Assembly: GCA_035283685.1 (NCBI GenBank)
Contig: DATETJ010000004.1
Span: 1-64,000 of the forward strand
Source of the DNA: Candidatus Bathyarchaeia archaeon
GTDB taxonomy: Archaea; Thermoproteota; Bathyarchaeia; Bathyarchaeales; Bathyarchaeaceae
Reading direction: 5' to 3'
DNA length: 64,000 nucleotides
This document shows positions 1-64,000 of the stretch, piece after piece (within the stretch, counting starts at the first letter, position 1; each line of letters opens with the position of its first letter). Both the position numbers and the translations under genes were made by a program. The notes under the pieces are model-generated. The model made no database searches. It saw only the letters and a list, made by a program, of their open reading frames with translations, and was not told the DNA's origin.

Positions 1-482
1 TCAGGGTTGAATTGCACATTGACAGAGCCGCCCAAAACGACTATCAACGTGCCCACCGCGGCGAATCCGATTCCAGAAGCCTGCCCCCTGCTTATTCGCT
101 CCTTCAGTATACTCGTTGAAACAACAGCTATGAAAATGGGCGAGAGAAAACACGCAAAAATAGCTGCGATGGACGCGCCAGCCATCTTGATCCCCGTATA
201 CTGAGCAAGATAGAAGAAAGTGACGCCAGATACAGCCAGCAACGCCAAGATGGGTAAGTCGCCTCTGTGAACAAAGGCTCTGTCGCCCGATTTCTTAACC
301 GCTCTCAACAAAAGAGTCAAGGCAAAAAGCCCCCCAGCTAACAAAAACCTGAAAGTCGCTATGGAAATAGGCGTTAAACCCTCTACCAACGCCAACTTAA
401 CAACAACAAATGAACTGCCCCAGAACAAGATCAAAGCGACCAGCAGAAGGGTCTCAAGTTTTCCAACAGGCTTTCTTACCAT
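1..482 (-). CDS. EamA/DMT-family transporter, 3' truncated by window edge
   Basis: This minus-strand reading frame starts at ATG 482-480 and runs off the left edge of the window, leaving about 160 residues. The visible protein is strongly hydrophobic. It opens with a short basic stretch and a first membrane segment containing FWGSSFVVVK, a typical start of EamA/drug-metabolite transporters, followed by TFRFLLAG and then YTGIKMAGASIAAI. These match the first half of the ten-helix EamA fold. Members export or import small metabolites across the cytoplasmic membrane, and the substrate cannot be told from sequence. Family call is fairly sure; the C-terminal half is not visible. Confidence 0.8.
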   Translation of the reverse strand, partial: MVRKPVGKLETLLLVALILFWGSSFVVVKLALVEGLTPISIATFRFLLAGGLFALTLLLRAVKKSGDRAFVHRGDLPILALLAVSGVTFFYLAQYTGIKMAGASIAAIFACFLSPIFIAVVSTSILKERISRGQASGIGFAAVGTLIVVLGGSVNVQFNP

Positions 483-542
483 AGCGCACAAGATTTCAAA
501 ACAAACCTATAAACCGTTGCAGCCAAACCCGCACGAACTAGC

Positions 543-1271
543 TCACTGCATCAACGTTACTCTATCATCTCGATACACAGGCACTGTTCCAAAATAGTCC
601 AACTTACACGAAAACACCACATCCTTCTCAAATCCAAGCTCGACTAAATGCCGAGCATGCCTCGACTTCATCACATACTCGCGTAAAGCATCCTTCACCC
701 GCTCAAACGCGAAGACAGCCGCCAAAGTCTCATCTGAAAGCTCAAGCCCACCAGAATGAAACTTGGAGGCAATTGCGCCAGCACAAACGAAATCCTCCAA
801 CGAGAACAAACCTTTCTCACCAGCCAAAACGAACGAAACATTCACTCTCTTCTTCTGGGCAATTTCCACAGCCTTGCTCGCAACAGCCTCGGCGTTCAGG
901 AATGCTCCAACAAGAACATGCTCAGCCCTGCGGCATCGAACTATCGCGGCAGTCCCGCTTGTCGTCGTCATAATCACGGTTTTCCCTTCTACGATTTCGC
1001 GTACAAACTCTAATGGGGAATTTCCCAAATCGAAGCCTTTGGGTTTACGTCCCTGTTTTTCTCCCGCCAGAAGGTAATCTGGATGCTGTTCACGCAGCTT
1101 GTAAGCTTCTTTCAGAGTCTCTGTTGGAATCACAGCCTTGACCCCATCAGCCAGAGCGTTAGCGATGCTGCTGCTGCATCTCAAAACATCAACAGCGATA
1201 ATCAAGTCTCCACGTTTGACCGCCTTTGGGGCATCCTTCGCCGAAAACTCAACATCGACCATTACAGACAT
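543..1271 (-). CDS. comB: 2-phosphosulfolactate phosphatase (ComB-like)
   Basis: The protein carries the ComB signature: a DVLRCSSSIANAL segment, LLAGEKQGRKPKGFDLGNSP, and a TTTSGTAAI block. ComB hydrolyses 2-phosphosulfolactate to sulfolactate in coenzyme M biosynthesis and acts in the cytosol. Its length (about 240 aa) is normal for the family. I chose ATG 1271, just upstream of the conserved VDVEFSAKDA start, but an upstream ATG at 1301 and a TTG at 1304 are in frame. No other coenzyme M genes are adjacent. ComB also occurs in non-methanogens, so methanogenesis or alkane metabolism should not be concluded from it alone. Confidence 0.8.
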   Translation of the reverse strand: MSVMVDVEFSAKDAPKAVKRGDLIIAVDVLRCSSSIANALADGVKAVIPTETLKEAYKLREQHPDYLLAGEKQGRKPKGFDLGNSPLEFVREIVEGKTVIMTTTSGTAAIVRCRRAEHVLVGAFLNAEAVASKAVEIAQKKRVNVSFVLAGEKGLFSLEDFVCAGAIASKFHSGGLELSDETLAAVFAFERVKDALREYVMKSRHARHLVELGFEKDVVFSCKLDYFGTVPVYRDDRVTLMQ

Positions 1272-1357
1272 GCTGCTTTGCCACAATGCTACCCTCAGCA
1301 TCAACGACTCTTAACGCTTATCCACACACCCAAACCAACTTACCAGAGAGTATTTCG

Positions 1358-1877
1358 TCAGTTCTTGTTCAGTCGTAGGTAGAATACGTACATGGTTTCG
1401 ATCTTTCCATATGGTCCTGCTTCCTTTAGACCATAGGCTTCTTTGTATCCCCGTTTTCGGCATATGGCTACTGCAGCAGGGTCAAACGCGTAGTAGACAA
1501 GCGAATCATAGCCTTTGCTTCTTATGTAATCCTCGAAGAAATCGAAGAACTGTTTTCCATATCCTTTTCCTCTATGCTGCTCTGTTAACCATAGCTCGTG
1601 AAGTTCGATGAAATCCTTCTCTTTTCCCATGAACCCTTGCAGGATTTCTTTGTCTTCTTTTTTCTCTAGGGTCACCTTTCCGGTGTTCTTCCGTATCGGT
1701 TTTATGCCAAATCGCATGACCGATGATTTTGTCATTCTCTCTGAACACAATAAGATTGAACCTTCCACTTTCAAGACTCCTCCTTAAGCTGTCGAGCTCT
1801 CCCTCCGCTGTATACTGTCCGAGTCTTGCCAAATATCTACTGAACTCCTGAAAATCACAACCCTCGACAAACCTCAT
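1358..1877 (-). pseudogene. GNAT acetyltransferase interrupted by a +1 frameshift
   Basis: Two overlapping minus-strand frames together make one GNAT N-acetyltransferase of about 170 residues. The N-terminal part (starting MRFVEGCDF at 1877) carries NLIVFRENDKIIGHAIWHK. The second frame carries the acetyl-CoA binding motif region HRGKGYGKQFFDFFEDYI and the C-terminal strand EAYGLKEAGPYGKIETMYVF. The switch falls at a run of six T on the plus strand (1658-1663, A6 in the mRNA). Removing one A joins the frames as REKEDKEIL. This is either a recent inactivating insertion, a homopolymer sequencing error, or less likely programmed +1 slippage. The substrate of the ancestral enzyme is unknown. Confidence 0.75.
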
Positions 1878-2106
1878 GGTATTCTGCGCTCTTCGAGATT
1901 GGCTATAACCTTTCTGGAAAAGTCATTTCCCAAAGCCATTCAGTGCTGCCTCACATTACCAAGTTCCCAGCAAAGACAACTCAAAACTGAAGACATAAAC
2001 TTGGGAATTGGATCCTGAGGATCTAAACCTCGACCTGACCGCCAACCCACAAACTGCACAGCGCGCGCAAAGTTATTATCACCCTTTAAAGCGATTATTC
2101 CTAGAT

Positions 2107-3105
2107 ATGAAAATGAAAGCGATTGTACGCACCAAATACGGATCGCCAGATGTTCTTCAGCTTAAAGAGGTAGAAAAACCTACGCCCACAGACAATGAAG
2201 TACTGGTAAAAGTCCATGCGGCATCCATAAACAAAGCTGACTTGTATCTCCTAAGAGGACCTTTCTTGGTCCGACTAATGGGAGTAGGGTTCCTAAAACC
2301 TAAGAACAAATTGCTCGGATCTGATATAGCGGGGCAAGTTGAGGTGGTTGGCAAAAACGTGAAGCAGCTTCAGCCAGGCGATGAAGTGTTCGGGTGGCGT
2401 GGCCAAAGGGCTTTTGCAGAGTACGCATGTGCTCGTGAAGATGCGGTGGCGTTGAAACCAGCCAACGTAACATTCGAGGAAGCAGCCGCCGTGCCTGTAG
2501 CGGCAATCACCGCTTTGCAGGCTCTTCGCGACAAAGGCAATGTTCAGCCCGGACAAAGGGTCTTGATTAATGGAGCGTCTGGTGGTGTGGGCACGTTTGC
2601 AGTGCAGATTGCCAAATCATTTGGGGCTGAAGTCACGGCTGTGTGCAGCACGGGGAAGTTGGATATGGTGCGCTCGATCGGTGCAGACCACGCGATTGAT
2701 TATTCGCAGGAAGATTTCACTAAGAGTGGACAACGGTATGACTTGATTATCGCAGTCAACGGATATCATTCGATTCTAGATTATAGGCGTGCATTAAGCC
2801 CGAAGGGAATCTATGTCTTGGCGGGAGGCTCCAAGATTCTGGCTGGATTATTCCAGGCTGTAGTATTGGGTCGATTGATCTCGATGACCGGAAGCAAGAG
2901 GATGGGTTTCATGGGGATAGCGAAAATGAACCTGAAAGATTTAGTTTTTTTGAAAGAGCTTCTCGAAGTCGGCAAGATAAAGCCAGTCATAGATAGACGT
3001 TACACGCTAAGTCAGGTTCCTGAAGCCATGCGGTATTTTGAAGAAGGACACGCCAAAGGAAAAGTAGTAATAGCATTGGAACATAACCCGCCAGAAGCTG
3101 ATTGA
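2107..3105 (+). CDS. Medium-chain alcohol dehydrogenase/quinone oxidoreductase family protein
   Basis: About 332 residues with the MDR fold. The N-terminal GroES-like domain begins MKAIVRTKYGSPDVLQLKE and includes GSDIAGQVEVVGKNVKQLQPGDEVFG. The Rossmann NAD(P) site is VLINGASGGVGTFAVQIAK. The catalytic zinc cysteine/histidine pattern of true alcohol dehydrogenases is absent, so a quinone-oxidoreductase-type NADPH reductase is more likely. An in-frame upstream ATG at 2008 exists. I prefer ATG 2107 because a TATA-like TTTAAAG lies about 20 bases upstream and the family N-terminus begins there. The gene stands alone, next to the left edge of the integrated element. Confidence 0.85.
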   Translation: MKMKAIVRTKYGSPDVLQLKEVEKPTPTDNEVLVKVHAASINKADLYLLRGPFLVRLMGVGFLKPKNKLLGSDIAGQVEVVGKNVKQLQPGDEVFGWRGQRAFAEYACAREDAVALKPANVTFEEAAAVPVAAITALQALRDKGNVQPGQRVLINGASGGVGTFAVQIAKSFGAEVTAVCSTGKLDMVRSIGADHAIDYSQEDFTKSGQRYDLIIAVNGYHSILDYRRALSPKGIYVLAGGSKILAGLFQAVVLGRLISMTGSKRMGFMGIAKMNLKDLVFLKELLEVGKIKPVIDRRYTLSQVPEAMRYFEEGHAKGKVVIALEHNPPEAD

Positions 3106-3174
3106 ATCGCGCCAACTTGCAGACAAATCACAGGCGCGCGCGACGCTGCCACGTTCTTTTTCACACACGCAAAT

Positions 3175-3226
3175 TTTTAGAGGCAGACCTTCTGAAACAT
3201 CATTCTCAACATGCTATCCTCTAAAA
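3175..3226. repeat. Inverted repeat near left edge of the integrated element
   Basis: TTTTAGAGG (3175-3183) is perfectly inverted as CCTCTAAAA (3218-3226) with a 34-nt spacer. It lies in the 245-base gap between the last host gene and the first element gene. This gap also holds GCGCGC-rich islands around 3134 and 3234. A second inverted repeat with exactly the same spacer length lies at the other edge of the element (12026-12085). Function unknown; candidate recombination or protein-binding site. Confidence 0.5.
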
Positions 3227-3350
3227 GGTGTTTGCGCGCGCTAAATTATTAATGCAATCGCTCGCGCATGCAGTTTTGAGTGTCCGAATAAGTGTATCGC
3301 CGTTTTTCGAAACGTTTTTCACGTCCATTATACCAAAAGGATGTGATAGA

Positions 3351-3557
3351 ATGGCGAATCTAAGATGCGAAATTCAACCCGACAGCAATGCCGAAGTCAC
3401 GCGACTTGCACGCCGACAGATATACGCGACGGTGCATACATGGCGAACTTTTGCACATGTGCACCTAAACGCCGACGGTTCGGGATACGTGCAAATCACG
3501 CGCGACGGTTCGGCGCTTTGCGAAACGATCAACTTTAATGGAGAAGTGAAAGAGTGA
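3351..3557 (+). CDS. Small hypothetical protein, first gene of the element
   Basis: A 68-residue protein starting at ATG 3351, preceded by AAGGATGTGATAG as ribosome-binding region. The in-frame upstream TTG at 3228 would pass through unlikely leader sequence, so I do not use it. The sequence is mixed basic/acidic with no membrane segment and no motif I recognise. It ends in a GTGA/ATG overlap with the next gene, so 3351-4959 reads as one operon (this protein, zinc ribbon, integrase). The role may be linked to integrase control, by position only. Confidence 0.55.
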   Translation: MANLRCEIQPDSNAEVTRLARRQIYATVHTWRTFAHVHLNADGSGYVQITRDGSALCETINFNGEVKE

Positions 3558-3751
3558 TGAGCGGCGCGCCTAAGTGTAAGAATTGCGGCGAACTATTGCT
3601 TAAAATGGTGAACGTTGACAAAAAAGAGCGCGGTGGCGGTCGGTTTGTTTGGGTGTGCGGCAATATCACCAATTATGCGCGCGTTAAAGACGCGTTCGAC
3701 TATACGCACTTAGAAGTTTATTGCGCACAAACGAAGGCGAAAGAGCAATGA
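3557..3751 (+). CDS. Small zinc-ribbon-like protein upstream of integrase
   Basis: A 64-residue protein with CKNCGELL near the N-terminus and later single cysteines in VWVCGN and VYCAQ. This looks like a small zinc ribbon. Start is ATG 3557, or GTG 3554 overlapping the upstream stop. Its stop TGA overlaps the integrase ATG (ATGA at 3748-3751), implying translational coupling. No family is recognised. Small zinc-binding proteins of this kind are common in archaeal viruses and plasmids and often bind nucleic acid, but that role is inference. Confidence 0.6.
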   Translation: MSGAPKCKNCGELLLKMVNVDKKERGGGRFVWVCGNITNYARVKDAFDYTHLEVYCAQTKAKEQ

Positions 3752-4959
3752 CAACCGAATACACCGAAGCGGCGTTCTTAGATTATGTGAAGACGTCGCG
3801 GTCGAAAAACACCTATGCGATGTACGTTTTAGGATTGCGAAAGTTCAGCGAGTGGTATGAGAAAAGCATAGACGAAATTCTGAAAGAGCGACGCGCTGAC
3901 GTGCAGAGCGGCGATTTATTCCAATCGCAACGCTTCGCGCGAGAAGTTGAAAAATTCCACGCCGACTTAATTGCACGCAACCACACGATAAGCAGCGCAA
4001 CGACGATGACGGGCGCGATAAAAGCGATTTTCAAATTCTATGCAATGCCCGTACAAATAGGACGCGAAGCAACGAAGCGCGTACAATCGACACAAGACGT
4101 CACGCCAAGAATCGACCAAATAAAAGCAATGTATCGCGCGTGTGACAACTTGCGCGACCGACTCATAATTCAACTTGGCTTAAATTTGGCGTGGCGAATC
4201 GGCGACGTACTGAGCTTAAGACGCGACGAATTACCCGACTTGACGCAAGACGCGCCGATTGAGTTTCAACGAATCACGCAAAAAGAAGGCATATTGTCGC
4301 GCACGTTCTTAAGTGACGAAACGGTCACGTTGCTTAAAGAATACTTGGACACGCGCAAGACCGACGCGAACCCGTACCTATTCCCTAGCAACATAGGAAG
4401 CGCGCGAGCACTTGACGCCGTGACGGTCAATAGAATGCTTAAGTCAATCGCGCTCGCGTCGGGTATCGTGATCCCGACGGAAAAACGAATAAGGTTTCAC
4501 GCGTTCCGCAAGCGATTCTTAAGCGAGTGCGCAAACTTGCGTATTGACGTGAATGTTGCAAAAATGCTAACTGGTAAAACCGTCGAGCCGTCAATGCTTG
4601 CATACTTAAGCGACGTCGATTTGAAAGAGTCGTTCTTAAGAATCAGCGAGCGCTTAAGATTGACTGAAAAGAAGGCGATCACAACGGCAATCGAACCAAG
4701 CGAGTTAGAAAAGCGCTTAGACAAACTTGAGCGAAAACTCGGTTTAATCGCTGCGATGAATCCCGAAATCGTACGGCGCGCCGACGAAAGACTTGAGCAA
4801 CTGTTAAGCGAGTTTCCGACCGAAAAAATGACAATGAAAAAGCGAAAGACGCCGCTGACGCTTGACCAAAAACTCGACTTGATAAGCGACTTGGAATACG
4901 CGAAGATGATTCGTGAAAACGGCAACGGCGACAACGGAAACAACGAAAACGGCGCTTAG
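3748..4959 (+). CDS. int: Tyrosine recombinase/integrase
   Basis: A 403-residue site-specific recombinase. The N-terminal core-binding SAM-like domain covers roughly residues 1-95. The catalytic domain shows the first arginine in NLAWRIGDVLSL (R150), the HxxR box in RIRFHAFRKRF (H251, R254) and the nucleophile in LTGKTVEPSMLAYL (Y286). About 115 residues follow the tyrosine, containing a predicted coiled segment (ELEKRLDKLERKLGL) and an Asn-rich tail. Start is ATG 3748 by ATGA overlap; the TTG at 3721 lies inside the upstream gene. It would catalyse integration and excision of the element. The frame is intact, so the element may still be mobile. Confidence 0.9.
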   Translation: MTTEYTEAAFLDYVKTSRSKNTYAMYVLGLRKFSEWYEKSIDEILKERRADVQSGDLFQSQRFAREVEKFHADLIARNHTISSATTMTGAIKAIFKFYAMPVQIGREATKRVQSTQDVTPRIDQIKAMYRACDNLRDRLIIQLGLNLAWRIGDVLSLRRDELPDLTQDAPIEFQRITQKEGILSRTFLSDETVTLLKEYLDTRKTDANPYLFPSNIGSARALDAVTVNRMLKSIALASGIVIPTEKRIRFHAFRKRFLSECANLRIDVNVAKMLTGKTVEPSMLAYLSDVDLKESFLRISERLRLTEKKAITTAIEPSELEKRLDKLERKLGLIAAMNPEIVRRADERLEQLLSEFPTEKMTMKKRKTPLTLDQKLDLISDLEYAKMIRENGNGDNGNNENGA

Positions 4960-4980
4960 CGCCGCTCTTTTTTTTATATG
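4946..4980 (+). terminator. Hairpin plus oligo-T terminator after integrase
   Basis: GGCGCTTAGCGCC forms a hairpin that overlaps the integrase stop codon and is followed by CTCTTTTTTTTA. The oligo-T tract matches archaeal intrinsic termination. The next 440 bases (4980-5419) hold no convincing gene. They do contain a clean 8-bp hairpin, CGCCGAAT/ATTCGGCG with an 8-nt loop, at 5224-5247. Confidence 0.6.
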
Positions 4981-5419
4981 TCTTGATTTGTACATACTAG
5001 CTCGTTTATGCGCGCTGTCGGCGTGCGTGTTTGTTTCTTTTGATCAAACCATAAGCGACAGCGACGGCGCGAGCAACAACAGCGAAGGTTTGTTTAGACA
5101 ATCGTTCAATAATGTCGCTTTTCGCATATCCGTAATAGACGCATACCACGGGGGGTTGAATCTTGCGCATTATGCTGAAAACGGGATATTTAGGCGCTAA
5201 GAACTATATCGCAAAACATAATGCGCCGAATCAAAAGCCATTCGGCGAAGAACTGTGACCAGAAAAATCTTTTCGTGGTTATTAGGCGAAGCTGTCAGAA
5301 ATTCCGACAAATTGGCAAAAACGTTATAGAGCCTGCAATTGAAGGCACATCTATAAGAAGGCGAAAAGCATGCGTGAAACCCATCAAAATTCCTAGAAGT
5401 TACGGGAATTGGGTTCTAT

Positions 5420-5557
5420 ATGAAAACAAGTAAAGAATTGAAGATTCTTAAAGTAGTTTGCAGTCAATGTAAGACGCTTAATCTAATTCCTATGTCATTT
5501 GAAGGCGAACATGTCAAGTGTGAGAAATGTGGGAAAATATTAGTTGCCAAAGAATAG
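5420..5557 (+). CDS. 45-residue zinc-ribbon mini-protein
   Basis: ATG 5420 opens a short frame with two paired-cysteine knuckles, CSQC near residue 14 and CEKCGK near residue 35, separated by a short hydrophobic stretch. This is the layout of a small zinc ribbon. The frame stops at TAG 5555. It sits in the AT-rich middle of the element, just before a membrane protein gene. No family is recognised; the four-cysteine pattern is the only support. Confidence 0.55.
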   Translation: MKTSKELKILKVVCSQCKTLNLIPMSFEGEHVKCEKCGKILVAKE

Positions 5558-5584
5558 TGTTCTCTGGCTATAGAAGAATAATGA

Positions 5585-6313
5585 ATGGAAAGTTCAGAAA
5601 TGATAACCATCAGTATTAAGTTGACTTTGTTGGTCTTAGTTCTGCCTGTTCTTTCAATAGTCATGGTTTTCGTTGTTGGCTTCTATTTCTACAGAGAGAG
5701 TTTTGATGCTTCTGCACTCTCTACATCAGTGTCAAGTCTCCTTTCTGCGGTGCTTGTGATTTTGTTAGTATGGGAAAGACTTAGAGACTCTCTATCTAAG
5801 AAACTCGAATACCTACACAAGAATTTCCTTTTCAGATTATTCTTAAATGTAAGAGTAAGGAGAGACTCCCTCTTTCACTCTCAAGATGAAGTGAAGAGGC
5901 TAAGAATCGACTTAGAGAAATACGGCAAATTCATGAATTTTTCACTTTACCCTAGAGGTTTAATGAGCCAAATTGATTCGTTCTTATCTTTACATGCTGA
6001 ATTCTACAAGAGATTAAAAGAGATAGAAGGGTTAGCCGAGAAACAAGATGAAAAGGCAACCCAGCATCGAGACTTGATTTGGGACTATGTTGGATTAAAA
6101 CCAGATTATCGTTCTACCTCTTACACTGCTGACGCCGAGGAACGATACAAAAGAATAACACAGAATATAACAAAAGAGCATCCACAATTAGTTGAAGAGG
6201 CAAAAGACTTGCTTGAGAAGACCATACGGTTAGAGAAGAGTCTATTTGAGAAACTTGAAGATTTCCTTAAAAGTAACAACTTGAGACTTGAAGAAGAGCC
6301 AAGTCGTTGGTAA
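5585..6313 (+). CDS. Two-TM membrane protein with long helical cytosolic part
   Basis: 242 residues. Two hydrophobic segments lie at about residues 7-31 (IKLTLLVLVLPVLSIVMVFV) and 40-58 (TSVSSLLSAVLVILLVW). They are followed by about 180 charged, helix-rich residues with Leu/Glu/Lys spacing suggesting coiled coil (AEERYKRITQNITKEHPQLV and onward). It resembles no family I can name. Codon use is AT-rich, unlike the integrase and polymerase modules, so this central part may be a separate acquisition. It could be a membrane anchor of the element or a cargo gene. Confidence 0.6.
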   Translation: MESSEMITISIKLTLLVLVLPVLSIVMVFVVGFYFYRESFDASALSTSVSSLLSAVLVILLVWERLRDSLSKKLEYLHKNFLFRLFLNVRVRRDSLFHSQDEVKRLRIDLEKYGKFMNFSLYPRGLMSQIDSFLSLHAEFYKRLKEIEGLAEKQDEKATQHRDLIWDYVGLKPDYRSTSYTADAEERYKRITQNITKEHPQLVEEAKDLLEKTIRLEKSLFEKLEDFLKSNNLRLEEEPSRW

Positions 6314-6406
6314 AACAGTTTCATTCTTCTCTGCCTTCTCTTTTCCTTTCAGTTTGAGACCTAGTGTTAAAAGCAATCATTCAATGTCTTTCTTAGAGGT
6401 GGTTTT

Positions 6407-6562
6407 ATGGACTTGGAGCATTTAGGAGAACCATGCAAGGACTGTAAAACCAGTATTCAATGGCTAAATCATCACTGTCCTAAGTGTGGGACTAGTTATT
6501 GTTTCACTTGTGCCTGTCGTTCTGGCTGGAAATGCCCAAAATGTGGAAATGAACTGGTCTGA
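6407..6562 (+). CDS. Cysteine-rich zinc-binding mini-protein with in-frame TGA
   Basis: 51 residues with at least eight cysteines in CxxC-type pairs (CKDC, CPKCG, CFTCAC, CPKCG), resembling a double zinc ribbon or RING-like fold. It ends at TGA 6560-6562. The same frame then continues for 22 codons, QKCGNVIAEPKELIRI and on, to TAG 6631. If the TGA were a cysteine codon the sequence would read CQKCGN and complete another knuckle. The gene may therefore be a truncated form of a 74-residue ancestor. Start is ATG 6407. Confidence 0.55.
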   Translation: MDLEHLGEPCKDCKTSIQWLNHHCPKCGTSYCFTCACRSGWKCPKCGNELV

Positions 6563-6668
6563 CAGAAGTGCGGAAACGTTATAGCCGAACCAAAAGAACT
6601 AATTAGAATCATAAAAACTGAGGATAGATAGTTGGTTCTCTCTGCTCACAAATTCTCTATTTTTTGTT

Positions 6669-7442
6669 CTATGAGTCTCTTAGTGCGTTTTTGATTAATG
6701 GTGATAATAAACGTTTGACTGGATACATTTCAACATATCTTAGTTTCTTAAAATCCTCTGAGATGAAAAACCAAATTTCTTTTGAGCAAGTTTCTGTTGT
6801 TGCTATGGCTTTAACGGAGATTTTGTGAAATCCCACACTTTTAACGTGTAAAGATGGCATGTCTATTGGATGTCTCTGTTGGGCAGTTAATCTCAACCTT
6901 TCACTATTTGGTAGTCTCCCAAGCGGGATTGGTTTCTGTCTCTTTCCGTCTATGTAAAGAACATATTCATGAACCATAATCTCTTCATATCCAATATTTG
7001 CCAAGTCGACCGCAAAACTGAAACCTTCGTTAAATTGCAAATCTGTGTTCGGAAAACTTGCTTCTTTTATTCTTAGAAAAGTTGACGGTTTTGATAGCGT
7101 GCCGTGATAGTCTGCCTTATAGACACTAAGAGTCTGACTGTGGCGAATTAAAGGAACAGAACCTAGCATCTCTAATTCTGGTCTTTTGCTCAACTCAGCC
7201 CATACAAATGCAAGAGTTAGTAATGCAATAACAGCAGATGATATTACTTCGGGCAATAACTCAAATTTGCCGATTATAATTACATAAAGAGCCAAGTAAA
7301 AGAAAACCACACAAACATAATAGCCAAGAACGAAACATCTAAAATCGTATTTCCTTTTTAATTCTAGGAGACGGAGAATTGGAATCACGAAAAAAACCAT
7401 GATAGCGAGAACATAGATTGCAAACTGTCCGAAATCGAACAT
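6669..7442 (-). CDS. Three-TM membrane protein with soluble C-terminal domain
   Basis: 257 residues. Hydrophobic segments lie at about residues 5-26, 38-58 and 67-85. A beta-rich, probably cytosolic domain then runs from about residue 95 to 245 (NEGFSFAVDLANIGYEEIMVHEYVLYI in fragments). The C-terminal domain has the look of a sandwich fold with NIGYE as in adhesin-like or CARDB-like domains, but I cannot assign it. It is opposite in strand to its neighbours and AT-rich. Function unknown; it may be accessory cargo in the element. Confidence 0.6.
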   Translation of the reverse strand: MFDFGQFAIYVLAIMVFFVIPILRLLELKRKYDFRCFVLGYYVCVVFFYLALYVIIIGKFELLPEVISSAVIALLTLAFVWAELSKRPELEMLGSVPLIRHSQTLSVYKADYHGTLSKPSTFLRIKEASFPNTDLQFNEGFSFAVDLANIGYEEIMVHEYVLYIDGKRQKPIPLGRLPNSERLRLTAQQRHPIDMPSLHVKSVGFHKISVKAIATTETCSKEIWFFISEDFKKLRYVEMYPVKRLLSPLIKNALRDS

Positions 7443-7752
7443 TTTTCGTGCCCATTGAGTTCTACGATGCAGAATAATATTTGTTTATCCATTTGTGAGC
7501 ATGGTAGAATATTCTTCTATGCAGAAAAATAATCCTCCTACCACTTTAGAAACTTCGACTTTTTTCTGAGCCTAGCCTAATTTTTTTCTAGGCTTATGCA
7601 GAGTGCAGAATCATATGCCTAAAGAACTGTTTAGACGCTTGAACACTATACGGTTTGCGTTTGAGAGAGCGATTTTTGAACACTCTGTTCACGTAACCGC
7701 TCAGAACGGTAAGCATGGTTGAAGTGTTGGATTATCCGACGGTTCGTTGGGT
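7443..7752. other. 310-base intergenic stretch with short ATGCAGAA repeats
   Basis: The gap carries three loosely spaced ATGCAGAR boxes (about 7469, 7518, 7594). A hairpin, AGCCTAG/CTAGGCT, around an oligo-T loop at about 7572-7595 could terminate transcription. A possible 34-residue ORF starts at 7615 and is listed separately. Near 7731 the sequence GGATTATCCGAC is the complement of a palindromic box at 9329, a possible common operator of the element. Confidence 0.3.
7615..7719 (+). CDS. Possible 34-residue basic peptide
   Basis: A short open frame from ATG 7615 to TGA 7717-7719 begins MPKELFRRLNTIRFAFERA. It is basic and helix-compatible, and lies in the intergenic gap of the element. No ribosome-binding site is clear and no family is known. 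It may be a remnant of a longer gene or chance. Confidence 0.25.
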
Positions 7753-8319
7753 TCATTCAAGCGTTTCGAATAGCCCATCAACTTCTTTTTTGTCGGGCGC
7801 TTTTATGTTCAGAATTCTTTTTTTACCTTTAGTGAACAATCCGATGTATAGATTCGTTGTCTTTATTGCATTGCCGTATGTAAGTTTAATCAACAATTCG
7901 TGTGTAATTTGAGCAAGATTAAAAATCCAAGCGCCTCTATGCGATTCTCTTTCAAAATGTTCTAAGAAAAATTTCCGCAATTTTTCAGAATCTTGTAAGA
8001 CTTTTGACGCATGGATTTTTTGGGATTTGACATAGTCTTTTAGTAGTTTCTCATCGGCTAAGGCGTCGAAAAGGATTTTGAAGGCTTCGTGCAGTTTATA
8101 CTCAAATTCGGTTGTTGCTGTGGCTCTGTAAACCACGTGCTTATGTGAAAGTTTTACTTTTTCAACAGAACCACGTGCTATATGAAGCCGCAAGTCTTCG
8201 TTAAGAGTTCTGCGACTAATTTTTGACGTTTTCACTAAGTCTTCGAAACGCATTTCTGAATCTTTAAGTAATTGCAGCAATCTCAACCGTCGATGATGCT
8301 GGTCGTATTTTGTGCGCAT
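7753..8319 (-). CDS. Winged-helix transcriptional regulator of the element
   Basis: About 188 residues. The N-terminal 65 residues form a winged helix-turn-helix: RLRLLQLLKDSEMRFEDLVK, then SKISRRTLNEDLRLHIARG as recognition helix, then the wing KLSHKHVVYRA. The remaining 120 residues are helical and may dimerise. I prefer ATG 8319 over the TTG at 8337, because a TATA box (TTATAAATAGG, 8356-8366) puts the transcription start near 8336. The gene is divergent from 8400 and shares its promoter region, so it probably regulates itself and the downstream replication module. Confidence 0.7.
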   Translation of the reverse strand: MRTKYDQHHRRLRLLQLLKDSEMRFEDLVKTSKISRRTLNEDLRLHIARGSVEKVKLSHKHVVYRATATTEFEYKLHEAFKILFDALADEKLLKDYVKSQKIHASKVLQDSEKLRKFFLEHFERESHRGAWIFNLAQITHELLIKLTYGNAIKTTNLYIGLFTKGKKRILNIKAPDKKEVDGLFETLE

Positions 8320-8335
8320 TGACAATAGTTTCACC

Positions 8336-8366
8336 AATAGGTATACGATTCAAAACCTATTTATAA
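8336..8366. promoter_or_regulatory. Shared divergent promoter with inverted repeat
   Basis: CCTATTTATAAGG (about 8356-8368) is a nearly symmetric TATA box usable in both directions, toward the HTH gene (start 8319) and the 8400 gene. AATAGGT (8336-8342) is inverted as ACCTATT (8355-8361), overlapping the TATA box. This is a plausible operator for the HTH repressor. Direct observation of motifs; regulation is inferred. Confidence 0.5.
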
Positions 8367-8399
8367 GGCTTTACCCACACGTCATAGATGTGAAGTATA

Positions 8400-8978
8400 A
8401 TGTCCGAAAAAGAAATGGTTGCGGAAGCTGAATCAGACGCGCGAGAACTTGCTGCGCGTGATTTAACTATTCCACGCAGTATGTCTAATTTCTACGCTGT
8501 GATTGATGCGCTTAACCCGTTGCTTGCATGGGCGCGGAATAAGGGCTACACGCAACAAGTTGGCGAAACATTATTGAAGCAGCAAATCGAAGAGCGAGAA
8601 AAACTTGTAATGCCACGAAGGCTTGCAGAAATAAAAAACAAGCAACTTCAAGAACAAAAGAAAACTGAACACGCATGGGGTTTGGTTGAGAAACACCTTT
8701 TTCCCACGTTAAACGGCGAAGCCGTATCGTGGAATACCACAGTCAAAGACGGTCAATCAAAATATGCCGAACCTATCCGTGATTTGGTGCGTCGTGCTTT
8801 TTGCGAGATTCAACGAAAAGTAGGTGAAGATTTCGAACAATGGTTACATGACGACTATGACGGGCGTGAAAAAGCATACTCTGTTGACCGCTCAGAGTTT
8901 AACGGCTCTTATGAGACGAAAAAGCAAAGATTCTTCACGTTTCGCATTGGTTTGAAGTGGAAGGTGCGGATGGAATGA
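8400..8978 (+). CDS. Hypothetical protein of the element replication module
   Basis: 192 residues, soluble. It contains a long helical charged stretch (LKQQIEEREKLVMPRRLAEI and following) and an aromatic/basic C-terminus (TFRIGLKWKVRME). No recognised domain. It is the first gene of the rightward block 8400-11928 that ends in the DNA polymerase. Its stop overlaps the next start (ATGA at 8975-8978). By position it may be a replication accessory or even a terminal-protein candidate, but nothing in the sequence proves this. Confidence 0.6.
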   Translation: MSEKEMVAEAESDARELAARDLTIPRSMSNFYAVIDALNPLLAWARNKGYTQQVGETLLKQQIEEREKLVMPRRLAEIKNKQLQEQKKTEHAWGLVEKHLFPTLNGEAVSWNTTVKDGQSKYAEPIRDLVRRAFCEIQRKVGEDFEQWLHDDYDGREKAYSVDRSEFNGSYETKKQRFFTFRIGLKWKVRME

Positions 8979-9247
8979 GTGAAGAATATTTTAAGCGGGC
9001 GTGGGTTAAAAGGGAAAACCCGTTCGGTTTTGTCAATTTGGATGACGTTCTACCCGAAAAAACACCGCTTAAAAAAACTGCAGAAGATTTGGGTAAAGCC
9101 GCACTTGCCTATCAAAAAGCCCATGAGGAATACGAACGTGCAAGAACACAACGAGTGGAAGGTTTAGTTGCGCCCGAAGCTTGCGAACCGACCGAAGAAA
9201 TGAAGCGCACGTGGCGTGAGCGTGAGCGAGCGCCGTGGGAAAGGTGA
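8975..9247 (+). CDS. Hypothetical protein, translationally coupled
   Basis: 90 residues from ATG 8975. The upstream GTG at 8957 is in frame but lies inside the previous gene; the ATGA overlap decides the start. The middle is an alpha-helical, heptad-like segment (AALAYQKAHEEYERARTQ) and the end is Arg/Trp/Glu-rich. No family recognised. Codon use matches the integrase and polymerase genes, so it belongs to the same element module. Confidence 0.55.
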   Translation: MSEEYFKRAWVKRENPFGFVNLDDVLPEKTPLKKTAEDLGKAALAYQKAHEEYERARTQRVEGLVAPEACEPTEEMKRTWRERERAPWER

Positions 9248-9295
9248 CGCACGAGCGGGTGCGCGTGCAACACGGCAGCGAGCGAAGACGGCGTA

Positions 9296-9436
9296 ATGTC
9301 ACAGCGCCGTTTTTCGCTTGTTGATCTGTCGGATAATCCGACAAAAGTGACCATGCGGCGGCGTGTAAGGCGTGCGCTTGAAAGTCAACCGCTTCTTTCG
9401 CACGCCCGCACGCCCGTTGCAACACAACACTATTAA
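9296..9436 (+). CDS. 46-residue very basic protein
   Basis: ATG 9296 to TAA 9436, starting MSQRRFSLVDLSDNP and containing TMRRRVRRALESQPLL. The high arginine content suggests nucleic-acid binding. It lies between the coupled pair at 8400-9247 and the next ORF, with the same GC-rich codon use. A palindrome TGTCGGATAATCCGACA (about 9327-9343) lies within it. Not certain to be expressed. Confidence 0.35.
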   Translation: MSQRRFSLVDLSDNPTKVTMRRRVRRALESQPLLSHARTPVATQHY

Positions 9437-9447
9437 AGTGAACAAAA

Positions 9448-9777
9448 ATGCATGCAATGCGCAACAAAACTGTTAGCGTAAAAGTGCGTGGAATTAGAAA
9501 GCGAATCGAAGGCGTGCTAAGAGCCGTTGATAAAGGCGAACACGGCTTCGGCAACTTAATCGTCGAACGCAACGGCGCGCGCATAATTATGCGTGGCAAT
9601 ATGGTTGTAAGCGTTGCGCTCGTTGACCAGCCTAAAGTTCCATGTGATTTTGTCGAATCTCAAAATCCACACGGCGTATGTCGATTCGACGGCGCTTCTT
9701 GCAACATTCCTGACCGTGACGCCGAACAATGCAAAAAAGTTGTCGTTGTCGATTTCATAATTACCGACGCGGTGTAA
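9448..9777 (+). CDS. Hypothetical protein with C-terminal four-cysteine cluster
   Basis: 109 residues (a second in-frame ATG at 9457 is possible). The N-terminal half is basic and strand-rich (TVSVKVRGIRKRIEGVLRA). The C-terminal half has cysteines in VPCDF, GVCRFDG, ASCNIPD and EQCKK that could bind one zinc. A TATA-like CTATTAAAG lies just upstream at about 9429-9438, suggesting a near-leaderless mRNA. It sits between small ORFs and the polymerase gene. Function unknown. Confidence 0.5.
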   Translation: MHAMRNKTVSVKVRGIRKRIEGVLRAVDKGEHGFGNLIVERNGARIIMRGNMVVSVALVDQPKVPCDFVESQNPHGVCRFDGASCNIPDRDAEQCKKVVVVDFIITDAV

Positions 9778-9780
9778 AAT

Positions 9781-10032
9781 ATGGATGTCCACTTAAAATG
9801 CTCTCAATGCTCACACGAACTAACCGAAAGACAAGTCTATTGGTTGCACGTTCAAACGCCACACAATTCAACACTTTATTTTTTCGATTCTGAAAAATGC
9901 CGACGTGACTGGATTTTACTTCATCAACCGCTACTAGAAAAAGCGTCACACATCACTAGATTTGAAGACACGTTAGAAGGCTATTTTACGCGTCCGAACG
10001 TCGGCGTTATTGGAAATTGTGGAAAGATTTGA
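9781..10032 (+). CDS. Small zinc-finger protein (MYM/TRASH-like)
   Basis: 83 residues with CSQCSHEL near the N-terminus and a FFDSEKCRRDWILLH block. This CxxC, F(F)xSxxC, W pattern is reminiscent of TRASH/MYM treble-clef zinc fingers, which bind metal or mediate protein contacts. It begins 3 bases after the preceding stop, so the two genes are probably co-transcribed. It is followed by a hairpin before the polymerase gene. Family assignment tentative. Confidence 0.5.
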   Translation: MDVHLKCSQCSHELTERQVYWLHVQTPHNSTLYFFDSEKCRRDWILLHQPLLEKASHITRFEDTLEGYFTRPNVGVIGNCGKI

Positions 10033-10033
10033 T

Positions 10034-10064
10034 AATGGAGATAAAACGCCTTTTTTTCTCCATT
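10034..10064 (+). terminator. Stem-loop with internal oligo-T before the polymerase gene
   Basis: AATGGAGA (10034-10041) pairs with TCTCCATT (10057-10064) across a 15-nt loop that ends in seven T. This may terminate or attenuate the upstream small-gene transcript before the polymerase gene at 10147. Confidence 0.4.
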
Positions 10065-10146
10065 TTCGGAAGCGCAAAAACGGCTCAGAAATCGGAAAGC
10101 GTCGCGGATTGGGCGTAAAACACGGTTTTTCGGGTATGGTGTTATA

Positions 10147-11928
10147 ATGGATGTGTTAGACCTATACACAATGCGTTATCCAAGTTTTTGGGCGCTTGAT
10201 ACCGAGTTTTTAATGAGCGGGCGTGTAAACGCGCCCGAAGATGTTATGTCGGTTCAATTCAGTAATGGTGATATTCAAAACAGTGTTGTGTTAGAATCGG
10301 CTGACGCGCTTAGAGTGTGGCTTGATAATCATAAATTCGTTAAAGACTGCTTCGCATTCGTTGCGCTTCCCGATTTAGCGAGTGTCGAAGAGTGGTTAGG
10401 CGTCAAACACGTGTCTTACAAATATCGTGGTTCACAGCTTATTGGGCGCGTCGCTTATGGTTCAACAAAAATGATGGTTTACGACGCGCGTCCGTTGCTT
10501 CAAAACTTTGGGCTTCGGCGCTTGGAAGATTGTGGGCGTGTAGTCGGTTATCCGAAACTCGCTAAACCCGCATGGCTTGGGCTTAGGGCGTGGCAAAACG
10601 AATCTGAACATCAAGCGTTTATAGAGTATGCGCGCGCCGACGCTGTAATCACAAGCCGAATTGTCAAGTGGTTGTATGAAAGTTTCGGCGCTAATCCCGT
10701 GGTTCACGCGAGCGCGGGAACGCTTGCACGCGACGAGTTCACGCTTTCTAAGCGTTTGAAGCGTGTTAAGAAAACCGTCGTTTTGCCACCACTTGAGCGC
10801 TTGGTTAAGGGTTGTTGTTATGCGGGACGGTCGGAAGGGTTCACGGTCGGCTTTACGCCTAGCATTGTTTACAATGATGTGCGCTCGCTTTATCCGTGTT
10901 GTTTAGTTGCGACGCGGGCGCTTGAGATTGTGGACGCTGTTGAATGCCGGACAAGCGATTTAGCGCTTGATTCGGATGATTCTGATTTAAACGAAACCCG
11001 TTTTGGATGGGTTGAAGGCGTTTTTGACGTTCCGAATAGTCGATGGGATGGTTTACCGTTGCGCGGCGTCAACAACTTTTATGCGAACGGCGTCATATCG
11101 GGTTTTTATCACACTTTCGATTTGAGCGCGGCGAACGCTCAAGTCTTGCATGTTGCACACGCTTACAAACCCGTCTTTCAACCCATCCAAGCGCATAATC
11201 GTTACGCGGATTTGTTGCTTAATCGTTTAGATCACAAACTTAGTGTAAACGAGAATATGTTTGCAAAAGCGATTTTGAACGCTCTAAGTGGTAAACTTGG
11301 ACAAGCTCATCCACTTGCGCGCACAAGCAACTTTTTTGCTTATTCAACCGTCTTAGCGCATAGCCATTTTGTTATGAGTAAGCTTTTTGATAAGTGTGAA
11401 ATGCCGATTTTGGCTATGGACACGGACAGCGTTTTTAGTCAATCTGATATGAGCGCTAAATATTTTGAATTAACCGACGGCGAACACATAATTCCAATAT
11501 CTATGGACGCGAAAGGGCGCGGCGATTTGGCGTTTTTCCGTTCTAAGAATTACATTCTTAAACCGTTCGACGGCTCTGAACCCGTTATCGGGCGTCATGG
11601 GTGGATGTATTTCTATGAAGATTTCTTAAAATTATTCGATGGTTCGGTTAAGGAATTGCACACGCGCGCCGACATTAAACACACGCTTTTGACACGCCAA
11701 AAAGAAGCGCAAAAATTGGCTAAGGGAAGATGGAAAACCAAGCCCGTGCGTTTAGATTTGGCGAAAATTAAAGCGTTGCTTTTTGCTGATAAGAAGCGCC
11801 GACGTGAAACGTATGATTCTTATGGGCTGGTGATGGATAAGCGAAACGTTGATAGTCAAGCGTGGCGCTATGAAGATTTAATGAACATGAAAAATGAGAA
11901 TCCATTAAACTTTCCAATAATTGCGTGA
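10147..11928 (+). CDS. Family B DNA polymerase, protein-primed type
   Basis: 593 residues, the length of compact viral/plasmid protein-primed PolBs and much shorter than replicative archaeal PolB. Exonuclease motifs: ExoI FWALDTEFL (D18, E20) and ExoIII EYARADAVI (Y161, D165). Polymerase motifs: A in YNDVRSLYPCCL (D244), B in KAILNALSGKLGQ, and C in AMDTDSVFS (D425, D427). The insert between motifs A and B could hold the TPR1/TPR2 regions that support terminal-protein priming and strand displacement. Relatives occur in Nitrosopumilus spindle-shaped viruses, His1, casposons and linear plasmids. It likely replicates the element, possibly as a linear molecule with terminal proteins. Confidence 0.85.
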   Translation: MDVLDLYTMRYPSFWALDTEFLMSGRVNAPEDVMSVQFSNGDIQNSVVLESADALRVWLDNHKFVKDCFAFVALPDLASVEEWLGVKHVSYKYRGSQLIGRVAYGSTKMMVYDARPLLQNFGLRRLEDCGRVVGYPKLAKPAWLGLRAWQNESEHQAFIEYARADAVITSRIVKWLYESFGANPVVHASAGTLARDEFTLSKRLKRVKKTVVLPPLERLVKGCCYAGRSEGFTVGFTPSIVYNDVRSLYPCCLVATRALEIVDAVECRTSDLALDSDDSDLNETRFGWVEGVFDVPNSRWDGLPLRGVNNFYANGVISGFYHTFDLSAANAQVLHVAHAYKPVFQPIQAHNRYADLLLNRLDHKLSVNENMFAKAILNALSGKLGQAHPLARTSNFFAYSTVLAHSHFVMSKLFDKCEMPILAMDTDSVFSQSDMSAKYFELTDGEHIIPISMDAKGRGDLAFFRSKNYILKPFDGSEPVIGRHGWMYFYEDFLKLFDGSVKELHTRADIKHTLLTRQKEAQKLAKGRWKTKPVRLDLAKIKALLFADKKRRRETYDSYGLVMDKRNVDSQAWRYEDLMNMKNENPLNFPIIA

Positions 11929-11940
11929 TTCTCACAGCTT

Positions 11941-12006
11941 TCATCTACTCGAAAACGGCGCGCGCTCATCTACTTGATTTTTGTGAGATTCACCTACTCG
12001 AATTTT
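11941..12006. repeat. Three iteron-like direct repeats
   Basis: The motif TCAYCTACTYGAWTTT occurs at 11941, 11966 and 11990 (TCATCTACTCGAAAA, TCATCTACTTGATTTTT, TCACCTACTCGAATTTT), spaced 25 and 24 bases, just after the polymerase stop. Periodic repeats next to a replication gene are typical of initiator-binding iterons, or of integrase arm sites near an element end. Confidence 0.55.
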
Positions 12007-12025
12007 GCGAGCGAGCGACGCGACA

Positions 12026-12085
12026 TCGACACGTCTTTACTTATAGGCGAGCTTACTATATTGTGGACGTTGAAAGACGTGTCGA
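12026..12085. repeat. 13-bp perfect inverted repeat near right edge of the element
   Basis: TCGACACGTCTTT (12026-12038) is perfectly inverted as AAAGACGTGTCGA (12073-12085) with a 34-nt spacer. It sits between the polymerase gene and the first host gene, 20 bases after the iteron-like repeats. The spacer length equals that of the inverted repeat at the left edge (3175-3226). It could be an origin, an integrase arm site or a structured RNA. Confidence 0.6.
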
Positions 12086-12226
12086 AAAATAAAGCGCTTA
12101 TTCGGGCGCGAAAGCGACAAAGAAGTCGATTTGTTAATGCAAGTTGAAATGATGTCATGAACCAATCAAATATTCCCCACAAGTCATAAGAACTGATACA
12201 GGGAAAGATGCGATTAATGATTTGAC

Positions 12227-12964
12227 ATGAAGAAACTCAAGCCTGAGGAAGATGCGTTTGGTCAGGAGATTTGGGCTTGCTACAAGGGCGAAGAAGCTTC
12301 TGAGATAGTAGAAAGGGATGATGGCTACTTTAATGCATCCCCAAAGGGTCCTAGACTCTATTTCTCAGAGTATGAAAATTGGGATCCAATTGACAGAAAA
12401 GCTGTGGAATTTGTGAAAGGAAGAGTTCTGGACATCGGTTGCGGAGCTGGCAGACATTCTCTGTATCTGCAGAAAATGGGTCTTGACGTATTGGGAATTG
12501 ACAGCTCTCCTCTTGCGATCAAAGTCTGCAAACTGAGAGGCTTGAAACAGGCGAGAGTTATGCCAATTGAAGAATTGAATTTCAAGCCCAACTCTTTCGA
12601 CACGGTTATCATGTTGGGGAGCAATTTTGGATTATTCGGCAGTTTTGAAAAGGCTAGAAAAATACTGAAGAAACTGCATAAAATGACTTCTGGGAACGGA
12701 TTGATTATTGCCTGCACTCGTGACACATACAAGACTGACATTGCTGACCATCTGGAATATCACAAGCTCAATAAGGAAAAAGGCAGAATGGCGGGACAAT
12801 TGAGAATAAGAATAAGGTTCAGGAAATGCGTTGGCAGATGGTTCGATTACCTGATAGTGTCCAAGAAAGAAATGGAAGAGATACTCAAAGGAACAGGGTG
12901 GAAGATCAGGGAATTCATAGATTCCGGTGACTCATTATACATAGCTGCTATTGAAAAAACCTAA
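12227..12964 (+). CDS. Class I SAM-dependent methyltransferase
   Basis: 245 residues with the Rossmann motif I VLDIGCGAGRHSLYLQ (around residues 66-81), motif II acidic loop VLGIDSSPLA, and a later SFDTVIMLGSNFGLFGS motif IV-like segment. This resembles small-molecule methyltransferases of the UbiE/Tam type; the substrate is unknown. Codon use is host-like, so I place the element boundary just upstream. It begins at ATG 12227. The following 775 bases hold no confident gene but a copy of the dispersed repeat. Confidence 0.85.
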   Translation: MKKLKPEEDAFGQEIWACYKGEEASEIVERDDGYFNASPKGPRLYFSEYENWDPIDRKAVEFVKGRVLDIGCGAGRHSLYLQKMGLDVLGIDSSPLAIKVCKLRGLKQARVMPIEELNFKPNSFDTVIMLGSNFGLFGSFEKARKILKKLHKMTSGNGLIIACTRDTYKTDIADHLEYHKLNKEKGRMAGQLRIRIRFRKCVGRWFDYLIVSKKEMEEILKGTGWKIREFIDSGDSLYIAAIEKT

Positions 12965-13126
12965 TAGCGCGCTCATTTTCCTTCCAAGAAGAGTTGTTTC
13001 GGCATTCTGCCTTGTTTCTTGCCGGCGTAATTGTAGAGTATGGTCGCCATGCTCTTTTCTGCTCCTGCGAGACCGTACACTCCCGCGTGTTCACTATTAA
13101 AATGACGATCAACCCGCAACCAAACA

Positions 13127-13480
13127 AGGAAGTAGTCAACAAACACGCGGCGCAGACTACTACTTCTGAGCAGAAACCAGCTCGGCGTTATTACTGTTTC
13201 TAAGCGGAAGTTAATAACATCTGAAACAGAAACCCACTCCACATTGCCATGATTGACGAAGCCACGCCCAAACCTGACGCAAGACAGGGCGCAAACAGAA
13301 CCCAGAGCACCATACAAGAACCCAAACAGACCCCAAAAAACAACGCCCAAACTCGTTGATGTCACTGGGAACACTCTGACGACGACGCGCACACAGCCAC
13401 TGCCACAGCGTGGTAGAAGAAGGCTGAAGGGAAAAGCCGCCTTCTTCTTTCAAAATCTCTTTCACCGCAGCGCCATCAAC
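13127..13480 (+). repeat. Dispersed structured repeat, copy A (opposite orientation to B-D)
   Basis: This copy reads on the plus strand as follows. First comes a hairpin-like module (AGTAGTC ... GACTACTACTTC). Next is a conserved TTATTAC ... GGAAGTTAATAACA block, then about 130 bases closely matching copy D, including GTTGATGTCAC and CACTCTGACGACGAC. Last is the core hairpin AGAAGAAGGC (13415-13424) / GCCTTCTTCT (13439-13448) with a 14-nt loop. A further degenerate piece (ATGTCACTAAGAACATTGACG) lies at about 13565. Possible ORFs through it are not conserved between copies. Confidence 0.75.
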
Positions 13481-13739
13481 ATAGCACATGTTAGTGTTTC
13501 TTAGGCAACGTCAACACTAACACCAGCACTTCCGGACAGTTCAGCCGCCACCATCTGGATAATGATGTCACTAAGAACATTGACGACGACGCCCACACAC
13601 GCTTTCCCTCGAAACCCCCACATTGGAACAACCACAGAACACCACAACTCCCTTCCACACGCTCACGCGCACATAGCAAACTTAAATCCCAACCACACAT
13701 GAATAGCCTAAATAACATAAACAAAAAAGGGTCACAAAC

Positions 13740-14330
13740 TTGACACAAACCAAAGTCACACCCGAACCCTCAAAACCCCCAGAACCCCCTCCAATAACCG
13801 CCACACTAAAAAACAACAACATAACCGTGTCCTCACCAGAGAACGTTAACGAATTAACCAGCCGAGGCTACGGCACCAAACAGAACAGCAAACTAGCACT
13901 CGCATACTACGAAGCCCTCTACCTAACCAGCAAAAACATAATACAAGTACAACAGGCCAAGCCCAAAAAACCACTAACCTTCCAACAACTACTCAACCAC
14001 TACAAAGCCACTGACCCAAACGCATGGGCAAAATACCTCATATACCGCGACCTACGCAGCCGAGGCTACGTAACCCGCGAAGGCTTCGGACTAGGCACAG
14101 ACTTCCGCATGTACGAACGCGGCGAATACGGCACAGCCACAGCCAAATACCTCATACACGGCATCCAAGAGGGACAACCAATCACACTAGAGGACCTAGC
14201 CCAAACCCTAAAAACCGCGAACACCCAAAAAAAAGAACTCGTACTCGCCGTACTCAACCGCAGAGGCGAAGTCGTACACTACACCCTATCACGACTAACC
14301 CTAAAAAAGAAACAACTCCCCCAAGAGTGA
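13740..14330 (+). CDS. endA: tRNA-splicing endonuclease EndA
   Basis: 196 residues starting at TTG 13740 with AAAGGGTC upstream. The catalytic domain shows YLIYRDLRSRGYVTREGFG, then DFRMYERGEY with the general-base tyrosine (Y125), KYLIHG with the catalytic histidine (H140), and QKKELVLAV with the catalytic lysine (K165). It cuts bulge-helix-bulge motifs in pre-tRNA. The N-terminus (first about 20 residues) is Pro/Thr-rich and variable. It lies 8 bases upstream of hisS, probably one operon. The tRNA-Arg at 18573-18688 with two introns is a likely substrate. Confidence 0.9.
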   Translation: MTQTKVTPEPSKPPEPPPITATLKNNNITVSSPENVNELTSRGYGTKQNSKLALAYYEALYLTSKNIIQVQQAKPKKPLTFQQLLNHYKATDPNAWAKYLIYRDLRSRGYVTREGFGLGTDFRMYERGEYGTATAKYLIHGIQEGQPITLEDLAQTLKTANTQKKELVLAVLNRRGEVVHYTLSRLTLKKKQLPQE

Positions 14331-14337
14331 AAGCACA

Positions 14338-15642
14338 TTGCCACAATTCCAACCCGTACGCGGCATGAACGACTACCTACCCCAAGACGCCAAAAAAATG
14401 CGCTACGTAGAACAAAAAACGCTGGACATAGCACAACTCTACGGCTACGACGAAGTCATCACACCCATAGTAGAATCATACGAACTCCTAGCAGCCAAAG
14501 CCGGCGAAGAAATCCGACACCGAATGTACCAGTTCAACGACATGGCAGGCAGAAAAATCGCCCTACGCGCCGAATTCACACCCTCAATAGCCCGACTAGT
14601 CGCCACAAAAATGCAAACCATGCCCAAACCACTAAAACTCTTCTGCATGGGCAGCCTCTACCGCTACGACGAACCACAACTCGGCAGATCCCGCGAATTC
14701 TGGCAAGCCAACTACGAACTCATGGGCACAACCAACCACGAATCAGACACAGAAATCATAACACTAACCAGCCACCTACTCGACACAATCGGACTACGTA
14801 ACCACTACCTCAAAATCGGACACGTAGGCATACTAAGAGGAATCCTAGGCCAAGAAGGCGTAACCGAAGCCCAACAAAACCAAATCATGCAACAACTCGA
14901 CAAAAAACAATGGAACCAAGCCCTAACAACAGCACAAAACACCAAAGCCTCACCACAATGCCTCCAAACACTAAAAGCCCTCATCAAAACCAAAGGACAA
15001 AACCCAACAAAAACCATACAAAAAATACGGAAAACAGTCCAAAACTACGAAACCGCGAGCAAGGCAACCCAAAACCTACAAGAAATAACCGAACTACTCA
15101 AAAACAGCGGCAAAAAATCCGACATCCTAATCGACGCAGGCTTCGCCCGCGGCCTAGAATACTACACCGGAATGATCTTCGAAACCTACATACCAGAACT
15201 GGAACGAGCAGGCCTAGCCCTCGGAGGCGGAGGACGCTACGACACACTCATCGAATTATTCGGCGGCCAACCCACACCTGCAGTTGGAGTGGCACTTGGA
15301 ATAGACCGCATAGTCTTAGCCACAGACAAACAAAATGCTCTCCTAAGCCCACCGGACACAAAACGTGTCGCTGTCATCCCACTAAAAGAGGAAACGCTGA
15401 CACAAGCCTACAGAATCACTTCAACTCTCAGACAAGCAGGAATACCAGCAGAAATTGAACTCATGCGACGCACAGTCTCAAAGGCTCTATCAGACGCCGA
15501 CCGAAAAGGCTTCCACTACTCAGTTCTCATAGGACAAGAAGAGGCTAAGAAAGGCACAGTTACATTGAGAAACATGAAAAAAAGAGAACAAAAAACAACC
15601 TCAACCGAAGAACTCATCACAGAGATTGCGCAGCAGAAATAG
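14338..15642 (+). CDS. hisS: Histidyl-tRNA synthetase
   Basis: 434 residues, normal for class II HisRS. Motif 1 region lies in QPVRGMNDYLPQDAKKM and motif 2 in LFCMGSLYRYDEPQLGRSREF. The HisA boxes appear as DAGFARGLEYYTGMIFE and LALGGGGRYDTLIELFG. The C-terminal anticodon-binding domain follows (RVAVIPLKEETLTQAYRI). Start is TTG 14338. The first two thirds use almost only A/C at third positions and the plus strand is very G-poor. The composition becomes ordinary after about 15280. The last 26 bases overlap the convergent protease gene. Confidence 0.95.
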   Translation: MPQFQPVRGMNDYLPQDAKKMRYVEQKTLDIAQLYGYDEVITPIVESYELLAAKAGEEIRHRMYQFNDMAGRKIALRAEFTPSIARLVATKMQTMPKPLKLFCMGSLYRYDEPQLGRSREFWQANYELMGTTNHESDTEIITLTSHLLDTIGLRNHYLKIGHVGILRGILGQEGVTEAQQNQIMQQLDKKQWNQALTTAQNTKASPQCLQTLKALIKTKGQNPTKTIQKIRKTVQNYETASKATQNLQEITELLKNSGKKSDILIDAGFARGLEYYTGMIFETYIPELERAGLALGGGGRYDTLIELFGGQPTPAVGVALGIDRIVLATDKQNALLSPPDTKRVAVIPLKEETLTQAYRITSTLRQAGIPAEIELMRRTVSKALSDADRKGFHYSVLIGQEEAKKGTVTLRNMKKREQKTTSTEELITEIAQQK

Positions 15643-16714
15643 GCTGAATAGACAGCTGTTCCACAGACCTTTTTCTAGTCCGCAATCGTCGGAACCCTTC
15701 AGCCGCAAACGCCACCCAGCCTAATACGCCCAAAACAAGAATGAGGGTTTCAAAAACCAACAACAAGTCCATTGTAGCTGGAAAAAAATTCGCAGCAACT
15801 TTCGGATCAAAGAAATAAAAGTAATAGTTGAAATACCAGTGCAAGAGAATCGGCGCCTCGAAACCATACGCAATATATGTAACCGCAAAAAAGACCCCTT
15901 GGACAAATGTCGACGTAATCTTGCCCACCTCCCAACCAACCGGGGAGAGCACATGAGCCAACCCGAAAATCGCTGACGCAGCCACAATCATGGCCCATTC
16001 CAGTGGACTAATCCCCCTCCACACTCCATGTTCACCCACATTACGTAATCCAGCCATTCTCTTAGCTCCCTCAGGGTAGATGAAGGCAAAGACAACGAGC
16101 CTCAAGCGGCCTCTCACTGCAGACAAAGTTCCAACGTTTCGCCCAGCCAGAAACACATAAAACACTATTAGCAAACCAATAGGAACAAGCCTAAACGCCA
16201 GTTCTTCAATCAAAGGCGCATAAGCCAAATTCAGAAAAGCCTCATGTGCATTTGGAGGTAACTGCGGCTCTCCAGTCTCTACGCCAACAGCGCTCTGTGA
16301 AAGAATAATTGCCAAAGCCGCAGTCAAACACATGCTAGAAAGCAAAGGCATGGCAAACAAGAAATTATCGAAGGCATCTTGAACCCTGCCAGACACGGAT
16401 CTCTTCAAAACGTCATGAAAACTCTGTCTCCACTTCCAAGCAGCCAAGAAGCATATCACATAGATTATCCAAATAACCGAAAAAACCGAGCCCACACGCA
16501 ACGGAAACGGCGTATAGAACCCCACAAGAAAAAGGACCAATATAGGAAAAGGAAATGACCGCATGCCCAAGGCCAACCCTTCTGGCGTGAAAAAGAAAAA
16601 ACCATAGCCCATGAGATGAACGAACACAAAGGAAGCCACAATAGTGATGGCAACTAGGCTGTACATGGCGAAGGCAAAAGACTTGACTGAAGAGCCTGAC
16701 TGCGCAACTCCCAC
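15617..16714 (-). CDS. CPBP-family intramembrane metalloprotease
   Basis: 365 residues with about eight hydrophobic segments. The CPBP (Abi/Rce1-like) motifs are present: LIEELAFRLVPIG (EExxxR), FGLAHVLSP (FxxxH) and ILLHWYFNYYF (HxxxN). They line an intramembrane metal-dependent active site. Members cleave prenylated or membrane substrates or act in protein secretion and immunity; this one has no specific context. Start GTG 16714. It converges with hisS with a 26-base 3' overlap. Confidence 0.85.
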   Translation of the reverse strand: MGVAQSGSSVKSFAFAMYSLVAITIVASFVFVHLMGYGFFFFTPEGLALGMRSFPFPILVLFLVGFYTPFPLRVGSVFSVIWIIYVICFLAAWKWRQSFHDVLKRSVSGRVQDAFDNFLFAMPLLSSMCLTAALAIILSQSAVGVETGEPQLPPNAHEAFLNLAYAPLIEELAFRLVPIGLLIVFYVFLAGRNVGTLSAVRGRLRLVVFAFIYPEGAKRMAGLRNVGEHGVWRGISPLEWAMIVAASAIFGLAHVLSPVGWEVGKITSTFVQGVFFAVTYIAYGFEAPILLHWYFNYYFYFFDPKVAANFFPATMDLLLVFETLILVLGVLGWVAFAAEGFRRLRTRKRSVEQLSIQPISAAQSL

Positions 16715-16909
16715 AACATAAACGCTCCATTAGAGCACTCTAAGCAACGCGGTTCTATTAATATTAACTACACAGTGAGGATACAAGCCTCTTTTTGCTA
16801 TTTTTGCAACACAATGGAGTCCAGTTGCAGAAAACAAAAATAGGACCTCGACATAATCTTTAGATAAGCCCGGAGGTGTAAAAGGACGAAAATAGCACCC
16901 TTCGTCTTG

Positions 16910-17092
16910 ATGTGCATTGTAGTACTCGCTGTGGGTTCGAGCATCGGCTTTGCACTACTTTCGGACATGACGCTCCAATTGGAAACAAAGACCTCATTCG
17001 AAGGTCCAAAGCTCACGCAGACTGTGACACAGGCTTTTCACATAATGGGCGATCCAATCGACGACCCTAAGCCAAACAACCACAATAAATGA
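16910..17092 (+). CDS. Small single-TM or secreted protein
   Basis: About 60 residues from ATG 16910 (TTG 16907 also possible). One hydrophobic segment, CIVVLAVGSSIGFALLSDM, is followed by a polar tail ending in an Asn/Lys-rich stretch. GGAGGTG occurs about 35 bases upstream, too far for a typical ribosome site. No family recognised. A CTATTTTTG ... CAAAAATAG inverted repeat precedes it at about 16797-16850. Confidence 0.35.
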   Translation: MCIVVLAVGSSIGFALLSDMTLQLETKTSFEGPKLTQTVTQAFHIMGDPIDDPKPNNHNK

Positions 17093-17176
17093 GACCTTAA
17101 TCAAAGAAAAAAGCAGCGCACAAACCATAGACTGGGAGGGAGACTGTCTATAAGCCGGCTTGAAGACTACGAGTGG

Positions 17177-18304
17177 ATGCTCCACTACATGAAGACACTT
17201 GACCCTGTCAACGCAAAAATCATCGAAGCCTTAGGTAAGAACGATCCACGCAACTTATTGGCGTTGGCCAAGAAAATCGGTCTTCCACCCACAACAGTAA
17301 CGTTCCGCATCAAGAAACTGATGAAAGAAGACTTTCTCAAGATCAAAGCCAAGATCAACTCACATAAGCTCGGTTTGATGAAAGCAGTACTAATTGCCGC
17401 CACAAACCGAGGGCATATTGAAGCCTTGCTGAAGGCTGTTGAAAATGCCGGTTACTGGACATACACAGCGCATTGTTATGGAAGATTCAATGGAGTCTAT
17501 GCGGTCTTCTCTTTTCCCTTCGAATACAAGGCAGCGCTCGAAGAGTATCTGGAGAAAGCCAGACAACTGGGCGTTATCTCAAACTATGTGCTTTTGTGGA
17601 CAACGAACATCTTCGAAGTCGCTCCAAACTTCACGTGGTTTGACTTTAAACGCAAAGCCTGGAACTTTGCCTGGAACGAGTGGCAGAACGAAATCCTGAC
17701 CTCATCATCAGAGCTTCCTGAGCGCCTCATTGACCCAAAGTCCTACGAAATCGAAGTGGACTACATCGATCTGCTCATTCTAAAGGAGCTGGAGAAAGAT
17801 GGACTTCAGGACTTCACTGAACTTGCGAAGGTGACCAAGATTACGCCTCAGGCAGTGAGACATCGCTTCCTACAGCATGTTCTTAGACGGAACTTGGTCA
17901 CTGAATACGAAGTTGCGATCTTTCCATATCCGTTACAGGTGTCGGATCTTTGCGCGTTTGTTTTTGATTTCGCCGATGAGAAAGCGATGGCCAAGTTTGC
18001 CAACTCTTTGATTGACAAACCCTTTGTGATTAACCGCGCCAAAGTTATAGGAAAGAACTCGCTTGTTGTCCATTTCTACATTCCCAAGGTTGAATTTTCC
18101 CACTTTGTCGAATTGTTGAATCGTCTAGCCGTTGAAGGGATTATTGAAGACTTTTTCTATGTATCATTGGACGTAGGATCATTCAAGCGTCAAACGGTCT
18201 CATACGAGTTCTTCAACAACGGCCAATGGACATACGAAGCATCAGGGACCGTTGACAAACTAACAAGAATCATGCCCATACAACTTAAAGCGAAAACCCC
18301 CTGA
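17177..18304 (+). CDS. Tandem winged-helix regulator, Lrp/AsnC-like
   Basis: 375 residues containing two similar units. Each begins with a winged HTH: NAKIIEALGKNDPRNLLALA with PPTTVTFRIKKLMKEDFL, and DLLILKELEKDGLQDFTELA with TPQAVRHRFLQHVLRRNLV. Each is followed by an alpha/beta ligand-binding-like domain. The arrangement resembles a duplicated Lrp-type transcription regulator. ATG 17177 and ATG 17189 are both possible. It is monocistronic; no ligand or target is evident. Confidence 0.7.
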   Translation: MLHYMKTLDPVNAKIIEALGKNDPRNLLALAKKIGLPPTTVTFRIKKLMKEDFLKIKAKINSHKLGLMKAVLIAATNRGHIEALLKAVENAGYWTYTAHCYGRFNGVYAVFSFPFEYKAALEEYLEKARQLGVISNYVLLWTTNIFEVAPNFTWFDFKRKAWNFAWNEWQNEILTSSSELPERLIDPKSYEIEVDYIDLLILKELEKDGLQDFTELAKVTKITPQAVRHRFLQHVLRRNLVTEYEVAIFPYPLQVSDLCAFVFDFADEKAMAKFANSLIDKPFVINRAKVIGKNSLVVHFYIPKVEFSHFVELLNRLAVEGIIEDFFYVSLDVGSFKRQTVSYEFFNNGQWTYEASGTVDKLTRIMPIQLKAKTP

Positions 18305-18405
18305 GAAAGAGCAAAGTCAACGTTTTATTTTTAACAAGCAGCCCTACTCCTTATGGTGAATTACAAAAAGTCTTTTAAGGCTGTTTGCTGTCTTATATAC
18401 AACTC

Positions 18406-18489
18406 GTGAATGGAAGGTTAGGAAAAGAAGGTTTTCGAATCTTCTTTTACTCCTTTCTCTCTCTTCAGCTCTGCTAGCCTTCCATTCAC
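18406..18489 (+). ncRNA. Candidate structured ncRNA, nested 16-bp and 8-bp hairpins
   Basis: GTGAATGGAAGGTTAG (18406-18421) pairs with CTAGCCTTCCATTCAC (18474-18489), 16 bp with one G-U. Inside, AAAAGAAG (18423-18430) pairs with CTTCTTTT (18441-18448), followed by a pyrimidine-rich single strand. TATA-like boxes CTTTTAAGG (about 18372) and CTTATATAC (about 18391) lie upstream. It lies in a 270-base gap before tRNA-Arg. The strand is inferred from the TATA boxes. No known RNA family recognised; it could also be a terminator. Confidence 0.5.
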
Positions 18490-18572
18490 AAACAGAAGTT
18501 ACAGAGGCTTTGCGATATTGTCTCCTATGGTTTAAAACGTTTTTGGAATTATCTTCTATTGATTCTTAGAAG

Positions 18573-18688
18573 CGGGCGGGGTGGGATTTGAACCCACGAC
18601 CACAAGCTCTCTTCGGTGTTTAGGAGGCTTGCGCCCTATCCGGGCTAGGCTTCGGTAGAGGTTCAGGTCAAACTCTCTATACCCGCCC
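18573..18688 (-). tRNA. tRNA-Arg(CCU) with two introns
   Basis: Acceptor GGGCGGG (18688-18682) pairs with CCCGCCC (18580-18574). The T-arm is GTGGG-TTCAAAT-CCCAC, the D-arm GCCT-AGCCCGGATA-GGGC, the anticodon stem CAAGC/GCTTG and the loop CTCCTAA with anticodon CCU. No CCA is encoded. A mature length of 75 nt needs removal of 41 nt. About 12 nt (ACACCGAAGAGA) lie at the canonical place after the anticodon. About 29 nt lie between acceptor and D-stem and contain a TAGAG/CTCTA stem. Both introns end with ACCGAAG-like sequence. A TATA-like CTATTATAAC lies about 40 bases upstream. Confidence 0.85.
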
Positions 18689-18943
18689 AAGATCCGCCCG
18701 CCAATCTGTTAGCCCCATGGGCTGTTATAATAGTAGCGCCAATCGAACAGATCTTTCTATCTGACCCCCACCCATGTGACGTTATCCATTCTATTCGATG
18801 TGGATCCATGCATCTAAGATGGTCTAATGCACTTTCCGCGGCTTCTCCAAAACGTTCAACTCTACCTCGACATACTAAAGTTTCATTAGGACTACGATGG
18901 TTAAGACTTTCCCATAACAATTGATGAACAACGCTGAGAGAAG

Positions 18944-20035
18944 GTGAACAAATTGCTCTCATGGCTTGTAAACGATCTTCTTCGCGTTCTGAAACGGGCA
19001 AGACCCTACGAGTTCAAGGTTGTCGTCATGCCCGATTTCTTCATCGACCGCTTCGTTACATATCAGGGCAGTTCAGAAGAGTTCTCATCAGCAGTGGCTG
19101 AAGTCGCTGAGAGGAGAGGCGGAAACATACACGGAATCAAACAGATGGAATTGAGAGGCGGAAACGCGGCCAATACTGCCGCAGGCTTAGCATCTCTAGG
19201 CGCCAAGGTCTATCCGATCATAACAACGGACACATTTGGATTTCACCTCCTCAAGTTCTACTTGAGAGCCTTGGGCGCAGACCTTTCCTACATAAAAGAC
19301 GATGGAGAAGTGGGTTTAACTACAGCCATTGAAATCACGCATGAGAAAGAAAGAGTTAACATTATGATGGGCGACTTGGGTTCTTTGCCTGATTTTGGTC
19401 CCAAGAATCTTGCCGAAAGGGACTTCAAACTGCTCAGGGAAGCTGACTATGTGGCCGTGTTCAATTGGGCTGCCACTCGTAAATGGGGCACCGAACTCGC
19501 ACAGATCGTTTTCAGATATGTCAAAGAAAAGGGAAAGGCAAAAACGTACTTCGACTCAGGTGACCCTACCCCCAACAAAGAGAACATACCCAGACTTCTG
19601 AGAAACGTGCTCCAAGCTCGCCTGTCAGACGTGTTAAGCGTGAACGAAAACGAGGCCTTTCAATACGCCAGCCACTTAGACAAAAGAGTCAGACGATTAA
19701 GACGCAAGCTCGATCACCATGAAATGGCAAAGGAGTGTGCCCGGATCCTATCAAAGAATTTAACAATTCGTGTAGATCTTCACACCACGGCCTTCTCAGG
19801 GTCTTTTGTAAAAGATAACGAGGTTATGGTGCCCGCTTTTCCAGTTAAAGGACTGCGATCTACAGGTGCGGGAGACTCATGGAACGCAGGCAACATCTAC
19901 GGCGATGTACTCAAACTTCCAGACTCGTGTAGACTGACATTGGCCAACGCAGTTGCAGCTTATTATGTCTCCAGCCCAAAGGCAGAGCATCCTACCCTAC
20001 CTAAGCTGATCGAATTCTGCCAAGAAAGAACGTAG
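18944..20035 (+). CDS. PfkB-family sugar kinase
   Basis: 363 residues, start GTG 18944 after GAGAGAAG. The ribokinase-fold signatures are ELRGGNAANTAAGLASLGAK (substrate-binding GGNAAN) and LRSTGAGDSWNAGNIYGDV (the ATP/anion-hole TGAGDS with catalytic Asp). It phosphorylates a sugar or nucleoside; the exact substrate is unclear. It lies convergent, 4 bases away, to a phosphoglucose/phosphomannose isomerase, so a role in hexose phosphate metabolism is reasonable. It is longer at the N-terminus than typical members. Confidence 0.85.
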   Translation: MNKLLSWLVNDLLRVLKRARPYEFKVVVMPDFFIDRFVTYQGSSEEFSSAVAEVAERRGGNIHGIKQMELRGGNAANTAAGLASLGAKVYPIITTDTFGFHLLKFYLRALGADLSYIKDDGEVGLTTAIEITHEKERVNIMMGDLGSLPDFGPKNLAERDFKLLREADYVAVFNWAATRKWGTELAQIVFRYVKEKGKAKTYFDSGDPTPNKENIPRLLRNVLQARLSDVLSVNENEAFQYASHLDKRVRRLRRKLDHHEMAKECARILSKNLTIRVDLHTTAFSGSFVKDNEVMVPAFPVKGLRSTGAGDSWNAGNIYGDVLKLPDSCRLTLANAVAAYYVSSPKAEHPTLPKLIEFCQERT

Positions 20036-20039
20036 ACAA

Positions 20040-21206
20040 CTAACCGCCTACGAACTTCAGAATCCTTTGTTCCAACCTGTCTAGAGTTCGAAGACGCTCA
20101 GTAACCTCATATTTGAGAATCTTGAAGGTCTCCGAGGCTATCGGGTCTCTGCGATGCAGTACAGAAAGGTAGAGACTTATCATATCAGCGGTGAAAAGCA
20201 AATAGAACATCCTAGTCAACAGGTTTTCGCCTTGGGCCCAGATTTCAAGAACGCTCTTGGCCCTTTTTTCAAAGAACCTTGCTTTCAATGTCTCGATGCG
20301 CGTACTCACTTCTTTGGGTTCATCTTCACTTCGTAACAAAACTAATGTGTAGTGCTTGAGAATCTTCGACGATGCTTCCCAACTCATGATTTCATTATGA
20401 TTCAACTCAGGAAAAACGTCACATCTGGCTGGTAGCTTGCAATTCTCGTTCACTTGCGTCTTGAAACGCAAGCCCACGCTACGATACGGTCCGTGAGCAT
20501 AAATTACAGGAATTGTTCCGAAAATCTGTAGAGCTGCTTTCTTTGCAGAGTTTCTCTCAATCCGAGATTCGATCGTGTACTCCTTGGTCAACCTTTCAAC
20601 CATACGTGTGGCTGCCGCCACTTCTTTGTTAACTTTGTCGTAAGGTAAGATCTTGAACCTAGCTAAGACGTAGGGAATTGGAGCAAATAGATATGGAAAT
20701 GAGACGCGGGCAGCGGCCATCTTTGGCAATCCGATTACTGGCAGACCGAGAGCTTTGTTAACTCGTGCTAGAGCTCCATCTGAAGAAATTGAAACAATGA
20801 CACAGCCCTTGTTCAATGCATCCAACATGCAACTCAACGTTTCTTCAGTGCTGCCCGAAAAGCTAATCAGGAAAGTCAGTGTTTCGTCATCAGCGTATCT
20901 TGGAAGGTGGTAACCTCGTACAGATTCCATTGGCACAGTTACGTCAGCGTTAAGCCAGTCTCGAGTTAGATCGCCTGCAATCGCGGAGCCGCCCATGCCA
21001 GCAAAGACCACCTTGTTCACGTTTCTCGAATAGTCAATGACGCTTCTGCCGACTTCAACCTTATTTGGCATCTTGAAGTTTTTGATATTTTTTACGGCTT
21101 TTTTCATGTTTTGGGCAAACTCTAACTCGTCCTTGAACGAGCATTGGGGGTCAAGAGCCAATATTGCGTCTTTATCGTCAAGAACCGCTAAGTGTGTGGT
21201 TTTCAT
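20040..21206 (-). CDS. Bifunctional phosphoglucose/phosphomannose isomerase
   Basis: 388 residues of the SIS-domain PGI/PMI family. VVFAGMGGSAIAGDLTRDWL and LISFSGSTEETLSCMLDAL are the two sugar-phosphate-binding loops. PELNHNEIMSWE carries the conserved Glu/His of the C-terminal active site. The enzyme interconverts glucose-6-P or mannose-6-P with fructose-6-P in gluconeogenesis and glycan precursor synthesis. The first 30 residues extend beyond some homologues. Start ATG 21206. Confidence 0.9.
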   Translation of the reverse strand: MKTTHLAVLDDKDAILALDPQCSFKDELEFAQNMKKAVKNIKNFKMPNKVEVGRSVIDYSRNVNKVVFAGMGGSAIAGDLTRDWLNADVTVPMESVRGYHLPRYADDETLTFLISFSGSTEETLSCMLDALNKGCVIVSISSDGALARVNKALGLPVIGLPKMAAARVSFPYLFAPIPYVLARFKILPYDKVNKEVAAATRMVERLTKEYTIESRIERNSAKKAALQIFGTIPVIYAHGPYRSVGLRFKTQVNENCKLPARCDVFPELNHNEIMSWEASSKILKHYTLVLLRSEDEPKEVSTRIETLKARFFEKRAKSVLEIWAQGENLLTRMFYLLFTADMISLYLSVLHRRDPIASETFKILKYEVTERLRTLDRLEQRILKFVGG

Positions 21207-21333
21207 TTTGCACAGCTCGAATCTGCGTGGTCAGTCTAGACTCTTTTCTCTTGGAGGCAGTTTTAAAAGTTAATGTACGGGTTTGGCTCCGGGCGTGGAC
21301 GGCAGAAGCTGAGAGCTTTAAACTCGCCTCATA

Positions 21334-21783
21334 CTATGCTCTTTTCCCCGTTTTCTTGTAGAATTCCCGTGCCACAGAAATTGCTCGTTCAGCGTTTTCT
21401 TTTTTGCCAAAGTATTCGAAAGCTCTTTTGAATTCGTAGTCGGGTTCGACTTCGGCGGCTTTCTTGAAGAATTTCTGGACTTGTTGCAGTTTTCCTTCAT
21501 AGAGGGCTATTTGACCAGCCACTTGATACTCGATTCGGGCGTTTCTGAGTTTTTGGTCCTCTTCGTATTGCTGTCCTTTTTCCGCGTGGAAGTCGGTTCC
21601 TTCTTTCACTGTGGTTTCTGGGTTCAGGAGAAGTGTTCTGCTCATTGCTTCGTAGAGTTCCTTGTTGCCGTTGCAGAGTTCGTCGAGCAAGGTTCTCTCT
21701 GTTGATAACGTTGCTGCTTGTCTCTCTTTCGCCGTCTCTGTTGGTTGCTTTTCCTTTTTTCGGAAAAGACCTAGTGGAGTCAT
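21334..21783 (-). CDS. TPR-like helical protein
   Basis: 149 residues. The second half has a tetratricopeptide-like pattern (ARIEYQVAGQIALYEGKLQQ, VQKFFKKAAEVEPDYEFKRA). The N-terminus is polar and basic (LFRKKEKQPTETAKERQ). No signal or membrane segment. It is divergent from the Sm-like gene. Function unknown; TPR proteins generally mediate protein contacts. Confidence 0.6.
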   Translation of the reverse strand: MTPLGLFRKKEKQPTETAKERQAATLSTERTLLDELCNGNKELYEAMSRTLLLNPETTVKEGTDFHAEKGQQYEEDQKLRNARIEYQVAGQIALYEGKLQQVQKFFKKAAEVEPDYEFKRAFEYFGKKENAERAISVAREFYKKTGKRA

Positions 21784-21887
21784 GGTGGCTTGTTTATGTT
21801 TAATTGGGATAAAAAAGTTGCTACGTGGGTTGGGGTGAAAAGTCTTTTAATGGTCGAGGGTGAATTAGTGCGGAAAGGTGAAAGCTG

Positions 21888-22316
21888 TTGTCGGTGTCTC
21901 AGAGGAAGTTCGTCACTGAGGTTGGCGCTTTGGTTGATAAGGTTGTTTCCGTGGTTACTGTAGATGGCAAATCATATGTGGGTAGTTTGGTGGGAATTAA
22001 TCCGGATAATTTGAGTCTTTGTTTGGCTGAGGCTAAGGATGAGAAGGGAGTGGTGATTCATCGCGCTATTCTGAATGGTTCTGTTGTGGCTCAGATTCTG
22101 GCGATTGAGAAGCCGTTTAATCTAAGGGCGTTGGCTGATCGGTTGGAGAAGGTGTTTCCCACGCTGGTCAAATTGTATGAGGACAAGGGGTTCATTTGGG
22201 TTATGGACAAAATCAAGGTGACTGAGAAAGGTGTTGTTGAAGGTTCAGGGCCTGCGGCTGAAAGGGTTCAAAAAGTGCATTCGCAGTTTCTCAGTGAAAT
22301 CAAGGGTCAAAGTTAG
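21888..22316 (+). CDS. Sm-like (LSm) protein with C-terminal extension
   Basis: 142 residues starting at TTG 21888 with GGAAAGGTG just upstream. The N-terminal 70 residues form an Sm fold: Sm1 KVVSVVTVDGKSYVGSLVGINPDNLSLCL in parts, and Sm2 AILNGSVVAQIL. A helical and beta C-terminal domain of about 65 residues follows, as in archaeal SmAP3-type proteins. It probably forms an RNA-binding ring. Its end overlaps that of the convergent PAC2 gene by 4 bases. Confidence 0.75.
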   Translation: MSVSQRKFVTEVGALVDKVVSVVTVDGKSYVGSLVGINPDNLSLCLAEAKDEKGVVIHRAILNGSVVAQILAIEKPFNLRALADRLEKVFPTLVKLYEDKGFIWVMDKIKVTEKGVVEGSGPAAERVQKVHSQFLSEIKGQS

Positions 22317-23068
22317 ATGCGCCAGCCGGAAGGTTCCTCTTTTCTTTTTTCTTCTGTGGTTTGGGATAGTAGTCCAAAGGATTTGAGGATTTCGCGTGTG
22401 CTTTCGACTGCTTTGTCGAGATGAGTCATGTCTGCTTGTAGGTGTAGCATTTTGTTGATTGCTGTGAGGACTTCGCGGGCGGCTGTGGCGTCTGCGTGGA
22501 AGCCGGGTGTTTCTGCGAGGAGGCAGAAGCCGTGTATGTTCCATAGTGGGCTTAGGCCTATGAGTAGTCCTGCTATGCCGAAGATTTGGCCTTCGATGAT
22601 TTCTGCGCCTATGTTGAGTGCGTCCTTTAAGGCCTCTGGGTCTGAGGCGGCGCAGTAGAGTTTTGGTGGTTTGGTGATTTTTTCTTCGCGTCTTAGGCCT
22701 CCTAGTGTGATGACGTAGTGGCAGTTTAGGTCTTTGGCTGTGTCTAGGGTTTTTCCTGCGAGTTCGTATTGTCCTGTTGTGGTTAGGGCTTGGGTGTTTC
22801 CGTAGAGTATGATGAGGTCGCGTTCTTCGTTGTTTTTGGCTTTGTGGTAGTATAGTTCGTTTGTTGGGAATCTTGCTTTGCCGTTGCCTGATGTGATGGC
22901 TAGGTCTTGGAAGCTTGAGGAGTGGATTTCGCCGAATAACGGAGCGTTTAGCTCGTTTATGAGGTGTAGTGCGGCTATGTTGGCGACGAATCCGATGCCG
23001 GGTAAGCCTTCGATTAGGATGGGGTCGTTTAATGTGGGTTTTTCGGTTAGGTGGACTGTGCAGACCAT
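22313..23068 (-). CDS. PAC2-family proteasome assembly chaperone homologue
   Basis: 251 residues with the PAC2 hallmarks DPILIEGLPGIGFVANIAAL at the N-terminus, ERDLIILYGN, HYVITLGGLR and IFGIAGLLIGLSPLWNIHGF. Archaeal relatives of PAC2/PbaB-type proteins assist 20S proteasome assembly, and the alpha subunit gene is at 60147 in this window. The coding strand is C/A-rich (plus strand G/T-rich). It is separated from its promoter side by about 160 bases from the RAM-domain gene. Confidence 0.85.
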   Translation of the reverse strand: MVCTVHLTEKPTLNDPILIEGLPGIGFVANIAALHLINELNAPLFGEIHSSSFQDLAITSGNGKARFPTNELYYHKAKNNEERDLIILYGNTQALTTTGQYELAGKTLDTAKDLNCHYVITLGGLRREEKITKPPKLYCAASDPEALKDALNIGAEIIEGQIFGIAGLLIGLSPLWNIHGFCLLAETPGFHADATAAREVLTAINKMLHLQADMTHLDKAVESTREILKSFGLLSQTTEEKRKEEPSGWRI

Positions 23069-23236
23069 GGTTTTTTCTCTCTCGGCAGAAGCGATTTTCG
23101 CTGTGATGTTCTTATCTGCTTCCTAGGTTCATGCAAGTTATTAAGTCATCTGTTGTGTGAGCGACTGCGTTTATGGATGGAGTAGTAACTGTTAAATTCG
23201 TGCAGTTTGTATTCTGAGCGGAAATGGTGATTGTGT

Positions 23237-23479
23237 ATGGTGATGGCGTTTATTTTGTTGAAGGTGGGCACGGGGGAGCAGTTGAACACGGCTAAGGCGG
23301 CGAAGGAGGATATGTTGAAGGTTAAAGGTGTGAGGAATGTTTATGGTGTTTTTGGTCGTTATGACCTTGTGGTGCATGTTGAGGCGCCGAGTTTGGAGGA
23401 GCTTTCGCGGATTATTATGGATAACATTAGGGCTGTGCCGGGCGTGTTGTCTACTGAATCATTGATCATAGGCTACTAG
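23237..23479 (+). CDS. Stand-alone Lrp/AsnC ligand-binding (RAM) domain protein
   Basis: About 80 residues comprising only the RAM domain: AFILLKVGTGEQLNTAKAAK, VKGVRNVYGVFGRYDLVVHV and SIIGY-like end LSTESLIIGY. There is no DNA-binding HTH. Such small proteins bind amino acids and may act as effectors of full-length Lrp regulators. ATG 23237 and ATG 23243 are both possible starts. The dispersed repeat copy B begins 30 bases downstream. Confidence 0.8.
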   Translation: MVMAFILLKVGTGEQLNTAKAAKEDMLKVKGVRNVYGVFGRYDLVVHVEAPSLEELSRIIMDNIRAVPGVLSTESLIIGY

Positions 23480-23509
23480 AAGAAAGTGTGTGGGCGTTCT
23501 GCATTGGTT

Positions 23510-24125
23510 AGCGGCTAGAGGCTAATACGTTGAGTGCTGAAAAATTTTTTACGCGGTGAAAGTTCTACTTTTCAGTTTGTGTTCTGCCGTCTGTTGCTGG
23601 TTCTGAATGGTGTTTCTGGCGCTGTTGACTCGTGTTTTAGCGTGACGTTCAATGTTGGTAAGCGTGACGTTTCATGTTGGTAAGCGTGACGTTTGCGTAT
23701 GTTAAGTGGCTCTGCGGGAAATGAAATTTCAATAGAAGAAGGCGCTAGTTCCCTTTAGCCTTCTTCTACCATGTTGCAGGTGCGTTGTGCGGCTGAAGCT
23801 GTGTGCGCGTCGTCGTCAGAACTGTTCCTAATGACGATGTCATCCTGAATAGTGGCTGGGGCTGCTTGAACAGTTGTAGTTGAACAAGCAAACCCAGATT
23901 GTTTGTGCATCGTGAATGTTGACTGCAGGAATACGGAGGCGGGTTTCTGTTTTCATGTGTTATTAACTCCCGCTTAGAAATAGTAATAACACCGACGCGG
24001 TTTGCCGGAGCTGGTTTCTTGTTCATGTGTTATTAATTTCCGCTTAGAACAAGTAATGATATCTTCTTCAGGGGTCGGTTCAGGAAGTAGATGGTCTGTG
24101 CCGCGTGGTTTGTGAACTACTTCTG
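23510..24125 (-). repeat. Dispersed structured repeat, copy B
   Basis: From the left it has a conserved end box (TACGTTGAGTGCTGAAAAAT then GCGGTGAAAGTT), then tandem TGTTGGTAAGCGTGACGTT units at about 23650-23695. The core hairpin AGAAGAAGGC (23734-23743) / GCCTTCTTCT (23758-23767) has a 14-nt loop. Then come GCTGAAGCTGTGTG and GTCGTCGTCAG, and two successive TTATTAA-TTTCCGCTTAGAA modules (about 23960 and 24020). It ends with the GAAGTAG ... CTACTTC stem module. Sense is taken from copy A. Confidence 0.75.
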
Positions 24126-24244
24126 GACACGCCACGATTTCATCAAGCAAACTCATATTCATCGCCCACTTCAGACCATAAAGGTTTAAAACAATGCATA
24201 TAAGTTCAGGAAAGTATCGTGTTTTTTGGTTGGTTCGATTTTTT

Positions 24245-25378
24245 ATGAAGCCGTTGGTAATTCTTGGAGCTGGGTATGGCGGTTTGTTGACGGCGGTCAA
24301 ACTGGAGGAGAAAGCCGGGCATTTGGAGGATGTTGAGATTGTGCTTGTTGATCGTAATGATTATCATCGGTATTTGCATCTTGCCTATGAAGTTGTCACG
24401 AGTGTTAAGAAAGTTTCTGATATTACGATACCTTTGAGTGAGTTGTTGGAGAGGCGTAAGATTCGTTTTTTTCAGGCAAGCGTGTATGCAATTGACTTGG
24501 CGAAAAAGGTGGTGAAGACCGATAAAGGCGATGTGCCTTACTATGAGCTTGTGGTTGCGCTTGGGAGTGAACCGAGCTACTATCATATTAAGGGGGTTGA
24601 GAAACATTCTTTTTGTGTTAGTTCGGTTGAGGCAGCTGCGCAGATTAGGGATGCCTTGAAGAAGGTTGTGGCGCAGGAGGAGAACCCGAAGATTGTGGTT
24701 GGCGGTGGAGGCTTTACGGGTGTCGAGTTGGCAGCTGAAATCGCGGATGAGCTAGAATGCTGCGTCACCATTATTGAAGGGGCTGAAGCCTTGCTTCCAT
24801 TGTGGGGTATTCCAGAGTTTTCTCGAAAGGTGACTGAAGTCTTGGCCGAGATGGGAGTGAAATTCATCTTCGGCAAATTCATTGTCGAGGCCAAGCCAGA
24901 TGCTATTGTTTTGAATGATGGTAGCCAAGTTGAGTGTTCTCTTTTTGTTTGGGCTGGTGGGATTCAGAGCTCTCGGGTAGCCAGTAGGAGTGGGTTGAAG
25001 ACTGGAAAGGATGGTAGGGTGGTGATTAGCGAGTTTTGCGAGGCTGTTGGGTTTCCAGGCATCTACGTGGTCGGTGATTGTGCTCTTGTGGTTGATTCTA
25101 GAACTGGGGATGTTCTTCCGCAGTGTATTGAAGTTGCCTTGCAGCAAGCTGAAGTTGTGGCTAAGAATTTGTATGCTGATGTGACTGAAGGCGAAAAGAC
25201 AATTTACGTTCCGAAGTTTAGTGGGTTAATCTTGGCTGTAGGTGAGAGATACGGCATTGGGAGAATTTCCGGAGTAAAGCTGGAAGGACGGCTTGCGCAG
25301 ACTATTAAGAAGATGATTCACTTGCATTACGTTTATCAAATAGCTGGGCTTGGACAAGTATTAAGGGAAGCCGTGTAG
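24245..25378 (+). CDS. NDH-2-like FAD-dependent pyridine nucleotide oxidoreductase
   Basis: 377 residues from ATG 24245; an in-frame ATG at 24194 would add an unlikely leader. The FAD site is VILGAGYGGLLTAVKLE, the NAD site KIVVGGGGFTGVELAAEIAD, and the FAD-binding end GFPGIYVVGDCALV followed by LPQCIEVALQQAEVVAKNL. This is the layout of type II NADH dehydrogenases and related flavoproteins at the membrane surface. The C-terminal helix is moderately amphipathic (AQTIKKMIHLHYVYQIAGLG). Copies B and C of the dispersed repeat flank it on both sides. Confidence 0.85.
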   Translation: MKPLVILGAGYGGLLTAVKLEEKAGHLEDVEIVLVDRNDYHRYLHLAYEVVTSVKKVSDITIPLSELLERRKIRFFQASVYAIDLAKKVVKTDKGDVPYYELVVALGSEPSYYHIKGVEKHSFCVSSVEAAAQIRDALKKVVAQEENPKIVVGGGGFTGVELAAEIADELECCVTIIEGAEALLPLWGIPEFSRKVTEVLAEMGVKFIFGKFIVEAKPDAIVLNDGSQVECSLFVWAGGIQSSRVASRSGLKTGKDGRVVISEFCEAVGFPGIYVVGDCALVVDSRTGDVLPQCIEVALQQAEVVAKNLYADVTEGEKTIYVPKFSGLILAVGERYGIGRISGVKLEGRLAQTIKKMIHLHYVYQIAGLGQVLREAV

Positions 25379-25435
25379 GCAAGCGCAACCACGAACTGTA
25401 GCATAACAAGGATGCACTTTTCTTGGAGCGCGCGT

Positions 25436-25940
25436 TTAGCGGTTAGGGGCTAGTACGTTGAGTGCAGAAAAATTTTTTTGCGGTGAAAGTTAGACTTTTC
25501 TGGTGCGTTCTAGGCGCTGTTGCGGGTTCTGTATGGCCTTCTTGGGGCTGTTTGGTGGTGTTCTTGCGTGACGTTCTATGTTGTTATGCGTGACGTTTAA
25601 TGTTGGTATGCGTGGCTTTTGAGTATGTTGTGGCTGTGGCTGTGACGACTGTGTGCAAGAAGAAGGAGAGATTCCCTTAAGCCCGTCTTCTACGAGTTGC
25701 AGCGCGCTTTTTGGCTGAAGCTGTATGGACATCGTCGTCAGAGTGTTCCGAGTGACATCAACGCCCAGCATGCCTGCGGGCAGGTTTGGACAGTTGCAGT
25801 TGAACATGGAAGCGTAGACTGTTTGTGAGCGGTCTGAATTTTCATGAGTCGTTAACTTTCGCTAAGAGATTGTAATAACACCGAGCTGGCTTTACTCAGA
25901 AGTAGTAGTCCGAGCCGTGTGTACGTTGACTACTACTTCT
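25436..25940 (-). repeat. Dispersed structured repeat, copy C
   Basis: It has the same module order as copy B: TAGTACGTTGAGTGCAGAAA end box, GCGGTGAAAGTT, and tandem TGTTGGTATGCGTGGC-type units at about 25575-25615. The hairpin (about 25658-25691) is imperfect here. It continues with CAGAGTGTTCCGAGTGACAT, TTTCGCTAAGAG and the stem CAGAAGTAGTAGTC / GACTACTACTTCT (about 25899-25940). Further diverged fragments continue to about 26060. It lies directly downstream of the flavoprotein gene. Confidence 0.7.
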
Positions 25941-26087
25941 ATGTTGATGGGCGGCTGGCTGTGTGAGTGTTGATGCCCAACTGCTCTTAGTGTCATCAAC
26001 AAGTGCTAGTGTACAGAGAAAGGTGTTGGAGTTGTTGTTGACGTTGAAGGGTCTGCTACAACAACATCTTGAATGCTAGAGGATGGG

Positions 26088-26190
26088 TTTCTGTTTTCAT
26101 GTGTCATTAATTTCCGCTTAGAACAAGTAATGACCTCTTCTTCAAGGGTCGGTTCAGGAAGTAGACGGTCTGCGCCGCGTACCTGAGAAA
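26088..26190 (-). repeat. Partial extra copy of the repeat's TTATTAA/GAAGTAG modules
   Basis: Sequence from GGGTTTCTGTTTTCATGTG through TTAATTTCCGCTTAGAACA, AAGGGTCGGTTCAGGAAGTA and CTGCGCCGCGT matches the right end of copy B (about 23995-24105) almost base for base. It shows that sub-modules are duplicated independently. Confidence 0.7.
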
Positions 26191-26202
26191 TGAAAGACCG
26201 AC

Positions 26203-26345
26203 TTGGAACCCTAGGCTCGTTGCCCTAGGGTGATTATATGCGGATACGCATTCCTTCTAAGAAGGTATGCGAAAGGTTCCTACTAGTCTACGAGCTTAAA
26301 GATTGCCAGAAAGCTGTTGCCCTTTCTAACTAGCTAAGGGCGCGC
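26203..26345 (+). ncRNA. Candidate structured RNA upstream of the HEPN-like gene
   Basis: GGAACC (26205-26210) can pair with GGTTCC (26275-26280), enclosing two hairpins. These are ACCCTAGG/CCCTAGGGT (26208-26231, partly competing with the outer stem) and CGCAT-T-CCTTC/GAAGG-T-ATGCG (26247-26271). Two more follow: AGCTT/AAGCT at about 26293-26314 and GCCCTT/AAGGGC at about 26319-26342. No coding potential. It could be an ncRNA or a long 5' leader of the gene at 26396, whose TATA box AATATATAA lies after it. Confidence 0.45.
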
Positions 26346-26395
26346 GCGTAATCGCTCGAAAAAGTAATATATAATTTTCAATCTATCGTTGTTCA

Positions 26396-27523
26396 ATGAC
26401 TCATCATAGAATTGAAAATACAGAAGACATCACCGGTTTTTCTCTGACTGCTGCACGGAAAGGAGATAAGGTTAAAGTCGCAGTGAAAGGTTTCATCACA
26501 TCAAATGAAAAATTATTTTTCATTGGCATCAGGGACATTTATGATATTTTTCTGCAATCATTTATTCAATTGGAAGAATGTAATCGATTCTTAATACTAC
26601 GTCATAAAAACAAGAGTGCGGATGTTTATGTTAATGATTTTGAACGAGTGCTGCGATGTATCTCAAAAGGGGAATTGATACCTGGACAATTAGTGAAAAA
26701 AAACGATATTGCCGATATAGTGGCCCTAGAATTTCCTAGTATCGAAATTTCCAAAACTGATGCAATCATTTTTTGTATGAGGGTGGGTTGGAAATTCGGT
26801 CTATATTTTAATTTTTCTGCAAATCCTAATCTTGCCAGAGGGATTGAGTTAGATTTATCCCAAATCAGTCATGAATTAGGCTATGCCTATCGATTTCTAT
26901 TGTTTGAAGATGAATATGAATTAATTAAGAATAGCGAATTATATCCAAAAATGCTTTCCGATGGATGGTTCCCATTTATCGAATTAATTGGCGCTGATTA
27001 CCAAGAACTATCAAACTTATACTCACGTCAATGGTTAGACCAAATTGATGATTTCTTAGAGAGATTTGATGAAGGCAGAATTAATAATATGACAAAGTCT
27101 TGGTGGTCTAGAAAGCAATTTCAGGGTAAGCGAAAATTATTAGAAGCAGGAATATCAGCCTTCTTGCAAGGCAGCAATTCAGGTTATATTAATTGTATAA
27201 ATACACTTTATCCTCAGATAGAAGGAATTATAGGTTTGGAATTTTTTAAGGAACATGGTAGAAAACCTAGCTTTAAAGAATTAAAGGAATATATCCGAAA
27301 TAAAGCTCAAAATAGATTCTCTTCTGAAGATTCTCTTGGATTTCCTGAATATTTTTATGAATATTTAGATAAAGACATTTTTCAAAAATTCGACCTATTA
27401 ACTGGAAAAATTGATTTAGCACGACATTCTTCAGCTCATGGTTATGCAAAACAAGAAGATTTTACAAAAGTAAAAGCTCTGCAAGCATTATTAATTTTGA
27501 ATCAAATTTTTTTCTATCTATAA
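26396..27523 (+). CDS. AT-rich orphan protein with C-terminal HEPN-like motif
   Basis: 375 residues, strongly AT-rich codons unlike all neighbours, which suggests recent transfer. No transmembrane segment. The last 35 residues contain DLARHSSAHGYAKQEDFTKV followed by a hydrophobic helix. R-x4-H in a helical setting with AHG resembles HEPN nuclease or RHxxxHG-type motifs in defence proteins. The middle has NNMTKSWWSRKQFQ and helical repeats. A TATA box (about 26369) lies 27 bases upstream of ATG 26396. It may be a defence or toxin gene, inferred from a single motif and context. Confidence 0.55.
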   Translation: MTHHRIENTEDITGFSLTAARKGDKVKVAVKGFITSNEKLFFIGIRDIYDIFLQSFIQLEECNRFLILRHKNKSADVYVNDFERVLRCISKGELIPGQLVKKNDIADIVALEFPSIEISKTDAIIFCMRVGWKFGLYFNFSANPNLARGIELDLSQISHELGYAYRFLLFEDEYELIKNSELYPKMLSDGWFPFIELIGADYQELSNLYSRQWLDQIDDFLERFDEGRINNMTKSWWSRKQFQGKRKLLEAGISAFLQGSNSGYINCINTLYPQIEGIIGLEFFKEHGRKPSFKELKEYIRNKAQNRFSSEDSLGFPEYFYEYLDKDIFQKFDLLTGKIDLARHSSAHGYAKQEDFTKVKALQALLILNQIFFYL

Positions 27524-27529
27524 GATTAA

Positions 27530-27769
27530 CCACGCTCAACCGAGAGGCGCGCGTGGTGAAGGCATGAGCGCAAGCGAATGCCGACAATGCGAAGGGACGG
27601 AGGAAAAAAAACAGGAGGAGGGGATAGAAATTCTATCCCAAACCCAACGGAGACGTTAATGGACAACGGGGAAAGGACAACCAATTATGGGTTAGCGCGC
27701 ATGTCCCACGTAAGCAAATGTGCCGAACATAGAATCGTAATTGTGTAAGGGTCCTAATTAAGCGGATGT
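27530..27769. other. 240-base non-coding stretch with RNA-like hairpins
   Basis: After the HEPN-like gene the sequence holds ACCACGC/GCGTGGT (27536-27558). Then comes GGCAT-GA-GCGCAAGC-GA-ATGCC (27561-27582), a stem with tandem G-A mismatches and a GCAA tetraloop, followed by a near-perfect GGGATAGAA/TTCTATCCC hairpin (27621-27639). GGGAC at 27593 could pair with GTCCC at 27704. No ORF is convincing. It could encode a structured RNA; I could not match it to RNase P or SRP RNA. Confidence 0.4.
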
Positions 27770-28466
27770 TTACGTTGTTGGTAGCATCTTCTGCGCTCGG
27801 ACGGCTGAGCTAACTGCTTCACCCAGTATAGCTTCATCCGGAGGTGAAGGTCCAGAGTACCAGAAGGGTGGACCGTTGATGCCGTCGATGCTGGCGTAAT
27901 TGATGATATTAGAGTATGCTCTGTTCACTTGCACTCCGACGTCGTAGATTGTTTTTCCCAAGCTTTCTACGCTGGAGACGTTTATTGTTGAGAAGTACGC
28001 CGCGATATATCTCAGGGTCCCTACCATCTCCCGGATGGTCATTAACTGAATCTCGTGTTCTTCGTCCAATCTAATGAGCAGCCCCAGCGAGACGTCTGAG
28101 TAGTCCAGCTCGTTTATGAGGCATCTCTTGCGAGTTGTGTCAAGTTCGGAATCAATTGGCAGTAGGCCTGAAGCAGACTCGATGTGGTTGCTGAAGCGGG
28201 CTCCCTCTCGAACCATTGAGGCCCACTGTTTGTGGATGTCAATTCTCTGCATTGTCCAAACAATTCCAGCTGCAACTCCAGCTCCTACTACTACAACCAG
28301 AAGCAGTGAAAATATCAAAAAATGCTTCAAACTTATTGAAGACTGCATGTCAAACATCTCGCACTCGATTATTGAGTTAAAAGCCAAATTAAATCTTATC
28401 ACGACTTGTCTCGAGCCGCGCGCGCTTCGTCGTCGCAAGAAGTGTGTGTGTGGATAGAAATTCTAT
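27622..28466. repeat. Identical 15-base near-palindromes flanking one gene
   Basis: GGATAGAAATTCTAT occurs exactly at 27622-27636 and again at 28452-28466, on either side of the membrane protein gene 27770-28357. The core is almost palindromic. It may mark ends of a cassette or be a shared regulatory or terminator site. Confidence 0.45.
27770..28357 (-). CDS. Single-TM membrane-anchored protein with extracellular helical domain
   Basis: About 195 residues from ATG 28357 (ATG 28348 possible). An N-terminal signal-anchor HFLIFSLLLVVVVGAGVAAG is followed by a helical domain (HIESASGLLPIDSELDTTRK, SVESLGKTIYDVGVQVNRAY). No family recognised. In-frame codons upstream to 28438 lack a good start context. 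A GCGCGCGC stretch and the second copy of the 15-base near-palindrome lie just upstream. Confidence 0.6.
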   Translation of the reverse strand: MFDMQSSISLKHFLIFSLLLVVVVGAGVAAGIVWTMQRIDIHKQWASMVREGARFSNHIESASGLLPIDSELDTTRKRCLINELDYSDVSLGLLIRLDEEHEIQLMTIREMVGTLRYIAAYFSTINVSSVESLGKTIYDVGVQVNRAYSNIINYASIDGINGPPFWYSGPSPPDEAILGEAVSSAVRAQKMLPTT

Positions 28467-28517
28467 GCACAGGCATTGGCATTCTTAATAGTCTTGCCGG
28501 CCCACTTCTTCAGAACA

Positions 28518-29540
28518 TTAGATCATCCAAATATTGCGTTTCAGGTCGTCGAATATTTGGGAGCAGCAGAGTGATGAGAACGATGTTTCCATGTGCATGG
28601 ATTCTGCTAGTTTTATGGCTTGTTCGGCTGGAAAGGCTATGGCGTTTACTCCAGCTTTGACAGCCATCATGTCTGTTTCTGTTTTGTGTTTTCCTTTTGG
28701 TCTCATGCAGCCCAATACCAAGGGAGTTTTAGGCAACATCAAACGCGAAGCAACCAACACTCTGGCAACATCTGCGGGCTTGGGCGGCGTGGCTGTTTCC
28801 ATCATGGTGCCATGAATCGGCATAAGAGCAATTACTATGACAGCGCTGGGCGAATATTTGGCAATCATCTCTAAGGCTTCAAACTCGCCCTTCAACCTGC
28901 CATAATGCAAGCCTACAAGCACGTGAGGCACCAACGGAATCCCAGACTCATGCAACACTCGCAATGATCTGTCATAATCAGCCACAGAAACATTGAGCTG
29001 ATAAATCTCCCGAATCGTCTCATCCGAACCAATAATGTCAATTAAAGCCGCGTCCACACCCGCATCCGCAAGCCGCCCAGCCAACTCACTGTCAATGACG
29101 CCTGTGTGCACCACAACAGTCAAGCCGAGAGTTTTCTTCACCTCAGCAATCGCGTCAACAAACCGCTCCAAAGGAACAGAACCATCAGGCAAGCAGCCAC
29201 CGCTAATGAGACAGCCCGAGCCACCCTTCGCCTTAACATCCTTACACACTTCAACAAGGCGCTGAGGCGACAGCGCAGGCAACATCGTGTTCAAAACCTT
29301 GCCGCCACAATGCTTACACTTCAACGCGCAAGAAGAGCCTGTCACAGATATGGAAGGAAACGCCGAGGGCGATGAACAAAAACGCTCAGACCGGTAATAC
29401 ATGAAGCTCGGCGCATAAAACCGAATCCGCCTACCAAAACTCCTCCAACTAACCTCACGCGCCTCAGCCAACCATTGCTCAAGCGCCTTATCATCAGCCT
29501 TAAGCACACTCTGAAGCTTATCTCTCCAAGTCTGGGTCAT
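28518..29540 (-). CDS. Radical SAM protein, possibly LipS-type lipoyl synthase component
   Basis: About 340 residues from ATG 29540 (GTG 29552 in frame). The radical SAM cluster motif CALKCKHCGG gives C71, C75, C78. GGCLPDGSVPLE and VVHTGVID follow as typical barrel strands, and VLGCMRPKGKHKTETDMMAV lies near the end. A second, biotin-synthase-like radical SAM gene lies at 31286. Archaea carry a two-protein lipoyl synthase (LipS1/LipS2) of just this kind, so that role is possible. I see no lipoylated protein gene nearby, so the assignment is tentative. Confidence 0.75.
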   Translation of the reverse strand: MTQTWRDKLQSVLKADDKALEQWLAEAREVSWRSFGRRIRFYAPSFMYYRSERFCSSPSAFPSISVTGSSCALKCKHCGGKVLNTMLPALSPQRLVEVCKDVKAKGGSGCLISGGCLPDGSVPLERFVDAIAEVKKTLGLTVVVHTGVIDSELAGRLADAGVDAALIDIIGSDETIREIYQLNVSVADYDRSLRVLHESGIPLVPHVLVGLHYGRLKGEFEALEMIAKYSPSAVIVIALMPIHGTMMETATPPKPADVARVLVASRLMLPKTPLVLGCMRPKGKHKTETDMMAVKAGVNAIAFPAEQAIKLAESMHMETSFSSLCCSQIFDDLKRNIWMI

Positions 29541-29716
29541 GAGCAAATGCACGCCTGTGAAATGTTGAGTAAATATTAAGGCAGCATTATTAACCTACTC
29601 CTTGGGTCATCATAAACAATGTATGGCTTGCTTTCACTGAAGCGCAGAGACAAGACCGAGAGAAAAATGAAACCAACGTCTGTGCTAGGTATTCGTGTTC
29701 AATGAAAACTATGGCA

Positions 29717-30481
29717 TTATGGAGGAGGTTCCCCTCTCGGTCCCTTAAGTGTTACATAGACAATGGTAGTGATGCCTGCGATAATGCCTGCGATGAGAAG
29801 AGCCCCAAACAAAAGACCCAGAAATACACCAATAGCACTAGCAAGGGAAGAATATGGGGACGCTGGCGTGCGTGGCATCCACATAGCGAAAACCAGAAAG
29901 ATTGAACCAACGATGGATACATACCAACTTGAAAGGAAGATCTCCCAGGGCTTCAATTTTATCCTGAATATCCCATAGACTACTATGGATATGGCTTCAA
30001 GCAAGAGAGCGATGGGATAGATGAAAACCACTCCCATCTCAAATAAGGCGTTAACTGGGTAGACACTATAAGTATGTGGCGCTACAACGCCCAGCCAAAC
30101 AATGAAGTAAGCAAAACCCGTCCCTATCAAGAACAGAGTGAAAGTTTTAATGAAAAACCCCAAAAGCCTCGCAGGTTTCGCTTCATCCCTTAAGATCCAC
30201 CTGACAGCAAGAACCGCAAACACAAGTAGCGGAAGAACATGAAGGATAGAAACATTCTCTGCCCAGACCAACCAAGCTACTCCAAGCAAAGCCAAAAGCG
30301 TAATTGCTAGGTTCAGCCTGCCTTTCTCCTTTTTCAGCAAACCCCACACAGTTAGAACAACAGCACTGGCTAATAATAGACGAGCAACAAAATCCCATAC
30401 ACTCCTAAACAAGATTAACCAAACCGCGATCAGTAGGATCACAAACGCGAATACCAAGGTCTTCTTGGATTTCTCTACCAT
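29717..30481 (-). CDS. Polytopic membrane protein, about eight TM segments
   Basis: About 254 residues from ATG 30481, which has the strong ribosome site GGAGAGGTT just upstream. Hydrophobic segments cover nearly the whole length (for example LVFAFVILLIAVWLILF, SILHVLPLLVFAVLAVRW, GVFLGLLFGALLIAGIIAG). No conserved motif is seen. Divergent from the ICMT-like gene. Function unknown. Confidence 0.65.
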   Translation of the reverse strand: MVEKSKKTLVFAFVILLIAVWLILFRSVWDFVARLLLASAVVLTVWGLLKKEKGRLNLAITLLALLGVAWLVWAENVSILHVLPLLVFAVLAVRWILRDEAKPARLLGFFIKTFTLFLIGTGFAYFIVWLGVVAPHTYSVYPVNALFEMGVVFIYPIALLLEAISIVVYGIFRIKLKPWEIFLSSWYVSIVGSIFLVFAMWMPRTPASPYSSLASAIGVFLGLLFGALLIAGIIAGITTIVYVTLKGPRGEPPP

Positions 30482-30516
30482 AACCTCTCCTTCAGAACCA
30501 TTAATCATTTCAAGTC

Positions 30517-30538
30517 GCATTAATAATTTAAGGAGAAA
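30517..30538 (+). promoter_or_regulatory. Duplicated promoter/RBS-like 22-mer, copy 1
   Basis: Twenty-two bases beginning GCATTAATAATTTAAGG and ending GAGAAA are identical to 31207-31228. The AT-rich part can act as TATA box and AGGAG as ribosome site. Copy 1 precedes the ICMT-like gene (start 30549), copy 2 the radical SAM gene (start 31286). The two copies bracket the ICMT-like gene. Confidence 0.5.
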
Positions 30539-30548
30539 GGCTCCTTAC

Positions 30549-31151
30549 ATGAGGAATGCATTGTTAAGGAGAGAAATTATGTCACTTGTACCAGAATTTG
30601 AGTTAGGCTTGTGGAACGCCTGGATTTTCATGGTTCCCTCTTTATTACTTATCCTTCTTTGGCTTCTCGTGATGACAAAGAAACGTGCACCCGCAGCAGG
30701 TATGCGTCTGTCCAAGACTAAGCTTTCATTTTGCCTTTTTTCCAAGCTTATTTATTTTGTAGCCGTGATGTACTCTGTTTTCCTACCGCTAAAATTAGGT
30801 ACGATATGGTTCTACGTAGGTCTTCCAATTACGCTAATAGGATTAGTTGGGAGCATGGTAACTGTGGTGAATTGGGCTAATACCCCAGCTGGCGAACTGG
30901 TTACCAGAGGGCTCTATCGTTTTTCAAGACATCCTGGTTATGTTACTGAAGTTTTGGTTCTTTTGGGTGTAAGTATAGCTTCGGCTTCATGGGTTTTCTT
31001 GTTGTTTCCCATCATAATTGGAGGTGGAGCCGCATATTTCATAAAGATGGAAGAAGCTCAAACCCTTGGACATTATGGTACTGCCTACCGAGAATACATG
31101 AATAGAACTCCAAGGTGGATAGGAACACCGAAATCAGAGAAAAAGGACTAG
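30549..31151 (+). CDS. ICMT/PEMT-like membrane methyltransferase
   Basis: About 200 residues with four to five hydrophobic segments. Conserved motifs are TRGLYRFSRHPGYVTEVLVL (RHPxY) and KMEEAQTLGHYGTAYREYMN followed by RTPRW. These define isoprenylcysteine carboxyl methyltransferase-like and phospholipid methyltransferase-like proteins that use SAM at the membrane. The substrate in archaea is not established. ATG 30549 follows AGGAG; ATG 30579 is an alternative. Bracketed by two identical 22-base promoter-like repeats. Confidence 0.8.
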   Translation: MRNALLRREIMSLVPEFELGLWNAWIFMVPSLLLILLWLLVMTKKRAPAAGMRLSKTKLSFCLFSKLIYFVAVMYSVFLPLKLGTIWFYVGLPITLIGLVGSMVTVVNWANTPAGELVTRGLYRFSRHPGYVTEVLVLLGVSIASASWVFLLFPIIIGGGAAYFIKMEEAQTLGHYGTAYREYMNRTPRWIGTPKSEKKD

Positions 31152-31206
31152 CATCCATTCGTTTCAGTTTTCAACTTGTAGAGGAAATTAAGGTAACCTT
31201 ATGGTT

Positions 31207-31228
31207 GCATTAATAATTTAAGGAGAAA
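31207..31228 (+). promoter_or_regulatory. Duplicated promoter/RBS-like 22-mer, copy 2
   Basis: Identical to 30517-30538. It lies 79 bases upstream of the radical SAM start at 31286, so here the AGGAG cannot serve that start directly. It can still supply the TATA box. Confidence 0.5.
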
Positions 31229-31285
31229 TCAACGTCTAGTTCTTAGAATGACCAAGACTTGCTCCAATCAAGAAAAAAAGCGAAC

Positions 31286-32293
31286 ATGAGCACTGAACAG
31301 GATGTGCCAGAGAAAATCCGAGTTTCAGTAGGCTCCGCCATAGTACTCGGACTGCTAAAAGGCAAGCTGGACGCACCGCCCACAACAATCTACATGCTCA
31401 CTTACCGAGAGGGAAAATGCCTCGCCAACTGCGGCTTCTGCCCCCAAGCCAGAACAAGCTCAAGCCGAGCTGACATGCTGGCACGCGTAACATGGCCACC
31501 TTTCCAGACCACGCAGGTCATAGAAAAAATAGCATCATCAGCAGAGAGAGGCACAGTGAAACGCGTGTGCATCCAAGCATTAAACTATCCCACAGTCCAC
31601 AAAGACCTAACACACCTCACAAGACTGATTCATTCAAGCTCAAACGTGCCAATTTCCCTATCCTGCCCACCATTCACTAAGGCACAGTTCAAGGAATTAG
31701 CGGAGGCACGCGCAGACCGCATCAGCATAGCATTAGACGCAGCCACAGAACAACTCTTCAACAAAGTCAAAGGCGCAGAAACACAAAGCCCCTACCACTG
31801 GAAACAACAACACCAAGCCCTAAAAGAAGCCGTTGAAATCTTCGGCAAAAACCAAGTCTACACACACCTCATCGTAGGCTTAGGAGAAACAGAAAAAGAA
31901 ATAATCCATGCCATTCAGCAGTGCACAGATTCAGGCGTCTACCCAAGCCTATTTGCGTTCACACCAATCTCAGGCACATCATTAGAAAACATGCATCAAC
32001 CACCAATCGAAACCTACAGACGCATCCAACTGGCACGACACCTTATAATCCATGGAAAAACACGCTACGAAAACATGAAATTCGACCCGGAACAGCGCAT
32101 CAAAGACTTCGGCATACCAAAAACCCAACTACACCAAGTCATACAAGAAGGCACACCATTCTGCACATCAGGATGCCCCGAATGCAACAGACCATACTAC
32201 AACGAACGACCAGGCGGACCAATGTACAACTTTCCAAGGCAACCGTTGCCAGATGAAGTAAACGAAATAACGAGACAGCTAAACGAAGGATAA
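31286..32293 (+). CDS. Biotin-synthase-like radical SAM protein, possible LipS component
   Basis: 335 residues from ATG 31286 (TTG 31259 in frame). Radical SAM motif CLANCGFCPQAR gives C45, C49, C52. Near the C-terminus CTSGCPECNRPYYNERPGGP carries extra cysteines that could hold a second cluster, followed by MYNFPRQPL. This combination is typical of archaeal BioB-like proteins that were shown in some archaea to form a lipoyl synthase with a partner radical SAM protein. The partner could be 28518-29540. The plus strand is very G-poor. It lies 5 bases upstream of the PolB-like gene. Confidence 0.75.
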   Translation: MSTEQDVPEKIRVSVGSAIVLGLLKGKLDAPPTTIYMLTYREGKCLANCGFCPQARTSSSRADMLARVTWPPFQTTQVIEKIASSAERGTVKRVCIQALNYPTVHKDLTHLTRLIHSSSNVPISLSCPPFTKAQFKELAEARADRISIALDAATEQLFNKVKGAETQSPYHWKQQHQALKEAVEIFGKNQVYTHLIVGLGETEKEIIHAIQQCTDSGVYPSLFAFTPISGTSLENMHQPPIETYRRIQLARHLIIHGKTRYENMKFDPEQRIKDFGIPKTQLHQVIQEGTPFCTSGCPECNRPYYNERPGGPMYNFPRQPLPDEVNEITRQLNEG

Positions 32294-32298
32294 ACTAA

Positions 32299-34209
32299 TT
32301 GGACACATGGTACCTGCTTGACGCCCAAGCCCAAGGCAGCACCGTCAGCCTAAGATTCTTCAACCCAGCAACAAACGAACTCAAAGAATTCAAAGACAGC
32401 TCCTACAAACCTTACTTCCTCCTTCCCCACCCCCTCAGCCCAACAGACCAAGAAAACATACGCAGCCTCAACGCAGAGACCGAAATCGTCAAAAAAACCG
32501 ACCTGTACACAAACGAACCCAAAGAAGTAACCAAAATCACAGTTTACAAACCCGAATTCCTCAAAAAAGCCACACGAAACCTCCAACACGCCTGGGAAAC
32601 CGAAATCGAATTCACCCACAGCTACGCCTATGACCACGGCTTGATATTCGGCGCACAACACAATATGACACAGGACAACCATTTCACACCAGTGCTAAAC
32701 CTCACACCAGACAAGAAAACCAAATTCAACACCCTCTACGCACACATCAAAAACACAGACCCGCCAAAATACGCTCAACTCGAACGCTGGTTCATAGTGC
32801 TCAACCAACCCGTCCCACAAATCAAACCAGACACCATGGACATAAGCGAAGAAACCAGCCCTGAAAAATACTTCTCAACTTTCACACTGTCAAAAATAGC
32901 CAACCTGCCCATCCCATTCACCTATGCCACACGAGGCGTAAGCGCATGGCTAAAATCAATAATACACGACTACCTCAGAAGACACAACATCCTCATACCC
33001 ACATCCATGGAGCTTCGCAGAGGCTTAGAAACCCACGAAGTCCCCGGCGCCTTAACCATAACACCCAAAAGCGGAGTATACTTCAACACCGTAGTCGCAG
33101 ACTTCGAAAGCCTCTACCCCAGCTGCATAGACAGCTACAACCTATCCTACGAAACAGTCGACTGCAACCACAACGAATGCAAAACCAACACCGTATCTGA
33201 CACAGGACACCACGTATGCACAAAAAGAAGAGGATTCCTAGCCGCACTCATAGGCGCACTCAAAGACCTACGCATCCACTGGCTCAAACCACAAACAAAA
33301 GACCCAACACTCACAGAAACCCAACGCCACCAAGCCGAAACCACAGCCAAAATGCTAAAACTCCTAACCGTGTCAAGCTACGGCGTCTCAGTACGAATCC
33401 ACGGACTAGCCTGCCCCCCACTAGCTGAATCAATCACAGGCTACGGACGCTGGGCACTACAAACCGCCTGGAACATAGCTGAACAACAGGGACTACACCC
33501 AGTCTACGGAGACACAGACTCACTCTTCCTAGAAAACGCACCCATAGAAAAGGTTGAAACCCTCACAAAAACAGTCAAACAACAACTGCACTTAGACTTG
33601 GCAGTTGAAAGACACTACTCGATCTGCGTCCTATCAGCAGCCAAAAAAGCCTACTTCGGCATCCTACCCGACGGCACCCCCGACCTCAAAGGACTAACAG
33701 CCATAAAATCAAACGCACCAAACTACATCCAAAACGTGTTCAAAAACTGCGTCAAACAACTCAGCACTGTCAAGAACGCAGAAGAGTATGAGCACGCAAA
33801 AGCGAGAATAGCCACAATGGTTGAAAAAACCATCAAAGACCTACGCGAGCGAAAGTTCGTACTCAAAGACATGATTTTCTCGGTGAAACTCTACCATGAC
33901 CCACGAGAGAAATTAATGTCCAAAGTTCTGCCCCAACCCTATCAATGTGCCAAACAACTCATCGACTCTGGCAAGCAAGTGAAGGAACGAGACACAGTCC
34001 ACTTCATCAAAGTCAAGCCCTTTACGTATCAAGGAAGAGAGTTCACAGTAAAACCCGCTGACAACGTCAACAACGTCTCAGAAGTCAACGTCGAAGACTA
34101 CACGCGCAACCTGACCACGGCGTTGAACCAAACCTTCACGCCCATGGGCATAAACTTCAAAACAGAAACCGAACCAAAAATAACCGACTGGCTAGGCAAA
34201 CAGAGCTAA
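32299..34209 (+). CDS. Family B DNA polymerase paralogue apparently lacking the exonuclease domain
   Basis: 636 residues starting at TTG 32299. The N-terminal PolB domain is clear (WYLLDAQAQGSTVSLRFF, KPYFLLP). No ExoI DxE motif is visible before motif A, VVADFESLYPS (D268). Motif B region KMLKLLTVSSYGVS lacks the usual Asn, and motif C is YGDTDSLF (D405, D407). In ordinary archaeal PolB motif A lies near residue 400, so about 140 residues are missing exactly where the proofreading domain should be. Spacing from motif A onward is normal. A non-proofreading, perhaps repair or translesion, enzyme is inferred. Confidence 0.8.
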   Translation: MDTWYLLDAQAQGSTVSLRFFNPATNELKEFKDSSYKPYFLLPHPLSPTDQENIRSLNAETEIVKKTDLYTNEPKEVTKITVYKPEFLKKATRNLQHAWETEIEFTHSYAYDHGLIFGAQHNMTQDNHFTPVLNLTPDKKTKFNTLYAHIKNTDPPKYAQLERWFIVLNQPVPQIKPDTMDISEETSPEKYFSTFTLSKIANLPIPFTYATRGVSAWLKSIIHDYLRRHNILIPTSMELRRGLETHEVPGALTITPKSGVYFNTVVADFESLYPSCIDSYNLSYETVDCNHNECKTNTVSDTGHHVCTKRRGFLAALIGALKDLRIHWLKPQTKDPTLTETQRHQAETTAKMLKLLTVSSYGVSVRIHGLACPPLAESITGYGRWALQTAWNIAEQQGLHPVYGDTDSLFLENAPIEKVETLTKTVKQQLHLDLAVERHYSICVLSAAKKAYFGILPDGTPDLKGLTAIKSNAPNYIQNVFKNCVKQLSTVKNAEEYEHAKARIATMVEKTIKDLRERKFVLKDMIFSVKLYHDPREKLMSKVLPQPYQCAKQLIDSGKQVKERDTVHFIKVKPFTYQGREFTVKPADNVNNVSEVNVEDYTRNLTTALNQTFTPMGINFKTETEPKITDWLGKQS

Positions 34210-34399
34210 ACCTGTTTCCCCTTGGCCTTATCCCAAGCCTCCTGATTTCCCCAACGAACTCCAGGTGAACTATTACGAAAACAACGCCCGAACATCAGCC
34301 CAACACTTATTAGCTAACTTAAATTATCTCGCATAACATAACAATTCACCTAAACAGCAAAACTGACCGAATAACCCTAACTGCAAACGGAGGCAACGC

Positions 34400-35182
34400 G
34401 TGACCAATTCGCATGAAGAATCTACTCAGTTTATCAACGAAGCCCTGCGAATCATAAACCACGCACAGAAAGAAAACGTTGTCCTCAGGCTAATGGGAGG
34501 CTTCGCCATAAGGCTACACTGCCCAAAACACGACTACCTCTACGACAAACTACAGCGAAAACCCGCCTACGACCTCGACCTAGTAACGTACACCAAATTT
34601 CGACCACAAATCAAAAAAATCTTCACAGACCTGGGCTACGCTCCAATGGCTTCAATGGCGCTCATGTTCGCAACTGGAAGAAGCAGACAGATTTACACGG
34701 ACGAGACGCACAACAGAAGCGTAGACGTTTTTTTCGATCGACTGGAGATGTGCCACACAATCGAATTCAAAGACAGGCTGGAGCTAGACAGCCCCACAAT
34801 AAGCCTTTCAGACCTGATACTGCAGAAGCTGCAGATATGCAAGATAAATGAAAAAGACATAAAGGATATTATGATACTGCTCAGAGAGCATGAAATCGGC
34901 GAAGCCGAAAAAGAAACAGTGAACATTCACTACATCGCAAAGCTACTTTCTAAGGGTTGGGGGTTCTGGTACACAACAACATCAAACCTAAGGAAAGTTA
35001 AAGGGTTCTTAAATGATTATGCTGCTGCTCTCACAGATGAAGACCGTAAAGATGTTGCAGCCAAAATAGACAGGCTGCTGAAAGCATTGGAAGACGAACC
35101 CAAATCACTACAATGGAAGATGCGAGCGAAAATAGGCACAAACAAACGCTGGTACACAGAAGTCGAAGAACTAGTCAGGTAG
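34400..35182 (+). CDS. Nucleotidyltransferase-fold protein (AbiEii/MNT-like)
   Basis: 260 residues from GTG 34400 with GGAGGCAAC upstream. VVLRLMGGFAIRLHC and AYDLDLVTYTKF give the GG...DxD pattern of the polymerase-beta-like nucleotidyltransferase fold. SVDVFFDRLEM supplies the third acidic position. Relatives include AbiEii toxins and sugar or tRNA nucleotidyltransferases. There is no adjacent antitoxin-like gene; it pairs instead with the phosphoesterase 12 bases downstream. Target unknown. Confidence 0.7.
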   Translation: MTNSHEESTQFINEALRIINHAQKENVVLRLMGGFAIRLHCPKHDYLYDKLQRKPAYDLDLVTYTKFRPQIKKIFTDLGYAPMASMALMFATGRSRQIYTDETHNRSVDVFFDRLEMCHTIEFKDRLELDSPTISLSDLILQKLQICKINEKDIKDIMILLREHEIGEAEKETVNIHYIAKLLSKGWGFWYTTTSNLRKVKGFLNDYAAALTDEDRKDVAAKIDRLLKALEDEPKSLQWKMRAKIGTNKRWYTEVEELVR

Positions 35183-35194
35183 GAAGAGAAGAAG

Positions 35195-36142
35195 TTGACA
35201 AAAATTCGCTTCCTGTTCGCAACAGACTTACACGGGTCAGAAACAGTCTGGAGAAAATTCCTAAACTCAGCAAAATACTTCAATTTAGACGCCCTTGTGC
35301 TCAGCGGCGACATGACCGGAAAACTCATCATCCCCATCATCAAGAAGCCAAATGGCAAATACTCATCCCACCTGTTCGGCGAAGCATACGAACTAACTGA
35401 CGCCGACATACCACCTTTCGAGGAAAAAGTGCGCAGAGTAAGCTACATACCATACGTGACAACACCTGAAGAAGCAACCATCCTCGAAGCAGACAAAGAA
35501 AAAACCGAGAAACTATTCGAGAAACTCCAAATAGAAATCATATCGAAGTGGCTATCCCTCGTGCCCGAAAGAGTTCCCAAAAACTGCAAAGTCATACTCA
35601 GCCCAGGAAACGACGACGTGTTCGTAATCGACGACGTAATCCGAAAAGATCCAAATGTAATCTTCGGCGAAGAAGAAGTAGTGCAACTAGACGAGGAACA
35701 CGAAGTCGCGTGCTTCGGATGGACAAACCGCACGCCGTGGAACAGCCCACGAGAATGCAGTGAAGAAGAACTAACCCAGAGACTCGAAAAAGTCGTGGCT
35801 CAAATCAAGAATATGACAACCGCCGTGTTCTGCTTTCACTGCCCACCATACAATTCAGTTATCGACATGGCGCCGAAGCTGACAAAGGATTTCAAGCCAG
35901 TCTATGAAGGCGGGCAACCAGTTATGATTCCTGTCGGGTGCAACGCCGTCAGGAAGATCATCGAGAAACATCAGCCGCTGATTGGGTTGCACGGTCACAT
36001 CCACGAAAGCCCAGGCTTCATCAAGATAGGCAGAACCCCATGTCTAAACCCCGGAAGCGAGTACGCCGAAGGCGTATTAAGAGCCTATCTAGTCGAGATT
36101 GAAGGCGACAAGATCAAGAAACTGCAGAGAGTAGAAGCCTAA
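35195..36142 (+). CDS. Calcineurin-like metallophosphoesterase
   Basis: 315 residues from TTG 35195. The metal-binding motifs are RFLFATDLHGSE, LVLSGDMTG, ILSPGNDDV, CFHCPP and LIGLHGHIHESPG, ending with CLNPGSEY. These are the five blocks of the dimetal phosphoesterase fold. The GNDD variant replaces the common GNHD. It follows the nucleotidyltransferase in one likely operon, so they may make and break the same nucleotide modification (inference). Confidence 0.85.
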   Translation: MTKIRFLFATDLHGSETVWRKFLNSAKYFNLDALVLSGDMTGKLIIPIIKKPNGKYSSHLFGEAYELTDADIPPFEEKVRRVSYIPYVTTPEEATILEADKEKTEKLFEKLQIEIISKWLSLVPERVPKNCKVILSPGNDDVFVIDDVIRKDPNVIFGEEEVVQLDEEHEVACFGWTNRTPWNSPRECSEEELTQRLEKVVAQIKNMTTAVFCFHCPPYNSVIDMAPKLTKDFKPVYEGGQPVMIPVGCNAVRKIIEKHQPLIGLHGHIHESPGFIKIGRTPCLNPGSEYAEGVLRAYLVEIEGDKIKKLQRVEA

Positions 36143-36585
36143 GCATGTCTCCTATTCTTGCCCACGGCGACTAACTTCGTGACATCGACGCGGAAGTCAA
36201 ACGGGTTCAACTTGAGTTTGGAAGCTGGCAAGTCAAAGAACTCGGAATTGTGGTAAAGCCTCACTGAAAAGCCGCCAGCTTCGTTGCGAACAAGTGAAAC
36301 CTTGGAAAACTCGCTCCATTTCTGACTCTTCTCCTCTTTCTTGCCCTTTCTCAACGTAAAACCTCTGTTGTCATACGCGAAAACCATGTGATACGTTCTT
36401 TTGTACAGCTGCCACCCGAGAAGGCCTGAGACGGCCACGTTGAGAAGCAAAATCAGGAACCGAAGAGTTACGTCGACTACGCCTATCGTAGTCGTAAGAA
36501 GAACTATCACTGCTTGCAGAAGAAAGATTATCATGCATGACTTGAAGAGGTCATAGAGCTGAACAGGTGCGTGAGTCTGACTCAT
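36139..36585 (-). CDS. Two-TM protein with PH-like C-terminal domain
   Basis: About 148 residues from ATG 36585. ATG/upstream codons to 36630 would overlap the preceding gene. Hydrophobic segments SCMIIFLLQAVIVLLTTT and LRFLILLLNVAVSGLLGW form a hairpin. A beta-rich domain follows (FAYDNRGFTLRKGKKEEKSQ, WSEFSKVSLVRNEAGGFSVR), resembling bacterial PH-like domains. It is downstream of 36596-37099, likely the same transcript. Overlaps the convergent phosphoesterase end by 4 bases. Confidence 0.6.
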   Translation of the reverse strand: MSQTHAPVQLYDLFKSCMIIFLLQAVIVLLTTTIGVVDVTLRFLILLLNVAVSGLLGWQLYKRTYHMVFAYDNRGFTLRKGKKEEKSQKWSEFSKVSLVRNEAGGFSVRLYHNSEFFDLPASKLKLNPFDFRVDVTKLVAVGKNRRHA

Positions 36586-36595
36586 AGCACAGTCC

Positions 36596-37099
36596 TCAGA
36601 TTTTGATGAAGCGCTTCGCTTGCTTGCCAATGTACGAATCGCTATGCACGATTTTTCCCGAGTCCACGTCTATCAAAGCCACACCAACGAACTGATCCTT
36701 GAAAGATTCCACCAGTTTCCTCACAGTGTCCGTGCTCCTCATGCTCAATATGAGTAACCAAGTCCATCTCATCTCGCTTTCTTTCATGCGAGACCTAACT
36801 GATTGAACCAGTTCGGCAAACCGTTTTTTATCCAAATCCTTCACTCTTTCGGCAGACACCATAAAACATCCAACATAATAGTTGGGATTCACAGTTGCTG
36901 AAAACACTCTTGACAAAAGGAAACCCTTCATCCGTGTGTTTCCATGGACAAAAGCATCAAACGTCACATCGTCTATGCGGTAGTTTCTGAATGACTCGGC
37001 GAAATCGGCTATCCAGCGACCCTTACCGATCATAAGGCTCTTCTCAATTTTCGTTATCGCTTCTTCCACCGACAAATGGATGACACCACATGAATCCAA
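36596..37099 (-). CDS. Hypothetical soluble protein
   Basis: 167 residues. No membrane segment. It has a mixed alpha/beta pattern with FRNYRIDDVTFDAFVHGNTR, RWTWLLILSMRSTDTVRKLV and GVALIDVDSGKIVHSDSYIG. The last segment looks like restriction-endonuclease-like or PAS-like strands but I cannot assign it. It forms an apparent two-gene operon with the following PH-like membrane protein. Confidence 0.55.
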   Translation of the reverse strand: MDSCGVIHLSVEEAITKIEKSLMIGKGRWIADFAESFRNYRIDDVTFDAFVHGNTRMKGFLLSRVFSATVNPNYYVGCFMVSAERVKDLDKKRFAELVQSVRSRMKESEMRWTWLLILSMRSTDTVRKLVESFKDQFVGVALIDVDSGKIVHSDSYIGKQAKRFIKI

Positions 37100-37160
37100 C
37101 TAACATGATCGATAGTTACTTTAAGATTTGCGAAATAAAAAGAAAAAGAGAAAAAGGGGT

Positions 37161-38840
37161 TTATTCAGGTGGAATTTCCGCGTAGATTGTGCCGTAGTCG
37201 ACGCCTGTTCTGGTGCCCTTGTTTCTGTAGTAGAAGTATATGAGAGCTCCAATGGCCAAGAGGATGATCGTGAAGTACCAGACCTCAGGGTAGGTTGTGC
37301 CGTAACCATATGGAGGAGCCACAACGGCATAGAGCAACCAAAGGTTACCTATCGTTGCAAGCAGGCCGATTATTGTAACCGCTGGAATTCCCCCAAGTGA
37401 GGGCTTGTAGGAGGACCGTTCATAGATGTCTTTTCGACGGTAAACGAACATGAGACCTGCGACCGAAGCCAAGAGGAAGAATATCGTGTCCCATATGTCA
37501 GTGGCCACCACGCCGCCGCCAGAGTTTATGAATCTGGATAGAATGTGATTTGAGCCTAGCCACTTGGGAAATACATCAGATTCTGCGAAGTTGCCTATGA
37601 AAGCCACTAGCATTACGAAGAGCACGGCCCATATGGGCGAGTGCCACCTTTCGTTCACTTCGGCAAGTTTCTCAGGCAGGACTCTGTCAAAAGCCATTGC
37701 GAAGACTATTCTTGAGGAAGTCAAGATGAATGGCGGAATATCATTGGCGACCCAGAAAGCTGCGAACACGAGCACTAGAATGGGCAACCAGTTTATGCCG
37801 TTTCCAAACGCGACGAAAGTTGCAATGTTCGGCATCCACGCCTTAGGCAGCGCAGATGGCAAGGTTGCGCCTCCATAAGACAAGAAAGAGTACGCGCTGA
37901 AGAACGAGTAAGTGTTGCCTGCACTTGTGACTTGTCCGACCATCATTGCTGCTCTTGCAACTAGCGCGGAAATTGATATGTAAAGGAAGACTACAAACGC
38001 GTTGGCAATGAATAAAGTCTTGGGTAAGCGTTTTGCAACTTCTTTGATCTCACCAGCCACGAAAGTTGACGCCGCGAATCCTATGTAAGCCCAGTATGCG
38101 CCCAATGAAGCATAGGCGACCGCTCCCCAGTAACCTCCTGCAAAGGGAGCCATGCCTTGCGACAAAGCATCATTAGTAAACGCCACGGGCAGCTGTCCAG
38201 TGAAAGATTGAATGCCTGACTCCATAGTCTGAGGCGAGGCAGTAAGCAGCAAACCGTAAATGAGAATGGTTATCGCTGCAGGGATCCAGAACATTATCTG
38301 AAGCAATAGACCTGCCATTCTGACGCCTAAAGTGGCAAGCAGCGAGAACAGGATGACAATGATCATTCCACCGACTAGCAGAACCTCAGGTGTGGCCAAG
38401 GTAGTAATAAGACTTGAAGGTAACCGGGCTAACTGGGAGTAGATGAGTATAGCCTCGAAAACCGCCGTGCCTATAAGCCCAAAAGAAACAGCGATGCTGA
38501 AAAACTCTGTCCAAGACGCGAGAAAACCAAGAGACGGGCTGAGAATCCTTGAGATGTACACGTAGCCGCCTCCAGATCTAGGCATCGCCGCGCCAAGAAT
38601 CGCAAAGACCCACACTGTCAAGAGAACAACAATGCCTACGATTATGAAAGCCATCACTATTGGCGGTAACCCTAGAAAGTAAGCATTTTCTGGAACTATT
38701 GCTGGTCCAGTGAATTGGAACAGTCGTTTTTGCCAGCCAAGACCAACCATGTTACACACTACGATCAATATTGCCGTGAGGAAGCCGATCTCTCTGACCA
38801 GTCCAGTCGCTTTTCTGACAAACACTTTCTTCTCTGCCAA
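37161..38840 (-). CDS. APC-superfamily amino acid permease
   Basis: 559 residues with about 12-14 hydrophobic helices. The first helix IGFLTAILIVVCNMVGLGW and the following AAMPRSGGGYVYISRILSPS are typical of amino acid/polyamine/organocation transporters (the unwound TM1 and the PRSGG loop). It resembles archaeal amino acid permeases with an extra large loop after TM1. A TATA box TTATATAA lies at about 38894-38901 upstream. Substrate unknown. Confidence 0.9.
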   Translation of the reverse strand: MAEKKVFVRKATGLVREIGFLTAILIVVCNMVGLGWQKRLFQFTGPAIVPENAYFLGLPPIVMAFIIVGIVVLLTVWVFAILGAAMPRSGGGYVYISRILSPSLGFLASWTEFFSIAVSFGLIGTAVFEAILIYSQLARLPSSLITTLATPEVLLVGGMIIVILFSLLATLGVRMAGLLLQIMFWIPAAITILIYGLLLTASPQTMESGIQSFTGQLPVAFTNDALSQGMAPFAGGYWGAVAYASLGAYWAYIGFAASTFVAGEIKEVAKRLPKTLFIANAFVVFLYISISALVARAAMMVGQVTSAGNTYSFFSAYSFLSYGGATLPSALPKAWMPNIATFVAFGNGINWLPILVLVFAAFWVANDIPPFILTSSRIVFAMAFDRVLPEKLAEVNERWHSPIWAVLFVMLVAFIGNFAESDVFPKWLGSNHILSRFINSGGGVVATDIWDTIFFLLASVAGLMFVYRRKDIYERSSYKPSLGGIPAVTIIGLLATIGNLWLLYAVVAPPYGYGTTYPEVWYFTIILLAIGALIYFYYRNKGTRTGVDYGTIYAEIPPE

Positions 38841-39061
38841 ATTCTCACTCTCTCAAATGGATTTTTCTTATAGAACATAATTGCTGAATCTTTATATAAT
38901 TTGTCATCCTGACGAAGGAAAATCTAACTTCGCTCCTTGAGAAAAGGCTTAATTCTGGAAGGAAAACCTCTTTCTAGCCGCATTTTTGAGCGAATACGTC
39001 AGAAAATTATTTAAGATTCTTACGTTGAACTAAGAAGAGACAAAGGAGAACTAGAAGAAAA

Positions 39062-39547
39062 ATGAGATCAGATTATGGACTTTACGGCGTTGCAGTAATG
39101 TGCTTCATATTGGGAGCCATTTTTGCATCAAGCATTATTCCAGGGTGGGAACTTACAGCAACAGCTTCAATGGCTCGCGGGGTCACTGTTACAGTTGTTT
39201 TCATGATGATAGGCATAATAGCAGCAGCGGTGGGCTACTCGGCTAGGCCAAAAGCAATGATCCCCCCAGCAGAACCAACACCAATGCCAACTCCGACACC
39301 CACAAGTGTGGAATCAACACCACCAGCAGAGGAGTCAGTTGAGTCCGTTACTCCGCCTCCAACGCATATCGAGGAAATTTCGGTTTCGCCTGAACCTTCA
39401 CCACCACAACCGACTGAGTCCTCTCCACCAGCTGTTGAGGCACCAGTGGAGGCAGCACAACCCACCCCGATTGAAGCGCCTGCAGAGGCTGCTGTAGAGG
39501 AAAAGCCCAAGCCTGCAAGAAGACGAAGGAAAAAAGCTACAGCCTAA
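39062..39547 (+). CDS. Two-TM protein with Pro/Glu/Ala-rich low-complexity tail
   Basis: 161 residues. Two hydrophobic segments lie at about residues 8-26 and 40-60, then about 90 residues rich in Pro, Glu, Ser, Thr and Ala, ending in a basic KPARRRRKKATA. The tail is disordered and its repeat-like PTPMPTPTPTS section resembles linker regions of surface proteins. A TATA-like TTATTTAAG lies about 50 bases upstream. Function unknown. Confidence 0.6.
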   Translation: MRSDYGLYGVAVMCFILGAIFASSIIPGWELTATASMARGVTVTVVFMMIGIIAAAVGYSARPKAMIPPAEPTPMPTPTPTSVESTPPAEESVESVTPPPTHIEEISVSPEPSPPQPTESSPPAVEAPVEAAQPTPIEAPAEAAVEEKPKPARRRRKKATA

Positions 39548-39584
39548 AAGCCCTCTTTCTCAAGTTCGCTCTTATTTGTAACTC

Positions 39585-39800
39585 TCATTTAGTGCTTTTC
39601 TTGTGTCTTTTCAAGTAATCTTCAAGACAGTTACATTCCTGCAGCTTGCTCTCCCATTCACTGCAACTAAAGAGGATGGAGACTACTGATTTCTTTCGCC
39701 TTGCAAACTTCGCAAAGCAGAACACTGAATCGGGATACTGGTACGCGTTGTGGTAGCGACAATTGCCACAGATTTTGCGCATGTGTTCAGTCTTCTTCAT
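39585..39800 (-). CDS. Small cysteine-rich protein
   Basis: 71 residues from ATG 39800, after the deoxyhypusine synthase stop. CGNCRYHNAYQYPDSVFCFA plus a later FSCSEWE give a four-cysteine arrangement that could bind zinc or an Fe-S cluster, followed by ECNCLEDYLKRH. Upstream codons to 39866 would overlap the dhs gene. Likely co-transcribed with dhs. No family recognised. Confidence 0.55.
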   Translation of the reverse strand: MKKTEHMRKICGNCRYHNAYQYPDSVFCFAKFARRKKSVVSILFSCSEWESKLQECNCLEDYLKRHKKSTK

Positions 39801-39822
39801 CGTAGGCTCACACCCCTTAAAA

Positions 39823-40815
39823 CTACGGGTTACCCTTTCTGTGGAAGCCCTTTCCAAGACGCTCAAGAACAGCGGCAGTCATCAGCGGAAAGGCAATCAA
39901 GGCGTCGCTAATCACCATAACTTTGCTCGCTTTGTGTTTCGTCTTCCCCCAACTTACTGTCTCTTCGATTGTTGATCCGGACAGCCCGCCCGACTCAGGT
40001 CTGTCGGTTGTGACAACAATCGAGTAGTCGAAGCCCTTGCCTGCCATCAACGCCGCATGCTGAACCGAGTTGCGAGGCACACCTCCACCCAAACAAATCA
40101 TGCCTAAACGTTCAGAACGTTCGTTGATGTCCAGTAACTCAGGCACTTCCCGAAACGCATCAACCATCAACGCTTTCCCCGGTTCATTCCTTTTGTGATG
40201 TACTCTGTGCACGTAAGCGAACTCTGAATCACGCATAGCGGGCAGAAAAATGGGCACGTTAGACTCGTATGCCGAGCGCACTATCGAGTCCCTGTCTTTG
40301 AGTCTTCTTCCGATCTCACGCATAAGTTCATTGGTGGACAATGGTTTTCCCTCAGTTTTTTCTGCGATCTCATCGAATATTTTCACTAGCGCTTCATCAG
40401 CTTTCACAAAGTCTTCCTCAGGCACGAAAACATCGTAGATTCGGTAAATGTGATACTTATACAGGAGATAATCATCAACAAGCCAGTGTCCCTGATAATG
40501 ATGCCCACCAACTGCCTCAATCAGGTCGTGGACCATGTTAGCTCCGGTGCTAACAAGTGCATCGATAAGTCTTCTTCTCATTAAATCCGCTATTACTGTG
40601 CGCAAGCCAGCCGGCACCATGGCTCCTGCCAACGCGAGGAAAATGGTGCATGTTTTGTCTTGAGCCATTTTCTCAAAAATGTCACAAGCCAACGCCAATC
40701 TCCCAGCGCCAAAAGAGCCAGAACTCTTGAACTGCTCAACCAGTTGGTTCACAGTCATGTCGGAGCCGAGTTTCATATGCATCACAGGCGTAGTCAAGAA
40801 ATCTTCGCGTTTCAT
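39823..40815 (-). CDS. dys: Deoxyhypusine synthase
   Basis: 330 residues. STGANMVHDLIEAVGGHHYQ is the NAD/spermidine-binding beginning. ICLGGGVPRNSVQHA and SGGLSGSTIEETVSWGK follow, the last carrying the lysine that forms the enzyme intermediate (about residue 300). The enzyme transfers aminobutyl from spermidine to aIF5A, a step limited to archaea and eukaryotes. Length and motifs are normal. Start ATG 40815. Confidence 0.9.
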   Translation of the reverse strand: MKREDFLTTPVMHMKLGSDMTVNQLVEQFKSSGSFGAGRLALACDIFEKMAQDKTCTIFLALAGAMVPAGLRTVIADLMRRRLIDALVSTGANMVHDLIEAVGGHHYQGHWLVDDYLLYKYHIYRIYDVFVPEEDFVKADEALVKIFDEIAEKTEGKPLSTNELMREIGRRLKDRDSIVRSAYESNVPIFLPAMRDSEFAYVHRVHHKRNEPGKALMVDAFREVPELLDINERSERLGMICLGGGVPRNSVQHAALMAGKGFDYSIVVTTDRPESGGLSGSTIEETVSWGKTKHKASKVMVISDALIAFPLMTAAVLERLGKGFHRKGNP

Positions 40816-41035
40816 CGCTCGTTCACAACCCTAGATTTGAGTCCACTATAGTGCAGTGAGAGAATGAAAAGTTTTCCAAGGTGCAAATGAACATTTTGGT
40901 CAACTTCCATCAGAAAGCAGTTGGACGTCTAAACCTTTGCCCTCTGGCTTCAAGTCTAATGCTTGAGAACCAAAACACAAAATATTTAAGAGAAACCTTT
41001 TACAGAACTTTTTCAAATTCGAGGCTTACTACCAA

Positions 41036-41947
41036 GTGCAAAGACTTACCGAAGAACGCGTGCCTCATTGCCAACAACGCGGATACTTTGATGAGCATTT
41101 AATCACACTTAACGCACAAGTTTATGGTGAAGCTTACATCTACGAAGACACCTACCTTGTCTATCATGACCCTTTAGGCAAGATGCTGTGGCTGACTTTG
41201 TTCGCACTTAAAGACAGCGACAATCAGATAGACCGGCTAGAGTGCGTCAAAGCTTCACTCACGGAATTTCAGCCAAGACAAATAAGAACGGCTTCTCCAG
41301 AGGAGTTGCCGCCTGCGATTGCCGACTACTGCTGCGAGAACGCCTTCTCGGACAGCGACTACCAGATCAAACTCGACGAGTTCGACGAAAACCTGCGAGG
41401 CGGCCCCTATGACAGCCTCAGATACCGTGTGAAAAACGCTATAAAGCGAGGATACACGTTAAACGTGGGCAAGGAGATCACACCTGCTCACTCCTATATC
41501 ATGGCTTATCATATATCACAAAAGAACTACAATCTCTGGGACTATCAACTCTATCTAAGACTGCAAAACTATATCATAAAAAGCTCGACAGCCAAGCTTT
41601 TCAACGTGCTTCGGGAAGGCGTATTGATAGGATTTGACGTTGTCGATTTTCTGGGCAACACGATGGCCACGCCGGTAGGCTTCTACCTAGACTATCCCTC
41701 TTTAGCGGATTTCATAATTCACAAAGAAATCGTTTATGCCAAAGAGAACAAGTTTGAATGGCTCGACATCGGATGGTCCTGCAATCAGGGGCTGGAAGAG
41801 TTCAAAAAGAAGTGGAAAGGAATCCCAAGGTTCAAGATCTGTGTGCAAGAGTATTTCGACAAAAAGCTTCTCGAAACCAGACGACGGAAAGCGCCCGCCC
41901 ACATAGCGCTACGAACAGCACATGCTCAGACTTCAAACCAAGGCTAA
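41036..41947 (+). CDS. Uncharacterised GNAT-fold (FemAB/DUF2156-like) protein
   Basis: 303 residues from GTG 41036. The C-terminal half resembles an acyl-CoA- or aminoacyl-tRNA-dependent transferase fold (TAKLFNVLREGVLIGFDVVD, WLDIGWSCNQGLEEFKKKWK), where a GLEEFKKKW motif is common in FemAB/DUF2156 proteins. The N-terminal half is variable. No catalytic residue can be proposed. Neighbours give no hint. The next 240 bases (41948-42192) hold nothing I recognise. Confidence 0.55.
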   Translation: MQRLTEERVPHCQQRGYFDEHLITLNAQVYGEAYIYEDTYLVYHDPLGKMLWLTLFALKDSDNQIDRLECVKASLTEFQPRQIRTASPEELPPAIADYCCENAFSDSDYQIKLDEFDENLRGGPYDSLRYRVKNAIKRGYTLNVGKEITPAHSYIMAYHISQKNYNLWDYQLYLRLQNYIIKSSTAKLFNVLREGVLIGFDVVDFLGNTMATPVGFYLDYPSLADFIIHKEIVYAKENKFEWLDIGWSCNQGLEEFKKKWKGIPRFKICVQEYFDKKLLETRRRKAPAHIALRTAHAQTSNQG

Positions 41948-42192
41948 TCGCTTCGCAACGTACTGCCTAAGCTTTTCAGAGAATGGCATGCTCCGTTTTT
42001 TTGGTGGATATGCCTTTCTGCGAGTCACTGAATCGCTGCTGTTTTTTCATTCGGCCTCAAAGTATCACGTGATGCCACTCCTTTGGTAGCTACTGTACGA
42101 GTTCCTCCGTGTTTGCTTGAGACCACTGTCGAAAGGTCAAACTAGGGAAAAAAGCACAATCCTTGTCTTAGGTCCTTTAGTGGTTGCGGATA

Positions 42193-44103
42193 TTAGAGTC
42201 GCGATTTGCCTAGTCTTTCAAGTAGCCTCTTTGTTATTGGATATTTGTTCAGGTTAACGTGTGGCAGGTATGTTGAATTAATGTACTCAGACTGAAACTC
42301 TGGATCGGCAGCTAGTTCAAAGTACTTTACTCTTTTGGATATTTCTTCAGCCCGTTCTCTCATTTCCTTTGAGGCCAGGCACATTCTTGCTCCTGTTCCT
42401 GCAGTGTTCCCCACAAAATGGATTTTCTCAATTGATATCTCTGGGTATATTCCAATTGTTCTTGCGCTCTCAGGATCTATGTAGTTTCCGAAGGCACCAG
42501 CCATGTATAGCTTGTCTATGTCGTTTTCTGTAAGGTTCATTCTTTTCATCAAGATTTCGCAGCCAGCATGCATAGCGGCCTTTGCTTTCTGCAGTTCCCT
42601 TATGTCTCCTTGTGTTATCGACAGGTCTGCATTGGTGCCCGTTTCAGTTCTCCATGCAAGCGCAAACTCCCAACCATTTTGCCCTTGCCTGAGTCTATTG
42701 GTACGTTTCGTCATTTCCTTTACGAAAGTGCCTTTGACATCGATCAGTCCAGATTTGAGTAGCTCAGCCAATGTGTCAATAAGCCCTGATCCGCATACTC
42801 CAATAGGGGCAACGTCATTTATGGTTCGGTAATTGACCTCTAATGTTTTAGGGGCGATGCTAACTTTCTCGATGGCTCCGCCTACGGCTCTCATGCCAAA
42901 CTTGATTTCCATGCCTTCAAAAGCTGGACCTGATGCGCATGAGTCAATCATCGCTGATTTCTTGTTTCCGATCGCTATTTCGGTGTTGGTTCCTATGTCT
43001 ATGTCCATTATGGTCTCATCTGACTCAAGCATCTTCACAGCCATAATGTCGGCGACACTGTCTGCTCCTACGAAACCGCCGATAATCGGCAGGAAGTGTA
43101 CATTTGCGTTGACGTGCGATTTCAAGCCTAGCTTTGAAGCATTGGTGTCAACGCCTCGCCTTAATACGGGGGGGTAGGGGGAGAAAGCTACATGACGTGG
43201 CCAAATGCCAAGAAAAAGAAGCTGCATGCAGGTGTTGCCGACAAAGCAGAGTTCATAGACTTCCTCATATTTCAAACCTGCTTTCTTGCAACATTCTTCG
43301 ATCATTTCATTAATTCCGGACACCACAGCTTTTTGAAGTTCGTTTAATGCGGTCCATCCTCCATTCATGGCGTAGGCAATTCTCGACATCACGTCTTCTC
43401 CGAATGGAATCTGGGGGTTTGCTCTAGCCACAACATCAACCACGTTGCCCTTGTTCAAATCCATTAGAAAACCAGCAAGCTTTGTGGTGCCTATGTCGAC
43501 TGCGAAACCAAAACATCGACCAGTGGTGTCTCCACGCTCAATGGCAATTACCTTGTCTCCCCACATCACAGCGGTAATAGCCCATTCTGCCTCTCTCAGA
43601 ATAATTGAAAGATCCTTGGCAATATCAAAGTCAAGAAAGCCTAGGCGACCATGCTCGTCTTTGAGTGAATCCAGAATTCTATCCTCATCCGACCGGGCAT
43701 CATGAAGTGTTGGCTTGGGCAGTTGGAGGAAGTATTTCTTTACTAGAGGGTTGAGTTCTACCGGTACTTCGATGCCCTCTGTCTGTAGTCTTTGTTTTCC
43801 AACTCTGCTCATTTCTGGAACAAGAATAGTTGATGGAAGCGTTAGCTTAGCTTGGCAAGCTAGTCTGAAATCAGTCTCGATTTCATCATTAGATAAATAA
43901 TCTAACTCTTGTTCTGTAAGCGGGTTTAATCCCTCTAGTCCCTCTTGCACTTTGACCTTACATTTTCCGCAGGTGCCTTTTCCACCGCATAGAGAAGAGA
44001 TGTCAATGCCCAGTTTTTTTGCTGCATCGATGATTGTGGTTCCGCCCGGGACTAATGTTCGCTTTCCGTAGGGCTGAAACACGACTTCGATGTATGAGGA
44101 CAA
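42193..44103 (-). CDS. Ferredoxin-ASKHA protein, corrinoid activator (RACo/RamA)-like
   Basis: 636 residues. An N-terminal [2Fe-2S] ferredoxin domain has C39, C45, C48 and C83 (SSLCGGKGTCGKCKVKV). A linker and an ASKHA ATPase-like domain follow: GFAVDIGTTKLAGFLMDL, ETIMDIDIGTNTEIAIG, GVCGSGLIDTLAEL, MAGAFGNYIDPESARTIGI. This is the DUF4445/RACo family that reductively activates corrinoid proteins using ATP. It suggests methyl-transfer or Wood-Ljungdahl C1 metabolism. No methyltransferase gene is adjacent. Start ATG 44103. Confidence 0.85.
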   Translation of the reverse strand: MSSYIEVVFQPYGKRTLVPGGTTIIDAAKKLGIDISSLCGGKGTCGKCKVKVQEGLEGLNPLTEQELDYLSNDEIETDFRLACQAKLTLPSTILVPEMSRVGKQRLQTEGIEVPVELNPLVKKYFLQLPKPTLHDARSDEDRILDSLKDEHGRLGFLDFDIAKDLSIILREAEWAITAVMWGDKVIAIERGDTTGRCFGFAVDIGTTKLAGFLMDLNKGNVVDVVARANPQIPFGEDVMSRIAYAMNGGWTALNELQKAVVSGINEMIEECCKKAGLKYEEVYELCFVGNTCMQLLFLGIWPRHVAFSPYPPVLRRGVDTNASKLGLKSHVNANVHFLPIIGGFVGADSVADIMAVKMLESDETIMDIDIGTNTEIAIGNKKSAMIDSCASGPAFEGMEIKFGMRAVGGAIEKVSIAPKTLEVNYRTINDVAPIGVCGSGLIDTLAELLKSGLIDVKGTFVKEMTKRTNRLRQGQNGWEFALAWRTETGTNADLSITQGDIRELQKAKAAMHAGCEILMKRMNLTENDIDKLYMAGAFGNYIDPESARTIGIYPEISIEKIHFVGNTAGTGARMCLASKEMRERAEEISKRVKYFELAADPEFQSEYINSTYLPHVNLNKYPITKRLLERLGKSRL

Positions 44104-44106
44104 GGG

Positions 44107-44313
44107 TCAAGTCCCTTTTTCTTCTTTTGGCTTATCTTGCGCAGAATCATCGGCTGCTTTTTCACGGTTTTTCATAAAATTGACGACTACGTCACAGCCT
44201 TCTAGCGCCAGTTTGAGGCAGATTGCCCGTACGATGCCTCTTGAGCCGCCCTTAACTAGGACTACTTTGCCTTTCAGCCTCAGCTTTGATGCTCTCCCGT
44301 CGCAGACTTCTGT
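44107..44313 (-). pseudogene. Remnant of a short-chain dehydrogenase (FabG-like) N-terminus
   Basis: A minus-strand frame without a start codon reads LKGKVVLVKGGSRGIVRAI then KLALEGCDVVVNFMKNREKA before a frayed tail and TGA (44109-44107). This is the start of an SDR enzyme, with the cofactor motif TGGSRGIGRAI altered at two places and the catalytic half missing. It ends 4 bases before the corrinoid-activator start on the same strand. Confidence 0.65.
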
Positions 44314-44420
44314 TCGTGCAGACTTAAGGCTTTGGATTTTTCTTTGTAAAGGGTAATAAAAAAATAGTTTGTTAAGAAAGCGAGGTTGAAACAGGGCGTG
44401 AAAGGTATGCTATAGTCTGT

Positions 44421-44825
44421 TTATTCCTCGGTTCCTGCTTCTTCCGTCTCTTCGGTTTCTTCCGTCTCTTCGGTCTCTTCGGTTTCTGCGGTTTCTTGGG
44501 TTTCTTCGGCTTCTTTTACTTCTGCGGTTTCGCCTTCAGCTTTAGCTTCAGCTTGACCCACCACCTCGGCTTCGCAGAATCTTCGGCTGATTCGCGTTAC
44601 GCGGATCTTGACTTTGTCGCCTGGCTTGGTGTTTGGGACGAATACAACTAAGCCTTTGATTCTTGCTATGCCTTCGCCTCTTCGGCTTGCTTCTTGGATT
44701 TCCACGTCGTATTCCTTGCCTATTTCCACTGGTTTAGGTGGGAATCTGGGACCGAAGCCTCTTCCTTCTCTTCTTCCGTAGCCTCCTCCGTAGCCTCCTC
44801 TTCGTTCTCTTCTTTCATAATCCAT
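44421..44825 (-). CDS. TRAM-domain RNA-binding protein with Gly/Arg and Glu/Thr tails
   Basis: About 134 residues from ATG 44825, preceded by GAGGTGAG. The N-terminal 25 residues are Gly/Arg/Tyr-rich (RGGYGGGYGRREGRGFG). The centre is a TRAM beta-barrel (VEIGKEYDVEIQEASRRGEG, FVPNTKPGDKVKIRVTRIS). The C-terminal 45 residues are acidic with repeated ETEE units. TRAM proteins bind tRNA/rRNA, and archaeal small TRAM proteins can act as RNA chaperones. The RGG-like and acidic tails are unusual additions. Confidence 0.85.
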   Translation of the reverse strand: MDYERRERRGGYGGGYGRREGRGFGPRFPPKPVEIGKEYDVEIQEASRRGEGIARIKGLVVFVPNTKPGDKVKIRVTRISRRFCEAEVVGQAEAKAEGETAEVKEAEETQETAETEETEETEETEETEEAGTEE

Positions 44826-44885
44826 CTTTCTCACCTCGCGTTTGGTTTACACTCTTTTTCCTTGACTTGGACTTTTTTTGCTGCG

Positions 44886-45179
44886 TCACTGGTTTATGCT
44901 GAGTTTTCCGTATCTGCCCACGTTGAGTTGGATTTCGCCTCTGAATGATGTGATGTAGCCGTTTTCAACTCGGATGTTGTCGTTGACGTTGACTTGTTCT
45001 ATTTGGTCGTTCCATAGGGTTAGTTTGATGTTGCCTGTGCCGTCGCTGATGGTTGCGTTGGCTACGCGGTACACTTGGTCTTTGTATCTTGAGATGACTT
45101 CGCGTGGGCCTGTTTTTTCTGTGACTTTGGCTTCAACTTCTACTTTTTTCATTCCGTCTTTGAGGTCCTTTATTTTCAA
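44886..45179 (-). CDS. OB-fold single-stranded nucleic-acid-binding protein (RPA-like)
   Basis: 97 residues from TTG 45179 with the strong site GGGAGGCGACTT just upstream. It matches a single RPA/SSB OB-fold: KIKDLKDGMKKVEVEAKVTE, RVANATISDGTGNIKLTLWN and VENGYITSFRGEIQLNVGRY. It probably binds ssDNA or RNA. It precedes the TRAM gene on the same strand. The 320 bases upstream (45180-45499) hold no gene I can support. Confidence 0.8.
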   Translation of the reverse strand: MKIKDLKDGMKKVEVEAKVTEKTGPREVISRYKDQVYRVANATISDGTGNIKLTLWNDQIEQVNVNDNIRVENGYITSFRGEIQLNVGRYGKLSINQ

Positions 45180-45499
45180 AAAGTCGCCTCCCTTCAGCTA
45201 AAAGGTTAGTTTTCCGCGGTTCCCTGTGCTGTTGTTGGTGAGCGTGTCGAGAAACTTATAGAGCTGTTTGCTCGTGTTTCGAGTCTTAGTTCTGCTGCTA
45301 GGCTTTTGCTTGCTTTTAGGAGCGTTTGCGGCATGTTCTTGTTTCGTCCTCGTCGCGGAAGTGAGCCTGCCAATCGGAACGTTCAAGCTTCGTCGGCAAA
45401 AGCCGCGTTTTTATGCTTGGCTCCTTATGGGCTGAGCTACGTTTGAAGGGAATTGCTGGCGCCAAATATAAGGTTTGTTGTGAACGTTTCGGGCAGAGA

Positions 45500-46010
45500 G
45501 AGGGTTAGTATGAGTGCAGAAAAAAAATTTTGCGGTGAAAGTTCCAGTTTTCTGTTTGCGTTTCGGGTTCTGTTTTTGTTTTTGAATGGCGTTTCAGGTG
45601 CTGTTTACTTTTGGTTTGTGGTGCGTTTCAACATAGTTTGTGGTGCGCTTCAATGTTGCCAAGCGTGAAGTTTGCGCATGCTGCTGTATGTTGATGTGAT
45701 GTGGCTCTGCGGAAGAGTAAATTCGGAAGAAGAAGGCGGTTTTTCCCTTTAGCCTTCTTCTAGCAATTGTGCGGCTGAAGCTGTGTGGATGTCGTCGTCA
45801 GAGTGTTCCGGGTGACATCAACGAGTCTGAAATGTTGTTTTTCGAGGTCTGTTTGGGTTCTTGTATGGTATTCTTGGCTCTGTTCATGCCCTGTGTTGCG
45901 TCAGGTTTAGGGCGTGGCTTCGTCAACGGATGGCGTTGTGGAGCTGGGTTCTGTTTCAGATGTTATTAACTTTCCCTTGGAGACCGTAATAATAACGACT
46001 TTCTGAGTGT
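45500..46010 (-). repeat. Dispersed structured repeat, copy D
   Basis: Same module order as B and C: GAGTGCAGAAAAAAAATTTT and GCGGTGAAAGTT end box, GCTTCAATGTTGCCAAGCGTG units, and core hairpin AGAAGAAGGC (45728-45737) / GCCTTCTTCT (45752-45761) with a 14-nt loop. GCTGAAGCTGTGTGGATGTC and GTCGTCAGAGTGTTCC follow, then about 130 bases collinear with copy A (reverse complement), and finally TTATTAACTTTCCC and GTAATAATAAC. It sits between OB-fold/TRAM genes and the decayed integrase. Confidence 0.75.
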
Positions 46011-46092
46011 CGGTATGTCGCTGTATACTTGGTGACGGCAAACGGTGCTGCAGTAAGTGAGAAAGATCTCTTGCTTTCTTGAGAAAATTCCT

Positions 46093-46317
46093 ATGAAGGA
46101 AGCTGGTGGGAAATTGATTGTGCAGGTTCCTGAAAGGTTCTGGAGGTTTTACAATTTGGATAGAAAGCATAAGGGTGGTTTCGATAAACGGGAACAATCT
46201 TTTGATAACGGTTGCAGGAGACATAGTCGAAGAAAAGAAATACCCCTCTTAACTGGACGAAACTACTCATTTGTTATAGTACTAACCGATGGCGCGAGTG
46301 TGAGGATGCCGCCTTAG
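46093..46317 (+). CDS. Possible small ORF upstream of integrase remnant
   Basis: 74 residues from ATG 46093: GGKLIVQVPERFWRFYNLDR then a basic, low-quality tail ending at TAG just before the integrase fragment. The good beginning and poor end suggest a decayed gene, perhaps the damaged middle of the integrase or a neighbouring element gene. Not confident that it is expressed. Confidence 0.3.
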   Translation: MKEAGGKLIVQVPERFWRFYNLDRKHKGGFDKREQSFDNGCRRHSRRKEIPLLTGRNYSFVIVLTDGASVRMPP

Positions 46318-46491
46318 GTGCTTAGGAAGTGGTATTCAACTGAATTGGGCGAGCTTGGGGTTCCCGATAGAGACGTGGATGTGTTTCAGGGTCGAGCGCC
46401 TAAAACAGTGATAGCCAGGTTCTACACAGGCAAAGAATTACAGAGGCTGAAGAGAATCTGCGATAAAGCAGGGCTAAAAGTGCTCAGCTGA
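46318..46491 (+). pseudogene. C-terminal fragment of a tyrosine integrase
   Basis: 57 residues in frame, beginning RKWYSTELGELGVPDRDVDV and including FQGRAPKTVIARFYTGKELQ and RICDKAGLKVLS. This is the end of an archaeal SSV/pNOB8-type integrase, including the nucleophile tyrosine in FYTG, with everything upstream (Arg, HxxR box) missing. A TAG stop lies directly before it. It is the relic of an older integrated element, consistent with the tRNA-Gln 3' fragment 1.5 kb away. Confidence 0.65.
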
Positions 46492-46528
46492 CCCCATTTT
46501 TTAGAGTATAGAAACTTATGAAACGTGG

Positions 46529-47701
46529 TCAAGACTTAAAGGGAGGGTGTAATTTCAAGTGAATTTTTCTCTTACGCCTCAAAATAATGATAGTCATTAT
46601 TGCGATTGTTGCGAAGGCTATTGTCCCACCTATGAGGAGTATTTTCCATGTGGGTTCACCGTAAAGGTTTGGAAACGTTACGGGTTCGCCGCCGGATGGG
46701 TTACTGGCTGTCGGAGCTTTATATGATGCTTCTAAGCCGAAATTTGGGTCATGTGTTAGAGTTTTGTTAACATGAGGGTAGCTTAATTGAATTCCGACGG
46801 CAGCGCTGAAACCATACGTCGGAGAGAAGTGCTGATATCCACGTTCAATCCATGGAACAACGGCGCCAACAGGCGTGGTTGTTGAGTTGTCTATTTTGAG
46901 CATCCCACCAAAATCAAAGAAACCTTTAACTTGGTCGTTGGCTGCCAAGAAAATCGTGGTTGAATTGAGCTTGTGCTGATCGTTTACAGAGTCGACCTCA
47001 AGCTTTTCCTGGTTATTCAGCACTTCAACACTTTCATTTTCCTCAGACGTATAGCGCATTGAGAACTCAATGAACAGGCGCGACGTTTCGTTTTTTGATG
47101 CGAAGTTTTCCATATCGAAATCCGTTTTTAGGCTTCCGTTGAGCGGTGAGTAATGGAACGTGTATTCTATGGGTACGAGCACCTCCTTCTCGGGCCATGG
47201 GTGTGAGAGCCCGGCGGACCCCTTTATCGACCATTCGCAGACGACATTACCGCCAGCATCGCTACGAGTTGTTACGTTGGTGATTTCTGAAAACCAAAAG
47301 TTCTTGTAATAGGCGAAAACGGTTTCATTCAGAGCGTTGCTATACGGACTTGACACCCACTCCGAGTAAGTGTAGTCAAAATATCCGTTTTCAATGGTGT
47401 CTGCATACTCCCACAATTCAACAGGCAATATGTATTCGATGGCATAACGCCCTGTATTGTTAACGAAAGCCACTCGTTGAGGTTCTTCAAGTTCAGAAAA
47501 CTCAAACCTGAAGGACAGGTTCCCGTGGGGCGTAGCGCTGTTAATGAAATATCCGACATTTGTTTGAGTCACTTTCAGCCAATCATTTTCCTCGGCGGCA
47601 AGTGTTTGTTGAAAAGGTATCGAAATTACACTTGCAATTAAGTAGATATAAAGAACAGGGCGCCAAGCAACCTTGTATCTTGGTCGGCTCATTAAACGCA
47701 A
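46529..47701 (-). CDS. Secreted cell-surface protein with C-terminal membrane anchor
   Basis: 390 residues. A signal peptide (VLYIYLIASVISIPFQQTLA, about residues 16-35) is followed by a large beta-rich domain. Several Asn-x-Ser/Thr sites (NETV, NATT-like NVTT, NGSL, NETS, NESV, NSTT) suggest N-glycosylation. The C-terminus has ILLIGGTIAFATIAIMTIII and a basic RRKRKIHLKL stop-transfer. A TATA box TTTAAATAAG lies about 31 bases upstream. Family unknown; membrane-anchored surface protein by topology. Confidence 0.7.
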   Translation of the reverse strand: MRLMSRPRYKVAWRPVLYIYLIASVISIPFQQTLAAEENDWLKVTQTNVGYFINSATPHGNLSFRFEFSELEEPQRVAFVNNTGRYAIEYILPVELWEYADTIENGYFDYTYSEWVSSPYSNALNETVFAYYKNFWFSEITNVTTRSDAGGNVVCEWSIKGSAGLSHPWPEKEVLVPIEYTFHYSPLNGSLKTDFDMENFASKNETSRLFIEFSMRYTSEENESVEVLNNQEKLEVDSVNDQHKLNSTTIFLAANDQVKGFFDFGGMLKIDNSTTTPVGAVVPWIERGYQHFSPTYGFSAAVGIQLSYPHVNKTLTHDPNFGLEASYKAPTASNPSGGEPVTFPNLYGEPTWKILLIGGTIAFATIAIMTIIILRRKRKIHLKLHPPFKS

Positions 47702-47877
47702 GGTCGATCTAATATCAAACCAATTTCCCCTTATTTAAAGGGTAGTAAGTGCGCTGGAAGAAGGGCAGTCGAACGATTTTTCCAAATTTGGTAAACTTTT
47801 GATTGTTTTAGGAAGCGGAAGATGCCGAGCATTTTGCCAGAAAAGGTAGACTTTGGTCGCGCGCGCTAACAAAAGAG

Positions 47878-48015
47878 TTAATCTTCTCTTTGCACGAGGT
47901 AGAACAAGTTCTCATCTGGATCCGCAAATATGGCTGCGTAGCCGCCCCAGTACTGCTTTTTAGGTGCTTCAACAAAGTTGACACCCTTATCATACCAAAC
48001 CAGCCTCAGAATCAA
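47878..48015 (-). pseudogene. Truncated VOC/glyoxalase-family C-terminus
   Basis: A frame without start codon reads LVWYDKGVNFVEAPKKQYWG then GYAAIFADPDENLFYLVQRE and TAA (47880-47878). This is the last 40 residues of a vicinal oxygen chelate protein (the GVxFVEAP ... WGGYAAxFxDPDGN pattern). The upstream part is replaced by the tRNA-Gln fragment, whose 3' end lies 6 bases away. The break is likely a recombination junction. Confidence 0.7.
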
Positions 48016-48021
48016 AAACAA

Positions 48022-48093
48022 TGGTAGCCCGGGAGAGATTCGAACTCTCGTCAGCGGGTCCAGAGCCTGTCATTCTTGCTACTTACTACGGCT
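48022..48093 (-). pseudogene. tRNA-Gln(CUG) pseudogene: intact 3' half with CCA, degenerate 5' half
   Basis: From the anticodon loop CTCTGGA onward (48065 down to 48022) the sequence is a good tRNA-Gln: CCCGC, TGAC, GAGAG-TTCGAAT-CTCTC, CCGGGCT-A-CCA. Upstream, ACAGG pairs badly with CCCGC, no D-arm forms and the 5' acceptor AGCCCGG is absent (only AGCC). This is what an attachment site looks like after integration, where only the tRNA 3' part is duplicated. Confidence 0.6.
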
Positions 48094-48096
48094 AGC

Positions 48097-48288
48097 CTGA
48101 AGAAAGGCATAGAATACGCTGTCCACCAGATACGCAACAAGAAAGTTAACCCAGACACCAAACTACGCTAGATGCGCAGCCTAACCCGTCAAGTAGAAGC
48201 CCTAGTAAAAGTCGCCCAAGCCATAGACAACATAGAAAGCAGATCAACACACGACTTCACTAGTCGCTCGAAAATAGACGGCACATGA
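48097..48288 (+). pseudogene. Decayed reading frame with internal TAG
   Basis: An open frame without its beginning reads KKGIEYAVHQIRNKKVNPD, then TAG at 48169-48171, then MRSLTRQVEALVKVAQAIDN to TGA 48288. The two parts have coherent amphipathic helices and continuous frame. They look like one gene with a nonsense mutation and lost 5' end, adjacent to the tRNA-Gln fragment. The last 38 codons could be translated from the ATG after the TAG. Confidence 0.35.
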
Positions 48289-48297
48289 AACCGTGCT

Positions 48298-48648
48298 TCA
48301 ACGCTGTTTCGAAGTAGCTTCCTTGATTCTTTCAGCCCATTTCTCGTTATCATCTATGCTCAGGACAATTCTCGTGTAGGACTCATGCTCCAACTCAAGC
48401 ACCAAAACACCCTTCTCCGTTACATACCAGAACTCTCTGCCTCTGGGCGTATGGTAAGTCCCCGCCTTTATCACCCCTGGCAGATGCGTTCCAGGAGCTC
48501 TTACTTCTCTCCAGCCTGTCCGGTGAGCCTCAGTCCCAACTTTTACAATGTTTTCCAACGGGATTTCAAACCCGCCTCTGATGGCTAAGACTTTCTCCAA
48601 GTCTCCGAGGTCTATTCTTAATTTTCCGTCGGAAATTTCTAATTTCAA
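48298..48648 (-). CDS. PH-like-domain hypothetical protein
   Basis: 116 residues, soluble and beta-rich. The N-terminus KLEISDGKLRIDLGDLEKVL, the middle RAPGTHLPGVIKAGTYHTPR and the strand VLVLELEHESYTRIVLSIDD resemble a widespread small bacterial/archaeal PH-like (bPH) family, often annotated as hypothetical. Start ATG 48648. No operon partners. Function unknown. Confidence 0.6.
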   Translation of the reverse strand: MKLEISDGKLRIDLGDLEKVLAIRGGFEIPLENIVKVGTEAHRTGWREVRAPGTHLPGVIKAGTYHTPRGREFWYVTEKGVLVLELEHESYTRIVLSIDDNEKWAERIKEATSKQR

Positions 48649-48717
48649 TTCGTTCTCCCGAGCAACACTATATTCCAGATTCTCACATGTACTAACTTGA
48701 AGCCAACTACAGAATTT

Positions 48718-48804
48718 CTACTTGTATCTTTCACGTCTCTTCTCGCGCTTCCGCTTTTCCCTGCGCATCCGTTTCCGCTTTGATTTCCCCTTCGTTTCAA
48801 GCAA
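48718..48804 (-). CDS. Tiny highly basic peptide, eL41-like candidate
   Basis: From TTG 48804 (AGGGG directly upstream) a 28-residue frame includes SKRKRMRREKRKREKRRERY and ends at TAG. The KR-x-RMRR-x-KRKR pattern and size recall ribosomal protein eL41, a 25-residue single helix. The spacing of the ribosome site is tight and the composition alone could mislead. Confidence 0.35.
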   Translation of the reverse strand: MLETKGKSKRKRMRREKRKREKRRERYK

Positions 48805-48862
48805 GCCCCTGAACGGTCATAGTAGACTTTACGCAGAATAGCTGTATGTTCACTTTTAAGCG

Positions 48863-49501
48863 TTACTCGATAGTGGCGTGACGACTTCGCAAGTCATTTT
48901 CATCTTTCTTCATACGGTACATGAGTTCGACGATTAAGCCGTCTAGAAACACCATGCAATTGTTTTCAAACACGCTTCCCAACGGACTGAGAGGCTCGCG
49001 TTCACCCAGAATCTGACGCGCCAGATAGTCTTCTTCACGCGGCCAACCCATCTTAGTTCTCCCTTTCACCAACACCAATTGATCCGCCATCTGCCCAAGC
49101 TGAGACTCCATGTACGAAGTGATCGCCACAACCCTTGCACCAATATCCTTAGCAGCGCCCGCAGCACTCACAACCAACTTAGTCATACCCGTGCCCGAGA
49201 TGGCAATGACCAAGTCGTCTTTTCCAGCCGCCGGAGTTATGGTTTCGCCCAAGAAGTAGACATTGAAACCCAAATTCATGAGGCGCAATGCAAAGGCGCG
49301 TCCAACAAACCCGCTTCGACCCATGCCCACAACAAAAATCTTCTTGTCCAGGGCGTCTAGAAGCAGTTGTATCATTCTTTCAACTTGGCTTTCATCCATT
49401 TCATCTATGGCTCTTTTGGCGCCTGAGAGAATTTCCTCTACCGCCGCCTTCAACCATTTCACGCCGACTCGCCTCGGGAAGCGAATACTCCTTTTAGACA
49501 T
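48863..49501 (-). CDS. SIS-domain protein, probable 6-phospho-3-hexuloisomerase
   Basis: 212 residues. The SIS signature is KIFVVGMGRSGFVGRAFALR with LMNLGFNVYFLGETITPAAG and LVIAISGTGMTKLVVSAAG. GRTKMGWPREEDY follows and is typical of the hexuloisomerase (PHI) branch. The enzyme turns 6-phospho-3-hexulose into fructose-6-P. In archaea the reverse ribulose-monophosphate route supplies pentoses. No hexulose-phosphate synthase gene is adjacent. Start ATG 49501. Confidence 0.85.
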   Translation of the reverse strand: MSKRSIRFPRRVGVKWLKAAVEEILSGAKRAIDEMDESQVERMIQLLLDALDKKIFVVGMGRSGFVGRAFALRLMNLGFNVYFLGETITPAAGKDDLVIAISGTGMTKLVVSAAGAAKDIGARVVAITSYMESQLGQMADQLVLVKGRTKMGWPREEDYLARQILGEREPLSPLGSVFENNCMVFLDGLIVELMYRMKKDENDLRSRHATIE

Positions 49502-49521
49502 CTAAAAATCTTGCGGTGGAA

Positions 49522-50217
49522 TCAAGAAGCATCAAGAGTAACATGCTTCTCCCGCTTCGGAGCTGGTTTATACTCTCGGTCAAGCAACGCAGCTATCTTT
49601 TCAGCTTTCACCCTACCCACACCCTTAACAGTGCACAGCTCAGCAACCGAGGCGGAAAAAACCCTACGCACAGTTCCAAACCGCCCCAAGACGCGCTCCG
49701 CAAGCTTAGGTCCAATCGCCGGCAGAGAAGCCACAAGCGACAACTGCATCCTCTGCACATCAGCCCTTCGAACCTTCTTCTGCACCCATGGACCTTTGGG
49801 CGCACGAGTCAACCCAGAACGCTTGGCAAGAGTACGAATCAAATCCGCAGTTTGCCGTGCATTAGCAGTGAAAAACACAGTCAACCCGAACTGAAACGCA
49901 AGCGTCGCCAACGCTCCCCAATAGGCTCTCGGCTTGGCACTTTCGCCGATCAGCAGTTGCAGATCACCTTCAGCCACAAACACAGGGCGGCTATAGAATT
50001 GGCGCAACCTTCGCGCTTGATCAAACAGTCTACCCGAGTAGAGTGATTTGGCAAAATCTCGTCCTGCTTTTCTCTCCACAGCACAGTCAGAGGAAACAAC
50101 ATAATCACCGACCTCAAGCATCCGATAATCAACCTGCAACCCCAACGCTTTGAGAACGTCAGGCACGCCAGAATCCCTTTCTCGCTCATCCACAATCACG
50201 CGCGTTTGAAACGACAT
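49522..50217 (-). CDS. XPF/ERCC4-type structure-specific nuclease, short form
   Basis: About 231 residues from ATG 50217. The nuclease domain has VIVDERERDSG and CAVERKAGRDFAKSL, the ERKxxxD motif (E48, R49, K50, D54), then a C-terminal tandem helix-hairpin-helix (SLPAIGPKLAERVLGRFGTV, LCTVKGVGRVKAEKIAALLD). There is no helicase domain, as in crenarchaeal XPF, which cuts branched DNA with PCNA. The final lysine/arginine-rich tail could carry a PCNA contact but no clear PIP box is visible. Confidence 0.9.
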   Translation of the reverse strand: MSFQTRVIVDERERDSGVPDVLKALGLQVDYRMLEVGDYVVSSDCAVERKAGRDFAKSLYSGRLFDQARRLRQFYSRPVFVAEGDLQLLIGESAKPRAYWGALATLAFQFGLTVFFTANARQTADLIRTLAKRSGLTRAPKGPWVQKKVRRADVQRMQLSLVASLPAIGPKLAERVLGRFGTVRRVFSASVAELCTVKGVGRVKAEKIAALLDREYKPAPKREKHVTLDAS

Positions 50218-50278
50218 AGCAGACACTCGACCCTGCAAATTGATGAGGCAGCTGGCTCAAAAGACTTTTACTCGGTTT

Positions 50279-51076
50279 CTAAAACGGAAGCGGCGGTAGA
50301 AACGTGCTCAAGTGTGGAATTGACACAAAATAGCGCACGTAAACGCCCAGCGCCAGCAACCCAACTGACAGTAGCAGCAGCACCAAGTCGCCACGTTTGA
50401 TCTTCAGCACATAAAGATTTGTGCGCTTGGAACTGGCACCCCAAGCCCTCGATTCCATAGCCTCAGCCAATTCTAAACTTCGCCTTATGGCGCTGACTAT
50501 GAGTGGAATCAGGATTGGGATGTAGTTGCGCACGCGTTTTAGAAAGTTGCCTCGCTCCAACTCCAGACCTCGCGCCTTCTGAGCGTCCATAATGGTCTGA
50601 GCCTCCTCAGCCAGAACAGGCACAAAGCGTACAGCAGTGGTGAAGGCAAACGTGAACTCATATGGGACGTGGCTCTGCTCCAACGCTAAGCTTAGATGGT
50701 CAGGCGAAGTGGTCAAAAAGAAAACCGAAAAAGACTCAACCAACACCAGAAACCTCAACGTCATCGCCAACGAATACTCCAACAGCACACTCGTAGTCGG
50801 ATAAGACCTGTAAAGATAGCCAAACACAAAATTGAAAACAAAGATGAACATCGCCAAGAAAAGGGCTCCCCGCAGCGAACGCAACCATTGTCGTTTCACG
50901 CCTGCAACAGCCACAAAGGGCAGCGGCAGGAAAAACAACACCAACAAGGGCAGAAACTCAGTGAAAAGCAACGTGACGGCGAACATTGCAATGACAAACA
51001 CAAACTTGATTCTCGGATCACGATTATGAATAGGCGAGCTTACATGACGGAAGCGGAAACCTTCAAAAACGCTCAA
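50279..51076 (-). CDS. ecfT: ECF transporter transmembrane component (EcfT)
   Basis: 265 residues with five to six hydrophobic segments. The two cytosolic coupling motifs are visible: MDAQKARGLELERGNFLKRV (first ARG motif) and LAEAMESRAWGASSKRTNLY (second). Together with the two ATPases upstream it forms the energising module of a vitamin or metal-ion importer. The start overlaps the preceding ATPase by 4 bases (ATGA-type). No substrate-binding S component is in the window, so the substrate is open. Confidence 0.9.
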   Translation of the reverse strand: MSVFEGFRFRHVSSPIHNRDPRIKFVFVIAMFAVTLLFTEFLPLLVLFFLPLPFVAVAGVKRQWLRSLRGALFLAMFIFVFNFVFGYLYRSYPTTSVLLEYSLAMTLRFLVLVESFSVFFLTTSPDHLSLALEQSHVPYEFTFAFTTAVRFVPVLAEEAQTIMDAQKARGLELERGNFLKRVRNYIPILIPLIVSAIRRSLELAEAMESRAWGASSKRTNLYVLKIKRGDLVLLLLSVGLLALGVYVRYFVSIPHLSTFLPPLPF

Positions 51077-51903
51077 CGCTGATGCTCCTTCATGTAATTG
51101 ATCAATATCGTCTTCGCTTCCGAAACGTCAATCACGTCTGAAGGCAAGCCTAAGAACGTCAAGCCATGAAAAATCTGGGAGATTTGAGGCGGCACAATCG
51201 AAGCCTCCAACGCCAGCGTGGTGTTGGTTAGAATCTGCTTGGCTTCGCCGTCGGCTATTATCCTTCCCTCTTTCATCAAGACAACCCGCGGGTTGCATTC
51301 AGCCACAAACTCAACATCATGAGTCACAACCACAACCGTCTTGCCCTGCTCATTCAGTTGGACAATAAATTGCCGAAGGTTCTCCTTCTGCCTATGATCC
51401 TGCCCAATCGTGGGCTCATCAAGTATAACCACCTTCGGATCCCAAGCAAGAACTGAGGCTAAAGCCACACGTTTCCGCTCGCCTCCGCTCAACATGAAAG
51501 GAGACGTTTTCCGATACTCAACCAAATCGAGAAGATTAACCGCCCAAGTCACGCGTTTTTCAATGGTTTCAGCGTCGAACCCGAAGTTGCGCAGGGCAAA
51601 GGCAATTTCCTCCTCAACAGTCTCACTGAATAATTGATGGTCAGGATTTTGAAAGACGAATCCAACCGTTCTGGCAAGTTTGGCCACGCTTACGTCTCTG
51701 GTGCTGACCCCGTCAACCGACACTTGGCCTTTGGCAGGTCTGAGCAGACCGTTGAAATTCTTGACAAGCGTGGTCTTTCCTGCACCGTTTTGCCCCATTA
51801 TGGCGACGAATTCCCCGTCTTTGACCGTTATCGACACGCCTTTCAAGGCTTCAACGCCAGTTGGATACGTGAAGTAGATGTCTTTGACTTCTATCGTTGC
51901 CAC
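51073..51903 (-). CDS. ECF transporter ATP-binding subunit
   Basis: 276 residues. Walker A GQNGAGKTTLVKNFNG, Q-loop FVFQNPDHQLF, signature MLSGGERKRVALAS, Walker B KVVILDEPTIGQDH and H-loop VVVTHDVEF are all intact. It forms a heterodimer with the upstream paralogue and powers EcfT. Overlaps the previous gene by 13 bases and the next by 4. Start ATG 51903. Confidence 0.9.
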   Translation of the reverse strand: MATIEVKDIYFTYPTGVEALKGVSITVKDGEFVAIMGQNGAGKTTLVKNFNGLLRPAKGQVSVDGVSTRDVSVAKLARTVGFVFQNPDHQLFSETVEEEIAFALRNFGFDAETIEKRVTWAVNLLDLVEYRKTSPFMLSGGERKRVALASVLAWDPKVVILDEPTIGQDHRQKENLRQFIVQLNEQGKTVVVVTHDVEFVAECNPRVVLMKEGRIIADGEAKQILTNTTLALEASIVPPQISQIFHGLTFLGLPSDVIDVSEAKTILINYMKEHQR

Positions 51904-52739
51904 AATGCCTCCCGCAGATATTGCGTGGCTTCCTCAGAGCTTAGGGGAATTCCCTTCAACGTGACACCGTTTTCTTCAAGAAGCCGCCAGAGGCGCACGA
52001 CCTTTGGGATGCCAACGCCTAGAAGCCAAGCTTGTTCGGAGTTGAATATGTCCCGGGGTTCGCCGTCTAGCACGATTTTGCCTTCATCCATGATTATGAC
52101 GTGGTTGGCGTATTTTGCAGCCAAATCCAATCTGTGCTCGACTAGTATGACGGTTATTCCCAGCTGTCTGTTGAGTTGGCTTATCACTTCGAAGATTTTC
52201 TGAGCCCCAAGAGGGTCGAGAAAAGACGTTGGCTCGTCGAAAACGATGATCTCAGGTTGCATGGCGAGGACGCTGGCGATGGCAACACGCTGTTGCTGCC
52301 CGCCTGAAAGCTCGTAAGGTGCTCTTTCCCTCAAGTCTTCGATACCCGTCGTTTTCAGCGCCCAGTCCACGCGCTCCTTCATCTCTTGCCTCGGCATGCC
52401 CAAGTTTTCAAGCCCGAAAGCTACGTCTTTTTCAACCGACAACGCGAAGAGCTGGTTTTCAGGGTTCTGAAACACGAGTCCAACGTGCATCGCCATTTCC
52501 CCTATAGTGTGACCACTGATGTTCAAGTCAGCAACCTTCAGGTCGCCTTTCAATTCACCTGCATAGAAGTGTGGTATCAACCCGTTGAAGCAGCGACAAA
52601 GAGTGGTCTTCCCGCAGCCGCTTGGACCTGTGAGTATGGCGAACTCGCCTTTTTCTACAGCTAGGCTCACGTCACTTAGAGACTGCTTGTTTGCGCCGGG
52701 ATACATGTAGGTTAGGTTTTTAATCTCGATAACTGCCAA
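51891..52739 (-). CDS. ECF transporter ATP-binding subunit, first gene of operon
   Basis: 282 residues. Walker A GPSGCGKTTLCRCFNG, Q-loop LVFQNPENQLF, signature ELSGGQQQRVAIAS, Walker B EIIVFDEPTSFLDP and H-loop VILVEHRLDL are present. It resembles EcfA/CbiO proteins. It starts the operon EcfA-EcfA-EcfT. The C-terminal 40 residues (AWLLGVGIPKVVRLWRLLEE) are a typical extra helix. Confidence 0.9.
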   Translation of the reverse strand: MAVIEIKNLTYMYPGANKQSLSDVSLAVEKGEFAILTGPSGCGKTTLCRCFNGLIPHFYAGELKGDLKVADLNISGHTIGEMAMHVGLVFQNPENQLFALSVEKDVAFGLENLGMPRQEMKERVDWALKTTGIEDLRERAPYELSGGQQQRVAIASVLAMQPEIIVFDEPTSFLDPLGAQKIFEVISQLNRQLGITVILVEHRLDLAAKYANHVIIMDEGKIVLDGEPRDIFNSEQAWLLGVGIPKVVRLWRLLEENGVTLKGIPLSSEEATQYLREALWQR

Positions 52740-52802
52740 TGCCTTTGTCGCCGCCTTGTTGCAACAGCAACTTGCAGATTAACTTAAGAGTAGCTACTCA
52801 AT

Positions 52803-53795
52803 TTAGAGTTTGGTCAGTTTCTCTTTCAACAGTCTTGCGCACCGCTTTAGGCTGTCTTCAACTTCGCCTACACCATTAACTCCAGCAGAAACAGCATGTC
52901 CCCCACCCATACCATGCAAGTATTCACCAAGAGGATTGGCAATATCCCTGCCTAAATGAACCTTGGTTTTTTCATGAAAATCTTGCGTGGCGCGCATACT
53001 CATCTGGAGTTTCTCGCCTTTTTGTCCTGCCGCAACTGCAACATGCGCGCCTAAACTGATGAGTGCGCGAGCTGCTGAGGCTTGATATGCGCTGACGTTT
53101 GAAAAAGCGATTAGCCAGTTGTTGATTCCGATTAGTTTGAGGCGTTTTGACGCTTTGAGTCGTGCTATGCGTTCTGATTGATCCATAGGCAACGAAAGCA
53201 GGGACAGGGTCTCTTCAGCTTTGACTCCAGCGTCGATTAGCTCGGCTATCGCCTTGAAGGTGCTGGATTTAGCCAATACAAAATGCCGCGTGTCAAACGC
53301 TATTCCCAAAAACAGCGCCTGAGCTTCAACCGGCTTCAACTCAACCTGAGCCTCTTTATACAGACGATAGACTATTTCGCAGGCGGATGAAGCCTTCTCG
53401 TCAGCAACGCTCAGGGTTGCGAGGCTTTCAGTCTGCGGGTGGCTTGCATGATGGTCTATTACGATCAACGCTGCCTTTGACGCCTTGACTCGATCGCTCC
53501 ATTCGCCCAGTTGCTGAACCGTGTTTGTATCCAGCAAGACGATGATGTCTGCTTCCTCGATTCTTGGTTGCATCGTCAACTTTGCAGGCAACGAGTTTAG
53601 CAGGGATTTTGACAGTCGACTTGGACCTTGAGCCGCAGCAGTCTCGACAGCAAGGTTAGGTCTAAGCCGCTGCAGCAGTTGAGCAAAACCAAACGCGGCA
53701 CACACAGCATCTGGGTCAGCGTTTACGTGGCAGAGTAAGACAGCTAGTTTGGCTTTTCGGTTCTCGATGAGATCGATTATTTGGTGGACTTGCAT
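52803..53795 (-). CDS. DHH-family phosphoesterase (RecJ/NrnA-like)
   Basis: 330 residues. The DHH domain motifs are LLCHVNADPDAVCAAFGFAQ, IIVLLDTNTVQQLG and LIVIDHHASHPQ (DHH). The DHHA1 motif GMGGGHAVSAGVNGVGE lies near the end. These enzymes degrade short RNA/DNA or cyclic dinucleotides. It is the last gene of the prefoldin/Pcc1 cluster, overlapping DUF3194 by 19 bases, an arrangement seen in many archaea. Confidence 0.9.
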   Translation of the reverse strand: MQVHQIIDLIENRKAKLAVLLCHVNADPDAVCAAFGFAQLLQRLRPNLAVETAAAQGPSRLSKSLLNSLPAKLTMQPRIEEADIIVLLDTNTVQQLGEWSDRVKASKAALIVIDHHASHPQTESLATLSVADEKASSACEIVYRLYKEAQVELKPVEAQALFLGIAFDTRHFVLAKSSTFKAIAELIDAGVKAEETLSLLSLPMDQSERIARLKASKRLKLIGINNWLIAFSNVSAYQASAARALISLGAHVAVAAGQKGEKLQMSMRATQDFHEKTKVHLGRDIANPLGEYLHGMGGGHAVSAGVNGVGEVEDSLKRCARLLKEKLTKL

Positions 53796-54091
53796 GAAGA
53801 CTCACGCAGATATTGCTTTATGGCGTCGAATGCTTTCTCTGTTGCTTCTTGTGCCAGTTTGTTCACATTGAGGTTCTTCGTTGATGGCGACAAGGTGATT
53901 TCCACTTCTACATTGACTGTGACGGGTTTGCTGCCTTCAGCGTCCACGGTAATATCAAGCGTTGAAATTTCCTTCTTAGGAACCTTGGACAGAACATAAG
54001 CTCTTGCTGCTTTCTCGCCTGTCTCACAGAGTTTTTCAAGTTGGTCTTCTGTCAACTCGGCTATACCGAGTTCTTCCAACAGACGCTTCAC
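53777..54091 (-). CDS. DUF3194-family protein
   Basis: 104 residues. It has a helix-rich N-terminus (EDQLEKLCETGEKAARAYVL) and conserved strands (STLDITVDAEGSKPVTVNVE, VEITLSPSTKNLNVNKLAQE). The DUF3194 family is archaea-specific and usually lies beside prefoldin beta, as here (8 bases downstream). Function unknown; the neighbourhood suggests protein folding or translation. Confidence 0.8.
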   Translation of the reverse strand: MKRLLEELGIAELTEDQLEKLCETGEKAARAYVLSKVPKKEISTLDITVDAEGSKPVTVNVEVEITLSPSTKNLNVNKLAQEATEKAFDAIKQYLRESSCKSTK

Positions 54092-54099
54092 CTAAGCCC

Positions 54100-54477
54100 T
54101 TAAGACTCAGGCTGCGCTGGAAAAACTGGGCTTAGATCCTTCTGCAATCTGGCTTGCAGGTCTTTGGCTTGGGTTCGAAGCCTTTCTTCCTGCTTTCCTA
54201 ACACGCTGACTCGTGCGTTGAACAGTTCTTTGCGCTCGGTAAGCTCGGTTGTCACTTTGGCTTTTTCAGCCTTCACCAACAATGAACCAATCGATTTGTA
54301 TATTATGGCGTTGTCGTCCATCTTTGCCAACTCGCTGAGCGCTTGCTCAGTTTCCGTCAACTCCAATTCAAGCTGCTGCTTCTGCGTCAACACCGACTGC
54401 AAGGCCTGCTGGAGTTGCTGCAACCTGAGCAAACGCTCTTGAACTGGGGCTGGAAGCTTCGAGATTTCATCGCTCAT
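54100..54477 (-). CDS. pfdB: Prefoldin subunit beta
   Basis: 125 residues made of two long coiled-coil helices (LLRLQQLQQALQSVLTQKQQ and TTELTERKELFNARVSVLGK) joined by a beta-hairpin segment DDNAIIYKSIGSLLVKAEKA. This is the archaeal beta subunit of the hexameric prefoldin that delivers unfolded proteins to the thermosome. The upstream TATA-like CTTAATTAATTC (about 54530) suggests its own promoter. Confidence 0.9.
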   Translation of the reverse strand: MSDEISKLPAPVQERLLRLQQLQQALQSVLTQKQQLELELTETEQALSELAKMDDNAIIYKSIGSLLVKAEKAKVTTELTERKELFNARVSVLGKQEERLRTQAKDLQARLQKDLSPVFPAQPES

Positions 54478-54564
54478 GGGGCAACATTCCTATAATCAGT
54501 GGCTGAATTACGCTCAGCATTATGAACTCGAATTAATTAAGCATTTCTTGAACAATTGCTGCTA

Positions 54565-54822
54565 TCAAGATGCTTCGAGAGCTTGCAGAACATCCATTGA
54601 AAGGCGTACCCAATGCAGATAGGAGTTCAACGCTGCCCTCAACGCAGAAGTGTCCTTTGCCTCGAAAATCATGGTCAACGTCAACGTCTTGTCTTCTTTC
54701 ACAACAGCAACTTTGGAGCGACTTGTCACAGGGCTGCGAGCCTCAGCCTTGAGCGCCGTAAAGATAGCCGACAACTGCTTCCCGCTGGGAAATCTAAGAT
54801 GAATCTTAGCTGTTGCTCTCAT
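54565..54822 (-). CDS. pcc1: KEOPS subunit Pcc1
   Basis: 85 residues matching Pcc1: N-terminal strand ATAKIHLRFPSGKQLSAIFT, central EDKTLTLTMIFEAKDTSALR and terminal helix ALNSYLHWVRLSMDVLQAL. Pcc1 is the dimerising subunit of the KEOPS complex that makes t6A in tRNA. In many archaea it lies directly after the eL43 and RpoP genes. Here the arsenic cassette separates it from eL43 and no rpoP is visible. Confidence 0.85.
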   Translation of the reverse strand: MRATAKIHLRFPSGKQLSAIFTALKAEARSPVTSRSKVAVVKEDKTLTLTMIFEAKDTSALRAALNSYLHWVRLSMDVLQALEAS

Positions 54823-54840
54823 CCTTTCTCAGCACCTGCA

Positions 54841-55257
54841 TTAATCAATCGCTTTAAGTTCAGCCATTAATGAAAGGACTCTTTTCTCTATCTCGTCTCT
54901 TATTTCCCGAACCTTTTCAATAGGTTTGCCCTTAGGATCTTCCAAGCTCCAGTCAATGACATTCTTGAGAAGTGGGGCAGGGCAAACCTGCTCGACACTG
55001 CAGCCCATCGTGATAATTCTATGGACTTCTTCCGCCATCCTCGTAGTAAGCAGTTTGGGCTTTTTCATGGATATGTCAATTCCTTTTTCCTTCATGGCTT
55101 GCACCACAACTGGATTGACTTCATCAGCTAACATGACGCCGGCGCTCGTGGCAACGACTTTGCCCTCTCCGAAATGGTTTGCGAATGCCTCAGCCATTTG
55201 GCTTCGACCAGCGTTCTCGACACATACAAATAGTATCTTTTTCAGCGCACATTTCAC
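54841..55257 (-). CDS. arsC: Arsenate reductase ArsC, thioredoxin-coupled type
   Basis: 138 residues of the low-molecular-weight phosphatase fold. The P-loop FVCVENAGRSQ carries C12 (CxxNxxRS), and ITMGCSVEQVCPAPLL carries C86 and C92, the redox relay cysteines. DWSLEDPKGKPIEKVREIRD carries the general acid Asp. It reduces arsenate to arsenite for export by the preceding Acr3. The start overlaps the acr3 stop by 4 bases. Confidence 0.9.
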   Translation of the reverse strand: MKCALKKILFVCVENAGRSQMAEAFANHFGEGKVVATSAGVMLADEVNPVVVQAMKEKGIDISMKKPKLLTTRMAEEVHRIITMGCSVEQVCPAPLLKNVIDWSLEDPKGKPIEKVREIRDEIEKRVLSLMAELKAID

Positions 55258-56309
55258 CTCCCAGCATTCTTCCTTGGAAAGTAATGGCTTGTTCTTAAAC
55301 CCAACTTCACCACAGACAGCATCAGTGGGACTTCCATTAAAGGTCCTATGACGGTGGCTAACGCTGCGCCTGAGCCTATGCCGTACAGCGTTATGGCCAC
55401 TGCTATGGCAACTTCAAAGTGGCTGCTGCTTCCTATCAAGGTTGTATCTATGGTGGTTTCGTATGCCCAGCCTGCGAGATATCCAAGCATGTAAGTCCAA
55501 GTTATCATGATGGCATAGTGCAGCAGATTCGGTGCCGCAAGGTAAGCGACCAAGAAGGGATTTTCAAGAATGACCTCTCCCTCAAACGAAAACAAGACTA
55601 TGAGAGTGGTCAAGAGAGCCACTATGGATATTTTGCCGACAACAGGGATGTACCTGTTGCTGAACCATTCCTCGCCTTTCCGGGGTATCAGTGTTCTTCT
55701 AGTGATGGCACCTGATGCGACTGGTAAAGCAATGAAAACCAAAACGCTGACAGCGATCAGATCCCAAGGCACTGGAATGCTGCTTACTCCTAGATATAGC
55801 GCTGCCATCGGAGCATAAAGCAACAGCATCAAAAGCGCGTTAATCGCTGTATTAACCAGTCCCTGTGCCATGTCACCTTTAGCTAGAAACATCCACCACA
55901 TTACCATGGCTGTGCAGGGTGACATGCCGAGCAGTATTATTCCAGCCTTTTGCAAAGGATCGGTCAGCATGAGATTTGCCAGAAGAGTCATCAGAGGGGG
56001 AGCTACAACCCAGTTTGCGAATAATGTCACAAGCAGAGGTTTGGGTTTCTGCGCAGCTTTCCTAACGTCGCTGAACCTTATTCCAACAACCGTGGGATAC
56101 ATCATGAAAAACAGCAGTATGCCAATCGGAATCGACAACTGCCTGAATTTAAGGGAATCTACGAGCTGACCGAATTGCGGCAGAAATCGTCCCACCAACA
56201 AGCCGACGATTATGCAGATGGCAATCCATACGGTTAGGTACTTCTCGAAAAGACCAAGCGTTCCGCGTTCAGCAGACGCAGATGATTGTTGCTGAGCAAT
56301 CATTTTCAT
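55254..56309 (-). CDS. acr3: Acr3-family arsenite efflux permease
   Basis: 351 residues with about ten membrane helices. The conserved ILLGMSPCTAMVMWWMFLAK contains the essential cysteine region, and PIGILLFFMMYPTVVGIRFS is the typical early motif. It exports arsenite across the cytoplasmic membrane. The start overlaps the arsR stop by 4 bases, giving the tightly coupled order arsR-acr3-arsC. Start ATG 56309. Confidence 0.92.
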   Translation of the reverse strand: MKMIAQQQSSASAERGTLGLFEKYLTVWIAICIIVGLLVGRFLPQFGQLVDSLKFRQLSIPIGILLFFMMYPTVVGIRFSDVRKAAQKPKPLLVTLFANWVVAPPLMTLLANLMLTDPLQKAGIILLGMSPCTAMVMWWMFLAKGDMAQGLVNTAINALLMLLLYAPMAALYLGVSSIPVPWDLIAVSVLVFIALPVASGAITRRTLIPRKGEEWFSNRYIPVVGKISIVALLTTLIVLFSFEGEVILENPFLVAYLAAPNLLHYAIMITWTYMLGYLAGWAYETTIDTTLIGSSSHFEVAIAVAITLYGIGSGAALATVIGPLMEVPLMLSVVKLGLRTSHYFPRKNAGR

Positions 56310-56704
56310 CTCTTGAAGACTTCCGTTCCGAGCAAGTTTGCAACCAGCTTGTGATCAACAATGCTGTAGAAGACCCATTTCACTTCCCTTCTTCGCCTAA
56401 CCAAACCTGCATTCTCCAACAACCCCAAATGATGAGATGCTGTCGGTTGAGTCAAATCAAGCGCAACCATAAGTTCACAGACACACATCTCCTGCATCTC
56501 GAGAAGTCTCAGAATCCGCAGCCGCGTTTGGTCGGCTAACGCCTTGAAAAGCTTACTCTGCGTGTCTACAGTCTTGGCGTTGGCGACTTCGTTAGCCAGA
56601 CGCCGAAGTTGATCAGCGTATTTTGGCGCCTCTGCAGCTTTGCATCTTCCAGACTCAATCAACCGAACAAGTCGGTCTTTCTCATTGGCAGGCATAGTTG
56701 TCAT
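56306..56704 (-). CDS. arsR: ArsR-family metalloregulator
   Basis: 132 residues. A winged HTH (LFKALADQTRLRILRLLEMQ, ALDLTQPTASHHLGLLENAG, VKWVFYSIVDHKL) has the metal-binding CVCELM in the alpha-3 helix (C74, C76). The first about 45 residues form an extra helical region with another cysteine (C21). It should repress its own operon and release DNA on binding arsenite. A palindromic operator lies upstream at 56725-56769. Confidence 0.9.
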   Translation of the reverse strand: MTTMPANEKDRLVRLIESGRCKAAEAPKYADQLRRLANEVANAKTVDTQSKLFKALADQTRLRILRLLEMQEMCVCELMVALDLTQPTASHHLGLLENAGLVRRRREVKWVFYSIVDHKLVANLLGTEVFKR

Positions 56705-56724
56705 TGGCTAAACCTTCCGTTTTG

Positions 56725-56769
56725 AGAAACTACATGATTACATATTAACATATTTAAATATGTAGTTTC
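56725..56769. promoter_or_regulatory. arsR promoter/operator with nested palindromes
   Basis: GAAACTACAT (56726-56735) is inverted as ATGTAGTTTC (56760-56769). Inside lies the perfect 16-bp palindrome ACATATTTAAATATGT (56748-56763), which overlaps a TATA-like TTTAAATA. Binding of ArsR here would block transcription initiation about 45-60 bases before the arsR start. Confidence 0.65.
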
Positions 56770-56824
56770 GACACTCCTTTGAAAAGCTGGAAAAAGAGAC
56801 TAGAAAGAAGAAGATCCTGAGGGG

Positions 56825-57124
56825 TTACTCGCCTTCTTGTTCCACAGCCACTGCTTCAGTCGGCACGCCTTTTGCTGCTCGCTTGGCAATTTCGCCAAGC
56901 TTGGTTGTTGGCATATAGGCGCCACCAGCGAACACTGCGCTGCATTTTCCGCATTTCCAGACGCCTACGCTTTGACGTCGAACCGAGGTTGAACCGCACT
57001 TCGGGCATTCATGTGCTTTTTTAAGACCGGAGATGGCGGCGATGTAGCGCTTTCGGACAGTGGAGCCATAGCGAGCCTCAAATCCACGCGTTGAACCGAT
57101 CTTCTTCATTCGCTTCTTGCCCAT
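56825..57124 (-). CDS. rpl37ae: Ribosomal protein eL43 (L37Ae)
   Basis: 99 residues. The zinc ribbon CPKCGSTSVRRQSVGVWKCG then KCSAVFAGGAYMPTT is diagnostic. The basic N-terminus RMKKIGSTRGFEARYGSTVR matches the family. The C-terminus has a short acidic extension. It closes the exosome superoperon, 4 bases after rrp42. Large-subunit protein of archaea and eukaryotes. Confidence 0.93.
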   Translation of the reverse strand: MGKKRMKKIGSTRGFEARYGSTVRKRYIAAISGLKKAHECPKCGSTSVRRQSVGVWKCGKCSAVFAGGAYMPTTKLGEIAKRAAKGVPTEAVAVEQEGE

Positions 57125-57127
57125 TTC

Positions 57128-57925
57128 TTAGTCCTTCACAACTAGTTTTCGCAGTTCAGCCGATTTCTCTTGCGCTATTTTGCTTGCCTCTAAGATCTGT
57201 TGGGTTGAGAATGTGCCGTAACCGCCCTTCTGGATCGCGCATATCTTGCCGTCTTTCTCCACAGTCATAGTCAAGCGAGCGTCCATCACCTGCTCTTCCT
57301 CAAGCCATGGATCCACAACCAGCTTGTCGTTGATTTTGGCAAACGTAACTGCAATGGGATGGTTTTTGATGGGCAGCGGCTTATAGCCCGGCTTAATCTT
57401 TACTTCGCCTTCTTTCACTTCGTAGTTGAACATTTTTGTGTTCAGAAGTGCAGCTAGAGCAGCTAGTGCTGACGCGTCGATCAAGTTGCCGTCGTGGTTG
57501 AGAACGTAAACATCGATGAACACAACGAAAACCTTCTCGCCGGCCTCTATGACTAGGTCTTCGGTGGGTATAGCTTTTGATTCGCGTATGCCACGATCCA
57601 CTACACGAGCCAACTCAATCGATCTCTCATCTGGCGGTCCAGGCTCAAACGTGGGGGAAGCCAAAGGCACAAGCTCAGCGTTAACGGTCATGACTCCTTG
57701 ATTCGGAGTGTCTGGAAACGGCTCGCCTGTCTCGATCTTAACTCCTACCAAGACTTCGGTTTTGCCCAAGCGGACTCGCGCTGAGCCTTCGGCGCGTTCA
57801 ATAAGCCCAGACTCGATCTGGACTTCTCGGTAGTCGTTAGGTTCTCGTCCATCCAATCGCTTGCCACTGGCGATCAACTGTGCAACTCTTCTAGCCCTGA
57901 CTTTTGCAGCCATTATTGACGCCAT
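57128..57925 (-). CDS. rrp42: Exosome subunit Rrp42
   Basis: 265 residues of the RNase PH fold, non-catalytic ring subunit: SGKRLDGREPNDYREVQIES, ARVRLGKTEVLVGVKIETGE and VFVVFIDVYVLNHDGNLIDA. The start ATG 57925 overlaps the rrp41 stop in a TAATG arrangement with GGAGGCGATT as ribosome site. It pairs with Rrp41 in the hexameric exosome that degrades or tails RNA. Confidence 0.93.
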   Translation of the reverse strand: MASIMAAKVRARRVAQLIASGKRLDGREPNDYREVQIESGLIERAEGSARVRLGKTEVLVGVKIETGEPFPDTPNQGVMTVNAELVPLASPTFEPGPPDERSIELARVVDRGIRESKAIPTEDLVIEAGEKVFVVFIDVYVLNHDGNLIDASALAALAALLNTKMFNYEVKEGEVKIKPGYKPLPIKNHPIAVTFAKINDKLVVDPWLEEEQVMDARLTMTVEKDGKICAIQKGGYGTFSTQQILEASKIAQEKSAELRKLVVKD

Positions 57926-58698
57926 TATTCAATCGCCTCCTCTTCAGTTTCCTCTCCCTTTTCAGGAGCCGCTTCCTTGGCGGCTATGTACTTGGCTTTC
58001 AACGCTTCCTTCTGAAGTTGACTAACCTGCTTACATCCTTCAATGCCCATGTTCAAGACTTGCTCGAACTCTTCATTTGTTAGCATGCCGTCCATCTGTA
58101 ACAACGTTACAGCGTTCAAATTCGGCATGTAGGCAACGGGCACGTCGGCCCCGTCGCTCTTGTCCTCTAGGTCATCTAAGTCCAACACAAGACGATCTTC
58201 AACTTTACCAGCCGCACACGCGCTTACCAAGTCTCTCATAGGTATGCCTGCATCAGCCAACGCCAGAGAAGCCGCCGTGATACCAGCACATCTTGTGCCA
58301 CCATCTGCCTGCAACACTTCAACGAAGAGATCAATAGCCGTTCTAGGATAGAACTCAGTGAAAATTGATGGCTCCAAAGCTTCTCGCATGACTTTTGAAA
58401 GTTCCAATTCTCTTCTTGATGGCGCGGGTGACTTTCTCTCTTGCACAGAAAACGGCGCCATATGATATCGGCATCTCAAGGCTGCACGATCAGGCAATGC
58501 TTGATGTTTCGGATGAATCTCTCTCGGTCCATAAACAGCAGCGAGAATCCTATTTTTTCCTTGTTCAATATAGGCTGAACCGTCGGCATTGCCCAAAACA
58601 CCGACTTCTAATTTTATTGGTCGCAGATCATTCAGTTTTCTGCCGTCATATCGAATGTCGTTTTCATCTATTAGTTTTTCAGGTTTCTTTTGGGACAT
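57925..58698 (-). CDS. rrp41: Exosome subunit Rrp41, catalytic
   Basis: About 257 residues from ATG 58698, preceded by GGAGGTAGTTGAAG (the TTG at 58704 is in frame). Phosphorolytic RNase PH fold: [57 protein letters not shown] and [20 protein letters not shown]. The TRCAG region and nearby Arg/Asp form the phosphate and catalytic site. A Glu-rich C-terminus follows. Overlaps rrp4 by 20 bases. Confidence 0.93.
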
Positions 58699-59410
58699 CT
58701 TCAACTACCTCCTTCTTGGATTTTTCACCTTTTTCCTTACGTAACATTTCAGTAACTCTGTCAGTCAGCCCACTCGTGTGGGCTTCCTGTTCAACCAGTC
58801 GGATAGCCATGATGGCTAAGCGTTCGTCTTCAGGCGTCTTGCCCATGATCGCAATTCTTCCGTTTTGCCCAATGCTTACTTGACAACCTGTCTCGTTCTT
58901 GATCGTTGTCACCATTGAACCTTTCTTTCCGATGACTCGTGGAATCTTTGTAGGCGTGATTTCGATGACTTGGCCTCTGGTAACCTTTCCAAGCCCACGC
59001 TCTAGAACTGTAAGCAATGGGTCGCGGGTTCGATCATAAGCCACTATTTTAGCGATCATCATCTCGCCTACGTCGAATAGCGCTGGCAAGTCGTCCCTCT
59101 GAGGTCTGACAGGTCGCTCAAGTGCATCTGAAGCTCGTAACATGGCCACGTATGGTGCTCTGATGTCAACAATCCATCCGCCCAACGTTACTTCAAGCAC
59201 TTTGCCGATGACCGTGTCGCCGACCATGGGAATGTAGAACGCCTTCAACGCAACCACGAAAACTCGTTTTTCATCGTGGTCGAATAAGCCGACTCTAGTC
59301 GCGTAGATTTTTCCGTTCTCCCTGTACGTGTTTTCCCCGTTTATGTAATCGTTTTCAGCCAGCAAGTCGCCTGGTGTAACGAGTTGTCTCTTTTCATGAT
59401 AAATCGGCAT
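58679..59410 (-). CDS. rrp4: Exosome cap subunit Rrp4
   Basis: 244 residues from ATG 59410 with a strong ribosome site GGGAGGCG; upstream codons to 59452 are in frame but overlap the SBDS gene. N-terminal domain ([20 protein letters not shown]), S1 domain ([20 protein letters not shown]) and KH domain ([20 protein letters not shown]) are in order. The C-terminal tail is Lys/Glu-rich. Caps the exosome and captures substrate RNA. Confidence 0.93.
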
Positions 59411-59448
59411 GTTTTTTCGCCTCCCTTTAATGTTTGCACTCTTAATGG

Positions 59449-60138
59449 TCAACCAATTTTTGCTTCTGCGGCGCCCTTAGTTAATTCGCCCAGTTTTTCG
59501 AGAAAAGGTCCGTATAAGCCTGCAGGCATTTCCACGACTGCAAACCATGAGCCGTCTGCACGCCATTCTTCACGTTTTATTGTTCCGAAGCCTTTGACTG
59601 CTCCATAAGTCTTACTAGCATATGTTGCAGGTATGCGAACGTTAACCGATACCAGCTCGGTCTTCAGCGGTAACATGGGACGAAGAAGTTTGATTATTTC
59701 TTTGGCTTGTTCCTCGGTTTCCTTGAATGGGTCGATTGAATAGTGAATTTGCTGCATTGCCTGTTCAATACGCATGGGCGGATGCGGCAGATTCGTACGA
59801 GGGTCAACGCTGTAACGTGCTATGAAAGCCACAATCTGCTTTCTTTTCTCCTCGATCATGTGACGGCGCTGATCTGTAGTTAACTGGAGCATTCCATGGC
59901 GCAGAATCTGCTCGGCTATTTTGAGAGTGTCGTTTGTGCCAAACGCTTTCTTCAGCTTATCTTCAGATGGCCTTGTGCCTTTATTCGCGTCTGTATAGAT
60001 AGTGTCGCTTACCAACGCTTCGGATAGAGCATTGATTTTGCCAAGCCGGTAGTCTAGGGCTTGATCAGGTTTAACCAGGATTTCGAAGTGTTCGCCTTCA
60101 TGAGTTAGGCGTGCAATCGTGTAGCGCTGCTGACTCAT
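59449..60138 (-). CDS. Ribosome maturation protein SBDS homologue
   Basis: 229 residues in three domains. The N-terminal FYSH domain has YTIARLTHEGEHFEILVKPD. The helical middle has QLTTDQRRHMIEEKRKQIVA. The C-terminal ferredoxin-like domain has LVSVNVRIPATYASKTYGAV. It helps release the anti-association factor aIF6 from large subunits. Position between proteasome alpha and rrp4 is a conserved archaeal arrangement. Start ATG 60138. Confidence 0.92.
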   Translation of the reverse strand: MSQQRYTIARLTHEGEHFEILVKPDQALDYRLGKINALSEALVSDTIYTDANKGTRPSEDKLKKAFGTNDTLKIAEQILRHGMLQLTTDQRRHMIEEKRKQIVAFIARYSVDPRTNLPHPPMRIEQAMQQIHYSIDPFKETEEQAKEIIKLLRPMLPLKTELVSVNVRIPATYASKTYGAVKGFGTIKREEWRADGSWFAVVEMPAGLYGPFLEKLGELTKGAAEAKIG

Positions 60139-60146
60139 CGGGTTTC

Positions 60147-60866
60147 TCAGCTGGGCTTCATGTATTTCTCGACTTCAGCATCCGTAAGAGTTACCATCTT
60201 CTTGGTTGATGTTGGAATAACAGCGATTTTGACGCCGGGCTTTTCGCCTCTGGCTTCCTGTGCTTTTATCAAGGCTTTGACAGTCAACTGCGTGGCAGCT
60301 TCAAGTCCCATGGTTTCGTTGTAATCGGTTTTGAGGATGCCTTCCACTGTTTCTCTTCCGACACCGAAGGCTACTGCTTTCCATCCTCGTATGGATCCGC
60401 TGGGGTCAGTTACGAAAAGTCTGCTGCCTGTCTTATCTGTTCCACCGAATATTATGGAAACGCCGAATGGTCTTACGCCTGCGTGCTGTGTGTAGAGTTG
60501 TTTGATGTCGCCTACTCGTTTGGCAACCACTTCAACATCGATTGGTTCGTCGTACATGAGTTTGTTGCTTTGTGCGTAAACTCTAGCCTGATCGATTAGG
60601 ATGCGGGCATCTGAGCCTAAGCCTACAACCGCTGCTCCCAAGTGTTGGTCAACTTCGAACAGCTTCCACATGAATCTTTCGTCTTGCAGAGCGGACTCTT
60701 TTCTTTCTTCAGCTCCGAGGACTATTCCTTCGGAGCACGTTATACCCAGTATTGTCGCTCCGCGATTAACCGTTTCAAGCGCGTATTCAACTTGGAACAG
60801 CCGTCCGTCAGGTGAGAACACTGTAATGGCGCGGTCGTATGCTCCAGGCGCCGCAAACACGGACAT
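60147..60866 (-). CDS. psmA: 20S proteasome alpha subunit
   Basis: 239 residues with the alpha-type N-terminal signature AYDRAITVFSPDGRLFQVEY and following ALETVNRGATILGI. RPFGVSIIFGGTDKTGSRLF and DPSGSIRGWKAVAFGVGRET follow. Alpha subunits form the gated outer rings and have no catalytic Thr. First gene of the SBDS-exosome transcription unit. Promoter lies in the gap 60867-60979, where no gene is visible. Confidence 0.94.
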   Translation of the reverse strand: MSVFAAPGAYDRAITVFSPDGRLFQVEYALETVNRGATILGITCSEGIVLGAEERKESALQDERFMWKLFEVDQHLGAAVVGLGSDARILIDQARVYAQSNKLMYDEPIDVEVVAKRVGDIKQLYTQHAGVRPFGVSIIFGGTDKTGSRLFVTDPSGSIRGWKAVAFGVGRETVEGILKTDYNETMGLEAATQLTVKALIKAQEARGEKPGVKIAVIPTSTKKMVTLTDAEVEKYMKPS

Positions 60867-60979
60867 ATCTTCATTGTCACCTCTTACATACTCGCATTAA
60901 ACACATTTTGCTTGTGTCAGTTGTGGAGACGAAACTAAAAACCTTTTCGTATAGACTTCGGCATAATAGGTAAAGTTTT

Positions 60980-61099
60980 TCACTTGCGTTTCCTGAAGAT
61001 TCTGGGTCCATCCACCCCTTCGACGGGTTCAAAAGCCGCGCTCCACGAATTCGAGGCTTCTTCTAAGGTTTTGGTTACCCCCACATGGTACTTGGCCAT
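60980..61099 (-). CDS. Possible 39-residue conserved-looking small protein
   Basis: ATG 61099 to TGA 60980. The frame begins MAKYHVGVTKTLEEASNSW and ends with basic IFRKRK. Composition is protein-like. It occupies most of the gap between psmA and the DUF1326 gene. Preceding bases GAAAAA are not a strong ribosome site. Unknown family. Confidence 0.4.
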   Translation of the reverse strand: MAKYHVGVTKTLEEASNSWSAAFEPVEGVDGPRIFRKRK

Positions 61100-61274
61100 T
61101 TTTTCAAATTCGATTAGCTTTGTTTACATTAGTTTTCTTGTGTCCTAGGAATTTCGTCATGTAGAGTATGTCTCCAGTCCGATGGTATTCCATGGTTGCC
61201 TTCAAACGCTTGGGCGAATTCTTATATGTCTCAATTATTTTATACTTTTTATAATTACGGGAAGTTTCTAGATC

Positions 61275-61880
61275 ATGTCTATTAATTGGAACCTCTCCGG
61301 AAGTTACTTTGAGACCTGTAACTGTGAACCAGCGTGCCCCTGTGTTTTCCTGAGTCCCCCTACCACTGGTGAATGCACACTCCTCATCGCTTGGCACATC
61401 GACAATGGCAAATACGGAGATGTCAAACTAGATGACCTCAACGCCGTATTGGCCGTGCATTCGCCCGGACACATGGCTAAAGTAAAGTGGAAAGTTGCAC
61501 TTTATCTCGACAACAAAGCAGATCAGCCACAGAAGGATGCACTGACGCAAATATTCTCAGGTCAAGCTGGTGGAAATCCAGCGGCCTTGGGACCGTCCAT
61601 CGGCCAAGTGCTTGGAGTCAAGAGCGTAGACATTAAATATGAGCTAAATGGAAAAAAGCGAAGCCTCAGTATTCCAAACATCGCCGAAGCAGAGATTGAA
61701 GCTCTAGCGGGTCAAGACGGTTCCGAGGTTACGATTAAAAACCACCCGCTAACCGCCGTTCCTGGAGAACCCGCTGTAGTTGCGAAATCCAAGAGGCTAA
61801 GCTACCACGATTATGGGCTTAAGTGGGAACTTTCAGAAAAAAATGGGTTCTACTCACCATTCAGATACAAGGGCCCGTGA
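61275..61880 (+). CDS. DUF1326-family protein
   Basis: 201 residues. The diagnostic N-terminus is NWNLSGSYFETCNCEPACPC followed by VFLSPPTTGECTLLIAWHID. CNCxxxCPC suggests metal binding. Conserved AVHSPGHMAKVKWKVALYLD and SIGQVLGVKSVDIKYELNGK lie downstream. DUF1326 proteins are found beside DUF2182 membrane proteins in many bacteria and some archaea, exactly as here. Function unknown. Confidence 0.85.
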   Translation: MSINWNLSGSYFETCNCEPACPCVFLSPPTTGECTLLIAWHIDNGKYGDVKLDDLNAVLAVHSPGHMAKVKWKVALYLDNKADQPQKDALTQIFSGQAGGNPAALGPSIGQVLGVKSVDIKYELNGKKRSLSIPNIAEAEIEALAGQDGSEVTIKNHPLTAVPGEPAVVAKSKRLSYHDYGLKWELSEKNGFYSPFRYKGP

Positions 61881-62700
61881 CAGTTTCTTTACGTCGGATT
61901 CTGTTGCCCTACCAGTAGCAATTGGGCTAATCGTTGCTGCTGCTTTTGCTTGGTACGCGGCTTACTATCTAATGAACTCAGCGGTCGGCATGAATACGAG
62001 CAGTGACATAGTTCCGTCGGCGCTTCCTATATCTGGTATGTCAATGCTGTTCTCGACGTTTGACTTGGGAGTTTTCTCACTTTTTGTTCTAGCATGGACG
62101 GTGGGTATGCTTGCTATGATGTTTCCGACCATGATACCTGTTGGTTCTTTCTACTTCAAGACAATGGAGAAGACTGGTTTGTCATCGAAAGCAGCTAAGA
62201 CTGTTGGCATCATGATTTTTCTGGGCGGCTACCTTATTCTCTACGTTGTCCTCGGTTTCGCAGCGTATTTTGCTGTATTTGTAGCCTTCCAGCTAGGCGC
62301 GATTTTTCCGTCGTCATCGACATATTCAACCCAGGTTGCTGGGATTGTCCTGGTGGGTGCGGGTGTGTGGCAGTTTACTCCGTATAAAGACACGTGTGTT
62401 AAACACTGCGTTTCTCCTTTGGGTTTCTTTCTAACACATGCTAAGAACGGTCTTGGTGGAGCTTTGAGAATGGGTGTTGAACATGGATTTTATTGTGTCG
62501 GGTGCTGCTATCTTTACATGATAGTGATGCTTTCGGTTGCGGCCATGAGTCTTCCCTCAATGGCGCTATTGGCCATCGTAATAACTTTGGAAAAGGTTAT
62601 CGTCAAGGGGGCAAAATGGTTCACATGGCTCGTTGGAACTGGTTTCATAACCTTGGGCATAGCAGTCTGGTTTGTACCAGAACTCCTGCTAATTGTCTAG
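61843..62700 (+). CDS. DUF2182-family integral membrane protein
   Basis: 285 residues from ATG 61843 (ATG 61813 also in frame), overlapping the DUF1326 gene by 38 bases. Seven or so helices. The family motifs are VLAWTVGMLAMMFPTMIPVG, WQFTPYKDTCVKHCVSPLGF and GVEHGFYCVGCCYLYMIVML, with paired cysteines and Met-rich helices suggesting metal (copper?) handling. The coupling to DUF1326 implies a two-component system; the substrate is not proven. Confidence 0.85.
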   Translation: MGSTHHSDTRARDSFFTSDSVALPVAIGLIVAAAFAWYAAYYLMNSAVGMNTSSDIVPSALPISGMSMLFSTFDLGVFSLFVLAWTVGMLAMMFPTMIPVGSFYFKTMEKTGLSSKAAKTVGIMIFLGGYLILYVVLGFAAYFAVFVAFQLGAIFPSSSTYSTQVAGIVLVGAGVWQFTPYKDTCVKHCVSPLGFFLTHAKNGLGGALRMGVEHGFYCVGCCYLYMIVMLSVAAMSLPSMALLAIVITLEKVIVKGAKWFTWLVGTGFITLGIAVWFVPELLLIV

Positions 62701-62843
62701 CCTAAGAAAAACTAAGGTTCTCAGGGTAAGTCGGGGTCTTGAGGTATTACGCAAGCCCAACCAAAAAAGGGAAGTTTGCCGGGGGATCAACAATAGTTGT
62801 TCTAAAAACCTTTCGTGTTCGTTGGCAATCGTATGCCGACTCA

Positions 62844-63173
62844 TCAACTACGTTTGAAAATCTCTCGCATTTTCAGGAGCAAACCTAGGTCGCCTTCGAC
62901 ACGGAACTTGCCCCGCATGTAGGCTAGAGCAGGGTCCATCTCGCCTGAAGTGATGGCAATCCACACCTCAGATGGCGTATGAATCGTGGCTGTGGGTGAG
63001 TTGGCAACACCTTCATGAAAAGTGCACTTGCCATTCTCAATGCTTAGATAGTAGTCTCCGGGCTCCTTGCCCGACGCGCGAAACTGAACCGTGGCAGAAA
63101 GATCGCCAGCTGCCTTGGAATCGAACACATCAGCCATGCTTGCGATTAATTCGCGGAAAGTCGTGCGGTTCAT
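62844..63173 (-). CDS. SCP2 sterol-binding-domain protein
   Basis: About 109 residues from ATG 63173 (ATG 63188 in frame). The SCP2 pattern is clear: ATVQFRASGKEPGDYYLSIE, TATIHTPSEVWIAITSGEMD and PALAYMRGKFRVEGDLGLLL. Members bind lipids or acyl chains in a hydrophobic tunnel. Stand-alone; 50 bases downstream of the sugar dehydrogenase start of transcript order. Ligand unknown. Confidence 0.85.
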   Translation of the reverse strand: MNRTTFRELIASMADVFDSKAAGDLSATVQFRASGKEPGDYYLSIENGKCTFHEGVANSPTATIHTPSEVWIAITSGEMDPALAYMRGKFRVEGDLGLLLKMREIFKRS

Positions 63174-63224
63174 GCTCCACGGATCCATCCCACAGTCTTG
63201 AACGTTGAGGCTCTACCTTACGAT

Positions 63225-64000
63225 TTATGATTTGCGTGTTCCCTTTCCCACGCCTCTGTACGTTAGACCTGCTCTGACCGCGGCGTCTTCGTCAAAAGCA
63301 TTTCTGCCATCAACTAAGACTGGTGTGGCCAGCTTTGTCTTCAGTTCGCTCAGGTCGAGTTTCAGATACTCCTTGTGTTTGGTGGAAATGACAACTGCGT
63401 CTGCTTTCGAGAGCGCTTCATCCAAGTCCTTGGTAAATGGCAAATCGAAGTCACGCACAATTGGATCGTGAAGTATTGGCTGTGCTCCTCGCTTTCTTAG
63501 TTCAGAGTATATTTCAGCTGAGGGTGTGTTGCGGGTATCGTCGCAGTTTTCAAGGAAAGCCACGCCGAGAATAGCCACTTTGGCTCCTTTCAACTTCCTG
63601 TCATGTTCAGCCAAAGCGTCTTCTATCAAGTCAACAACATGCCTTGGCATGGAATCGTTGACTTCTCTTGTGCTAACTATGATTTTTGGGAAAAGCTTGA
63701 ACTTTCCAAAAGCGTCTAAGCCATATTTGAGCAGCCAGCCGTCTTTCGGGAGACAGTGCCCCCCAACTCCTGCGCCTGGGTAGTGCATGTTTCTGATCGG
63801 GTTTGATGCTGGATTTGACGAATCGTTGGGCAGCGTATTAACTAGTTCGCGCACCTTGAACACATCGACTCCAAGGCTCTCACAGATCAAAGCCACTTCG
63901 TTTGCGAATGCGATGTTGACGTCTCTGTATGTGTTCTCCACAACTTTTGTCACTTCTGCGGTGAGAGCATCAGTGGGAAAAAGTTTGGCTTTGACAATGT
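63225..64000 (-). CDS. Nucleotide-sugar dehydrogenase (UDP-sugar 6-dehydrogenase family), 5' truncated by window edge
   Basis: The frame is open to the right edge, so only the C-terminal about 258 residues are seen. The first ATG-like start inside is not the true start. TAEVTKVVENTYRDVNIAFA and ALICESLGVDVFKVRELVNT form the dimerisation helix. YPGAGVGGHCLPKDGWLLKY carries the catalytic cysteine in GGHCLPKD. AILGVAFLENCDDTRNTPSA is the UDP-binding domain. It oxidises a UDP-sugar to a uronic acid, probably for surface glycans. Confidence 0.92.
   Translation of the reverse strand, partial: IVKAKLFPTDALTAEVTKVVENTYRDVNIAFANEVALICESLGVDVFKVRELVNTLPNDSSNPASNPIRNMHYPGAGVGGHCLPKDGWLLKYGLDAFGKFKLFPKIIVSTREVNDSMPRHVVDLIEDALAEHDRKLKGAKVAILGVAFLENCDDTRNTPSAEIYSELRKRGAQPILHDPIVRDFDLPFTKDLDEALSKADAVVISTKHKEYLKLDLSELKTKLATPVLVDGRNAFDEDAAVRAGLTYRGVGKGTRKS

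Follow-up and report, generated by a model that had tools for sequence, protein, structure and literature searches.

The window, a stretch of 64,000 nucleotides from contig DATETJ010000004.1 of a Candidatus Bathyarchaeia archaeon, encodes a DNA polymerase of the PolB1 type in which the exonuclease domain is absent and not just divergent. The gene, located on the + strand at positions 32299 to 34209, is intact and open throughout, starting with a TTG codon at 32299, ending with a stop at 34209 and specifying 636 amino acids. On balance, we favor the reading that this is a PolB1-derived polymerase which lost its whole exonuclease once, long ago, has been kept beside PolB1 and is recruited by PCNA as a non-editing, Dpo2-like extender.

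Loss of the exonuclease domain

A Pfam scan of the 636-aa protein detected DNA_pol_B (PF00136; 6.7e-38, residues 214 to 615, 131 bits against a cutoff of 23) and no domain besides it. Family-B identity is thus supported by PF00136 together with motifs A, B and C, with the exception that the motif B Asn is a Val. The best NCBIfam model, PRK05761 DNA polymerase I (NF004417), scored 375 bits and did not reach its cutoff of 780; a second curated PolB1 equivalog, NF004419, with 349.7 bits, likewise stayed below its cutoff of 1285. The best PDB match found with phmmer was Saccharolobus solfataricus PolB1 (1s5j), which aligned in two pieces (residues 16-186 to 1s5j 30-201 and residues 198-620 to 1s5j 401-826) and left about 200 of its residues unmatched. 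An earlier note on this DNA had taken the protein for a PolB paralogue to be compared with Pfu PolB. The former holds, but the closest solved relative is the Sulfolobus PolB1, not the Pfu-type PolB3.

Alignment of 36 exonuclease-less proteins with 71 PolB1s placed the gap at residues 248-451 (about 204 residues) of the genome's own PolB1, a protein of 900 aa. The gap starts exactly at the ExoI motif of that protein, ALDIEV, and ends just before the palm, so that some 195 to 205 residues from ExoI on are replaced by about 10, the deletion junction lying at residues 177-187 (positions 32827 to 32859, + strand). The earlier note was therefore right that the domain is gone, whereas its estimate of about 140 missing residues was too low relative to PolB1. 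As it had also stated, the ExoI DxE is absent, the corresponding region reading MDIS in the window genome and LGI in most orthologues. The Pfam exonuclease model PF03104 gave no match in any of the six exonuclease-less proteins tested; among the controls, it scored 57.8 bits on the genome's own PolB1, 89.6 bits on a PolB3 and 19.9 bits, a weak value under the cutoff, on the genome's own PolB2.

An intact though divergent exonuclease domain, the outcome that the earlier note had named against its own claim, was not found by structure prediction. The AlphaFold2 model, built from a 32-sequence alignment (mean pLDDT 90.7, pTM 0.85), showed a retained N-terminal domain of strands and helices with a pLDDT of about 90 (residues 1-131, positions 32299 to 32691, + strand; also covered by the HMMER alignment to 1s5j 30-201). 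Between this domain and the palm there were only two helices, at residues 137-168 and 177-201, and the ribonuclease-H-like exonuclease fold was not present in the model, whose best Foldseek matches were archaeal PolBs (E of about 1e-31). A 3'-5' exonuclease domain with ExoI to ExoIII, by which PolB1 is recognized, is hence missing according to PF03104, the deletion of about 200 residues and the predicted structure.

PolB1/Dpo1 (1s5j) remains the nearest known protein by sequence and by tree, and shares the N-terminal, palm, fingers and thumb domains as well as motifs A and C. However, PolB1 has a full exonuclease, the motif B Asn and the Tyr of the YxGG/A motif, all of which the exonuclease-less family lacks, and the family is found in genomes that also have a PolB1. 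Family-B enzymes without proofreading are also found in eukaryotes, namely, Pol zeta, which is a translesion extender, and Pol alpha, but these retain an inactivated exonuclease domain (PMC7544198), whereas in the present family the domain is gone. Mavirus and polinton-like-virus pPolBs are family-B polymerases without an exonuclease domain (PMC11071308); they differ in being protein-primed and viral, in carrying terminal-protein and vOTU domains and in belonging to an unrelated lineage. Literature schemes recognize archaeal PolB1 to PolB3 (PMC4104785, PMC7544198), and in open-access main texts we found no exonuclease-less PolB1 family and nothing of the kind for Bathyarchaeia, exonuclease loss being reported there for PolB2 and some viruses.

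The polymerase active site and the C-terminal tail

Motif A (DFESLYPS, positions 33100 to 33123, + strand) carries the catalytic Asp268 and the steric-gate Tyr273, and motif C (YGDTDS, residues 403-408, positions 33505 to 33522, + strand) is the same in every aligned row. The spacing from A to C is 137 to 138 residues in this protein and in the genome's own PolB1 alike. The position of motif A at residue 268, the normal spacing and the retention of the metal-binding Asp residues, which are invariant across the family, all agree with the earlier note. Across 32 diverse exonuclease-less sequences, Asp268, Tyr273, Lys354, Asp405, Asp407, Lys450 and Tyr452 were invariant, the catalytic Asp and Lys residues, Tyr273 and the K450-x-Y452 motif being unchanged down to about 40% identity.

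Two positions set the family apart. Motif B (KLLTVSSYG, positions 33358 to 33384, + strand) keeps Lys354, but its conserved Asn, already reported as replaced, is Val358; Val occupies this position in 36/36 exonuclease-less proteins and Asn in 71/71 PolB1s. At residue 248, the Tyr of YxGG/A is replaced by Val in the remnant VPGA (residues 248-251, positions 33040 to 33051, + strand); Val is present here in 94% of the 36 family members, compared to Tyr in 96% of the 71 PolB1s, a change in keeping with the absence of the exonuclease partner.

In RB69 polymerase, the equivalent of the motif B Asn, N564, helps to hold the triphosphate of the incoming dNTP, and Y567, the equivalent of the motif B Tyr, touches the minor groove (PMC3564110). 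Since the Asn is Val in all members, catalysis could be weak. In the engineered TNA polymerases Kod-RS and Kod-RSGA, a disabled exonuclease is likewise combined with a change of the equivalent Asn (N491S), and these enzymes show less DNA synthesis and more preference for TNA (PMC9738464). They are, however, laboratory-made and carry Ser instead of Val, and they serve as an analogy only for the effect of the Asn change. In the two Hermodarchaeota members (L089:2500-4479 and L090:4555-6519), motif B reads SSGG for SSYG, with Gly instead of Tyr at the position of RB69 Y567.

The Asn-to-Val change in every member, along with the loss of other residues fixed in PolB1, could also indicate that the protein is an inactive or very weak scaffold, for instance a regulatory partner of PolB1 or PCNA kept for DNA or protein binding. 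Eukaryotes indeed have inactivated PolBs, such as the C-terminal half of Pol epsilon (PMC7544198). We nevertheless consider this quite improbable: one would expect a scaffold to have lost some of Asp268, Asp405/Asp407, Lys354, Tyr273 and K450-x-Y452, which are all invariant, and PolB2, formerly called inactivated, turned out to be active (PMC8764526).

The protein ends in a peptide resembling a PIP box, ITDWL (residues 628-632, positions 34180 to 34194, + strand). The pattern [LIM]xx[WFY][FLIMVT], which is without the usual Gln, was found within the last 16 residues of 34/36 family members; the Hermodarchaeota proteins, which make up the remaining two, have different C-terminal tails that contain Q and L. 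These tails are longer and include QKRLIDY or QKQLLDY. From the conservation of the motif, we infer that the family may bind PCNA through its tail.

A PIP-like tail and an otherwise conserved active site would suit a polymerase of the ordinary, accurate kind for repair or gap filling as well, working for example on excision-repair patches so short that the lack of proofreading is tolerated. Gap-filling polymerases of the PolX family are likewise known to lack exonucleases. This explanation appears unlikely to us, as the Asn-to-Val change in the pocket and the SSGG of the Hermodarchaeota proteins suggest relaxed selectivity.

Distribution, phylogeny and selection

The family profile was searched against 251 Bathyarchaeia genomes and found the exonuclease-less polymerase in 51 of them (52 genes). 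The score gap was clean, with at least 593 bits for exonuclease-less proteins versus at most 396 bits for PolB1s, and nearly all members measured 600 to 680 aa, the few partial copies lying at contig ends or sequence gaps. In a phylum-wide sample, 21/398 genomes were positive, all from the order of the window genome; the fuller sample of the class added members in three additional families of that class. The named records with such a polymerase belong to Candidatus Bathyarchaeota and to two Hermodarchaeota (Asgard) metagenome-assembled genomes, both of which have an upstream gene of similar sequence.

In a tree with PolB1, PolB2 and PolB3 as references, Sulfolobales Dpo2 not being among the sequences, the exonuclease-less proteins formed a single clade (100/100) on a long stem. 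In line with the phylogeny proposed earlier as a check, this clade stood beside PolB1: the two were joined at 100/99, apart from PolB2 and PolB3, and the exonuclease-less clade lay outside the cellular PolB1s (PolB1 side 93/83). PolB2 formed a separate clade (100/99) containing none of the exonuclease-less proteins, and the Hermodarchaeota were the first branch within the exonuclease-less clade. The simplest reading of the tree is one ancient loss of the exonuclease, although its exact depth is unsure owing to long-branch effects. Given the deep branching, a recent origin by duplication of the genome's own PolB1 is rejected.

The same tree might be read further, as a deep archaeal family-B branch common to TACK and Asgard and at least as old as the radiation of cellular PolB1. 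After one loss of proofreading, its pocket would have been remodelled (Asn to Val, and Tyr to Gly in Hermodarchaeota) to give a dedicated mutagenic polymerase or one for non-canonical substrates. We regard this as a minority possibility; if true, eukaryotic Pol zeta and the engineered TNA polymerases would have a natural counterpart in this family.

Some groupings within the clade cross host families, for example G006 (f1) with G162 (f6). Genome G010 holds two divergent exonuclease-less polymerases (L051:5127-6830 and L034:6950-8845), one from each main subclade; the second copy is short (568 aa), has a scrambled C terminus and lies on a 6.9-kb contig. Transfer or duplication has thus also taken place. 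The patchy distribution and the groupings across host families suggest some horizontal transfer and might point to a replicase of a mobile element or virus captured by the chromosome. No exonuclease-less member was found, however, in the viral, phage or plasmid records searched, and viral PolB1-like proteins retain the exonuclease region; with a single exception, those included in the tree fall inside host PolB1. Moreover, the neighbors of the exonuclease-less genes are chromosomal metabolic genes. A viral origin, to which we attach very little likelihood, was rejected on the grounds that the viral, phage and plasmid records searched yielded no member and that viral relatives keep the exonuclease.

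Some single polymerases are of separate note. The PolB1-like polymerases encoded on the IMG/VR viral contigs L176, L177, L178, L179 and L181 have the exonuclease region, and the location of L176, L177, L178 and L181 inside host PolB1 clades suggests host-to-virus transfer. In L183, the viral PolB ORF spans 1159 aa, of which about 360 are additional residues at motif B, between profile positions 343 and 375, and possibly represent an intein. Genome G001 encodes a very divergent PolB of 787 aa (L170:524-2884) that lacks a recognizable motif C, contains an ExoI-like motif, DVEI, and sits on a long branch close to PolB2.

In seven family pairs, dN/dS was 0.09 to 0.19; the family is under purifying selection. 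An artefact of assembly or gene modelling, or a decaying pseudogene, has in its favor an in-frame stop in two class-level copies and one copy that runs into Ns. This is scarcely credible and is refuted by these dN/dS values and by dozens of independently assembled genomes in which the deletion falls at the same point. The claim of the earlier note that the enzyme is active gains support from the same dN/dS range and the invariant catalytic Asp and Lys residues, which suggest a functional polymerase site.

Gene context and proposed role

The gene next to the polymerase had been described as a radical SAM gene in operon with it. It encodes the lipoyl synthase LipS2 (positions 31259 to 32293, + strand; NF053743, 4.5e-106, 354.6 bits against a cutoff of 270), whose stop lies 5 bp ahead of the polymerase TTG on the same strand, and the two genes are probably co-transcribed. 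Its partner LipS1 is encoded at positions 28518 to 29552 on the - strand (NF053742, 2e-73, 247.3 bits against a cutoff of 230). Within the window, the polymerase is flanked by LipS2 and by genes for a DUF1295/PEMT-type methyltransferase-like protein, a nucleotidyltransferase-like protein and a metallophosphatase. A sigma-70 promoter scan gave matches at chance level only, as is to be expected in an archaeon.

Lipoate genes are the commonest neighbors of the family, and the order LipS1-LipS2-polymerase is repeated in families f1 and f7. Almost every f6 genome has an LplA-like lipoate-protein ligase gene immediately downstream of the polymerase and convergent to it on the other strand (loci L041, L043, L256, L257, L259, L261, L262, L265, L267, L275, L276 and L282), in most cases following a series of sugar-nucleotide-type genes. 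The linkage is thus real here but holds for only part of the family: lipoate neighbors were not seen in f5, f9, f16, f24, f27 or Hermodarchaeota, some of whose contigs are short. Since LipS2 linkage is missing from several branches, it gives no evidence on the function of the polymerase. A functional link to lipoate synthesis was not adopted, given its absence from these five families and Hermodarchaeota; the neighborhood is conserved without evident functional meaning.

Among the neighbors of the family, we found no consistent linkage to DNA-repair genes, which counts against the role proposed below. Mre11/Rad50-like genes, judged from sequence, lie about 2.9 to 5.4 kb downstream of the polymerase start in G006 (L037), and in G236 the region upstream of the polymerase contains a gene for an ERCC4-domain nuclease (L271:5081-5815); both recur too rarely for linkage.

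The genome of the window also encodes PolB1, PolB2 (773 aa), PolY, PolD and PCNA, so the exonuclease-less enzyme is an addition and not a substitute. Replacement of PolY was ruled out by its co-occurrence: PolY is present in about 36/51 carriers and 94/200 non-carriers, counts which ignore kinship.

The closest functional precedent is PolB2/Dpo2 of Sulfolobales (540 to 582 aa), which is also a small archaeal family-B enzyme without proofreading that exists beside a replicative PolB1. Dpo2 lacks an exonuclease yet is active, serving as an extender during translesion synthesis; the 555-aa enzyme of S. islandicus is devoid of exonuclease activity, elongates ends that are mismatched or paired with a lesion, and is a cause of mutagenesis induced by DNA damage (PMC8764526, PMC7390963). 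In PolB2, however, the exonuclease domain shows variable decay (PMC11791011) and motif C is substituted at its first Asp (HGIVDS in the genome's own PolB2), whereas in the exonuclease-less family the excision is clean and YGDTDS is invariant. The PolB2 operon partners (inactivated RadA and PPB2, arCOG07300) were neither flanking in the window nor recurrent in the family neighborhoods. Thus, the protein is not a PolB2, from which it differs in motif C, in its place in the tree and in its neighboring genes; by analogy, it is most likely a PolB1-derived counterpart of the exonuclease-deficient PolB2/Dpo2.

Most likely, the protein is an active polymerase that does not proofread and serves in translesion or repair synthesis; it is probably error-tolerant and specialized for damaged DNA. 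Its PIP-like tail would bring it to PCNA where forks have stalled or repair has left gaps, and it would there carry out template-directed synthesis that it cannot edit, extending mismatched or lesion-containing primer ends that proofreading polymerases would excise, before handing back to PolB1 or PolD. Such a mode of action would resemble that of Sulfolobus PolB2/Dpo2 at most by analogy. The low-fidelity or repair role suggested in the earlier note is a plausible one, strengthened by this precedent (PMC8764526, PMC7390963) and by the Asn-to-Val change.

Having lost the domain cleanly and, on the simplest reading, only once and long ago, while retaining an intact polymerase site alongside a proofreading paralogue in the same cell, this offshoot of PolB1 represents a natural experiment on how a replicative polymerase turns specialized. 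Its members are also small family-B enzymes that are by nature free of an exonuclease and altered in the nucleotide pocket, ready for expression and testing.
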